Source of the DNA: a virus
DNA length: 33,199 bases
Virus record (IMG/VR): IMGVR_UViG_3300030104_002338
Span: 1 to 33,199 of that record
Reading direction: 5' to 3' (one strand)
Shown here piece by piece: positions 1 through 33,199 of this stretch. Below the pieces are notes generated by a model. That model saw only the letters and a program-made list of their open reading frames with translations. It searched no databases and was not told where the DNA came from. A program made the position numbers and the translations under genes. Every line of letters begins with the position of its first letter. Position 1 is the stretch's first letter.

Positions 1-16
1 TATCACAGGCACGGCA

Positions 17-280
17 TTGGCAGAAACTAGGAAAAAGAAGTCAACGACGAGGAAGAAGAGAAAGGTCAACTACAAAACCGAGTACCGAAAATATCATTCC
101 AGTACTCGTATGAAGCAGGAACGTGCACTGAGGAACAAGAACCGACGACGGGCGATCCGATCAGGAAGAGTAAAGAAGGGTGATGGCACACACATCGACC
201 ATAAAGATGGAAATCCCAGAAACAACGGTAAAGGGAACCTTAGAGTCGTTTCCGCAAAATCAAACAGAAAGAAGCAATAA
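17..280 (+). CDS. HNH-type small basic protein (possibly 5'-partial)
   Basis: An 87-residue, very Lys/Arg-rich protein. The C-terminal third carries an HNH-like core: H59, D61, H62, the DGN turn (64-66), N69-N70, then N-L-R-V-V (74-78) and a late Asn near 83. HNH nucleases are metal-dependent DNA nickases, and in phages they often sit beside terminase genes, where some assist packaging. That position fits here, with terL two genes downstream. The listed start is a TTG. The frame stays open upstream to base 2, so the true start may lie outside the window. The N-terminal half is mostly basic and could simply bind DNA. Nuclease activity is inferred from the motif only. Confidence 0.65.
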   Translation: MAETRKKKSTTRKKRKVNYKTEYRKYHSSTRMKQERALRNKNRRRAIRSGRVKKGDGTHIDHKDGNPRNNGKGNLRVVSAKSNRKKQ

Positions 281-659
281 ACTTCTGTTAGATGCCGTAG
301 GTCTGTGGACAAGGAACCCTGTTTATAGGGAATTACCCGCGAAGACAATTGCGTGGAGGTTACTTCCTGCAATAAAAAACAAAAAAATTAAAGTTTTCTA
401 CAAGGACAAGGAACCTTATGCATTTGTCACTTGGGCGTTTTTTACACAGAAGGAACGGGTTACTGGGGAATATTGTGGTGAACAAGTGTTTGCAAGAACC
501 GACGGATCTGTGTTAAAGATACTAGACATGGTAGCCCATCATAGTGTACTTTATATTGGTAGGCAGTTGTATGAGTTTTTAAAGAATGAATATCCCCATG
601 TAAACCGCGTTTATGCGAAAAGGGGGAACCGAGAAGCATGGTACGATATAAGGAGATAA
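180..659 (+). CDS. HlyC-like (RTX toxin-activating acyltransferase family) protein
   Basis: A 159-residue protein that aligns by eye along most of its length with HlyC, the enzyme that transfers a fatty acyl group from acyl-ACP to lysines of RTX toxins. Matching stretches are LW-x(2)-NPVYR (42-50 versus LWASSPLHR), the LLPAI block (61-65 versus VLPAI), PYAFVTWA (79-86 versus PVAYCSWA) and ILDMVA (114-119 versus FIDWIA). The catalytic Asp92 of HlyC corresponds to D116. The catalytic His23 corresponds to Y49, so the usual chemistry may be lost or moved; H120 and H121 lie close by. GTG start at 180 overlaps the HNH frame by about 100 bases, and in-frame ATGs at 183 and 207 are alternatives. No RTX toxin is present in the window. 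The fold assignment is fairly sure, the function open. Confidence 0.7.
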   Translation: MMAHTSTIKMEIPETTVKGTLESFPQNQTERSNKLLLDAVGLWTRNPVYRELPAKTIAWRLLPAIKNKKIKVFYKDKEPYAFVTWAFFTQKERVTGEYCGEQVFARTDGSVLKILDMVAHHSVLYIGRQLYEFLKNEYPHVNRVYAKRGNREAWYDIRR

Positions 660-662
660 AGT

Positions 663-2183
663 ATGGGTGAATCACAGAGTGGCGGTGGAGTAGACACGGA
701 CGTAGGCGGTGCCGGTAGAGATGTAGGTGGTGCAAATTATGGTCAATCTCCAGGGGCAATGGGTGGCAGACAGCCAAACACTGTTCCAGATGTACGACCT
801 AGCATATACGGAAAATCTTTTGATCCAGGCGTTTACTCTGAGCCAGAGACATCTATAGTTCCTAGTTTCGATGGCCCTATGGGTTCTGGAGCGAGCACCA
901 ATGCAGCAGTTAGAGATTTACAGCGTTTCGGTAGTGGCATAGCAGCTTTGACGGGGGGATCAAGACCCGAACAAACTTTTTCTCCTAGCTTTACTCCTTC
1001 TTCTTCAACCTCTGGCACTATGCCCACGGTTCAAGGACCTGCAGATAGGAGAATGTCTTTCTCACCTTCTGGCGGCACGGGCGTGTCTCCAGAACAAGTT
1101 CGTTCTGAAAGAATGTTTGCAGAACCTGCTTATGTTTCCCTTTATAATAATCCTGACCCTATGATTCTTCAACCAGACTCTGTTCCTTTCTACGATGACA
1201 TGGGAGGGAGGCGATTTATACCCCCTGGCTCTGATACGGGGTTTCCACCAGACGCACCTGCGTATGATCCAACTGACGCAACTGACGCTGCACTAAGAAG
1301 AGCAGTTCCTGCGTTAAATGCATCGTACAACCGTGCTCCATATCCAATGGGCGGTGGTACTTCTAGACCAGATTATAACATAAATAATTTAGAAGCGGGC
1401 AGACCTGGTATGGATGATCTCTTAGGTGATCCTTTGATTTATGCACAGGACAGACCTATCGATAGGCGACCAAGACCCGATGCAGATGAAATGACGAGGT
1501 ACGTTAGTCCTATAGGTTTTGATACAAGGGACATGGGCAGAGATGCTTCCAGACCAGATTTTGTATTTGACTATGGATACGGCTCCATGCCCTTTGGTAA
1601 AGGAGATACAAGAAACGAAGCACTAGACGCAGTTGGCACGGATTTCTTTGGCGAAGGCACATTAGGTTCTTTAGGAACGGATGAAGCAACCACCCTTGCA
1701 AATCTTGTAACAACGGGCAAAAAGGGCAACGCAAAACAAGAAGCACAGAAAAAGACAATAGGACAAAGACTACAAGAATTAGGGAAGAAGATATCTGATT
1801 TTAGTTTCTCTGATTTTATAGGATTCGTAGGCGACGTTCTTCGAGGCGACCCGAACTATAAAGGTCCGTCAGAAGCTCAACTTCAACTAGCCCAGGTTCC
1901 CGGACCAGGACCCGCTGTTGGTGGAGGCGTACCCTCGCCAAGTGGAGTTGGTGGAGCACCGTCCGCGATCCAATGTCCACCGGGCTTTAAGTTTGATCCA
2001 GTGCAAAACATATGCGTACCGATAGTGGCACCTGCACCGCCAGTGACCACGCCCCCTGCACCAGGAACCACGGCTCCCGCACCTGCAACTGGAGGTATCT
2101 CGGCTATACCGAATGTATATCCATTTACATTGACACCTCCAATCGGAGCACCAATAGGGAATATCGCACCCGTTAGATCATGA
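663..2183 (+). CDS. Gly/Pro-rich low-complexity protein of the packaging region
   Basis: A 506-residue protein I cannot assign to a function. It starts at an ATG three bases after the upstream stop, with an AGGAG Shine-Dalgarno inside the end of the previous gene. The N-terminus is very Gly-rich and the first 340 residues look largely disordered (Gly, Pro, Asp, Ser). Residues 355-395 are a more ordered Lys/Phe segment. A Cys pair at C438 and C451 brackets a PPGFKFDP-type segment, followed by a Pro/Thr/Ala-rich linker (453-477) and a hydrophobic tail. The Cys-bracketed knob on a proline-rich stalk suggests a surface or scaffold-like protein rather than an enzyme. Its stop overlaps the terL start. 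One nonapeptide (15-23) matches the RTX pattern GGxGxDxxx, possibly by chance. Confidence 0.8.
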   Translation: MGESQSGGGVDTDVGGAGRDVGGANYGQSPGAMGGRQPNTVPDVRPSIYGKSFDPGVYSEPETSIVPSFDGPMGSGASTNAAVRDLQRFGSGIAALTGGSRPEQTFSPSFTPSSSTSGTMPTVQGPADRRMSFSPSGGTGVSPEQVRSERMFAEPAYVSLYNNPDPMILQPDSVPFYDDMGGRRFIPPGSDTGFPPDAPAYDPTDATDAALRRAVPALNASYNRAPYPMGGGTSRPDYNINNLEAGRPGMDDLLGDPLIYAQDRPIDRRPRPDADEMTRYVSPIGFDTRDMGRDASRPDFVFDYGYGSMPFGKGDTRNEALDAVGTDFFGEGTLGSLGTDEATTLANLVTTGKKGNAKQEAQKKTIGQRLQELGKKISDFSFSDFIGFVGDVLRGDPNYKGPSEAQLQLAQVPGPGPAVGGGVPSPSGVGGAPSAIQCPPGFKFDPVQNICVPIVAPAPPVTTPPAPGTTAPAPATGGISAIPNVYPFTLTPPIGAPIGNIAPVRS

Positions 2184-3643
2184 ACTACCAAGCAGTTCCC
2201 GAAGAGGTACTAAAAGAGGTACTTCTTCTTACGGAAGCCAAAAAGAAAATGGATCTCCGTGAAAAGGCACAGGAGAAGTTTATGCCGTTTGCCCATCATG
2301 TGTATGAGGGGTTTATAGAGGGCAGACACCATAGGGTAATTGCAGAAAAACTGGAGAAAGTAGCGAGGGGCGAGATCAAGAGGCTCATTGTGAATATGCC
2401 TCCTCGTCATTCTAAATCTGAATTTGCGTCTTTTATGATGCCCGCATGGTTTTTGGGAAGGAACCCTAAATTAAAAATTATCCAAGCAACCCATAATACG
2501 GAACTGGCAGTACGTTTTGGTCGAAAAGTAAGAGACTTGATTGCCGATCCACAGTACCAGGACGTATTTCCCAATACGACATTGAAGGAAGACAGTAAAT
2601 CTGCGGGAAGATGGCAGACATCAGCAGGGGGCGAGTACTTTGCTGCGGGCGTTGGAGCAGCGGTCACGGGCCGTGGTGCGGATTTATTTATTATTGATGA
2701 CCCACACTCGGAGCAAGATGCACTATCGGAGTCGGCATTTGACAATGCGTATGAATGGTATACCTCTGGGCCTCGACAGCGTCTTCAACCTGGGGGGTCA
2801 ATTATCCTGGTTATGACGAGATGGGGTAAAAAAGACTTGACAGGGCGATTATTGGCGGCTCAAGGGAGCGATACAATGTCAGATCAGTGGGAAGTGGTCG
2901 AGTTTCCTGCAATTATGCCCTCTGACAAGCCATTATGGCCCGAATTTTGGGATAAAGACACACTTTTGGGCATAAAAGCGTCGTTACCCGTTGCAAAATG
3001 GTCGGCACAGTGGCAACAACAGCCAACTTCAGAAGAAGGAGCGATTGTCAAGAAGGAATGGTGGAATATGTGGGAGAAAGATGACATCCCCGACGTGAAA
3101 TACATCATTCAAAGTTACGATACAGCGTTTTCGAAGAAAGAAAGTGCGGATTACAGTGCTATAACGACGTGGGGGGTCTTTACATCCGAGAAAGACGGCT
3201 CCGACAACATAATTTTGATGGATGCGAAGCGTGGAAGGTGGAGTTTTCCCGAATTGAAGCGTGAGGCGTATGAAGAATACGATTATTGGGAGCCAGATAT
3301 GGTGATTATAGAGGCAAAAGCCAGTGGTACGCCCCTTATGGACGAATTACGCCTTCATAACATCCCTGCTTTGGGGTTTTCACCAGGAAAAGGCAACGAC
3401 AAAACAACTAGAATGCATATGGTGGCTCCATTGTTCGAGGCGGGTAAGGTTTGGGCACCAGAAAACAAGAGTTTTGCTGAAGAAGTTATTGAAGAAATCG
3501 CTTCTTTCCCGTATGGTGATCATGACGACTTTTGTGATAGTATGACAATGGCTCTGATGCGTTTTCGTAAGGGTGGCTTTATTTACCTTGACGGAGAGGA
3601 CGAAGAAGAGGATTATATACCTAAGATGAGGAACTATTACTAA
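2180..3643 (+). CDS. terL: Terminase large subunit
   Basis: The 487-residue packaging motor, which pumps DNA into the prohead through the portal and cuts the concatemer. The N-terminal ATPase shows a Walker A-like MPPRHSKSE (73-81), Walker B IIDD (171-174) with the following acidic and His residues, and a VMTRW coupling motif (211-215). The C-terminal RNase H-like nuclease shows the acidic residues expected for metal binding: D314 in SYDTAFS, E378 in IIEAKASG, and D453 in DFCDSM. Length is normal for the family. The ATG overlaps the previous stop, so translation is probably coupled. I did not recognise a small terminase subunit in the window; it may lie upstream or be an unrecognised neighbour. 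Confidence 0.97.
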   Translation: MNYQAVPEEVLKEVLLLTEAKKKMDLREKAQEKFMPFAHHVYEGFIEGRHHRVIAEKLEKVARGEIKRLIVNMPPRHSKSEFASFMMPAWFLGRNPKLKIIQATHNTELAVRFGRKVRDLIADPQYQDVFPNTTLKEDSKSAGRWQTSAGGEYFAAGVGAAVTGRGADLFIIDDPHSEQDALSESAFDNAYEWYTSGPRQRLQPGGSIILVMTRWGKKDLTGRLLAAQGSDTMSDQWEVVEFPAIMPSDKPLWPEFWDKDTLLGIKASLPVAKWSAQWQQQPTSEEGAIVKKEWWNMWEKDDIPDVKYIIQSYDTAFSKKESADYSAITTWGVFTSEKDGSDNIILMDAKRGRWSFPELKREAYEEYDYWEPDMVIIEAKASGTPLMDELRLHNIPALGFSPGKGNDKTTRMHMVAPLFEAGKVWAPENKSFAEEVIEEIASFPYGDHDDFCDSMTMALMRFRKGGFIYLDGEDEEEDYIPKMRNYY

Positions 3644-3789
3644 TGGCTGAAACTGAGGAAGAAATCAGAAAAGCATCGGAGAATAGAAAGTATGATCCGC
3701 AGAAACATTTTGAAACAATGTTAGCAATTAGAGACGCATGGAGAGAACAGGAAGAAGGAGAAGAAGATGAAGCTCGAAAAGTTAAATAA
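3643..3789 (+). CDS. Small charged protein, unknown function
   Basis: A 48-residue ORF that starts within the terL stop (TAATG arrangement) and overlaps the next small ORF by 23 bases. The product is highly charged, with Glu clusters at both ends and a central hydrophobic/aromatic patch (HFETMLAIRDAW), consistent with a short helical protein. I do not recognise a family. The overlap at both ends and the otherwise unexplained 120 bases between terL and the next gene support it being translated. Confidence 0.55.
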   Translation: MAETEEEIRKASENRKYDPQKHFETMLAIRDAWREQEEGEEDEARKVK

Positions 3790-3958
3790 AATAGTAGAAA
3801 AAGCTAAAGAAAAGAACATAGACATAAAGAACACTCCCGAAGGCAAGAAAAAACTTGAAAAGCTAAAGAGTACTATAGGTGGTGGTAAAAAAGAAACCAT
3901 GTCTATACAAAAGTATGATCGAGGTGGTTCTGTATCTAATTTCAAAGGAACCTATTGA
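3767..3958 (+). CDS. Small Lys-rich protein with NFKG tail (first of pair)
   Basis: A 63-residue basic protein preceded by a purine-rich GGAGAAG ribosome-binding site. Residues 1-35 are Lys/Glu-rich and probably helical; a Gly-Gly-Gly hinge follows near residue 38. The last residues, GGSVSNFKGTY, resemble the C-terminus of the next gene (GQAGYNFKGVF), so the two look like a diverged tandem pair or two unrelated helices carrying one C-terminal tag. Function is unknown. The position between terminase and portal suggests a virion or assembly role, which is inference. Confidence 0.7.
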   Translation: MKLEKLNKIVEKAKEKNIDIKNTPEGKKKLEKLKSTIGGGKKETMSIQKYDRGGSVSNFKGTY

Positions 3959-4164
3959 TGGGTGATAAAAAAGAAGAAGACCTAGTAGCCAAACTTATGA
4001 AGCTAAGAGACAAAGGACTTTTATCAGATGAACGACTTAAAAAACTTAAAGAGCTTCAGCAAGGAACCAAAAAAGCTTATGGCGGTATTATTAGATATAA
4101 TAATGGTAATCTAGTAGACATGAGCCGTGGACAAGCAGGCTATAACTTTAAAGGGGTGTTTTAG
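3955..4164 (+). CDS. Small Lys-rich protein with KKAYGG and NFKG motifs (second of pair)
   Basis: A 69-residue protein whose ATG overlaps the end of the previous gene and whose stop overlaps the portal GTG by one base. A helical Lys/Leu-rich first half (DLVAKLMKLRDKGLLSDERLKKLKEL) is split here only by charged residues and looks amphipathic. It is followed by KKAYGG and a Gly/Asn tail ending NFKGVF. The KKAYGG segment is shared, down to 20 identical bases, with a small basic protein at 14679-14978. Function unknown; probably packaged or assembly-related by context. Confidence 0.7.
   Translation: MMGDKKEEDLVAKLMKLRDKGLLSDERLKKLKELQQGTKKAYGGIIRYNNGNLVDMSRGQAGYNFKGVF
4069..4088 (+). repeat. 20-bp direct repeat, copy 1
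   Basis: Twenty bases, six A then GCTTATGGCGGTAT, match 14832-14851 exactly. Both copies are in frame and encode KKAYGG in otherwise unrelated small basic proteins. Confidence 0.8.
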
Positions 4165-6647
4165 TGGCAGAAGAACGTAATCCTCTTGCAGCGTTAGTTG
4201 ACTCTGGTATTAGTCCAGAAGTGGACGTGGATGAAGCGTCTGTAGAGATTGATGTTAATATGCCTCAAGAATTTGAGGGAGGAGCCGAGGTTCTCGATGA
4301 TGGGCAAGGTGGTGCGATTGTTCAAGCTCTTATGGAGCAACAGCCTATGGAAGTCATGGCAGAAGCGTATGACCACAACGCTAATCTAGCCGAAGCGTTG
4401 GATGACGCTACTTTAGGCGAATTATCCTCAGATATACGAGCTTCTTTCGAAGAAGACCAAGAATCAAGGTCCGAGTGGGAAGATACCTATACCAAGGGTC
4501 TAGATCTGCTTGGCGTACAGTATGACGATAGAACAGAGCCTTTTGAAGGTGCAAGTGGGGTAACTCACCCTCTTATATCCGAATCCGTAACCCAGTTTCA
4601 GTCACAAGCTTATAAAGAGCTATTACCGTCTGGTGGGCCTATAAAAACCCAGATTTTGGGTGAAAAGACCCCAGATAGAGAAGCCCAAGCGGGTAGAATA
4701 AAAGAATTCATGAATTACCAGATCACGGAAGTGATGGAGGAATTCGATCCAGACACAGACCAAATGCTCTTTTACTTACCTTTGTCTGGGTCAACCTTCA
4801 AGAAAGTGTACTTTGATCCTACGAAACAAAGAGCCGTATCGAAGTTTATACCTGCTCAAGACTTGGTTATTCCGTATTCTGCAAGTGATGTACAGACAGC
4901 GTCTCGTGTTACTCATGTTTTGCGTATGGACGAGAACGAGCTGCGTAAGTTACAACTTGGTGGAGTATATAGAGACATAGAAGTATCTGCCTCTGAAGAA
5001 GACGCTTCGACAGTAGAGGAAAAGAAAAACGAAATAGAGGGTATGTCTAAGGGATACTCTGAAGAAACACACACTATTCTTGAGTGTCACTCTGATCTAG
5101 ATATAGAGGGTTTTGAGGATATGGGGGCAGACGGACAGCCGACAGGGTTGAAACTGCCGTATGTCGTGACCCTACACAAGGACAGTGGTGAGATACTAGC
5201 TATCCGTAGGAATTATGACGAAGGCGACCAATTGAAGAGAAAGAGGCAATTTTTTGTCCATTACAAGTTCATGCCTGGTCTAGGTTTCTACGGTTTTGGA
5301 TTGATACATATGCTTGGTGGATTAGGAAGAGCAACCACGAGTATTCTAAGACAGTTGATTGATGCGGGTACGCTAGCTAATTTACCCGCAGGTTTTAAGG
5401 CACGGGGCGTAAGAGTACGAAACGATGACGAACCTTTACAGCCTGGTGAGTTTAGGGACATTGATGCCCCTGGGGGTAATATCCGTGACGCTATAATCCC
5501 GTTACCATATAAGGAACCTTCTGGAACACTGGCACAGCTTCTAGGCACGTTGATAGAGAGTGGTAGACGCTTTGTTTCTATTGCAGATGCTAAGATAGGT
5601 GAAGGAAATCAACAGAACGCCCCTGTAGGCACTACTGTAGCCCTATTAGAGCGTGGCATGAAGGTTATGTCAGCAATCCACAAAAGGCTGCACTATGCTC
5701 AGAAGACGGAGTTTAGGCTGTTAGCAAGGATCTTTGCAGAGAACTTACCTCCTCTTTATCCGTATGAGGTCGCAGGAGCAGAGCAACAAGTAAAATCAAC
5801 AGACTTTGATGCACGGGTGGATGTATTACCCGTAAGCGATCCAAACATATTTTCTATGGCTCAGAGAGTAACTCTGGCTCAAACTCAGCTACAACTAGCT
5901 CAATCCAACCCACAAGTACATAATGTTCATGCTGCTTACAGACGTATGTACCAAGCTCTGGAGGTACAAAACATTGAGGAGATTCTTCCACCGCCACCGC
6001 AACCACAGCCAACTGACCCTGCCATTGAAAATGCGAGAGCCTTGGCGGGTGAGTTACTACAAGTATTTCCGGAACAAAGTCACGATGCTCATATATTGGT
6101 ACATACTACCTTTATGCAGACACCTTTGGTAGCGACATCTCCACAAGTTATGGGTACGTTCTACTCACATCTTCAAGAACACATAGCGTACAAAGCAAGA
6201 GCGATGGTAGAAAAAGAAGTAAACGAGGCAGCGCAAGGGCTGCAACAAGGTGTACAGCAAGGACAGATTGATCCTATAACTGGACAGACGTATATGAATG
6301 AATTAGAACAAGGAGCTAACGACCCCGCCTCCATTGAAGAAAGGGTCGCTCAGATAGAAGTACAGCTAATGAAGGAGGTCATGGCTGCGGTTGCCCCACC
6401 ACAACAGGTGCAGGAAGATCCACTCGTAAAGATACGAATGCAAGAACTTGCTATTAAACAAAAGCAAGCAGAAAATGATGCAAGTGTAGAGCAATCGAAA
6501 TTACAGCTTGAGCAGATGAAACTGCAACAACGAGCTGCAACCGACGCTGCAAGATTAGAATTGCAGGAAGAAGTCGCTGACGAAAGAAATCAAGTAAATA
6601 GAGAAAGAATAGACGTACAAAGGCAGTCAACACAACAACGAGGCTAA
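4164..6647 (+). CDS. Portal protein
   Basis: An 827-residue protein, the dodecameric ring at the capsid vertex through which DNA enters and leaves. Identification rests on size, position directly downstream of terL, and sequence character. After an acidic N-terminus, there is a conserved patch around 127-160 (FEGASGVTHPLISES, then QAYKELLPSGGP). Next come a beta-rich wing/stem region and a very long Gln/Glu-rich coiled-coil C-terminus covering about the last 90 residues, which could form a barrel. The start is GTG, overlapping the previous stop by one base. The size is in the range of portals from large podoviruses rather than the about 500-residue siphovirus type. Confidence 0.88.
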   Translation: MAEERNPLAALVDSGISPEVDVDEASVEIDVNMPQEFEGGAEVLDDGQGGAIVQALMEQQPMEVMAEAYDHNANLAEALDDATLGELSSDIRASFEEDQESRSEWEDTYTKGLDLLGVQYDDRTEPFEGASGVTHPLISESVTQFQSQAYKELLPSGGPIKTQILGEKTPDREAQAGRIKEFMNYQITEVMEEFDPDTDQMLFYLPLSGSTFKKVYFDPTKQRAVSKFIPAQDLVIPYSASDVQTASRVTHVLRMDENELRKLQLGGVYRDIEVSASEEDASTVEEKKNEIEGMSKGYSEETHTILECHSDLDIEGFEDMGADGQPTGLKLPYVVTLHKDSGEILAIRRNYDEGDQLKRKRQFFVHYKFMPGLGFYGFGLIHMLGGLGRATTSILRQLIDAGTLANLPAGFKARGVRVRNDDEPLQPGEFRDIDAPGGNIRDAIIPLPYKEPSGTLAQLLGTLIESGRRFVSIADAKIGEGNQQNAPVGTTVALLERGMKVMSAIHKRLHYAQKTEFRLLARIFAENLPPLYPYEVAGAEQQVKSTDFDARVDVLPVSDPNIFSMAQRVTLAQTQLQLAQSNPQVHNVHAAYRRMYQALEVQNIEEILPPPPQPQPTDPAIENARALAGELLQVFPEQSHDAHILVHTTFMQTPLVATSPQVMGTFYSHLQEHIAYKARAMVEKEVNEAAQGLQQGVQQGQIDPITGQTYMNELEQGANDPASIEERVAQIEVQLMKEVMAAVAPPQQVQEDPLVKIRMQELAIKQKQAENDASVEQSKLQLEQMKLQQRAATDAARLELQEEVADERNQVNRERIDVQRQSTQQRG

Positions 6648-6648
6648 A

Positions 6649-7146
6649 ATGTTTGACCCTATTACGATCACGGCTGCCGTCAGCACGGCATCCACCGCCT
6701 TTGCGGGGATTAAACGTGCGTTTCAAGCGGGGCGTGATTTAGAATCGATGACGCAAGACCTGTCCCGTTGGATGGGTGCGGTTAGTGATGTGGATGCAGC
6801 ACATAAGTCTGCTAAGAACCCTACTATGTTCCGTAAGGTCTTTGGTGGTGGTAGTGTTGAATCAGAAGCTATCGAAGCTTTTGCAGCGAAGAAGAAGCTT
6901 GAAGAACAAAGGTACGAGTTAAAACAATTTTTAATGTTTACGCATGGCTCAAAGTCTTGGGAGGAGCTGCTCCAGATGGAGGGGCAAATCCGTAAAAGGC
7001 GACAGAAAGAGATATATGATAGGAAACTATTACAGGAGAAAATTATTGGGTATATCTTACTTACAGTGGTTCTTGTTGTTGGTTTTGGTGTTTTGGGTGG
7101 TCTTATATACACACTTATGGGCTTCGACAGAGGATGGTGGCAGTAA
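6649..7146 (+). CDS. Membrane protein with C-terminal TM segment
   Basis: A 165-residue protein immediately after the portal. Residues 1-30 are Ala/Thr-rich and mildly hydrophobic, and 80-130 are charged and helical (KKKLEEQRYELKQF). One strong transmembrane segment lies at about 132-157, followed by a short aromatic tail ending GWWQ. The long soluble helix next to a C-terminal anchor could suit a spanin-like or membrane-tethering role, but I do not recognise the family. Its TM-coding DNA is also read in a second frame as the hydrophobic leader of the next gene. Confidence 0.8.
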   Translation: MFDPITITAAVSTASTAFAGIKRAFQAGRDLESMTQDLSRWMGAVSDVDAAHKSAKNPTMFRKVFGGGSVESEAIEAFAAKKKLEEQRYELKQFLMFTHGSKSWEELLQMEGQIRKRRQKEIYDRKLLQEKIIGYILLTVVLVVGFGVLGGLIYTLMGFDRGWWQ

Positions 7147-7519
7147 ATGTGTTCGGAAAGATGGCGGTCAATATACATTCGAATGGCTCTGTACCCAGGA
7201 AGGTGTGATATATTTAGCACAGTCAGAAAATATAAAGCAATGTTTTACTTGTTTCTTGAAGAAATTCAGCGATTGGACATGGGAACAAGAAATAAGAAAA
7301 GGGATTAGAGAAGACCCTAAATACATAACGTGTCGTAGATATAAGAGGGTTCAAGCAAAGAATGGTCAACAAGTTTGTTTGTACAAAGGAGCAAATAACA
7401 CATATACTTTAGTTGTAGAAGGACAGTGCCCCGTAGAGTATAGATGTAAGTATGATCCGAATGGACAAGAACCAAACATAAACAGTGTAGTTGACTCTTT
7501 AAACGATAAATTCAAATGA
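7016..7519 (+). CDS. Secreted or membrane-anchored Cys-rich protein
   Basis: From the ATG at 7016 this encodes 167 residues. A short basic N-terminus (YYRRK) precedes a hydrophobic stretch at about 15-35, ending WAS, which looks like a signal peptide or anchor. The remaining 130 residues contain eight cysteines (45, 59, 76, 79, 106, 121, 138, 144), suggesting four disulfides in an exported domain. The frame is open further upstream to 6944, but that would bury it deeper in the previous gene; TTG codons inside the hydrophobic run are other possible starts. It overlaps the next gene by ATGA. It might be a virion-independent secreted effector, a superinfection factor or a spanin-like partner; none is proven. 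Confidence 0.65.
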   Translation: MIGNYYRRKLLGISYLQWFLLLVLVFWVVLYTHLWASTEDGGSKCVRKDGGQYTFEWLCTQEGVIYLAQSENIKQCFTCFLKKFSDWTWEQEIRKGIREDPKYITCRRYKRVQAKNGQQVCLYKGANNTYTLVVEGQCPVEYRCKYDPNGQEPNINSVVDSLNDKFK

Positions 7520-7701
7520 AAACACTAGCATTTATATTAGTAATAATGAATAATACGACCATCGAGGGAGAGATTATGTTCCCTAGCTTTCAGAAATGTT
7601 CGTGGTATCAAGCCATGATTGACAATTCAAAAGCGGGAAAAGTTCATAACTACTCAGCCTACTGTAAGCCAGTTGTTATAACGAAGAGAGAAGACATATA
7701 A
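7516..7701 (+). CDS. Small secreted-type protein with two cysteines
   Basis: A 61-residue protein with a short hydrophobic N-terminus (LAFILVIM) and two cysteines, in QKCSWYQAMI and SAYCKPV. The pattern of a short leader, an EGE-x-F turn, one Cys in an aromatic helix and a C-terminal AYCKPV is one I associate with small conserved proteins in marine phages, recalled from memory rather than searched. It is coupled to both neighbours by overlap. A periplasmic location is plausible; function unknown. Confidence 0.65.
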   Translation: MKTLAFILVIMNNTTIEGEIMFPSFQKCSWYQAMIDNSKAGKVHNYSAYCKPVVITKREDI

Positions 7702-8045
7702 TGCAAAAGAAGTTACAGAAAGGGTCTATTTTAGCAGAGGAGCTAGATACTAATGGCGATGGAGTGGTAACAGATCAAGAGCTTATGCTCAAAGAACGAA
7801 TGATGCGTCTAGAGAATCAAGACAAAAAAGAAGATCAACAAAGATATATGGTGTGGTTTTCTGCTATTTCTGTTACACTGTTTATCGTCGTACTGATGCT
7901 ACCCGTAGTTCCATTGGATAGAGTAGATCATTTGTCCTCTATAGCCTCAACTTGGGTGATAAGTAATATGGGAATAATCGGTGCGTTCATTGCAGGTAAC
8001 GCTTTTAGTAGAAAAAGTGGAGGTGGAAAAAATGAGCCTATTTGA
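7701..8045 (+). CDS. EF-hand, two-TM membrane protein (holin-like candidate)
   Basis: A 114-residue protein with a canonical 12-residue EF-hand loop at 16-27: D16, N18, D20, G21, V23, T24 and E27 all sit at expected calcium-loop positions. A charged linker follows, then two transmembrane segments at about 50-71 and 80-101, and a basic Gly-rich tail. One loop rather than a pair is unusual for a classical EF-hand domain. With two TM segments, small size and a location 170 bases before a holin and 700 before the endolysin, a lysis or holin/antiholin role is the best guess. The calcium link is inferred from the loop alone. Confidence 0.75.
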   Translation: MQKKLQKGSILAEELDTNGDGVVTDQELMLKERMMRLENQDKKEDQQRYMVWFSAISVTLFIVVLMLPVVPLDRVDHLSSIASTWVISNMGIIGAFIAGNAFSRKSGGGKNEPI

Positions 8046-8139
8046 TTTACCATTATGGAAAATGCCTAAAAAAATATTAATTTATGTTAAAAATAAAATT
8101 GTGTCGTTCTTTACAAAAACGGAGAAAGAAGATGTATAA
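8032..8139 (+). CDS. Micro-ORF, 35-residue amphipathic basic peptide
   Basis: This short ORF begins at an ATG with a strong GGAGG Shine-Dalgarno (8019-8023) lying in the end of the EF-hand gene. The peptide is a probable amphipathic basic helix (PKKILIYVKNKIVSFF) with an acidic end. The start overlaps the upstream stop by 14 bases and the end overlaps the next micro-ORF by 8. The good ribosome-binding site and the tiling of this gap by coupled ORFs argue that it is expressed. A peripheral membrane or lysis-modulating peptide is a guess from context. Confidence 0.55.
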   Translation: MSLFDLPLWKMPKKILIYVKNKIVSFFTKTEKEDV

Positions 8140-8209
8140 ATACTTAAAAAGAATTTGGTGTGCCTTACTAAATAAAAAATGTGACGTTTGTATGTGTAGT
8201 GAGGCATAA
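8132..8209 (+). CDS. Micro-ORF, 25-residue Cys-rich peptide
   Basis: This 25-residue ORF is preceded by GGAGAAAGAAG and starts inside the end of the previous micro-ORF; it stops two bases before the holin ATG. It has a basic aromatic N-terminus (YKYLKRIW) and four cysteines (10, 17, 20, 22), three of them spaced CxxCxC near the C-terminus. That could bind a metal or form disulfides. I know no family for it. The support is the ribosome-binding site and the exact fit between its neighbours. Confidence 0.45.
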   Translation: MYKYLKRIWCALLNKKCDVCMCSEA

Positions 8210-8211
8210 AA

Positions 8212-8574
8212 ATGCTGTCTACAATACTAAGTTCTATGGGTAGTCTTGCTAGTTCCTATATAGAAGGCAAGACTGCTATTCAAAAAGCTGAAGCCACTAT
8301 TAGGATGAAAGAAGCCACTGGCGAGATAGATTGGGACTTAGCTGCGATGAGAGCCTCACAGTCGTCTTGGAAAGACGAATGGCTTACTTTACTTTTCAGT
8401 ATACCACTGATTTTAAGCTTCTGCGGCTCGTGGGGCAGAGAAATAGTAGCAGACGGATTTACAGCATTGGCGGGTATGCCTCAGTGGTATCAAATCGCAT
8501 TAGGGGCTATCGTAAGTGCGAGCTTTGCAACGAGAGCATCAGCTAAGTTTTTCGGAACAAGGAAAAAGAAATAA
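8212..8574 (+). CDS. Holin, GTA/3-TM type
   Basis: A 120-residue membrane protein. Residues 1-22 are an amphipathic or hydrophobic helix, a charged middle (KAEATIRMKEATGE) follows, then a conserved SSWKDEWLTLLFSIPLIL segment (51-68) and a C-terminal hydrophobic run at about 92-110, ending in TRKKK. The WKDE-x-L-T entry into the membrane helix and the overall plan match the three-TM holin family first described for gene-transfer-agent release. Holins form holes in the inner membrane at a set time so the endolysin can reach the wall. The endolysin lies just downstream, with one small ORF between. Confidence 0.8.
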   Translation: MLSTILSSMGSLASSYIEGKTAIQKAEATIRMKEATGEIDWDLAAMRASQSSWKDEWLTLLFSIPLILSFCGSWGREIVADGFTALAGMPQWYQIALGAIVSASFATRASAKFFGTRKKK

Positions 8575-8756
8575 ACAAAAATCCCTATCCTTTCGGGCCA
8601 TACGCAATTGTGGGACGAGTTGTTACTTGCGAAATCTGTGGACATCAGTATATTGGCAGTGGGTGTGTCTTTTGTGAAAAAACTCACACTCACCAAGAAT
8701 CTGTTGATTGGACAGATGAGGTAATTAAACAACAGGAGAAAAAAGATGGCGTTTAA
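8571..8756 (+). CDS. Putative zinc-ribbon small protein with AUA start
   Basis: The gap between holin and endolysin holds a single open frame with no ATG. Read from an ATA at 8571 it gives 61 residues: a NPYPFGPY start, then C20-x2-C23-G-H and C32-x2-C35, a two-knuckle zinc-ribbon pattern, and an acidic tail ending inside the endolysin gene. An AAGGA Shine-Dalgarno (8559-8563) sits seven bases before the ATA, and the ATA overlaps the holin stop, as coupled phage genes often do. A GTG at 8610 is a weaker alternative that drops the conserved-looking N-terminus. The protein may bind DNA, RNA or a partner; function unknown. Confidence 0.5.
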   Translation: MNKNPYPFGPYAIVGRVVTCEICGHQYIGSGCVFCEKTHTHQESVDWTDEVIKQQEKKDGV

Positions 8757-9219
8757 ACTATCCCAGAGAAGTTTTCAAAAACTGGCAGGAGTGCACGAAG
8801 GGTTACAAGAAGTAGTTAAGGCAGCCATAGGTCTTACGAAAGTGGACTTCGGTGTGATTTATGGTGTCCGCAGCTTAGATGAACAAACTCGCCTTTTTAA
8901 GGCAGGACGATCACAGACAATGAAGAGCAAGCACCTTCTTCAAGATGACGGAAAAAGTCATGCTGTGGACTTAATGGCGTATGATTCTGGAGAGGCAAGT
9001 TGGGAACTGAATTTGTACGATGAGATAGCTGACGCAATGAAAGAAGCTGCTGTAAGATATGACCTTCCGATACGTTGGGGAGCTTGTTGGCATATAGACG
9101 ACCTTCGTGATTTTGAGGGCACAGCAGAAGAAGCAATGATGGAATATGTAGATTTACGTCGCTCTCAGGGAAGGCGACCGTTCATCGATGGACCCCATTT
9201 CGAATGTAATTTTAAGTAA
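8746..9219 (+). CDS. Endolysin, M15-type peptidase
   Basis: A 157-residue protein resembling the L-alanyl-D-glutamate / D-Ala-D-Ala peptidase (M15) endolysins, which cut peptidoglycan cross-bridges or stem peptides. Visible features are the VIYGVRSLDEQ entry (37-47), S61-K-H63 with A73-V-D75-L as the zinc-binding SxH...AxDL signature, and GPHFE (149-153) supplying the third ligand, H151. The family usually has a tight SxHxxGxAxD; here about six residues are inserted between H63 and the HAVDL part. No signal peptide or cell-wall domain is present, so it needs the holin to reach its substrate. Preceded by AGGAG. Confidence 0.85.
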   Translation: MAFKLSQRSFQKLAGVHEGLQEVVKAAIGLTKVDFGVIYGVRSLDEQTRLFKAGRSQTMKSKHLLQDDGKSHAVDLMAYDSGEASWELNLYDEIADAMKEAAVRYDLPIRWGACWHIDDLRDFEGTAEEAMMEYVDLRRSQGRRPFIDGPHFECNFK

Positions 9220-9235
9220 TTTAAGGACTAGATGT

Positions 9236-9448
9236 ATGGATGTTGTTGACTTTGCAAAATATTTGTATAATAAATTTGATGAGAGAGAAAAAGATATTGC
9301 ACAAGATCTAGTATTAGGAAACATAAAAGATTGGAATCAGTATCAACATTTAGTGGGTGAGGCACGGGGACTCTCACTTGCTAAAGAAGAAATAAAATCC
9401 CTGCTGGAGAATAGATTAGAAGATGCCGAGCAAATTATTAGTTCCTGA
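9236..9448 (+). CDS. Small conserved-looking helical protein
   Basis: A 70-residue protein from the ATG at 9236, chosen because AAGGA (9223-9227) precedes it by a good distance; the open frame extends to an ATG at 9188 inside the endolysin gene but without a comparable site. The product is helical and charged, with FAKYLYNKF, a central WNQYQHLVGEARGLSLA segment and a KEEIKSLLEN helix. I recall similar short proteins in other phages but have no function for it. It overlaps the co-chaperonin gene by 26 bases. Confidence 0.7.
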   Translation: MDVVDFAKYLYNKFDEREKDIAQDLVLGNIKDWNQYQHLVGEARGLSLAKEEIKSLLENRLEDAEQIISS

Positions 9449-9824
9449 CTTTTATAAAGTCCCAAACAAAGAACCAGACCTCCCCTTAAAAGATAGATTA
9501 CCACAGCCAACAGGTTGGAGAATCCTTGTTATGCCGTACAGAGGCAAAGGCAAGACTGAAGGGGGTGTCTTTATGCCCGAAGATGTCGTTGAAAGAGAGG
9601 CGTTGGCTACTGTTGTCTCTTATGTGTTAAAGGTTGGGCCTTCAGCATATGAGGATAAAGAGAAATTTGGAGATCAAAAACCTTGGTGTAAAGAAGGTGA
9701 TTGGGTCTGCATTGGTCGATATGCCGGGGCAAGATTTAAAATTGACGGTGGTGAAGTAAGAATTATTAACGATGATGAAGTTATTGCCACGATTCAACAC
9801 CCAGACGACATATATAGTGTTTAG
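9423..9824 (+). CDS. GroES-like co-chaperonin
   Basis: A 133-residue protein that follows the GroES plan. A short N-terminal extension precedes the first core strand (GWRILVMPYR, 31-40). Next is a mobile-loop-like segment with the GG-hydrophobic motif (E46-GGVFMP-52), then the ATVVSYVLKVGP strand, the GDWVCIGRYAGARFKIDGGEVRII block and the terminal DDEVIATIQ strand. GroES caps GroEL and sets the folding-cage size; phage versions such as T4 gp31 enlarge it for capsid protein folding. Here it lies just upstream of scaffold and capsid genes, so a similar role is likely. It is longer than bacterial GroES (about 97), mostly through the N-terminal extension and an insert near 80-90. Confidence 0.85.
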   Translation: MPSKLLVPDFYKVPNKEPDLPLKDRLPQPTGWRILVMPYRGKGKTEGGVFMPEDVVEREALATVVSYVLKVGPSAYEDKEKFGDQKPWCKEGDWVCIGRYAGARFKIDGGEVRIINDDEVIATIQHPDDIYSV

Positions 9825-9832
9825 GAGATAGC

Positions 9833-10738
9833 ATGGAACAGGAACAAAAAGTAGAAGAAGCAGAAACCGTTGAGGTAGAAGTTGCAGATCCTTCCATTAA
9901 GGAACAGAAGGATAAAGAAGTTGAAGTAGTTCAAGAAGTTGAGATTGAAGCGAAACAAACCGAGAATAAAGAAGAGCCAAAAGAAGACGAGCTTGAGAAT
10001 TACAGCAAGAACGTACAGACTCGAATAAAGAAACTTACAGAAAAATATCGAAAAGAAGAAAGAGATAGAGAAGAAGCTGTAAGGCTGTCCCAACATCTTT
10101 TACAGGAAAACAAGAAGCTCAAACAGACAGTAGGAAACCTTGATAAAGGATATCTTTCTGAATATGGCACTAGATTGGAGTCACAAGAAGACCAGGCAAA
10201 GAGGGCTTATTCCGAAGCGCATCAAGCCGGAGACTCCGAGAAAATGTTTGAAGCTCAGAAAGCTTTGTCAAAAATAGCCATAGAGCAAGAACGGTATAGA
10301 TTAGCTAAAAACCAATCGGATACAGCAGAACAACAAGCTGAAGCTGAACCAACTACACCGCCTCAACAGCAACAACCAAAGGCTGAAGTGTCTCCAAAAG
10401 CTAAAACTTGGGCTGAAAAGAACGAATGGTTTGGGGATAATGAGATCATGACTCAAGCAGCTTTTGTTCTACATAATAAATTAATACAAGAAGAAGGGTT
10501 TGACCCGGAGAGCGATGAGTATTATAGTGAGATTGATAGACGTATGAGAACAGAGTTCCCTCATAAGTTTGAGAAACAGAAAACGAGTAACGGAGTTCAG
10601 GTCGCTTCTGCGAATTCCACAGCATCTCGTAGTACGCAACAGAAGCGAAGATCGGTAAAACTATCGCCTTCTCAAATAGCGATAGCTAAAAAATTAGGTG
10701 TACCTCTTGAAGAGTACGCAAAATATGTGAAGGACTAA
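9833..10738 (+). CDS. Scaffolding-type head assembly protein
   Basis: A 301-residue, highly charged and largely helical protein. Residues 1-60 are Glu/Lys/Val-rich and acidic, 62-105 and 130-165 are coiled-coil-like, 168-190 are Gln/Pro-rich, and a more folded part (AEKNEWFGDN onwards) covers about 195-245. A basic C-terminus (KRRSVKLSPSQIAIAKKLGV) could dock on the inner capsid surface. This composition, just upstream of the major capsid gene, is typical of phage scaffolds, which guide procapsid assembly and then leave. No protease is recognised nearby. Starts at ATG after AGGAG. Confidence 0.8.
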   Translation: MEQEQKVEEAETVEVEVADPSIKEQKDKEVEVVQEVEIEAKQTENKEEPKEDELENYSKNVQTRIKKLTEKYRKEERDREEAVRLSQHLLQENKKLKQTVGNLDKGYLSEYGTRLESQEDQAKRAYSEAHQAGDSEKMFEAQKALSKIAIEQERYRLAKNQSDTAEQQAEAEPTTPPQQQQPKAEVSPKAKTWAEKNEWFGDNEIMTQAAFVLHNKLIQEEGFDPESDEYYSEIDRRMRTEFPHKFEKQKTSNGVQVASANSTASRSTQQKRRSVKLSPSQIAIAKKLGVPLEEYAKYVKD

Positions 10739-10741
10739 GAT

Positions 10742-11203
10742 ATGACAGATAGAACACCGAGAAAAGAAACGACCCGTGAAGCAACTTCACGCAGAAAGCC
10801 TTGGACACCACCCAACAGGTTGAATGCACCTGAACCCCCAGAGGGATACAAGCACAGATGGATTCGTATCTCCACTCGTGGAGAGGACGATAAAGTCAAC
10901 GTCCATACCAAAATGGATGAGGGATGGGAGCCAGTAAGGGCAGACGAATACCCCAACAGGGACTTACCAACCATAGAAGATGGAAAGTATGCAGGAGTTA
11001 TAGGTACAGGTGGATTAATGCTTGCCAGAATGCCTCTCGAAACAGTCAAAGAGAGAAATGAATTTTATCGAGGTAGAACTCGTGAACAAATGACTGCCGT
11101 TGACAGTGATCTAATGCGTGAACAGCATCCTTCGATGCCAATCACAAATGATCGTCAAACTAGAGTTTCATTCGGGGGTCGAGGTGATTCCCCTAAAAAT
11201 TAA
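10742..11203 (+). CDS. Conserved head-module protein, unknown function
   Basis: A 153-residue protein between scaffold and capsid genes. The N-terminus is basic and Pro-rich (TPRKETTREATSRRKPWTPPNR). The centre has GYKHRWIRI and a Gly-rich turn, and the C-terminal half contains an ordered, probably conserved run (MPLETVKERNEFYRGRT, then QMTAVDSDLMREQHPSMPI). I recall this latter pattern from marine phage head clusters, without an assigned function. Gene position suggests an accessory scaffold or capsid-associated protein. Confidence 0.75.
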   Translation: MTDRTPRKETTREATSRRKPWTPPNRLNAPEPPEGYKHRWIRISTRGEDDKVNVHTKMDEGWEPVRADEYPNRDLPTIEDGKYAGVIGTGGLMLARMPLETVKERNEFYRGRTREQMTAVDSDLMREQHPSMPITNDRQTRVSFGGRGDSPKN

Positions 11204-11208
11204 TTTTT
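11195..11208. repeat. 14-bp perfect AT palindrome over a stop codon
   Basis: The bases AAAAATTAATTTTT form a perfect palindrome spanning the stop of the preceding gene, 17 bases before the next ATG. It follows a weak GGGG/CCCC pairing. It could be part of a weak transcription-slowing element or a promoter UP-like element before the capsid genes, or simply AT-rich spacer. Confidence 0.3.
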
Positions 11209-11224
11209 TGCATAGGAGCTAATC

Positions 11225-11848
11225 ATGGCAAACACAAACGTAAAGTTTGGATTAAAGCCGATTGGTGTTATTGGGGGAGGCCCCGGTGTCACTAGTCAGT
11301 ATTTTATCAAAAGTGATGCTTCAGCGATTTTCCAAGGTTCCCCTGTTGAAGTCGAACTTACAGGTGGTACTGCGGCAATCATAACTAGTGCAGATGGCGA
11401 CGGGAAGCAACTTCTCGGAGTTTTCGCAGGTTGTGAATACGTTGATGCAACTACAGGTAAACTTACCTTCAAAAATCAGTGGGGCGGTTCAGGCACTGCT
11501 GATACTAACCACGACATAAAATGTTTTGTTTATGACAATCCAATGACGAAGTTTATTATTGCTTCTGACGGGACAAACACAAACAGGGCAACTGCAAAAG
11601 CAGATATTTTCAAAACAGCACAACTTGCTACGGCAACTGCAGGAAATTCCACAACTGGTCTTTCTAGTGCTATGATTGATATATCTACAGCAGAAGCGTC
11701 AGACCCTTCTAATCCTTTGATGATCATAGGTATTCATGAGGATGTGACAAATGCTGATCACTCTGCAGCAGGTATCTCTTATGTCGTTAAACTTAACAAC
11801 CATGTGTATGCTTCGTCTAGTGGCGATGCAGATGCAGCTATTTCATAA
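11225..11848 (+). CDS. Head decoration or stabilisation-type protein
   Basis: A 207-residue beta-rich protein, preceded by AGGAG, immediately upstream of the major capsid gene. It is rich in Gly, Thr, Ala and Asp with alternating hydrophobic strands (PVEVELTGGTAAIIT, DIKCFVYDNPMTKFIIA, SNPLMIIGIHEDV). The N-terminus KFGLKPIG and the pre-capsid location are typical of decoration or capsid-accessory proteins in podoviruses of this type. I infer that it binds the capsid surface; an alternative is a minor capsid component. Confidence 0.7.
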   Translation: MANTNVKFGLKPIGVIGGGPGVTSQYFIKSDASAIFQGSPVEVELTGGTAAIITSADGDGKQLLGVFAGCEYVDATTGKLTFKNQWGGSGTADTNHDIKCFVYDNPMTKFIIASDGTNTNRATAKADIFKTAQLATATAGNSTTGLSSAMIDISTAEASDPSNPLMIIGIHEDVTNADHSAAGISYVVKLNNHVYASSSGDADAAIS

Positions 11849-11860
11849 GGGGGACTAATA

Positions 11861-12769
11861 ATGGCGATATCTAGAGCACAATTAGCCAAAGAGTTAGAAC
11901 CAGGTTTAAACGCCCTCTTTGGTATGGAATATGGTCGATATGAGAACCAACATTCTGAAATTTTCACAACTGAGTCTTCAGATCGTGCATTTGAAGAAGA
12001 AGTAATGCTTTCTGGTTTCGGGGCTGCCCCGGTCAAGCAAGAGGGTTCAGTGGTATCATTTGATGATGCTAATGAGTCTTTCACTGCTCGATACAACCAT
12101 GAAACCATTGCTTTGGCTTTTGCTATCACAGAGGAAGCAGTAGAGGACAACCTCTATGACCGTCTTTCTGCTAGATACACAAAAGCTCTAGCTCGATCAA
12201 TGGCTCATACAAAACAAGTCAAAGCGGCTTCAGTTCTTAACAACGCTTTCGATTCTACTGTAACAGGTGGAGACGGCAAAGAGTTGTGTGCAACTGACCA
12301 TCCACTACTAAACGGGGGCACATTATCTAACGAGCCTTCAACTTCTGCGGATTTAAACGAGACATCCCTTGAGGATGCCCTAATTAATATCGCGGGATTT
12401 GTGGATGAGCGTGGTCTAAAGGTTGCACTTCGAGGCACAAAGCTTATCATTCCTCGACAGCTACAGTTTGTTGCTGAGAGATTGATGGCTTCTGCGCTTA
12501 GATCTGGAACTGCCGACAATGATGTGAATGCTATCAAGTCAATGGGAATGCTTCCACAAGGTTATACTGTGAATGACTTCCTAACAGACACTGATGCTTT
12601 CTTCATCATGACTGACACTCCAAGAGGTTTCTTACATTTTGAGAGAACACCTCTTTCAACAAACATGGAATCTGACTTCGACACAGGTAACATGAGGTAT
12701 AAGGCTCGTGAGAGATATTCTTTCGGGTTCTCAGATCCTCGTTGTGTATTTGGGTCACCAGGAGCCTAA
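11861..12769 (+). CDS. Major capsid protein, HK97-fold (Mu gpT-like)
   Basis: A 302-residue protein. The N-arm helices (1-50), the ALAFAITEEAVEDNLYDRL segment (about 84-102), CATDHPLLNGG (143-153) and the later KLIIPRQLQ run (194-202) match the major head protein group that includes Mu gpT, in which the ATDHPLL turn is a recurring feature. The C-terminal MRYKARERYSFGFSDPR is a plausible P-domain strand. HK97-fold subunits form the icosahedral shell. Ribosome-binding GGGGG lies eight bases before the ATG. A strong terminator follows, consistent with an abundant transcript. No obvious cleavable delta domain is fused. Confidence 0.9.
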   Translation: MAISRAQLAKELEPGLNALFGMEYGRYENQHSEIFTTESSDRAFEEEVMLSGFGAAPVKQEGSVVSFDDANESFTARYNHETIALAFAITEEAVEDNLYDRLSARYTKALARSMAHTKQVKAASVLNNAFDSTVTGGDGKELCATDHPLLNGGTLSNEPSTSADLNETSLEDALINIAGFVDERGLKVALRGTKLIIPRQLQFVAERLMASALRSGTADNDVNAIKSMGMLPQGYTVNDFLTDTDAFFIMTDTPRGFLHFERTPLSTNMESDFDTGNMRYKARERYSFGFSDPRCVFGSPGA

Positions 12770-12792
12770 TTTCATAGTTTTCCTCCCAACTT

Positions 12793-12822
12793 AAAGGGCG
12801 AGTAAAATCGCCCTTTCTTTTT
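12793..12822 (+). terminator. Rho-independent terminator after the capsid gene
   Basis: A perfect 9-bp stem (AAAGGGCGA / TCGCCCTTT) with a six-base loop is followed directly by CTTTTT. It lies 24 bases after the capsid stop. It should end or attenuate the head transcript, separating it from the decoration and tail genes that follow. Confidence 0.9.
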
Positions 12823-12855
12823 GTGTGGAATTGTTTTATATTCTAAATATCCAAA

Positions 12856-12874
12856 CTATCACATAATGTGGTAG
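12856..12874. promoter_or_regulatory. Dyad or 5'-leader hairpin before the decoration gene
   Basis: A 19-base dyad, CTATCACAT-A-ATGTGGTAG, pairs throughout with one T/G position. As RNA it gives a 7-bp stem and a five-base loop, 24 bases upstream of the next ATG and clear of its GGAGG. It may be an operator, an mRNA-stabilising 5' hairpin or a processing site. A TATATT (12837-12842) could be a -10 box, but no good -35 box is visible. The remaining bases of 12770-12897 show nothing further. Confidence 0.4.
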
Positions 12875-12897
12875 ACATTGCCAGATTGGAGGTAAAT

Positions 12898-13776
12898 ATG
12901 GCTAATACAACTTTCTCAGGGCCAATACGGTCACAAAATGGAATGAAACTAATCAGTAAAGATTCTACTACTGGTTTAGTATCAGACAGAACTCTTGGAG
13001 ATTATCCACAAGACACAAGACGTTTTTATTTAGACGAATGGTTTCTACAAAGACCTGGTTTAAATGCAAACATTGACCAAGTATCAACAGTTGAAGTTCA
13101 AAGAGCTTTGAATAGAAATTGGGAAGCACTTGGAACTAATATGACTACAGCTTTGTGTACTTTTAACACTACTTCGGCAGGAATTGTTGCAACAACAGCA
13201 GGTGCTGACCAAGATCAAGCAGTGCTTACTCCACATTTAGATACTGCTGCGACAGCATGGGCCGGATGCTTATGGGGCACCGAGAACCAAGTGCATTGGG
13301 AAACATCAATCGCATTGCCTGCAATTGATAACCAAAAAGTTTGGGCGGGTTTAAAGCTTACTAATGACCAGTTGATCGCAACTGATGCTGATCAGGCATA
13401 TTTTAAGTTTCAGACTGATGCTACTAACAGTGAAGCATTTGATGATTTTACCTTGTTACATTTTGTTCATAGTATTGGTGGTACTGACCACATTAGTGTA
13501 TTACCTATTACTGTGGCTGCTGATACAATTTACCATTTAAAAATTACTTTTGATAGTTCAAGACAAATGTCTATTTTTGTAAATGGTGTTCAGTACAACA
13601 TAACAAGTACATCTGGAAGCACAGGTGGAACTTCTGTTACTACTGGAACAACTAAATCGGCTGCTATGACAGATGATGTTGATTTGATTCCTTACATTGG
13701 AATTGAAGCGGGGGCAGCGGCTGCTGAAGCAATTCATTGTCATTATGTAAAAATGAGTAGAATAATTAACGAATAA
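12898..13776 (+). CDS. Lectin-like beta-sandwich virion protein (decoration candidate)
   Basis: A 292-residue protein from the ATG at 12898, chosen because GGAGG precedes it by five bases; a GTG at 12868 lies inside the leader hairpin and is rejected. It opens with TFSGPIRSQNG, which I associate with phage head decoration proteins. The last two-thirds (about 80-290) read as a concanavalin/laminin-G-like sandwich, with HWETSIALPAI, QKVWAGLKLT, IYHLKITFDSSRQMSIFVNGVQY and a Gly/Thr-rich loop. Such folds bind glycans or stabilise capsids. It is the first gene after the capsid terminator. Confidence 0.65.
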   Translation: MANTTFSGPIRSQNGMKLISKDSTTGLVSDRTLGDYPQDTRRFYLDEWFLQRPGLNANIDQVSTVEVQRALNRNWEALGTNMTTALCTFNTTSAGIVATTAGADQDQAVLTPHLDTAATAWAGCLWGTENQVHWETSIALPAIDNQKVWAGLKLTNDQLIATDADQAYFKFQTDATNSEAFDDFTLLHFVHSIGGTDHISVLPITVAADTIYHLKITFDSSRQMSIFVNGVQYNITSTSGSTGGTSVTTGTTKSAAMTDDVDLIPYIGIEAGAAAAEAIHCHYVKMSRIINE

Positions 13777-13795
13777 TTGTTTTTAGGAGGGCAAT

Positions 13796-14200
13796 ATGGC
13801 TGATGCAGTAGCCTCACAAACGATACTCGATGGTCCAAAACAAGTTGTTATGAAGTTCACCAATATTAGTGACGGCACGGGCGAAAGTGCCGTCACTAAA
13901 GTAGATGTTAGTGCTCTTTCTACGAACACTGACGGTGCTACTTGCACGGGCGTAGCGATAGAACAGATATGGTGGCAGTGTCTTGGTATGAAAGTAAGCA
14001 TACTATTTGATGCTACCTCAGATGTTCTAGCCATTCAGCTTGGAGAGAATCAAAGTGGACATCACGATTATAGGGATTTTGGTGGCATACCGAATAACGC
14101 AGGTTCTGGAGTTACGGGGGATGTTCAGTTTACAACTGTAGGTCACTCTAGTGCAGATACCTATACGATTATTTTGGCTATGCGTAAGAACTATGGCTGA
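13796..14200 (+). CDS. Small beta-rich virion protein, unknown
   Basis: A 134-residue protein after a strong AGGAGGG site. It is beta-rich: KQVVMKFTNISDG, VKVDVS-like strands, IWWQCLGMKVSILFD, DVLAIQLGENQSGHHDYRDFG, and a C-terminal YTIILAMRKNYG strand. I recall similar sequences beside capsid decoration genes of marine phages but cannot name a function. A decoration or head-completion part is likely from the location. Its coding sequence contains a 13-bp perfect hairpin about 70 bases from the start. Confidence 0.7.
   Translation: MADAVASQTILDGPKQVVMKFTNISDGTGESAVTKVDVSALSTNTDGATCTGVAIEQIWWQCLGMKVSILFDATSDVLAIQLGENQSGHHDYRDFGGIPNNAGSGVTGDVQFTTVGHSSADTYTIILAMRKNYG
13866..13899 (+). promoter_or_regulatory. 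13-bp perfect hairpin within a coding sequence
   Basis: TTAGTGACGGCAC and GTGCCGTCACTAA are exact reverse complements separated by an eight-base loop. No T-tract follows, so this is not an intrinsic terminator. Placed 70 bases into the gene, it could slow ribosomes, mark an RNase III site or bind a protein. The codons it imposes encode ordinary Ser/Gly/Thr residues. Confidence 0.6.
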
Positions 14201-14480
14201 TCGTAAGCGAGATAAACAGCCACCAAAAACGAAAAAGTATTTCCGCTCCACTAAAAAAGGAGCGGGGATGACCAAAGCAGGTGTCGCTCGTTACCGAAGA
14301 GAGAACCCTGGTAGTAAGTTAAAGACGGCTGTTACTAAGAAGAAGAACCTTTCTACTAAGGACAAGTCTAGACGTAAGTCTTACTGTGCCAGAAGTGCGG
14401 GTCAAATGAAGAAATTTCCTAAAGCAGCTAAAGATCCTAATAGCCGATTGAGACAGGCTAGGAGACGATGGAGATGTTGA
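14193..14480 (+). CDS. Small basic Cys-containing protein (DUF6321-like)
   Basis: A 95-residue, strongly basic protein starting at 14193, where the ATG sits inside the end of the previous gene; a TTG frame extension to 14151 looks like read-back. It contains GAGMTKAGVARYRRENPGS (24-42), then KLKTAVT and RRKSYCARSAGQMKKF, and ends in an Arg-rich RRRWRC. This resembles the DUF6321-like small phage proteins as I remember them. Two cysteines are present, one the last residue. Function unknown; nucleic-acid binding is a reasonable guess from charge. Confidence 0.75.
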   Translation: MADRKRDKQPPKTKKYFRSTKKGAGMTKAGVARYRRENPGSKLKTAVTKKKNLSTKDKSRRKSYCARSAGQMKKFPKAAKDPNSRLRQARRRWRC

Positions 14481-14710
14481 TGAATAACCAAATTATAGTA
14501 GGTGTCACAACGGCTGTTGGTTTTGGTGTGCTGTCCTGGATGGCGTACACTTTAATAGAAGTAGATAAGAGAACAGAAGTTATGTCTGTTACTGTAAGTA
14601 AAAACCACGAGATGTTAAAACCTTTGTGGGAAGACTTTATAAGGAGAAGTGCTAAAAATGGCAATGGGGAGATCGCAAATGGCAAAGCAAGTTTCGAAAT
14701 CTGGGAGTAG
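14480..14710 (+). CDS. Single-TM small protein
   Basis: A 76-residue protein: an N-terminal transmembrane segment (IIVGVTTAVGFGVLSWMAYTLI) followed by a charged, heptad-like helix. This resembles the small membrane-anchored coiled-coil proteins (spanin or holin-accessory-like) seen in phages. The ATG at 14480 has GGAG six bases upstream and a TGATG overlap with the previous stop; ATGs at 14468 and 14474 are alternatives. Its end overlaps the start of the next gene by about 30 bases. Confidence 0.65.
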   Translation: MNNQIIVGVTTAVGFGVLSWMAYTLIEVDKRTEVMSVTVSKNHEMLKPLWEDFIRRSAKNGNGEIANGKASFEIWE

Positions 14711-14978
14711 CAAGGACGCTTGTTACCATAAGGTAAAAGCTCGTTACAGAGTTTTTCCTTCAGCATATGCTTCTGGAGCTATAGCAAAGTGCCGAAAGGT
14801 GGGGGCAGCTAATTATGGTAAATCTACTAAGAAAAAAGCTTATGGCGGTATGATTGAATCAGATCAACCTCGTAAGAGATCTTTGCCTAGGGGCTTCAAG
14901 AATGGGGCTAGTGTTATTATAGCTAGAGGATGTGGTACTGTAGAGGGCAGAAAGAGAAAAAAAACTAGGATTTTTTAA
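14679..14978 (+). CDS. Small basic protein with KKAYGG motif
   Basis: A 99-residue basic protein starting at the ATG preceded by GGGGAG (14666-14671); in-frame ATGs at 14658 and 14664 are possible. The first half is KDACYHKVKARYRVFPSAY then SGAIAKCRKVG, with two conserved-looking cysteines. The second half has KKKAYGG and ends NGASVIIARGCGTV plus an Arg/Lys tail. I recall the first half as a widespread small phage protein of unknown function, often packed in virion gene clusters. It may bind nucleic acid or head protein. Confidence 0.75.
   Translation: MAKQVSKSGSSKDACYHKVKARYRVFPSAYASGAIAKCRKVGAANYGKSTKKKAYGGMIESDQPRKRSLPRGFKNGASVIIARGCGTVEGRKRKKTRIF
14832..14851 (+). repeat. 20-bp direct repeat, copy 2
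   Basis: Exact match to 4069-4088, about 10.7 kb away, again encoding KKAYGG, here within the small basic protein at 14679-14978. Confidence 0.8.
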
Positions 14979-15256
14979 TGGCTGTTCGTAAGACAAAGAA
15001 AGGACTTGCTCTAAAGAGATGGTTTAAAGAAGATTGGAAAGATGTTCGCACGGGTAAAGCTTGTGGCAGACAAAAAGGAGAAAAGAGGGGAACTCCGTAT
15101 TGTAGACCTTCTAAAAGAGTAAGTAAGAAAACTCCGAAAACGGCTTCTGAGATGTCGTCCTCGGAGAAACGTAAACGAATATCTCAGAAGAAAAGAATTG
15201 GTCAACCTGCAGGGAAGCCAAGAAGAGTTCAAGCAGCAAGAAGGAGAAAAACATGA
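14978..15256 (+). CDS. Small basic protein (DUF5872-like)
   Basis: A 92-residue, very Lys/Arg-rich protein with a TAATG overlap start. It carries RWFKEDWKDVRTGKACGR (14-31) and GTPYCRPSKRV (38-48), then an SSSEKRKRISQKKR helix and a GQPAGKP-type tail. The WFKE-x-W followed by a CGR and a YCRPS matches the DUF5872-like family as I recall it. Two cysteines in the middle could bind zinc together. The role is unknown; the charge suggests nucleic acid binding. Confidence 0.75.
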   Translation: MAVRKTKKGLALKRWFKEDWKDVRTGKACGRQKGEKRGTPYCRPSKRVSKKTPKTASEMSSSEKRKRISQKKRIGQPAGKPRRVQAARRRKT

Positions 15257-15450
15257 AAAGTAAAATGAAACCAAAGAAAAGAATGATGAAGGGAGGTGCC
15301 GTCAAAAAGATGATGAAAAAGGGCGGTGTTATCAAGAAGATGAAGAATGGTGGATTTATGGGCAACAAAGGTAAAACTATGACCGTAGCTTCTGCTAAAA
15401 AATTCTTAAAGGAAAAAGGTTTTGTGGTTCTTGGCAAAAAGAAAAAGTAA
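15253..15450 (+). CDS. Small Lys/Gly/Met-rich repetitive protein
   Basis: A 65-residue protein whose ATG overlaps the end of the previous gene by four bases. It has three or four degenerate repeats of a basic K(K/M)-x-GG-[AVF] unit (MKGGAVKKM, KKGGVIKKM, KNGGFMG), then a more ordered TMTVASAKKFLKEKGFVVLG segment. Many marine phage structural modules carry such KGG-repeat proteins, recalled from memory. It has no known function; a packaged or capsid-lining peptide is an inference. Confidence 0.7.
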   Translation: MKSKMKPKKRMMKGGAVKKMMKKGGVIKKMKNGGFMGNKGKTMTVASAKKFLKEKGFVVLGKKKK

Positions 15451-15453
15451 TCA

Positions 15454-16134
15454 ATGCCATACTTACAAAGTAACATCCCACACTTTAAGTGTTGGGTGCG
15501 GAAAGAATATACGCATAATCACGAGAAATATCATGGAGAGTTTCTACACGCTATGGCGATTGCAGTTACTACCATGCCGAATAGGTGCCTAAGTTTCCAG
15601 TTAATCTTCACAGGTTGTGAAGCAGAGGACGAAGAGAATGTACATGGAGGTGCAATGTGGGCTAGGATGCCGATTACAGCGTTGGTCGGTGACTTCGATT
15701 TTGAGGGATGGCCCGACCCTATGGCGACGTATCTAGCACAACCTTGGGATTGTGCGTCACATCATCATTCTGTATATGTCCTAGACAGAGCAACACCATG
15801 TCCCTGGTTAGCGAAGATAGGATCTAAGTTTTATCCTGCAAAATACTTGTTTACCGTGGACTACACAGAGAGTGAGATCGCTGATGACCCGGCACAACAT
15901 AAACAGAGCCATGTGATGCAACTACTAGAAGCAGACAACTATACAGGAAATATTGTTGCCTTGCCGAACAATCGTGTGAGAGTAACGCATCCCGCTTGGT
16001 TTGAAACTGGAGAAGGTCCTCCAGACTTTAAGCCGTCTCAGCATATTCACTACTCGAAGTCAGACTTGGATTATGTATTGGACGTAAACCAAATATTTGA
16101 TAATATGTACGCAAATGATGAAGAGGACGAATAA
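15454..16134 (+). CDS. Conserved-looking protein, unknown, in connector region
   Basis: A 226-residue protein that I do not recognise. It is rich in His, Trp, Tyr and Cys (HFKCWVRKEYTHN, GEFLHAMAIAVTTMPN, CASHHHSVYVLD, PCPWLAKIG), with an acidic C-terminus. There is no signal peptide or membrane segment. The well-spread aromatic and His residues suggest a compact folded domain and possibly metal binding. It sits between the small basic proteins and the adaptor genes, so a minor virion protein is plausible. The start lies three bases after the preceding stop, without a clear Shine-Dalgarno of its own. Confidence 0.75.
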   Translation: MPYLQSNIPHFKCWVRKEYTHNHEKYHGEFLHAMAIAVTTMPNRCLSFQLIFTGCEAEDEENVHGGAMWARMPITALVGDFDFEGWPDPMATYLAQPWDCASHHHSVYVLDRATPCPWLAKIGSKFYPAKYLFTVDYTESEIADDPAQHKQSHVMQLLEADNYTGNIVALPNNRVRVTHPAWFETGEGPPDFKPSQHIHYSKSDLDYVLDVNQIFDNMYANDEEDE

Positions 16135-16803
16135 ATGGCAACATCTAGCTCCAGAGACTTTGATCTTGACGTAGCAGAAATAATAGAAGAAGCCTACGAG
16201 AGGTGTGGGATAGAAATACGGACAGGCTATGACGCTAAGACTGCTCGACGTTCTCTCAACCTAATGTTTGCTGATTGGGCGAACAGAGGACTTAACCTCT
16301 GGACAGTGACCCAAGCAACTCAATCACTCACTTCTGGCACAGCATCCTATTCCTTTTCTACAAATTTCACAGATTTACTTGACGTTGTTATTCGAGATTC
16401 AAACAGCACGGACTTTTCAATATCAAGAATATCAAGAAGTGAATATTTAAATATTCCCAATAAAACGTCAACGGGTCGTCCAAGTCAATTCTTCTACGAT
16501 AGACAAGTGACTCCCACAGTAACAGTGTGGCCCACCCCAGACGTATCCACTTACACTTTAGTTTATTATTATGTTAACAGAATTCAAGACGCAGATACGC
16601 TTCAGAATACGACGGATGCTCCTTTTAGGTTTCTTCCTTGTATGGTTGCGGGTCTTGCCTATTATCTATCGCTTAAAAGAGCACCCGAAAGAACCCAACT
16701 CTTGAAAGTTGTGTATGAAGAAGAGTTCCAAAGAGCAGCGGACGAGGACGAGGATAGGGTTTCTCTTAAATTACAACCTAGTATTCAGTACTTGAGGACA
16801 TAA
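16135..16803 (+). CDS. Head-tail adaptor-like protein A
   Basis: A 222-residue protein. N-terminal helices (DVAEIIEEAYERCGIE, RRSLNLMFADWANRGLNLW) precede a beta-rich centre and a C-terminal helical part (APFRFLPCMVAGLAYYLSLKRAPE). The AYERCG/LN-x-MFADWANRG/LW-x-V pattern is that of podovirus gp4-like tail accessory or adaptor proteins, which bind the portal ring and start the tail. Its place ahead of a second adaptor-like gene fits. Exact match to P22 gp4 is by resemblance only. TAA of the previous gene is immediately followed by the ATG. Confidence 0.7.
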   Translation: MATSSSRDFDLDVAEIIEEAYERCGIEIRTGYDAKTARRSLNLMFADWANRGLNLWTVTQATQSLTSGTASYSFSTNFTDLLDVVIRDSNSTDFSISRISRSEYLNIPNKTSTGRPSQFFYDRQVTPTVTVWPTPDVSTYTLVYYYVNRIQDADTLQNTTDAPFRFLPCMVAGLAYYLSLKRAPERTQLLKVVYEEEFQRAADEDEDRVSLKLQPSIQYLRT

Positions 16804-17123
16804 TGCCTAGGTACGCATCAAATAAAAGAGCATATGGAATATCGGATAGGTCTGGTTTTCGCTATCGTCTAAAGGACATGAGGATGGAGTGGAACGGATC
16901 TTTGGTAGGTAAGGATGAATACGAAGCAAAACACCCTCAATTAGAGCCTTCTAGAATTATAGCAGACCCACAGGCTTTACGGATGCCTAGACCAGACACG
17001 GCTGTAGAACCAACAGCGTTTGTGGTGTATACTAATTTTGGCGACGGTATAATAGGAAAGAAATTAGATTCTCTTGCTACTTTGACGACTAGCTTGGGGA
17101 CAGTAACGGTGACAACATCATGA
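16803..17123 (+). CDS. Small connector-region protein, unknown
   Basis: A 106-residue protein with a TAATG-coupled start. The first half (PRYASNKRAYGISDRSGF, then MRMEWNGSLVGKDEYEAKHPQ) is basic and aromatic and looks well conserved; I remember this opening from other phages in the same position. The second half is a Thr-rich beta stretch ending LGTVTVTTS. It overlaps the second adaptor gene by four bases. Between two adaptor-like genes, a tail-connector part is the likely role. Confidence 0.7.
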   Translation: MPRYASNKRAYGISDRSGFRYRLKDMRMEWNGSLVGKDEYEAKHPQLEPSRIIADPQALRMPRPDTAVEPTAFVVYTNFGDGIIGKKLDSLATLTTSLGTVTVTTS

Positions 17124-17767
17124 GCTTTACATTTGCTACATTAAAAACAGCTATACAAGATTACTCTGAAAACACAGAAACTACCTTTGTAGCTCATCTC
17201 TCCGATTTCATTAAGGCTACCGAGGAACGTATTTTAAAAACTATAGATTTAGAGTTTTTTCGAAAAAATGTTACGGCTGCCACAACTTCAAGCAACAGGT
17301 TTCTTGCTGTTCCAGACGACTATTTATCTTCTTTTAGCTTGTCAATAACTAATTCTAGTAACAAAGAATTTTTATTGCAGAAGGATGTTAACTATGTCGA
17401 GGAATATAATCCTAATGCTTCTACCACTGGAGCACCCAAGTACTACGCTCTATTTGATGTTAGTAACTTTATTCTTGCACCTACTCCCGATGCTGCATAT
17501 ACGGTTGAGCTTCATTACTACTATAGACCTAATAGTTTGACTGCGGGATCTGACTCAGGGACTACCTGGTTGAGCACAAACGCTCCAAATGCGATGTTGT
17601 ATGGCAGTCTCATAGAGGCGTATACCTTTATGAAAGGAGAGGCAGATGTCATGAAGATGTATAACGATCGTTTCGTAGAGTCACTATTAAGATTAAAAGA
17701 ATACGGAGAGGCTCGTGAAAATGCTGATGCGTATAGGAGAGGATTACCAGAAAGGCCCAGAACATAA
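17120..17767 (+). CDS. Adaptor protein, SU10-adaptor-like
   Basis: A 215-residue protein with an N-terminal helix bundle (DFIKATEERILKTIDLEFFRK), a beta core (LAVPDDYLSSFSLSI), and a GAPKYYALFDVSNFILAPTPD turn. YTVELHYYYRP, LTAG, TTWLSTNAPNAMLYGSLIEAY follow and a helical C-terminus closes the protein. The P-x-YY / L-x-P-x-PD / WLS-x-N-x-P-x-A-x-L-Y-G pattern is that of podovirus adaptor proteins of the phage SU10 type, which form the ring under the portal. Nozzle and adaptors together support a short tail. Overlaps neighbours by four and one bases. Confidence 0.78.
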   Translation: MSFTFATLKTAIQDYSENTETTFVAHLSDFIKATEERILKTIDLEFFRKNVTAATTSSNRFLAVPDDYLSSFSLSITNSSNKEFLLQKDVNYVEEYNPNASTTGAPKYYALFDVSNFILAPTPDAAYTVELHYYYRPNSLTAGSDSGTTWLSTNAPNAMLYGSLIEAYTFMKGEADVMKMYNDRFVESLLRLKEYGEARENADAYRRGLPERPRT

Positions 17768-18051
17768 TGCTTATGGAAATGCAAAAAGAACCAATCGTTG
17801 AGGTTCATACAACCGACAATAGAGGGTTTACCCCCGAAGAAGTAGCAAAGAGATGTGTGGATAAAGTGGTTGAGGTGAGCGACAGTGCTCCTCCTGTTAT
17901 ACGAGACCAGGCGAGAGCTTTTAAAGAACATTTAGAGAAAGTTATAGCGTTTTACATGAAAGAGGCTATAAATTCAGATAGGGTAACAGTTTACAATGCA
18001 ATTAAAGATGCCGGTTATGATAAGTTGGCAGAACATATAAGGAGGTTATAA
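17767..18051 (+). CDS. Small helical tail-region protein
   Basis: A 94-residue, mostly helical protein with a TAATG-coupled start; ATGs at 17767 and 17773 are both possible. GFTPEEVAKRCVDKVVEVSD, then PPVIRDQARAFKEHLEKVIAFYMKEAINSDR and a C-terminal YNAIKDAGYDKLAEHI. The Arg/Lys/Glu pattern looks conserved; I recall similar short proteins in tail modules but no function. It overlaps the next gene by one base. Confidence 0.7.
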   Translation: MLMEMQKEPIVEVHTTDNRGFTPEEVAKRCVDKVVEVSDSAPPVIRDQARAFKEHLEKVIAFYMKEAINSDRVTVYNAIKDAGYDKLAEHIRRL

Positions 18052-18527
18052 TGGCATTTTCTGGTAACGCACTCTGCTCCACTTTTAAAAAGGAGTTATT
18101 AGAGGGCACACATAATTTTGCGAATGGTGGGAACTCTTTCAAGTTAGCTTTGTTTACCAACTCACAGGCGGGGAACAACGGGCTAGGGGGGACAAGCACT
18201 GATATGGATGCTACGGTAACTCTTTACCATAGTGACTCCACTAATGAGGTAGCTAACTCTGGAGATTACGTTCAAGGAGGGACAGCACTAGGTAGTCAAG
18301 CAGTAAGTGGTTCCCAAACACAAACAACAGCTTTTGTTGACTTTGCTGATCACACTTATGGTTCCGCTACGATTACAGCAAGAGGAGCCTTAATATATAA
18401 CGATACAAATAGTGACAAAGCCGTTTGTATATTGGATTTTGGATCAGACAAGTCTTCTTCCTCTGGTAACTTCACTATAGTTTTTCCAAGTAACAACACA
18501 AGTGATGCAATAATAAGGATAGCCTAA
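18051..18527 (+). CDS. Beta-rich tail/virion protein
   Basis: A 158-residue beta-rich protein: FKKELLEGTHNF, FKLALFTNS, DMDATVTLY, VDFADHTYGSATITARGALIYND and DFGSDKSSSSGNFTIVFPS. The ALIYN-x(10)-LDFGSDK arrangement and terminal IIRIA strand are typical of a common phage virion family that I associate with tail-fibre regions, function not established. It is preceded by AGGAGG and overlaps both neighbours by one base. A tail or fibre component is likely. Confidence 0.75.
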   Translation: MAFSGNALCSTFKKELLEGTHNFANGGNSFKLALFTNSQAGNNGLGGTSTDMDATVTLYHSDSTNEVANSGDYVQGGTALGSQAVSGSQTQTTAFVDFADHTYGSATITARGALIYNDTNSDKAVCILDFGSDKSSSSGNFTIVFPSNNTSDAIIRIA

Positions 18528-19981
18528 TGGCATTAAAGATTGCAGATAGAGTAAGAGAAACCACAACTACAGAAGGCACGGGCGCAATAAGCCTTGGTGG
18601 TGCTGTTGGTAATTTCGAAACTTTTTCTGCAAATCTATCAAACTCAGACACTACCTACTATGCCATAGTAGATAGCACTAATAATACTTTTGAGGTTGGT
18701 CTTGGAACGTATGCCTCTTCAGGAAACACATTAACAAGAACAACCCCTATATCAAGTTCAAACAGTAATAGTGCTGTTAACTTTGGCGCGGGCACCAAAG
18801 AAGTTTTTATAACCACTCCCGCATCCAAGATGGCGTTTTTAGACGCAAGTGGCAATCTTATATCTACTGGTGGATCAAGCGTAGTTAACACCGATTTATC
18901 AAACGACACATCACCTCAGTTGGGTGGCAATTTGGACTTGAATGGCAACGATATTGTTACCACATCAAATGCAGACCTAGAATTAGCTCCAAATGGAACA
19001 GGTCACGTTACTGTAAAAGGTAATACCAACCAGGGAGCTATACAATTTAACTGTGAGAATAACAGTCATGGTCAAATATTAAAAGCAGCCCCACACTCAG
19101 AAGCTGCATCAAATACGCTGACACTACCAAGTACAGGTGGTGACGTTAATTTAGTCTCAACAGCATCGACTGCTACCTTAACAAACAAAACCTTTGGAGA
19201 TAACGTAAGTTTTGGTGACAACAATATTACAAATGTAGGTGATATAGCTGTTGATTCTATCAGTGCAGACGGAACAGATATAAACGTAGCCGTATCGGAT
19301 AATTCAGCAACAGCGTTTACAATTAAGCAAAGCACAAATAACTATCTTGTTATAGACACTGGAGATGGGGGTGAGTCTGTAGCGATAGGCACGGGTGTGT
19401 CAGGCACAGCAATATCCATTGGTCATACCACCTCAGAAACAACGGTGAACGATAATCTAACAGTCACAGGTGACTTAACCGTGTCAGGCACGACAACCAC
19501 AGTAAACTCAACCACTGTAAATCTAAACGATCACAACCTTGTATTAGACAGTGGCAATGATACATCTGCTGTTATAAACGGTGCAGGTATAACAATAGAG
19601 GGTGGTAGTGGTGATGATGCTACATTTAGCTATAATACTACTGGTCCTAAGTTTGAGTTGAAGTTAGGCTCTAATTATGAAACCTTGCAAGTAGACCAAC
19701 TAATCGCAGATTCTTTAGATATTGAAAATAACGTAGATATTAATGGTAACATGGAAGCTGATACCATGTCATTAAACGGTACATCAATTACAACGACAGC
19801 AACATTGTCTACTGGAATATCCAACACGAATGTGTTAGTTGCAAATGCAAATATAGTTGATAATGATTTTTTAAGAGTAGACGGAACAAGTATTGAGGGT
19901 AGAAGTGCCTCTGAACTTGCAACAGACATAGGGGCAGCAACAACAGACGATGCAACAGCTTTGGCAATAGCGTTAGGATAA
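18527..19981 (+). CDS. Long tail fibre protein
   Basis: A 484-residue beta-helix-like fibre. The N-terminus (LKIADRVRETTTTEGTG, then GNFETFSANL and TYYAIVD) is the kind that docks fibres to phage tails. After about residue 120 it becomes short repetitive strands rich in Thr, Ser, Asn, Asp and Gly, such as NLTVTGDLTVSGTTTTVN and NTSADLELAPNG-type units. No intramolecular chaperone or clear receptor domain is visible at the C-terminus, which ends TTDDATALAIALG. It probably trimerises. Receptor specificity may therefore depend on the small ORFs downstream. Confidence 0.82.
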   Translation: MALKIADRVRETTTTEGTGAISLGGAVGNFETFSANLSNSDTTYYAIVDSTNNTFEVGLGTYASSGNTLTRTTPISSSNSNSAVNFGAGTKEVFITTPASKMAFLDASGNLISTGGSSVVNTDLSNDTSPQLGGNLDLNGNDIVTTSNADLELAPNGTGHVTVKGNTNQGAIQFNCENNSHGQILKAAPHSEAASNTLTLPSTGGDVNLVSTASTATLTNKTFGDNVSFGDNNITNVGDIAVDSISADGTDINVAVSDNSATAFTIKQSTNNYLVIDTGDGGESVAIGTGVSGTAISIGHTTSETTVNDNLTVTGDLTVSGTTTTVNSTTVNLNDHNLVLDSGNDTSAVINGAGITIEGGSGDDATFSYNTTGPKFELKLGSNYETLQVDQLIADSLDIENNVDINGNMEADTMSLNGTSITTTATLSTGISNTNVLVANANIVDNDFLRVDGTSIEGRSASELATDIGAATTDDATALAIALG

Positions 19982-19993
19982 AGGAGAATAAAC

Positions 19994-20443
19994 ATGGCAG
20001 ATGACGCAATAGCAACAATACAGGTGCAAGGATTGCCTGATGAAATTCAAAAGGTGTTTACTTCAACAATGACAGTAACCCCTGCTGACACAACGGAAAA
20101 ATGGTACTACAAATTGTCTAGTGTAGATACAGGTGATGATGATTTAATGGTTGGAGATTTTTTAGATTACACAGCCGTAAATGCAGAAACAACAACTACT
20201 GCTATAAGTTCTAGTGATTTAGTAATGTTTCTATTTATAAAAAATGTTAATAGTTCTGATGCAAGTATATACGTTACAATAGATGGTAGCACCCCTTCTT
20301 CTACAGACACAGCTAGTATACATATTGGGCAAAATGAGTTTTTTTGTGCTAGATTGCCTAAAACTACGGTAGGGGCTATTCACGCAGTATCATCATCTGG
20401 AACAGTAGATTGCATAGTGGCAGCTCTCTTAGATGACGCATAA
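19994..20443 (+). CDS. Small beta-rich fibre-region protein
   Basis: A 149-residue protein after AAGGAG. It is beta-rich, with TSTMTVTPADTTEKWYYKL, LVMFLFIKN, ASIYVTIDGS, HIGQNEFFCARLP and a terminal VDCIVAALLDDA. It contains two cysteines. The fold could be a jelly-roll. The plan of one compact Gly/Thr/Ser-rich domain resembles the other small ORFs of this region, though without their N-terminal tag. I do not recognise a named family. Confidence 0.7.
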   Translation: MADDAIATIQVQGLPDEIQKVFTSTMTVTPADTTEKWYYKLSSVDTGDDDLMVGDFLDYTAVNAETTTTAISSSDLVMFLFIKNVNSSDASIYVTIDGSTPSSTDTASIHIGQNEFFCARLPKTTVGAIHAVSSSGTVDCIVAALLDDA

Positions 20444-20454
20444 AGGAGTGACTA

Positions 20455-20784
20455 ATGGCTAATACCTTTAAAAACAAAGTATACAGTGGAGCAAATACCT
20501 CTGCTGATGCCCTAGTAAGTGTCTACACCACACCTGCAAGCACGACTACAGTTGTCATAGGGCTGACGTTAGCCAATACAACAACAAGTCAAATAACTGC
20601 TGACATAAAGTTAAACGCAGGACAAACGGTGTTTTTAGCCAAGAATATACCCATACCTGCGAGTTCATCATTTGAGTATATGGCAGGAAATAAAATTATT
20701 ATGGAGACAGGAAACACGTTGCAAGTGTCGTCTAATACGGCTGACAGTTTAGATACAGTAGCAAGTATAATGGAGATAACATAA
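20455..20784 (+). CDS. Small beta-sandwich fibre-region protein
   Basis: A 109-residue protein preceded by AAGGAG. It reads as a compact beta-sandwich: NTFKNKVYSGA, TVVIGLTLANTT, QITADIKLNAGQTVFLAKNIPIPASSS, then NTADSLDTVASIMEIT. I recall similar short phage proteins beside fibres, sometimes annotated only as hypothetical. It overlaps the next start by one base. Likely a fibre-associated or capsid-decorating part. Confidence 0.7.
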   Translation: MANTFKNKVYSGANTSADALVSVYTTPASTTTVVIGLTLANTTTSQITADIKLNAGQTVFLAKNIPIPASSSFEYMAGNKIIMETGNTLQVSSNTADSLDTVASIMEIT

Positions 20785-21233
20785 TGGCGTATATAGGAAA
20801 CCAAGTTCAGGCAAACTTCCACGATATACCCTCTGTACAGCGTTTTAATGGCGATGGGAGTGCTACAGCATTTACTTTGAACCAGAATGTATCAAACGTG
20901 CAGGGTGTCCTTATATCCGTAGATGGGGTTGTTCAAGACTCTAGTGCCTACTCTTTAACTGGGGGTACAAACCTCGTATTCTCAGAAGCTCCTTCATCTG
21001 GTACAGGCAATATCTTTGTAAACTATCTTGCGTTAACTGATGCCAGTGTCGTGCCACCAGAAGCCAACAAGGGTAATTTTAAGAATGGTGGTATGTTTAG
21101 AGTTAACTCACAGACTGTAGATGTTAGCACAACAATAGAAGCTACAGAAAATGCCACAGCCACAGGACCTTTAACAGTATCTTCAGGCATAACGCTGACA
21201 GTAAACTCAGGGGGCAATCTAGCAATCATATGA
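20784..21233 (+). CDS. T7 gp17 N-terminal-like fibre fragment, copy 1
   Basis: A 149-residue protein opening MAYIGNQVQANF, with FNGDGSATAFTLNQNV, LISVDGVVQDSSAYSLTGG and NIFVNYLALT, which resembles the short fibre N-terminal domains that attach T7-type tail fibres. The C-terminal part ends TGPLTVSSGITLTVNSGG. The second protein of this plan is at 23824-24285: it also opens with a YIG turn, carries an NGV-type strand and ends with a PLTL/TITVNG-type strand. I infer that both are short adaptor-like fibre parts. Confidence 0.75.
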   Translation: MAYIGNQVQANFHDIPSVQRFNGDGSATAFTLNQNVSNVQGVLISVDGVVQDSSAYSLTGGTNLVFSEAPSSGTGNIFVNYLALTDASVVPPEANKGNFKNGGMFRVNSQTVDVSTTIEATENATATGPLTVSSGITLTVNSGGNLAII

Positions 21234-21781
21234 GCAATCTTCTAGTACAGAATATAAAGCATACGAATGCTACGACAGCTATGACTGTGGATAGTAGTGG
21301 GCGAGTATTACATTCTGTTAAGCCATCATTTATGGCAATAGGGTATCAGAGTGAAACTTCAGATTTTACAACTGGCTCAGAAAGTGCGACTGTCAATGGT
21401 ATAACTCCATCTGGAAATAATCTTATATACAATTATAGGACAATAGTACAGAATACTGGAAGCCATTTTTCTAATAGTAGTGGTAGATTTACTTGTCCAG
21501 TAGCAGGACTGTATCTAGTAACTGCTCATATGGGATATAAAGATGGAACTAATTATACTGGATTAGGTATGTATGCAACTTCAAGTGATTCTACTACATT
21601 AGGTCATGTATTTGCTTGGTCACAAAATAGTCCTAATCACGATTGTTTAACTTTAACGGCTCATGTAGTTGCGAGTGTTGGTCAACAATTTTTGTTGGTT
21701 CTTAGAGGAGATTATTCACACCCCTCTTCTTCTGCGGCAGATCAACATTACTTTCATTTTGGAGCTTCATTTTTAGGATAA
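21230..21781 (+). CDS. Array fibre ORF, C1q-like type (1)
   Basis: A 183-residue protein with two parts. The N-terminal tag (MSNLLVQNIKHTNATTAMTVDSS, about 1-23, split here only by length) and linker are shared in pattern with other ORFs of the array. The C-terminal half (82-183) looks C1q/TNF-like: GRFTCPVAGLYLVTAHMGY is the usual strand pair and the end, HFGASFLG, is the typical closing strand. C1q-type trimers bind ligands on surfaces. The gene overlaps its upstream neighbour by four bases and starts a run of similar-sized ORFs. Confidence 0.72.
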   Translation: MSNLLVQNIKHTNATTAMTVDSSGRVLHSVKPSFMAIGYQSETSDFTTGSESATVNGITPSGNNLIYNYRTIVQNTGSHFSNSSGRFTCPVAGLYLVTAHMGYKDGTNYTGLGMYATSSDSTTLGHVFAWSQNSPNHDCLTLTAHVVASVGQQFLLVLRGDYSHPSSSAADQHYFHFGASFLG

Positions 21782-21784
21782 ACA

Positions 21785-22324
21785 ATGAGTACATTAAGAG
21801 TAAATAGCATAGGTAGTCAGGAAAAACCCACATCTTCATCTATTTATAGATTTCAAACACAGTTTATTATTAATAATGATAATGTTGGTGGAAAAACTTT
21901 AAATACTACATCTTTTGAAGAGGTTGCTTCTGATATGAGAATCTCTATTACACCCTCTTACATAGATTCACTTATCTTGATTAAGTATCATTTTTTATTT
22001 GGAGGGGGTAACTCTACTTTAGTTAGACATTTTAAAATACGAAATGTGACAACTAGCACTGACGTAGATTTAGGTCACTCAGCACAAGGCAATAGAACAA
22101 ATATGCACGGTAGTCATAGAAATCAAGATGCTGATGACAATGACGTAGATATGCTTACTGTTGAAGCATCTGAAATCTCTGGGTCTACAACAGAAAGAAC
22201 TTATGGTTTATTTTTTAAACTTGAGAGTGGTTCTGATGATTCATACTTTAACCACACCACCACAGACACAGCATCTATAGGCTATGTGAAGCCAATGATT
22301 ACAATACAGGAAATGTCTAAATGA
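21785..22324 (+). CDS. Array fibre ORF, ITP-strand type (1)
   Basis: A 179-residue protein with the tag MSTLRVNSIGSQ, then RFQTQFIINND, a beta core that contains RISITPSYIDSLILIKY (the ITP-strand of this family) and a C-terminus closing PMITIQEMSK, comparable with the SIILMEI and WISVEEI closings of other array members. The His-rich loop (GSHRNQDADDNDVDM) may be a ligand or metal surface. Likely trimeric and tail-associated. The start lies three bases after the previous stop. Confidence 0.7.
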   Translation: MSTLRVNSIGSQEKPTSSSIYRFQTQFIINNDNVGGKTLNTTSFEEVASDMRISITPSYIDSLILIKYHFLFGGGNSTLVRHFKIRNVTTSTDVDLGHSAQGNRTNMHGSHRNQDADDNDVDMLTVEASEISGSTTERTYGLFFKLESGSDDSYFNHTTTDTASIGYVKPMITIQEMSK

Positions 22325-22845
22325 GTACACTATCAGTAGACACAATTCAGGGTAAGACCACAGCATCTAAGGTAGATATAGGTGGTCATGTTGTACAAGT
22401 TATATATGCTGAAACAGATACAAGGCAAACTCTTACTTCAACATCTTATGTTGACCTTACTGGAATGACTGCAACCATTACACCTTTTAGCTCAAGCAAT
22501 AAAATATTAGTACAGGTATGTCTTAATATAGGTCATGCCGAAGTAGGCATGAACATTGGATGTAAATTACTTAGAGGTTCAACGAATATATTTGCAGGGA
22601 CAGATACGAGCATGAAACAAGGATTTGTTCAAACTGAGTGTGGCATTACTGGGTATCAGTACGAAATTAAAAATTTTACAGCAACCACACTTGATGCCCC
22701 TGCAACTGCTTCAGCAGTTACATATAAAGTACAAGGTACAATTAATACAGCGGCAGGAAGTTGGTATATGAATAGAAACCATAGCAACACCTCAGTTCAA
22801 GGAAACACGAAATCATCTATAACATTATTGGAGATAGGGCAATGA
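22321..22845 (+). CDS. Array fibre ORF, ITP-strand type (2)
   Basis: A 174-residue protein. The tag is MSTLSVDTIQGKTTAS, close to the SRLLVDKIEGKTTAS of the ORF at 24282. The core has HVVQVIYAETD, TATITPFSSSNKILVQV and a closing SSITLLEIGQ. It carries two or three cysteines (IGCKLL, TECGITG). Overlaps neighbours by four bases at each end. Same family as its neighbours, with a diverged middle that probably forms the variable ligand face. Confidence 0.72.
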   Translation: MSTLSVDTIQGKTTASKVDIGGHVVQVIYAETDTRQTLTSTSYVDLTGMTATITPFSSSNKILVQVCLNIGHAEVGMNIGCKLLRGSTNIFAGTDTSMKQGFVQTECGITGYQYEIKNFTATTLDAPATASAVTYKVQGTINTAAGSWYMNRNHSNTSVQGNTKSSITLLEIGQ

Positions 22846-23252
22846 CTGACATAGCAAAAGCGTTACAAAGTTTAGGAGTAACAGAATGGGTTCTCAGAGG
22901 AGAGCCTACAAATGAAGATGAGTTTAACTCAATGTTTCGCAAAGTAACAGGAGCAGATAGCAGTGGTTCGGCTATAGAAAGTGCAGACCCAAAGGACTGG
23001 GGTGTAAATTATGCACAGGTAGCAGGTGAAAAGACACTACTGCAAAGCCGTGAGCCAATGCGATTGCTCCGTGAAGAACGAGATAGATTACTGGCAGAAA
23101 CAGATTGGACTGCGTTAGGTGATGTAACTATGTCGAGTAACATGAAAACCTATAGACAAGCCTTGAGAGATTTACCTGCTAGTTCTGACCCAAAGCTAGA
23201 TAGTGATGGTGGATTAGACATGAGTAGTGTAACATTCCCAACTAAACCATAG
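22842..23252 (+). CDS. Phage tail assembly chaperone-like protein (copy 1)
   Basis: A 136-residue protein whose central helix, REERDRLLAETDWTALGDV, and following TYRQALRDLPA match the small tail-assembly-chaperone-like family (Phage_tail_APC type). In that family the R-x2-LL-x2-TDW and YRQALRDL signatures are diagnostic. N-terminal half: TDIAKALQSLGVTEWVLRG. The family is usually found next to fibre genes; its exact partner is unclear. A shorter copy is at 25820. Overlaps the preceding ORF by four bases. Confidence 0.78.
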   Translation: MTDIAKALQSLGVTEWVLRGEPTNEDEFNSMFRKVTGADSSGSAIESADPKDWGVNYAQVAGEKTLLQSREPMRLLREERDRLLAETDWTALGDVTMSSNMKTYRQALRDLPASSDPKLDSDGGLDMSSVTFPTKP

Positions 23253-23261
23253 GAGTAAGAA

Positions 23262-23819
23262 GTGGCTTTAACCAGAATAAGAGGAGATGCAGTACAGCAC
23301 TCAGCGATGCCAACTGGTGCTGTTTTGCAAATTCAACAAGCCTCTTATACAACAAGAGGAGACATCAACTCTACTGGTGATACTGTTATTTTTGGGGTAT
23401 CAATTACACCTAAATTTTCTACTAGCAAAGTTTTAGTTAGAATGAATTTAGATGTTACGCATCATAATTACTATAGTGGATTAATTCGTTGTCAAAGAGT
23501 TATAAGTGGTGGAGCTACAACTTTGATTGGGGGTGGTGTAGCCTTTGGAAGTAATGCTATTGCTAATGTTTGGATGAATGTAAGAAAAGCTCATAGAGAT
23601 GGTGAGACAGATGATACTCTTGATATTTATTCGTATCATTCTTATTCGCATGAACACTTAGATTCTCCATCAACAACTTCGGCAATAACGTATAACGCAC
23701 TTGGTCGTTCTGTAGCAGGAGGAGCAAATTTACATTTAAATAGAACAAGTCAAAATAGTGACCAAGAGTTTAATAGTGCAGGGTTTTGTACTATGACAGC
23801 AACGGAAGTAGCAGGATAA
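23262..23819 (+). CDS. Array fibre ORF, ITP-strand type (3)
   Basis: A 185-residue protein with a GTG start and AGGAG upstream. It lacks the tag of its neighbours and instead opens TRIRGDAVQHSAMPTGAVLQI. It has SITPKFSTSKVLVRM, a signature almost identical to that in the ORFs at 24282 and 24785, and a closing CTMTATEVAG. A His-rich loop (YHSYSHEHLDSP) precedes LDSPSTTSAITYN, which is mirrored by LDSPSTTTSTNYK at 24785. This shows that the two C-terminal domains share an ancestor. Confidence 0.72.
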   Translation: MALTRIRGDAVQHSAMPTGAVLQIQQASYTTRGDINSTGDTVIFGVSITPKFSTSKVLVRMNLDVTHHNYYSGLIRCQRVISGGATTLIGGGVAFGSNAIANVWMNVRKAHRDGETDDTLDIYSYHSYSHEHLDSPSTTSAITYNALGRSVAGGANLHLNRTSQNSDQEFNSAGFCTMTATEVAG

Positions 23820-23823
23820 CAAT

Positions 23824-24285
23824 ATGCCATATATCGGAAAAGCACCAAATCAAGGAGTAAGGACTAGGTTTATCTACCAAGCCACAGCAAGTCAAACTTC
23901 GTTTAGTGGGTCAGATGCTAATGCAAATTCTTTGAGCTACAGCGATGGTGAGTATGTGGATGTCTATCAAAATGGTGTTCTACTAAAACCTGCAACAGAT
24001 TACACAGCTACATCTGGTACAACAATGGTATTGGTTACAGGAGCTTCCCTTAATGATGTAGTTGAGATAATTGTTTATGATGCTTTCACAATAGCTAATA
24101 GTTATTCCAAAGCAGAATCAGATACACGCTACCCTTTTCTTGGAAATGATAGCATTATACGAACAAATGGAAATAGTATCACAGCAGATATAACAATACC
24201 AAGTGGTACAAACGGATTGTCAGCAGGACCTATAACATTGACGAATGCTACAATCACAGTTAACGGAGTATATACAATAGTATGA
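23824..24285 (+). CDS. T7 gp17 N-terminal-like fibre fragment, copy 2
   Basis: A 153-residue protein, PYIGKAPNQGVRTRFIYQAT, then a DANANSLSYSDGEYVDVYQNGVLL turn (given in parts: SYSDGEYVDVYQNG), DYTATSGTTMVLV, and VVEIIVYDAFTIAN. This is a well-known fibre docking domain in short-tailed phages. It ends with GPITLTNATITVNGVYTIV. It has the same plan as the protein at 20784-21233, though sequence identity is low. It sits inside the small-ORF array between two ITP-strand members, which suggests it was inserted or duplicated with a block. Confidence 0.78.
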   Translation: MPYIGKAPNQGVRTRFIYQATASQTSFSGSDANANSLSYSDGEYVDVYQNGVLLKPATDYTATSGTTMVLVTGASLNDVVEIIVYDAFTIANSYSKAESDTRYPFLGNDSIIRTNGNSITADITIPSGTNGLSAGPITLTNATITVNGVYTIV

Positions 24286-24785
24286 CCAGTAGATTATTAG
24301 TAGATAAGATTGAGGGGAAAACAACAGCTAGTGCTGTGCAGATGCCATCAGGTGTTCCAATACAATATAAAAGAGAAAGCACTCAAGCTAACTTAGGAAC
24401 AATAACAAGCACCAGTTATGTAAAGTTAGGAGGGGGAGCATTAGATTTAACCATAACTCCTAAGTTTTCAACAAGTAAATTGGTACTTCATGGAGCTTTT
24501 CCTGTATATGTAAATACTAACGCTTATCCATCTACTATTTTTGCTTTTTATAGAGATGGCACAATAATTGACCAACATAATGTTACTTATGGAGCAGGGT
24601 ATGTTCAAATAAATACTAGTCAATTAGCAGGATTTCATACTTATGTAAGTGCAGAAGTAGATGCAAATAATACTAATAGCACAACATTTACTATATATGT
24701 AAAATCAAACACAAGTTCTGGAAATAACTCAGTATTTACAGATTTAGCTAATAGATGGATTTCAGTTGAGGAGATAGCACAGTAA
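24282..24785 (+). CDS. Array fibre ORF, ITP-strand type (4)
   Basis: A 167-residue protein, overlapping both neighbours. Tag: SRLLVDKIEGKTTASAVQM. Core: SYVKLGGGALDLTITPKFS then TSKLVLHGAF, with an ending WISVEEIAQ. Middle residues (FYRDGTIIDQHNVTYGAGY) differ from its siblings. The tag matches the one at 22321 over a dozen residues while the core matches those at 23262 and 24785, a sign of recombination among members. Confidence 0.72.
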   Translation: MTSRLLVDKIEGKTTASAVQMPSGVPIQYKRESTQANLGTITSTSYVKLGGGALDLTITPKFSTSKLVLHGAFPVYVNTNAYPSTIFAFYRDGTIIDQHNVTYGAGYVQINTSQLAGFHTYVSAEVDANNTNSTTFTIYVKSNTSSGNNSVFTDLANRWISVEEIAQ

Positions 24786-25300
24786 TGGCAAGTGAACTTC
24801 ATGTAGATTCAATAAAACATTCTGGTGGTACAAGTGCCATAACGATAGATAGTAGTGGTGTGGTACATATGGCAGGTCATGTAATACAAGTGGTTTCAGC
24901 AACATCCACAACAAGAGCAGCAATTACGTCAAGTTCTTTTACAGCCTTTGATTTAAACTGTGATATTACACCCAAATTTAGCACTAGCAAGATACTGATT
25001 CATTTACATAGTGGGTTTAATTCTGAAGCCGCAGATAGAAGAATTGATGCTACCGTTTACAGAACAATTAGTGGAGGAAGTGCTACGGAATTATCTGGTC
25101 AAACTAATGGGTTTCAGACACTTGACCATTCTGGCAATAGAAATGAAGGAGCATTTTCAATTCACTATTTAGACAGCCCATCAACCACCACAAGCACAAA
25201 CTATAAGCTATATTGTCGTAGTGTTGATAGTGCTACTATAGAAATACCCTCGTCTAACACGCAAATGCAAAGCATAATTTTGATGGAGATAGCAGTATAA
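24785..25300 (+). CDS. Array fibre ORF, ITP-strand type (5)
   Basis: A 171-residue protein. Tag: ASELHVDSIKHSGGTSAIT then DSSGVV, which matches the tag of the C1q-type ORF at 21230 (QNIKHTNATTAMTVDSSG), although the C-terminal domain here is the ITP-strand type: DITPKFSTSKILIHL, LDSPSTTTSTNYKLY, closing IILMEIAV. This is the clearest example of one tag joined to a different C-terminal domain. Its MAGHVIQVV resembles GGHVVQVI at 22321. One-base overlaps at both ends. Confidence 0.74.
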   Translation: MASELHVDSIKHSGGTSAITIDSSGVVHMAGHVIQVVSATSTTRAAITSSSFTAFDLNCDITPKFSTSKILIHLHSGFNSEAADRRIDATVYRTISGGSATELSGQTNGFQTLDHSGNRNEGAFSIHYLDSPSTTTSTNYKLYCRSVDSATIEIPSSNTQMQSIILMEIAV

Positions 25301-25815
25301 TGGCATCAATACTTAAAGTAAATACCATACAAGATGCAACGAACTCTAATACGGCTTTGTCTATTGATACAGCAGGGCGTGTGACTGAACCCAATAGACC
25401 TGCGTTTCTTGCAACCTATTCTAATAATGCTTGGAGTACAGTAACTAATAATGATGTTGTGGCATTTAATGATGTGTCATCTGGTGATTGTTTTGACAAT
25501 GGTAGTAACTTTGTAACAGGAACAAACAGATTTGTAGCTCCAGTTGCAGGTACTTATTATTTTGCTTACAGCATATACACGCACAATAGTGACACAACAT
25601 CAGCATTTAAGTTTAGAAAAAATGGTTCTGACTTGGTAATGGCAGGAAGCACAGCACAATTTACACAAGCGTCTGAAGATGCCGCAATAGATAATACGGC
25701 AACAGGTATAACAGTTACAAGTCTTGCAGTAAGTGATTATATACAGGTTTTTGGAGCAGGAAGTGCAGATGTATATGGTTATTATTCCAGTTTTTGTGGG
25801 CATTTAGTAGGGTAA
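25300..25815 (+). CDS. Array fibre ORF, C1q-like type (2)
   Basis: A 171-residue protein. Tag: ASILKVNTIQDATNSNTALS then DTAGRV, the same plan as at 21230 and 24785. The C-terminal domain has NRFVAPVAGTYYFAYSIY, KFRKNGSDLV and an ending FCGHLVG, a C1q-like arrangement. A Cys pair (GDCFDNG and the late FCGH) may form a disulfide. Overlaps upstream by one base and lies four bases before the next gene. Confidence 0.74.
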   Translation: MASILKVNTIQDATNSNTALSIDTAGRVTEPNRPAFLATYSNNAWSTVTNNDVVAFNDVSSGDCFDNGSNFVTGTNRFVAPVAGTYYFAYSIYTHNSDTTSAFKFRKNGSDLVMAGSTAQFTQASEDAAIDNTATGITVTSLAVSDYIQVFGAGSADVYGYYSSFCGHLVG

Positions 25816-25819
25816 TGAT

Positions 25820-26038
25820 ATGTCAATAGAATTAAGACACTTTAGAATATTAAGAAACAGAAAGTTAAAAAATAGCGATTGGACACAGGCTAACGATAGT
25901 CCATTGTCAGACACAAAGAAAGCAGAGTGGGCTACCTATCGACAGACACTTAGAGATTTAACAAAGACAGTAACACCTAAATTTGTAGAAAATAGTCCAA
26001 AGATAGATGAATCTGATTTCCCAGAGGAACCAAAATGA
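25820..26038 (+). CDS. Phage tail assembly chaperone-like protein (copy 2)
   Basis: A 72-residue protein with LRHFRILRNRKLKNSDWTQ, then AEWATYRQTLRDLTKTV and an acidic end. It keeps the core signature (R-x-RKLKNSDW and YRQTLRDL) of the larger copy at 22842 but lacks that copy's N-terminal half. It may be a minimal family member, since forms about this short exist as I recall. Sits between the two C1q-type ORFs and overlaps the next gene by four bases. Confidence 0.75.
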   Translation: MSIELRHFRILRNRKLKNSDWTQANDSPLSDTKKAEWATYRQTLRDLTKTVTPKFVENSPKIDESDFPEEPK

Positions 26039-26544
26039 GCAAAGCAGCAGAATTAGCAAAATTTATAGGTGATGGGACTTTAGGAACAACTCAGACAAAT
26101 AGAGTTGTGTTTGAAGCACATTATAGTGGAGCTAATTTAACATTTAATACTGGAAGCAATGCAGCTTTAACTTACAACAATGTTGTCCAACAAGGTGGCA
26201 CAAACTATTCTACGTCCACAGGAAAGTTTACAGTACCCATAACTGGATTTTATTCTTTTGCGATTAAAAACAATTTTTACAACATTGCTGATGGGAATAT
26301 AATGTATCATGGCTTACTTCAAAATGGTTCAGATTTCAGCACTGACGAAGCGACTTATGGGGAGTACACGACAAGTTCCCATAGCACTCTCGATTTTACC
26401 CTTTCGTCTACTATTATGAGAAAATACACAGAAGGAGATACACTTCAGCCATTTGTAAGAGTTGGTGATGCAGGTAATGGAACAGGGCAGACAGGCAATA
26501 GCGCATTGAATTACCACACTTTTGCAGGGGTTTTAATAGGATAA
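26035..26544 (+). CDS. Array fibre ORF, C1q-like type (3)
   Basis: A 169-residue protein. A different, shorter N-terminus (SKAAELAKFIGDGTLG) joins a C1q-like domain: GKFTVPITGFYSFAIKNN, LLQNGSDFS, MRKYTEGDTLQPFVRV, ending FAGVLIG. The strand pair and final F-x-G-x-L-x-G parallel the ORFs at 21230 and 25300. The N-terminal AAELAKFIGDGT resembles tail-fibre entry segments. It is the last of the eleven small ORFs. Confidence 0.74.
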   Translation: MSKAAELAKFIGDGTLGTTQTNRVVFEAHYSGANLTFNTGSNAALTYNNVVQQGGTNYSTSTGKFTVPITGFYSFAIKNNFYNIADGNIMYHGLLQNGSDFSTDEATYGEYTTSSHSTLDFTLSSTIMRKYTEGDTLQPFVRVGDAGNGTGQTGNSALNYHTFAGVLIG

Positions 26545-26547
26545 ATT

Positions 26548-26904
26548 ATGCTTGGCTTTAGCTCCATATCAGAAGTAGCGTTTGCACAGCTTCCTGGGGT
26601 TTTTGTACCATTAACAGGTCAAGCAGCAACCTCGGCTGTTGGAGCAGCGGGGGTTCAGGCAACAGGCGCAGCAAATGTAACTACAGTAGTAGGAACCACG
26701 GCTCTTGGATCAATAAGCGTTACTGGAACAGCCAGTATTTCAATAACTGGACTTTCTGCTACACTTTCTCAAGGAAGTGTTATAGTATGGGGCATGGTTA
26801 TACCAGGCGTTACTACAACGTACTCAAATGTAAATACGTCGAACAGCCCAACGTGGTCTACAGTATCTACTGGAGCCTCGCAGATATGGACAGAAGTAGC
26901 ATAG
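26548..26904 (+). CDS. Small tail protein with beta repeats
   Basis: A 118-residue protein. The opening, LGFSSISEVAFAQLP, is one I associate with a common family in marine phage tail regions. The rest is a repetitive beta series: AVGAAGVQATGAANVTTVVG, then ALGSISVTGTASISITGLSA and a Trp-containing end (SPTWSTVSTGASQIWTEVA). The repeat unit, about 11 residues of Gly-x-Ser/Val-x-Val-x-Gly, suggests a stalk. Function unknown beyond virion location. Confidence 0.72.
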   Translation: MLGFSSISEVAFAQLPGVFVPLTGQAATSAVGAAGVQATGAANVTTVVGTTALGSISVTGTASISITGLSATLSQGSVIVWGMVIPGVTTTYSNVNTSNSPTWSTVSTGASQIWTEVA

Positions 26905-26913
26905 AGGTAAACA

Positions 26914-28302
26914 ATGGGATCAACATATACAGATAACGGTGGAATAGAAAAAATAGGTCTTGGAGAACAAGCGGGAGCTTGGGGAACCACGACCAATAAT
27001 AACTTTGACATTATAGATAGGCTAGTAAATGGCGTAGGGGCTATTTCTTTGACGGGCACCTCACATACACTAACAACAAGCGATGGCAGTTTATCGGCCG
27101 GTATGTTTAAGGTTTTGGTTTTAGGGGGTTCTCCTTCTGGGACAAACACGATTACGATTGAGCCTAATAGCGCAGAAAAATTGTATTTTGTTAAGAACGG
27201 ATCTGGGCAATCCGTTATTTTTACACAAGGTTCTGGAGCCAATGTGACAATAGCTAATGGCGACGGAGCCATAATCTACGCAGATGGAGCGGGATCAGGT
27301 GCAGCGGTAACAAGTTTATCCGCTTTATTCCCTAACGCAGACACCTCTGGAGTAGGTACATTTGACGGTGGTGTGGTTGTAGACAACATAACGATTGATG
27401 GTACGGAGATTGACCTAAGTTCTGGAGATTTAACGGTAGATGTAGCAGGAGACATTGATCTTGATGCGGGTGGAGGAGATCTTAAATTTTCTGTTGGTGG
27501 CACAGAGATATTGAGAGTTACTAACTCATCAAGTGATGTAATTATTAAACCTGTTGTTGATGCTAAAGATATAATATTTCAACAAAGAGACGGGACAGAG
27601 GTTGCTAGAATTGAGGACAATGGCACGTTTAACGTGGTTACAGGTAAACTTGCAATTAATGCTACGGCTGTATCCTCTACCGCAGCGGAGCTAAACTTGT
27701 TAGACGGAGACACCTCTGTAGGTGGTTCTATAACCATAGCAGATGCAGATGGCGTAATTGTTAACGATGGCGGTACGATGAAATCAATACCTGCGAGTGA
27801 TCTTAGGGCATATAGTATGCCATCTGGTGCAGTAACACCCTATGCAGGTTCATCTGCCCCAACAGGGTTTTTATTATGCGATGGATCGGCTATTTCACGA
27901 ACCACTTATTCCGGTCTTTTTTCTGCTATAAGCACTACATATGGAACAGGCGATGGGTCATCAACTTTTAATATCCCAGATTTACGAGGAAGGGTTGTTG
28001 CGGGTCAAGATGACATGGGAGGTGCGTCAGCAAATAGACTTACGGATCAAACTGGTGGTCTTAATGGTGATACATTGGGAGACACAGGAGGTTCTGAAAC
28101 ACATACATTGACAACAGCACAGATGCCTGCGCACACGCACACTGTTGCTGCTCAACAGCAAGTAGGGGGTGATTCTACAAACAGGGGCGGTAGTGGTCAG
28201 TTGGGTGCAGCGGCTACGATTACATCATCTAGCACTGGTGGTGGAGGCGCACACAACAACGTACAGCCTACAATAATTTTAAATTATATTATTAAAACAT
28301 AA
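26914..28302 (+). CDS. Tail fibre with tail-collar domain
   Basis: A 462-residue fibre. Residues 1-60 form the docking part (EKIGLGEQAGAWGTTTNNNF), 60-300 are beta-rich repeats, and 303-362 are a phage tail-collar domain: GAVTPYAGSSAPTGFLLCDG (303-322), TYSGLFSAISTTYGTGDGSS, then FNIPDLRGR. The C-terminus has MPAHTHTV and GGGAHNNVQPTIILNYIIK, a His-rich needle end typical of collar-domain tips, which usually bind iron or other metal ions. Preceded by AGAGG. Likely the main tail fibre tip or tail spike. Confidence 0.85.
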   Translation: MGSTYTDNGGIEKIGLGEQAGAWGTTTNNNFDIIDRLVNGVGAISLTGTSHTLTTSDGSLSAGMFKVLVLGGSPSGTNTITIEPNSAEKLYFVKNGSGQSVIFTQGSGANVTIANGDGAIIYADGAGSGAAVTSLSALFPNADTSGVGTFDGGVVVDNITIDGTEIDLSSGDLTVDVAGDIDLDAGGGDLKFSVGGTEILRVTNSSSDVIIKPVVDAKDIIFQQRDGTEVARIEDNGTFNVVTGKLAINATAVSSTAAELNLLDGDTSVGGSITIADADGVIVNDGGTMKSIPASDLRAYSMPSGAVTPYAGSSAPTGFLLCDGSAISRTTYSGLFSAISTTYGTGDGSSTFNIPDLRGRVVAGQDDMGGASANRLTDQTGGLNGDTLGDTGGSETHTLTTAQMPAHTHTVAAQQQVGGDSTNRGGSGQLGAAATITSSSTGGGGAHNNVQPTIILNYIIKT

Positions 28303-28311
28303 GAGAATATT

Positions 28312-30663
28312 ATGCCCTTAACGGCACTTAAATTTAAACCAGGGATGAATAGAGAATCCACGTCCTATTCTAATGAAGGTGGTTGGTTTACGGGAGATAA
28401 AGTGCGTTTTAGATTCGGTGCTCCCGAAAAGATAGGTGGTTGGTCGAGTTACAGCGACAATACGTTTTTAGGGACTTGCAGAGCCTTGTTTAGTTGGGTA
28501 GCGTTAGATGGTACTAAATACTTGGGCCTTGGTACAAATCTTAAATACTACATAGCTGATGGTGGTGCCTACAATGACATTACGCCAATTAGAAGAACTT
28601 CTGGAACATTAAGTAATATTTTTGGTGTGACGGACGGTAGTAAGGTAGTAACCGTGACGGACGCGGGGCATGGAGCCGTGCTGAATGACTATGTTACTTT
28701 TTCTGGAGCCACGGGTTTGGGAGGCGAGGTAACAGCAACAATTCTTAATGCAGAACACAAGATAACAAGAGTTGTAAATAACAATGTATATGAAATAACT
28801 CTTTCGGGAAACGCAGCAAATAGTACAGATGCAGCAGATAGCAGTCCTGGTGGAACTTCAATCGTGGCTAAATATCAAGTAAACACGGGTCTTGATACGA
28901 ACTTCTTTGGCACGGGGTTTGGAGCGGGTTTATGGAACGGTATAAACACAAATGAAGTTACAACAACACTAAACGAAGAGCTTGATGCGTCTGAAACAGA
29001 GGTAACCGTCACAAGTGCAACAGGTATATCTACCTCCGATGTGATAGACGTTGCGGGTGAACTCATGTCAGTTAGTGGTATTTCTAGCAATGATTTGACT
29101 GTGACCCGTGGACACGCGGGCACCACAGCCGTTGTGCATTCTAACGGAGAGTTAGTACGATTAGTAGTGGGTAATGCTGTTGCTGCTGACGACACGGTAA
29201 ATCAAGTTAATGGCAGTGGACTAGCGTCTGACGCAACAGTAACCACGGCAACAGTTGATTCCGCTGCAGCGTTTCCTACTTCTGGCTACATTAAAATTGA
29301 AGATGAGATAATAGAATACACGGGCACAACCTCTACAACATTTACTGGTTTGGTACGAGGTTCTTTTAATACCACAGCAGCTACTCATGCAGACAATGAA
29401 GCTGTAATCGAAGCAAGTTTTGGTTGGGGTATGCCGGCAGAGAGCACAGTTTCTGGTGCAAACTTAACAAATTGGACTCACGACAACTTTGGTGAGGATA
29501 TCTTAATAAACATAAAGAATGGTGGTATTTATTATTGGGACAGAACGTCGGGCACCTCTTCAAGAGCCGTACAACTATCTGATTTATCTGGTTCTACGCT
29601 CGCTCCTACGATAGCTAAACAGATTATGGTGTCCGACCAGGATAGACACGTTATTGCTTTTGGGTGCGATGGCGAGTCGTCTATTGGTACGCAAGATCCT
29701 TTGCTTATACGTTTTGGATCACAAGAAAGTCTAACATCTTGGCAAACACTTGCTACGAACACGGCAGGTGAGTTACGCATATCTACTGGATCAGAGATAG
29801 TTGTGGCTATTCAGACCAAACAACAGATATTGGTGTTTACGGATGTATCGCTACATGGAATGCAGTTCCTAGGCCCACCATTCACTTTTGGTTTAAACGA
29901 AATATCAAGAAATATTACGGTTGCAAGTGCTAACGCAGCTATTGCGGTCAACGACTTTGTTTTCTGGATGGGATCAAAAGAGTTCTATGTATACGGTGGT
30001 ACGGTGCAGAGACTACCATGCACGGTTCTTGATTATGTGTTCTCTGACTTTAACAGAGATCAAATAGGTAAGGTAACAGCAGGACATAATTCTTCTTATG
30101 GTGAAGTATGGTGGTTTTATCCGTCCAAAAGTAGCTCTACAAATGACCGTTATGTAATTTATAATTATCAAGAAAAAGTGTGGTATTTTGGCAACCTTAC
30201 ACGAACAGCGTGGGTAGATAGAGGTATAAATCAGTACCCAATAGCTGCTCATACTGACAATAAGCTGTATTACCATGAATTTGGTCAAGATGATGGTAGT
30301 ACAAACCCACCTTCAGCTATATCCGCGAACATTGAATCAAGTCAGATAGATATAGGTGACGGAGAAAAGTTTGCTCTTATACGAAAAGTGATTCCAGACG
30401 TTACATTTAGAGACAGTACAAACGGGACACCACGAGTAAATATGGTGGTAAAAACCAGAAACTTCCCTGGTGTAACCTTTAACGAAACGAGCAGTAATGC
30501 TGTATCGCAGTCGGTTTCCACCCCCGTAGAGCTATTTACAGAACAACTTCATGTTCGAGCACGAGGGCGATCCTTTGCTTTTCGCATAGAAAGTGACGTA
30601 ACTGGCGTTATGTGGAGATTGGGGACACCAAGACTTGATGTAAGACCCGACGGGAGAAGATAA
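28312..30663 (+). CDS. Tail nozzle / P22 gp10-like DNA-stabilisation protein
   Basis: A 783-residue protein. The opening (LTALKFKPGMNRESTSYSN, GGWFTGDKVRFRFGAPEKIGGW) and the propeller-like repeats of Gly/Trp/Tyr blades match the P22 gp10-type stabilisation/nozzle proteins that plug the portal and adaptor end. The later part, FVFWMGSKEFYVYGG then GEVWWFYPSKSSS and YNYQEKVWYFGN, gives blade-like strands. A central section (about 218-368) contains two tandem copies of a beta module. The gene is preceded by AGAG and ends in a one-base overlap. This strongly supports a podovirus. Confidence 0.8.
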   Translation: MPLTALKFKPGMNRESTSYSNEGGWFTGDKVRFRFGAPEKIGGWSSYSDNTFLGTCRALFSWVALDGTKYLGLGTNLKYYIADGGAYNDITPIRRTSGTLSNIFGVTDGSKVVTVTDAGHGAVLNDYVTFSGATGLGGEVTATILNAEHKITRVVNNNVYEITLSGNAANSTDAADSSPGGTSIVAKYQVNTGLDTNFFGTGFGAGLWNGINTNEVTTTLNEELDASETEVTVTSATGISTSDVIDVAGELMSVSGISSNDLTVTRGHAGTTAVVHSNGELVRLVVGNAVAADDTVNQVNGSGLASDATVTTATVDSAAAFPTSGYIKIEDEIIEYTGTTSTTFTGLVRGSFNTTAATHADNEAVIEASFGWGMPAESTVSGANLTNWTHDNFGEDILINIKNGGIYYWDRTSGTSSRAVQLSDLSGSTLAPTIAKQIMVSDQDRHVIAFGCDGESSIGTQDPLLIRFGSQESLTSWQTLATNTAGELRISTGSEIVVAIQTKQQILVFTDVSLHGMQFLGPPFTFGLNEISRNITVASANAAIAVNDFVFWMGSKEFYVYGGTVQRLPCTVLDYVFSDFNRDQIGKVTAGHNSSYGEVWWFYPSKSSSTNDRYVIYNYQEKVWYFGNLTRTAWVDRGINQYPIAAHTDNKLYYHEFGQDDGSTNPPSAISANIESSQIDIGDGEKFALIRKVIPDVTFRDSTNGTPRVNMVVKTRNFPGVTFNETSSNAVSQSVSTPVELFTEQLHVRARGRSFAFRIESDVTGVMWRLGTPRLDVRPDGRR

Positions 30664-30965
30664 TGGCGACGAGAAATGTACCCTCCCCGTTATTTCCATA
30701 TCCACCAGAGGCTTACGACCAAAATTATTTCTCAGATGTAGTGCGTTCTTTCTCTATATTTGTGGATCAACAGAGAAACCCAGGTGAATCACGGGCAACA
30801 AAAATGAGCTTTACAAATCTACCTTCTGGGCATGACACAACTTTAGAAACAGGGGCCTTGTTTGAGGTGGACGGATTTGTTAAGATATCAAAAGTAGATA
30901 GACCACATTGTTCTGGCAATTCAGCAACAAGTGCAGTAGGATCAGTTAGCGTTACAATAGGATAG
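30663..30965 (+). CDS. Small conserved-looking tail protein
   Basis: A 100-residue protein: SPLFPYPPEAYDQNYFSDVVR then FSIFVDQQRNPGES, MSFTNLPSGHDTTLETGALFEVDGFVKI and a terminal SAVGSVSVTIG. The first half, PPxxYDQxYFxxxVRxFxxFxxQxxNPG, is a pattern I recall next to nozzle genes in marine phages, function unknown. The last ten residues resemble the repeat unit of the protein at 26548. Coupled start (TAATG). Confidence 0.72.
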   Translation: MATRNVPSPLFPYPPEAYDQNYFSDVVRSFSIFVDQQRNPGESRATKMSFTNLPSGHDTTLETGALFEVDGFVKISKVDRPHCSGNSATSAVGSVSVTIG

Positions 30966-30968
30966 AAT

Positions 30969-31727
30969 ATGAGTCTAGGAGCAATACTAGGGGGAATAGC
31001 AGGTCTGATTACTGGAGGTGGCACTGCTATGGCTGCTGCCGTCGGAGCAGGGATAGGAAGCTTAGCAAGTGGTGGAAGCTTAGAAGACGCTTTAAAAAGT
31101 GGAGGCATGGCGTTTGGAATTGGCTCTATACCAGGAGTCGGATCTTTTGCCCAGAACTTAGGCGGTCAGCTTGGTGGGGGTATGTTTTCTTCTGCTGTTA
31201 GTCAAAAGGCAAAAGGCGATATTGTAAAAAAAGCAGCCGAGCAAGGTCTTGAAAAAGGTGGAGTAAGTTTAGCCGACAGAATGATGAGTCCTGGTGGAAT
31301 ACTTGCATTAGCCACTGCAGCCGAAGCTGTTAAAGGTAGGGACGACGGTGCCGAACAAATTTTAGGAACGGGAGAAAGAACGGATTATGCCGGTCGAGTT
31401 GTGGTTAAGCCTTATATAGACCCCGAAACAGGAGAAAGAACTTTTCAAAACCCAGACGGGTTAGGCATTATGTCCACGCCTCAAGCTCCAACGCCTAGTA
31501 TTATGGCAGCAGCGGGTGGATACATTGAAGGTCCTGGCACTGGACGAAGTGATGACGTAAAAGCGGGTATCTTTCAGAATGGGCAGAAGGTACAAGAAGC
31601 ACGGCTCTCGGACGGTGAATTCGTGATGACACGAAAAGCAGTCGATAATGCAGGTGGTGGAGACAGAGAAAAAGGAGCGGCTAAGATGTACGCTCTTATG
31701 AACAATCTTGAGAATAGAGTGGCATAA
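30969..31727 (+). CDS. Gly/Ala-rich internal virion-type protein
   Basis: A 252-residue protein. The N-terminal 75 residues are Gly/Ala-rich and amphipathic or membrane-active (LGGIAGLITGGGTAMAAAV, GAGIGSLASGG). The C-terminal segment GPGTGRSDDVKAGIF, then ARLSDGEFVMTRKAVDNAGG and MYALMNNLENR, is a widespread phage virion signature (SDGEFVMT-x-A-V near a GxGDRxxGAxxMYxLM). A role in DNA ejection is inferred from the hydrophobic Gly-rich start and the position after the nozzle gene. Confidence 0.75.
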   Translation: MSLGAILGGIAGLITGGGTAMAAAVGAGIGSLASGGSLEDALKSGGMAFGIGSIPGVGSFAQNLGGQLGGGMFSSAVSQKAKGDIVKKAAEQGLEKGGVSLADRMMSPGGILALATAAEAVKGRDDGAEQILGTGERTDYAGRVVVKPYIDPETGERTFQNPDGLGIMSTPQAPTPSIMAAAGGYIEGPGTGRSDDVKAGIFQNGQKVQEARLSDGEFVMTRKAVDNAGGGDREKGAAKMYALMNNLENRVA

Positions 31728-32737
31728 TGGTACAAACTTCAACAACAGTACGAGATCAACTTCTACCAGAATATCAAGAAAATTATTTAAAGGATCTTTT
31801 AAAGACGGCACAAGAAGTTGCGGGTGAAGGTCAACAAATACCTGCATACGAGGACTTTGTTGCAGCTCTAACCCCTCAACAGCTAAAAGCCATAGAAATA
31901 GGAACCCAAGGCATTGGTGCCTACCAACCTATGCTCGAACAAGGAGCAGAAACCCTAGCTAGTGGTGTAACCACATTGGGCGAAGCAGCCGATATAACCC
32001 GTAGAGGAGCAGGTCTAACTGAAGCGGGAACGCAGATGTACGATCCTCAATCTTACAAAGAATACATGGACCCTTACAGAGAAGAAGTTATTGATACTCT
32101 ACAACAAGACATAGAGCGTCAACGACAGATACAAGCTAATAAGCTTGCAGGTCAAGCCAGAGGAAGAGGAGCCTTTGGTGGGTCACGAGAGGCAGTGGCT
32201 CAGACAGAATTGGGACGGACTGCGGGAGAACAAGCTGCAAAATTAGGTGCACAGCTTCGTAGTTCAGGGTATCAACAGGCTCAAGCTCAAGCACAAAGTG
32301 CTTTTGCAGATCAACAAAAGAGAAGCCTGGGGGCAGGACAAGTATTCGGGCAACTTGGACAAGGCATGGGTAAACTTGGTGCAGGAGTCGGTGGACTCGG
32401 TATGCAACAAGCTTCACTTGGGGAGGCAGCTCAAGGACTCATGGGTAAAGATATAAATATGCTCCTCGGACTAGGAGGCTTACAACAACAACAAGATCAA
32501 GCCATCATGTCTGGTGGTTTGCAGAGTTTTCTAGCAGGACAGCAACAGCCATTTACTGAAGTAGGATTTTTATCTGACATATTCAGAGGGGTACCCTCAT
32601 CAGGGTCAACGCTACAATCGACCGCGACCCCCGATCCAAGCCTCATATCTCAGTTAGGTGGATTGGCAACGGGTATATATGGCTTATCACAATCTAAAGG
32701 TGGATTGTCAGGCTTCTTTGGGGGCAACAACGCATGA
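31727..32737 (+). CDS. Gln/Gly-rich internal virion/ejection-type protein
   Basis: A 336-residue protein. N-terminal helical region (LPEYQENYLKDLLKTAQEVAG), then DPQSYKEYMDPYREEVIDTL followed by IERQRQIQANKLAGQARGRGA and FGGSREAVAQTELGR. This sequence style is that of phage ejection proteins, with the GAFGGSR motif and repeated Ala/Gln runs (about 165-250). The C-terminus is Gly/Ser-rich. Such proteins leave the capsid with the DNA and help it cross the cell envelope. It overlaps the next gene by four bases. Confidence 0.75.
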   Translation: MVQTSTTVRDQLLPEYQENYLKDLLKTAQEVAGEGQQIPAYEDFVAALTPQQLKAIEIGTQGIGAYQPMLEQGAETLASGVTTLGEAADITRRGAGLTEAGTQMYDPQSYKEYMDPYREEVIDTLQQDIERQRQIQANKLAGQARGRGAFGGSREAVAQTELGRTAGEQAAKLGAQLRSSGYQQAQAQAQSAFADQQKRSLGAGQVFGQLGQGMGKLGAGVGGLGMQQASLGEAAQGLMGKDINMLLGLGGLQQQQDQAIMSGGLQSFLAGQQQPFTEVGFLSDIFRGVPSSGSTLQSTATPDPSLISQLGGLATGIYGLSQSKGGLSGFFGGNNA

Positions 32738-33199
32738 GCGTAACCAATAGAAAAATGTTTAAACGAGATGCACGGGACAAGGTGCGTCAGATGGGTGGCA
32801 TCATGGCTTCTTCTGCGCCATTGATACAGGAAGTGGCTAGGTTTAATGATGGGAAGAGTGTAAAAGCACCAAGTATGCTTGAGCTTATGTTTCAACCTCC
32901 CGTAACACTTAATACAGTTCCTGGGATAAAAGGAACACAAAGCCGAGGAGGCCCTCCTTATGCTACGGCAGTAGATCCTCAAAGAACATTTATGGGGGTA
33001 AAGTTACCAGATTTCATAAAGACAGATCCAAATATTAAAAATACTATGCCTAACTACAATATTTTGGGTAACCCTGGAGGGGGAAATATAAATCTTTTAC
33101 CTTCGGTTGTAGAAACGGGCGACACTTTCACTGAATCTTTGGAAAAAGTAGATCCAGAATCTGACAGCATTGAGGGGAAGGCTAAAAAAGGGCTTATTG
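32734..33199 (+). CDS. Virion protein, 3'-truncated by window edge
   Basis: An ORF open to the end of the window (155 residues visible). It starts SVTNRKMFKRDARDKVRQ, then MGGIMASSAPLIQEVARFNDG, a basic amphipathic opening that I recall from ejection/internal proteins of marine phages. After that it is Pro/Asn-rich (FQPPVTLNTVPG, GGPPYATAV), with an acidic stretch near the edge. The ATG overlaps the previous stop. No catalytic domain is visible yet; large ejection proteins often carry lytic transglycosylase or peptidase domains further on, which I cannot see. Confidence 0.8.
   Translation, partial: MSVTNRKMFKRDARDKVRQMGGIMASSAPLIQEVARFNDGKSVKAPSMLELMFQPPVTLNTVPGIKGTQSRGGPPYATAVDPQRTFMGVKLPDFIKTDPNIKNTMPNYNILGNPGGGNINLLPSVVETGDTFTESLEKVDPESDSIEGKAKKGLI

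Follow-up and report, generated by a model that had tools for sequence, protein, structure and literature searches.

Does a run of short fibre-type genes furnish one virion with a panel of adhesins, or does it hold a store of tips for exchange, and how did it arise? This question is raised by a locus in the window, the whole analysed stretch of 33,199 nt (positions 1–33,199 of IMG/VR record IMGVR_UViG_3300030104_002338). Eleven plus-strand ORFs follow in succession at 21230–26544, neighbours mostly overlapping (−4/−1) or separated by gaps of 3–9 nt (Table 1; genes are cited by start position or slot letter). The number and coordinates of these ORFs agree with the original prediction, which took all 11 as fibre ORFs; only eight are adhesin-type proteins composed of a tag and a head, whereas 22842 and 25820 are chaperones and 23824 is a fibre N-terminal-type protein. 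The match of 22842 to PF16778 (Phage_tail_APC) scored 47.5 bits (cut-off 26.6), and 25820 was akin to 22842 (blastp 1e-8). The 20784 product is a weak paralogue of 23824 (E 0.011); 20784 leads the first half and is a probable partner of slots A–C, and 23824 (slot F) leads the second half as probable docking partner of slots G–I. The locus is probably the tail-fibre region of a short-tailed, HMO-2011-like marine phage.

Table 1. Genes of the tail-fibre locus, with positions in the window
Feature	Position	Strand	Evidence
Fibre N-terminal-type protein (MPYIG/MAYIG type)	20784..21233	+	phrog_18673 tail fibre protein 1.5e-26
Slot A: tag MSNLLVQNIKHTN + C1q head	21230..21781	+	PF00386 2.8e-07
Slot B: tag MSTLRVN(D)SI + ITP-type (TNF-lectin-like) head	21785..22324	+	phrog_6942 9e-06
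Slot C: tag MSTLSVDTIQGKTTA + ITP head	22321..22845	+	phrog_6942 3.3e-13
Slot D: tail-fibre assembly chaperone	22842..23252	+	PF16778 1.7e-12
Slot E: tag MALTRIRG, GTG start, ITP head	23262..23819	+	blastp to 24785 2e-9
Slot F: fibre N-terminal-type protein, conserved	23824..24285	+	phrog_18345 1.1e-06
Slot G: tag MTSRLLVDKIEGKTTA + ITP head	24282..24785	+	slot G heads ITP in 54/54
Slot H: tag MASELHVDSIKHSGGTSA + ITP head	24785..25300	+	TNF-like lectin fold in model
Slot I: tag MASILKVNTIQDATNSNTA + C1q head	25300..25815	+	PF00386 8.9e-09
J: second, short tail-fibre assembly chaperone	25820..26038	+	phrog_4912 4.8e-13
Slot K: tag MSKAAELAKFIGDG + C1q head	26035..26544	+	PF00386 5.7e-08

The array was found in about 100 IMG/VR contigs, and the comparison set consists almost entirely of metagenome contigs. 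Comparison of gene number and order among relatives, as the original prediction had proposed, showed that the slots keep the order A-B-C-D-E-F-G-H-I-(J)-K and that, of the 16 complete arrays (two fibre-only loci left out), 15 have exactly eight head slots. The position of the 20784-type gene was unchanged. Slot D was conserved over its full length, with 78–97 % identity in most array-bearing relatives, and slot F was 75–100 % identical across the 80 kept loci and 70 % identical to its counterpart in HMO-2011; J was optional and was seen in 13 loci. Slot-specific tags in fixed order, largely fold-specific slots and exchange edges at the tag/head border are features that one window could not reveal.

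Each slot possesses its own near-invariant tag, and the heads reach background identity by about residue 35–40. In slots A, C, G, H and I, pairwise identity averaged 0.92–0.99 over residues 1–10 and 0.83–0.99 over residues 11–15, falling to 0.09–0.29 by residues 31–35; for slot A it was 0.97–0.99 over residues 1–10 (62 loci). The primed and unprimed tag sets did not mix in any of 97 loci. The N-terminal tag common to the array that had been proposed therefore does not form a single family: slots A, B, C and G, H, I are two LxVxxI-tagged triads, each behind a fibre N-terminal protein, the TA-x-x-x-D-S-x-G extension is confined to 21230, 24785 and 25300, and other tags are of different types (MALTRI.. 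in 23262, MSKAAELA.. in 26035). The claim that one tag type carries different heads held, the tags of 21230 and 24785 being 56 % identical over 25 aa (E 2.7e-4). In monomer models the tags were of low confidence (pLDDT 56–62). Synonymous identity over tag codons 2–16 was 0.86–0.91 in slots B, H, I and K, and 0.70–0.77 in A, C and G compared with 0.76 and 0.77 at the gene starts of D and 20784; conservation of tag DNA beyond the needs of the protein is thus only suggestive, A, C and G not lying clearly above other gene starts.

The heads belong largely to two folds. The C1q domains predicted in slots A, I and K were confirmed, PF00386 scoring 31.2, 36.1 and 33.5 bits, respectively (gathering cut-off 23.7), and the model of slot I (pLDDT 87.1) had a C1q/C1QL fold of the gC1q/TNF jelly-roll type, with C1QL2 matched by Foldseek at 6.6e-09 (TMt up to 0.87). 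An ITP-type domain was common to 22321, 23262, 24282 and 24785 (blastp E down to 2e-9), as predicted, and the ITPKFSTSK motif is exact in the last three; 21785, placed with them by the original prediction, joins this group only weakly (blastp E 0.07–0.12, besides its PHROG match). The slot H model (pLDDT 84.6) showed a TNF-like lectin jelly-roll fold, matched in VIA to 9ib7 at Z 15.1 (rmsd 1.9 over 125 residues). The ITP fold was likened to the lectins PLTL and BC2L-C (Z 14–15), and its matches also include ExsF and BclA of the Bacillus exosporium. By sequence, the slot H head type matched the C-terminus of orf22 in PDB 9efk, present in 18 chains (E 9e-21). A match of 24282 to the second domain of Mtd (E 0.012) was under the cut-off and was not counted as evidence. 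The heads are probably trimeric, and it is their fold and position that suggest binding to receptors or glycans.

A single fold is favoured in each slot apart from H, where both occur. Slot B heads were of ITP type in 47 of 50 loci, slot H carried 28 C1q and 24 ITP heads among relatives, and slot K held 43 proteins of INGAM type (~350 aa) and 10 with C1q heads. Slot E was the most variable, with C1q, ITP or other heads; its ‘other’ count contains some 28312 homologues and was left out of the argument. The fold-matched slot classes are C1q (A, H, I and K) and ITP (B, C, G and H), with E mixed.

Similar heads were found on different tags. Fifty-nine pairs of heads, in 22 clusters, were at least 80 % identical despite differing tags (maximum 99 %), which strongly supports the proposed duplication and recombination; the slot C head of the window (22321), for example, was 93 % identical to the slot A head of another locus (L197). 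DNA identity in the 22 bridging clusters starts at the tag/head border (median nt 82), and in 20 of them it ends within 13 nt of the stop codon. Where the F genes of two loci were 95–99.5 % identical in DNA, the tags were 96 % identical, yet the heads differed (<40 % identity) in 92 % of slot comparisons. The 415 heads formed 278 clusters at 70 % identity (Chao1 ~670). None of 741 cross-slot pairs within a phage was ≥70 % identical, but only 0.8 such pairs were expected, so avoidance of duplicate heads is unsupported.

Full agreement of tag and domain trees, named at the outset as an outcome that would speak against exchange, was not seen. On the C1q head tree, slot labels were as scattered as shuffled labels (41 changes versus 43.9 ± 2.7); the ITP head tree showed 62 changes versus 77.8 ± 3.3, below the shuffled value, and some slot memory therefore persists. 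Both trees were reconstructed with FastTree from highly divergent sequences. Ancient tandem duplication and divergence without exchange, to which the resemblance of A, B, C and G, H, I to two copies of a triad behind weakly paralogous 20784 and 23824 might point, is scarcely credible in the face of the C1q label pattern and of tags that differ yet carry heads with as much as 99 % identity when the F gene itself is only 80–94 % identical. It is also highly improbable that the head combinations are false ones, created when short-read assemblers fused strains at shared tag DNA. The tags, alike between strains at the synonymous level, are where such joins would form, all comparison sequences except HMO-2011 are metagenome contigs, and one locus (L116, where F occurs twice and the C position bears a G tag) could be a chimera; however, the isolate HMO-2011 carries the same slot array, the DNA shared at cross-slot joins is just ~20–25 nt and the edge pattern is repeated in 22 clusters. 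In addition, a separate IMG/VR contig (L081), with a different A head, matches the window at 99.5 % over 4352 nt, from the end of slot A through J.

A near-DNA search of isolate phages gave no match, and no annealing recombinase was recognized among the scanned replication-region proteins of one long relative. A diversity-generating retroelement was rejected, since a search for reverse transcriptase (PF00078) in HMO-2011, in four long relatives and in the record of the window, virus records which may be fragments, found none. A shufflon or other invertible fibre system is likewise unlikely: inverted repeats were weak and imperfect only (best 20–22 nt at 77–85 %), and a scan for tyrosine integrases found one in just two of six records.

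The head genes are intact and translationally coupled, most neighbours overlap by −4/−1, and promoter-like sites occur in chance number (30 versus 32.0 expected). Head dN/dS was ~0.25, indicating purifying selection (0.24 for the same slot, 0.26 for different slots), and no positive selection was seen. Intact, coupled heads under purifying selection argue against a silent store; together with the eight slots in 15 of 16 arrays, they make the first of the two uses originally proposed, a panel of short adhesins, fit better than the second, an exchange store. That the locus is an archive, using one or a few of its fibre tips and keeping the other alternatives for exchange or inversion, is accordingly very unlikely; many similar heads do adjoin and heads do move between slots, but against it stand the fixed gene number, the slot-specific tags, the selection on same-slot and cross-slot pairs alike and the weakness of the inverted repeats. 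Quite unlikely, too, is the idea that these are decorations of tail or capsid, or assembly parts, whose variety is unrelated to host recognition. C1q/TNF folds are known in structural proteins, as the exosporium matches illustrate, but long fibre proteins occupy this locus in some relatives (L013, L020 and L012, S74-containing in the latter two), adjacent genes encode chaperones of fibre assembly and fibre N-terminal proteins, the ITP head forms the C-terminus of the 18-chain 9efk protein, and glycan-binding lectins are among the best fold matches. Two mixed fibres of three chains each, A+B+C behind 20784 and G+H+I behind 23824, plus E and K, would be in keeping with a layout in which three LxVxxI-tagged genes come after the fibre N-terminal protein of each half, with the three ITP-headed genes and following chaperone-like gene of phage Lederberg, and with tag sets that are unmixed throughout. 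One triad nevertheless holds different folds (C1q in A, ITP in B and C), which makes mixed trimers of one fold impossible, and this arrangement is regarded as unlikely.

The closest isolate is the SAR116 phage HMO-2011 (Puniceispirillum phage, GU557055). Its locus has the gene order of the window, with counterparts of 20455, 20784, F and K, two genes resembling APC and short heads that carry tags, but most of its heads are of NLQQ type and extra genes lie between D and F. The annotation treats these genes simply as individual putative tail fibres; the literature examined yielded no account of slots or of exchange. The clustered genes with conserved N-termini and variable C-termini follow the sequence pattern of the branched receptor-binding systems of CBA120 and Klebsiella RaK2/phiK64-1, which place several receptor-binding proteins on a virion, with conserved docking N-termini, exchanged C-termini and gene clustering (PMC10253068); receptor binding by the array is putative. 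Docking in those phages relies on folded domains like those of T4 gp10, and their heads are large and mostly enzymatic, in contrast to the 25–30 aa tags, small heads, eight slots and cross-slot movement seen here. No T4 gp10-like XD/D1-D2 domain was matched in Pfam/PHROG sequence scans of the eight proteins, and no enzyme domain was recognized in the small heads.

In pelagiphage metaviromic islands, C1q proteins lie close to the tail fibre; their N-terminus recruits reads well and their C1q domain is hypervariable. The islands also contain ‘putative carbohydrate binding domain’ genes (Mizuno 2014, PMC3909814), and a fosmid gene so named resembles the ITP-type tip of 9efk. What was inferred there from read recruitment were single genes; slot tags, arrays, head movement across slots and its edges do not feature. 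Short tagged genes with ITP heads, and behind them a gene for a chaperone or a chaperone-like protein, also occur in Pelagibacter phage Lederberg and in Methylophilales phage Melnitz, a myophage (PMC9004378), but in sets of three to four and in phages that are otherwise different. The array is thus a variant of a known arrangement of anchor and exchanged head; this variant appears to be new, no tagged slot array with head exchange being described in the open-access literature found.

Eight short adhesins with slot tags and exchangeable heads therefore probably replace one long fibre in this HMO-2011-like locus. Each consists of a slot-specific N-terminal tag of 25–30 aa and one small head (C1q or TNF-lectin-like), accompanied by the two fibre N-terminal proteins and two assembly chaperones. 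The tags may act as plugs that dock every adhesin at its own site on the fibre or tail, which would explain why tag, order and number are conserved. The heads are interchangeable cassettes, exchanged, presumably by a recombination enzyme, at the tag/head border and at the head's stop/ribosome site, so that whole heads pass between phages and between slots, mostly among fold-matched classes. If one translationally coupled message yields all eight adhesins, a virion carrying a panel of binding heads would follow. That a single virion shows eight adhesins in private sockets, into which an open pool of heads plugs by recombination at the plug border wherever the fold is compatible, is a tentative reading with slightly less than an even chance of being right.

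Fixed sockets with free head exchange would explain the hypervariable appearance of these regions in viromes, and would offer a concrete, testable route by which host specificity is changed or combined with the backbone unchanged. Whether a tag of 25–30 aa is enough to dock, whether heads cooperate and whether the slot determines a head's capabilities become testable questions. HMO-2011-type phages are described as dominant and widely distributed in the ocean (PMC9038755), and the array, if this reading is true, would give abundant marine phages a combinatorial board for host recognition.

The window encodes a terminase large subunit, a portal, a major head protein, a phrog_3287 virion structural protein and a DNA-ejection-type gene, and therefore represents a structural region. 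The 11 predicted ORFs at 21230–26544 were found on the + strand, but only eight of these supposed small fibre genes, three with a C1q domain and five with an ITP-type (TNF-lectin-like) domain as originally assigned, encode proteins with a slot-specific N-terminal tag of 25–30 aa followed by a C-terminal head. The other three encode two chaperones and a fibre N-terminal protein.

Features of the array and neighbouring genes (array slots A–K in brackets after gene starts)
Feature	Position	Strand	Evidence
C1q proteins	21230 (A), 25300 (I), 26035 (K)	+	Domain match
ITP-type domain proteins	21785 (B), 22321 (C), 23262 (E), 24282 (G), 24785 (H)	+	
Tail-fibre assembly chaperones	22842 (D), 25820 (J)	+	
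Fibre N-terminal protein	23824 (F)	+	
Small conserved ORF (MLGFSSISEVAFAQLPG...)	26548–26904		No PHROG match
Virion structural (stabilisation-type) protein	28312–30663		phrog_3287
Protein listed as ferredoxin / auxiliary metabolic gene	15454–16134		phrog_3704 (7e-28)

The phrog_3287 protein has 783 aa against a profile of 524 positions, and its residues ~209–369 match stretches of the baseplate/fibre families phrog_2885, phrog_11439 and phrog_7578; homologues in many relatives are shorter (641–700 aa), and those in isolates are annotated in part as ‘stabilization protein’. In most relatives, with or without the array, the collar-type gene is directly preceded by a homologue of the small conserved ORF. 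The phrog_3704 match falls within the structural region.

Searches with the phrog_3287 gene, the fibre N-terminal gene (F) and chaperone gene D yielded 173 non-redundant sequences, including the window, nearly all of them metagenome contigs; slots and heads were labelled using our own tag patterns and iterated profiles. Where the array recurred, the slot order A to K was kept, with J optional and variable in position, and exactly eight head slots were present in 15 of 16 complete arrays (excluding L012 and L014, which have almost no slots). The layout was also matched by HMO-2011, a SAR116 phage isolate. In another group of loci the same positions carried a second tag set (B', C', G', H' and I'), and the two sets were never mixed in 97 loci, although F identity differed only moderately (83.5 % between groups, 89–91 % within). 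Interaction among the tags of a set might explain this separation, as might lineage structure alone. In L011, L024, L134 and HMO-2011 the slots of this second set held heads of another family, TTTNLQQG... (76 members). In L013, L020 and L012 longer proteins (up to 1356 aa) replaced the array, those of L020 and L012 possessing the S74 chaperone-of-endosialidase domain, which is known from tail spikes and fibres that form trimers. One protein of ~1200–1490 aa, beginning with an 18527-type or 26914-type N-terminus, occupied the tail-fibre locus in L013 (3569–7639), L020 (3531–7127) and L035 (5152–8823), so that array and single long fibre alternate there. In L218, a long relative, 7362–8336 and 10178–11080 code for a homologue of thymidylate synthase and a protein with a 5-hmdU DNA kinase domain (PF18723, 1.1e-51), which suggests hypermodified thymidine in the DNA of that phage.

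Slots differed strongly in the fold of their heads. C1q heads predominated in slots A (52/62) and I (43/49) and ITP heads in B (47/50), C (55/56) and G (54/54), whilst H held 28 C1q and 24 ITP heads and K held 43 of the INGAM type (proteins of ~350 aa) and 10 C1q (C1q/ITP by slot, chi-square 242; none of 2000 permutations as high). This preference may be a docking rule or a consequence of shared left homology, TIDSSG being common to C1q slots and GKTTA..MPSG to ITP slots.

Mean within-slot identity (A, C, G, H and I) was 0.92–0.99 at residues 1–10 and 0.83–0.99 at residues 11–15, falling to 0.09–0.29 at residues 31–35 and about 0.07–0.09 beyond. In slot A only about 70 % of codons were identical at conserved tag residues, which indicates selection on the tag protein itself. 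When phages with 95–99.5 % identical F DNA were compared slot by slot, 92 % of the comparisons showed different heads (<40 % identity); heads mostly agreed (89 %) only at ≥99.5 %.

The suggested recombination was strongly supported, as 22 head clusters bridged tag types and slot labels of C1q heads were scattered as by chance (slots A, H and I; 41 slot changes on the tree, against 43.9 ± 2.7 for shuffled labels). ITP heads showed 62 changes, fewer than with shuffled labels (77.8 ± 3.3) though far in excess of the three needed at minimum. Heads are thus exchanged frequently, but those of the ITP type retain some memory of slot. Of the head pairs with ≥80 % identity, 165 lay in the same slot, 59 in different slots of different loci and none within one locus. 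The slot A head of L197, for example, was 93 % identical to the C head of the window. In DNA alignments, identity of cross-tag heads started at a median of 82 nt past the start codon, about the tag end, and ended ≤13 nt from the stop in 20 of 22. At the left border the C1q slots have a GACTATTGATAGTAGTGG-like string (TIDSSG) in common, and head ends share AATAGGATAA or GAGATAGCACAATAG-like strings that double as stop and, probably, ribosome site. L081 matched the window at 99.5 % over 21774–26125 and, on the upstream side, at 86 % across tag A as far as 21331; head A was largely unmatched, implying at least one crossover at the slot A cassette border. Some same-slot tag–head combinations could be assembly chimeras, given the preponderance of metagenome contigs, but cross-slot combinations are harder to account for in this way. 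One bridging cluster joins L116 and L117, identical in genomic position with different tags; L116 carries at 210–1185, where A-B-C is expected, an extra F copy and then a G-tagged gene with the head of slot C in its sister L117, the product either of ectopic recombination between C and G or of chimeric assembly.

The array had also been proposed as a store for exchange. A silent store of heads is unlikely, because gene number is fixed, the genes are intact, dN/dS is about 0.25 for head pairs whether or not they share a slot, and the inverted repeats found are only weak. A retroelement-driven system was rejected, no reverse transcriptase being found as far as the virus records reach.

In structure models, the head of 25300 (C1q) resembles gC1q domains (TMt up to 0.87; pLDDT 87) and that of 24785 (ITP) resembles PLTL and BC2L-C, two TNF-like lectins (Z 14–15; pLDDT 85); the ITP profile also matches the C-terminal 160 residues of orf22 (E 9e-21), present as 18 chains in PDB 9efk. 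Position, chaperones and folds point to the heads as putative receptor-binding tips. Mosaic tail fibres are known (PMC10684548), a contrast in recruitment between N-terminus and C1q was noted in pelagiphages in 2014 (PMC3909814), and the receptor-binding proteins of CBA120 and RaK2 likewise combine an anchor with an exchanged head (PMC10253068). Relative to such systems, short tags particular to each slot, fixed sockets, matching of slots to folds and head traffic between slots with these edges appear new, no account of them having been found in the open-access papers covered.

Many array junctions are −4 or −1 overlaps and the rest short gaps. In other systems phage annealing proteins are known to carry out recombination at short homologies; no such protein was recognised among those scanned from one 63-kb relative, which include polymerase A, primase and helicase. 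We propose that one translationally coupled message would yield eight putative adhesins, each docked by its own tag, and that new heads would enter by recombination at the tag border, presumably in co-infection.
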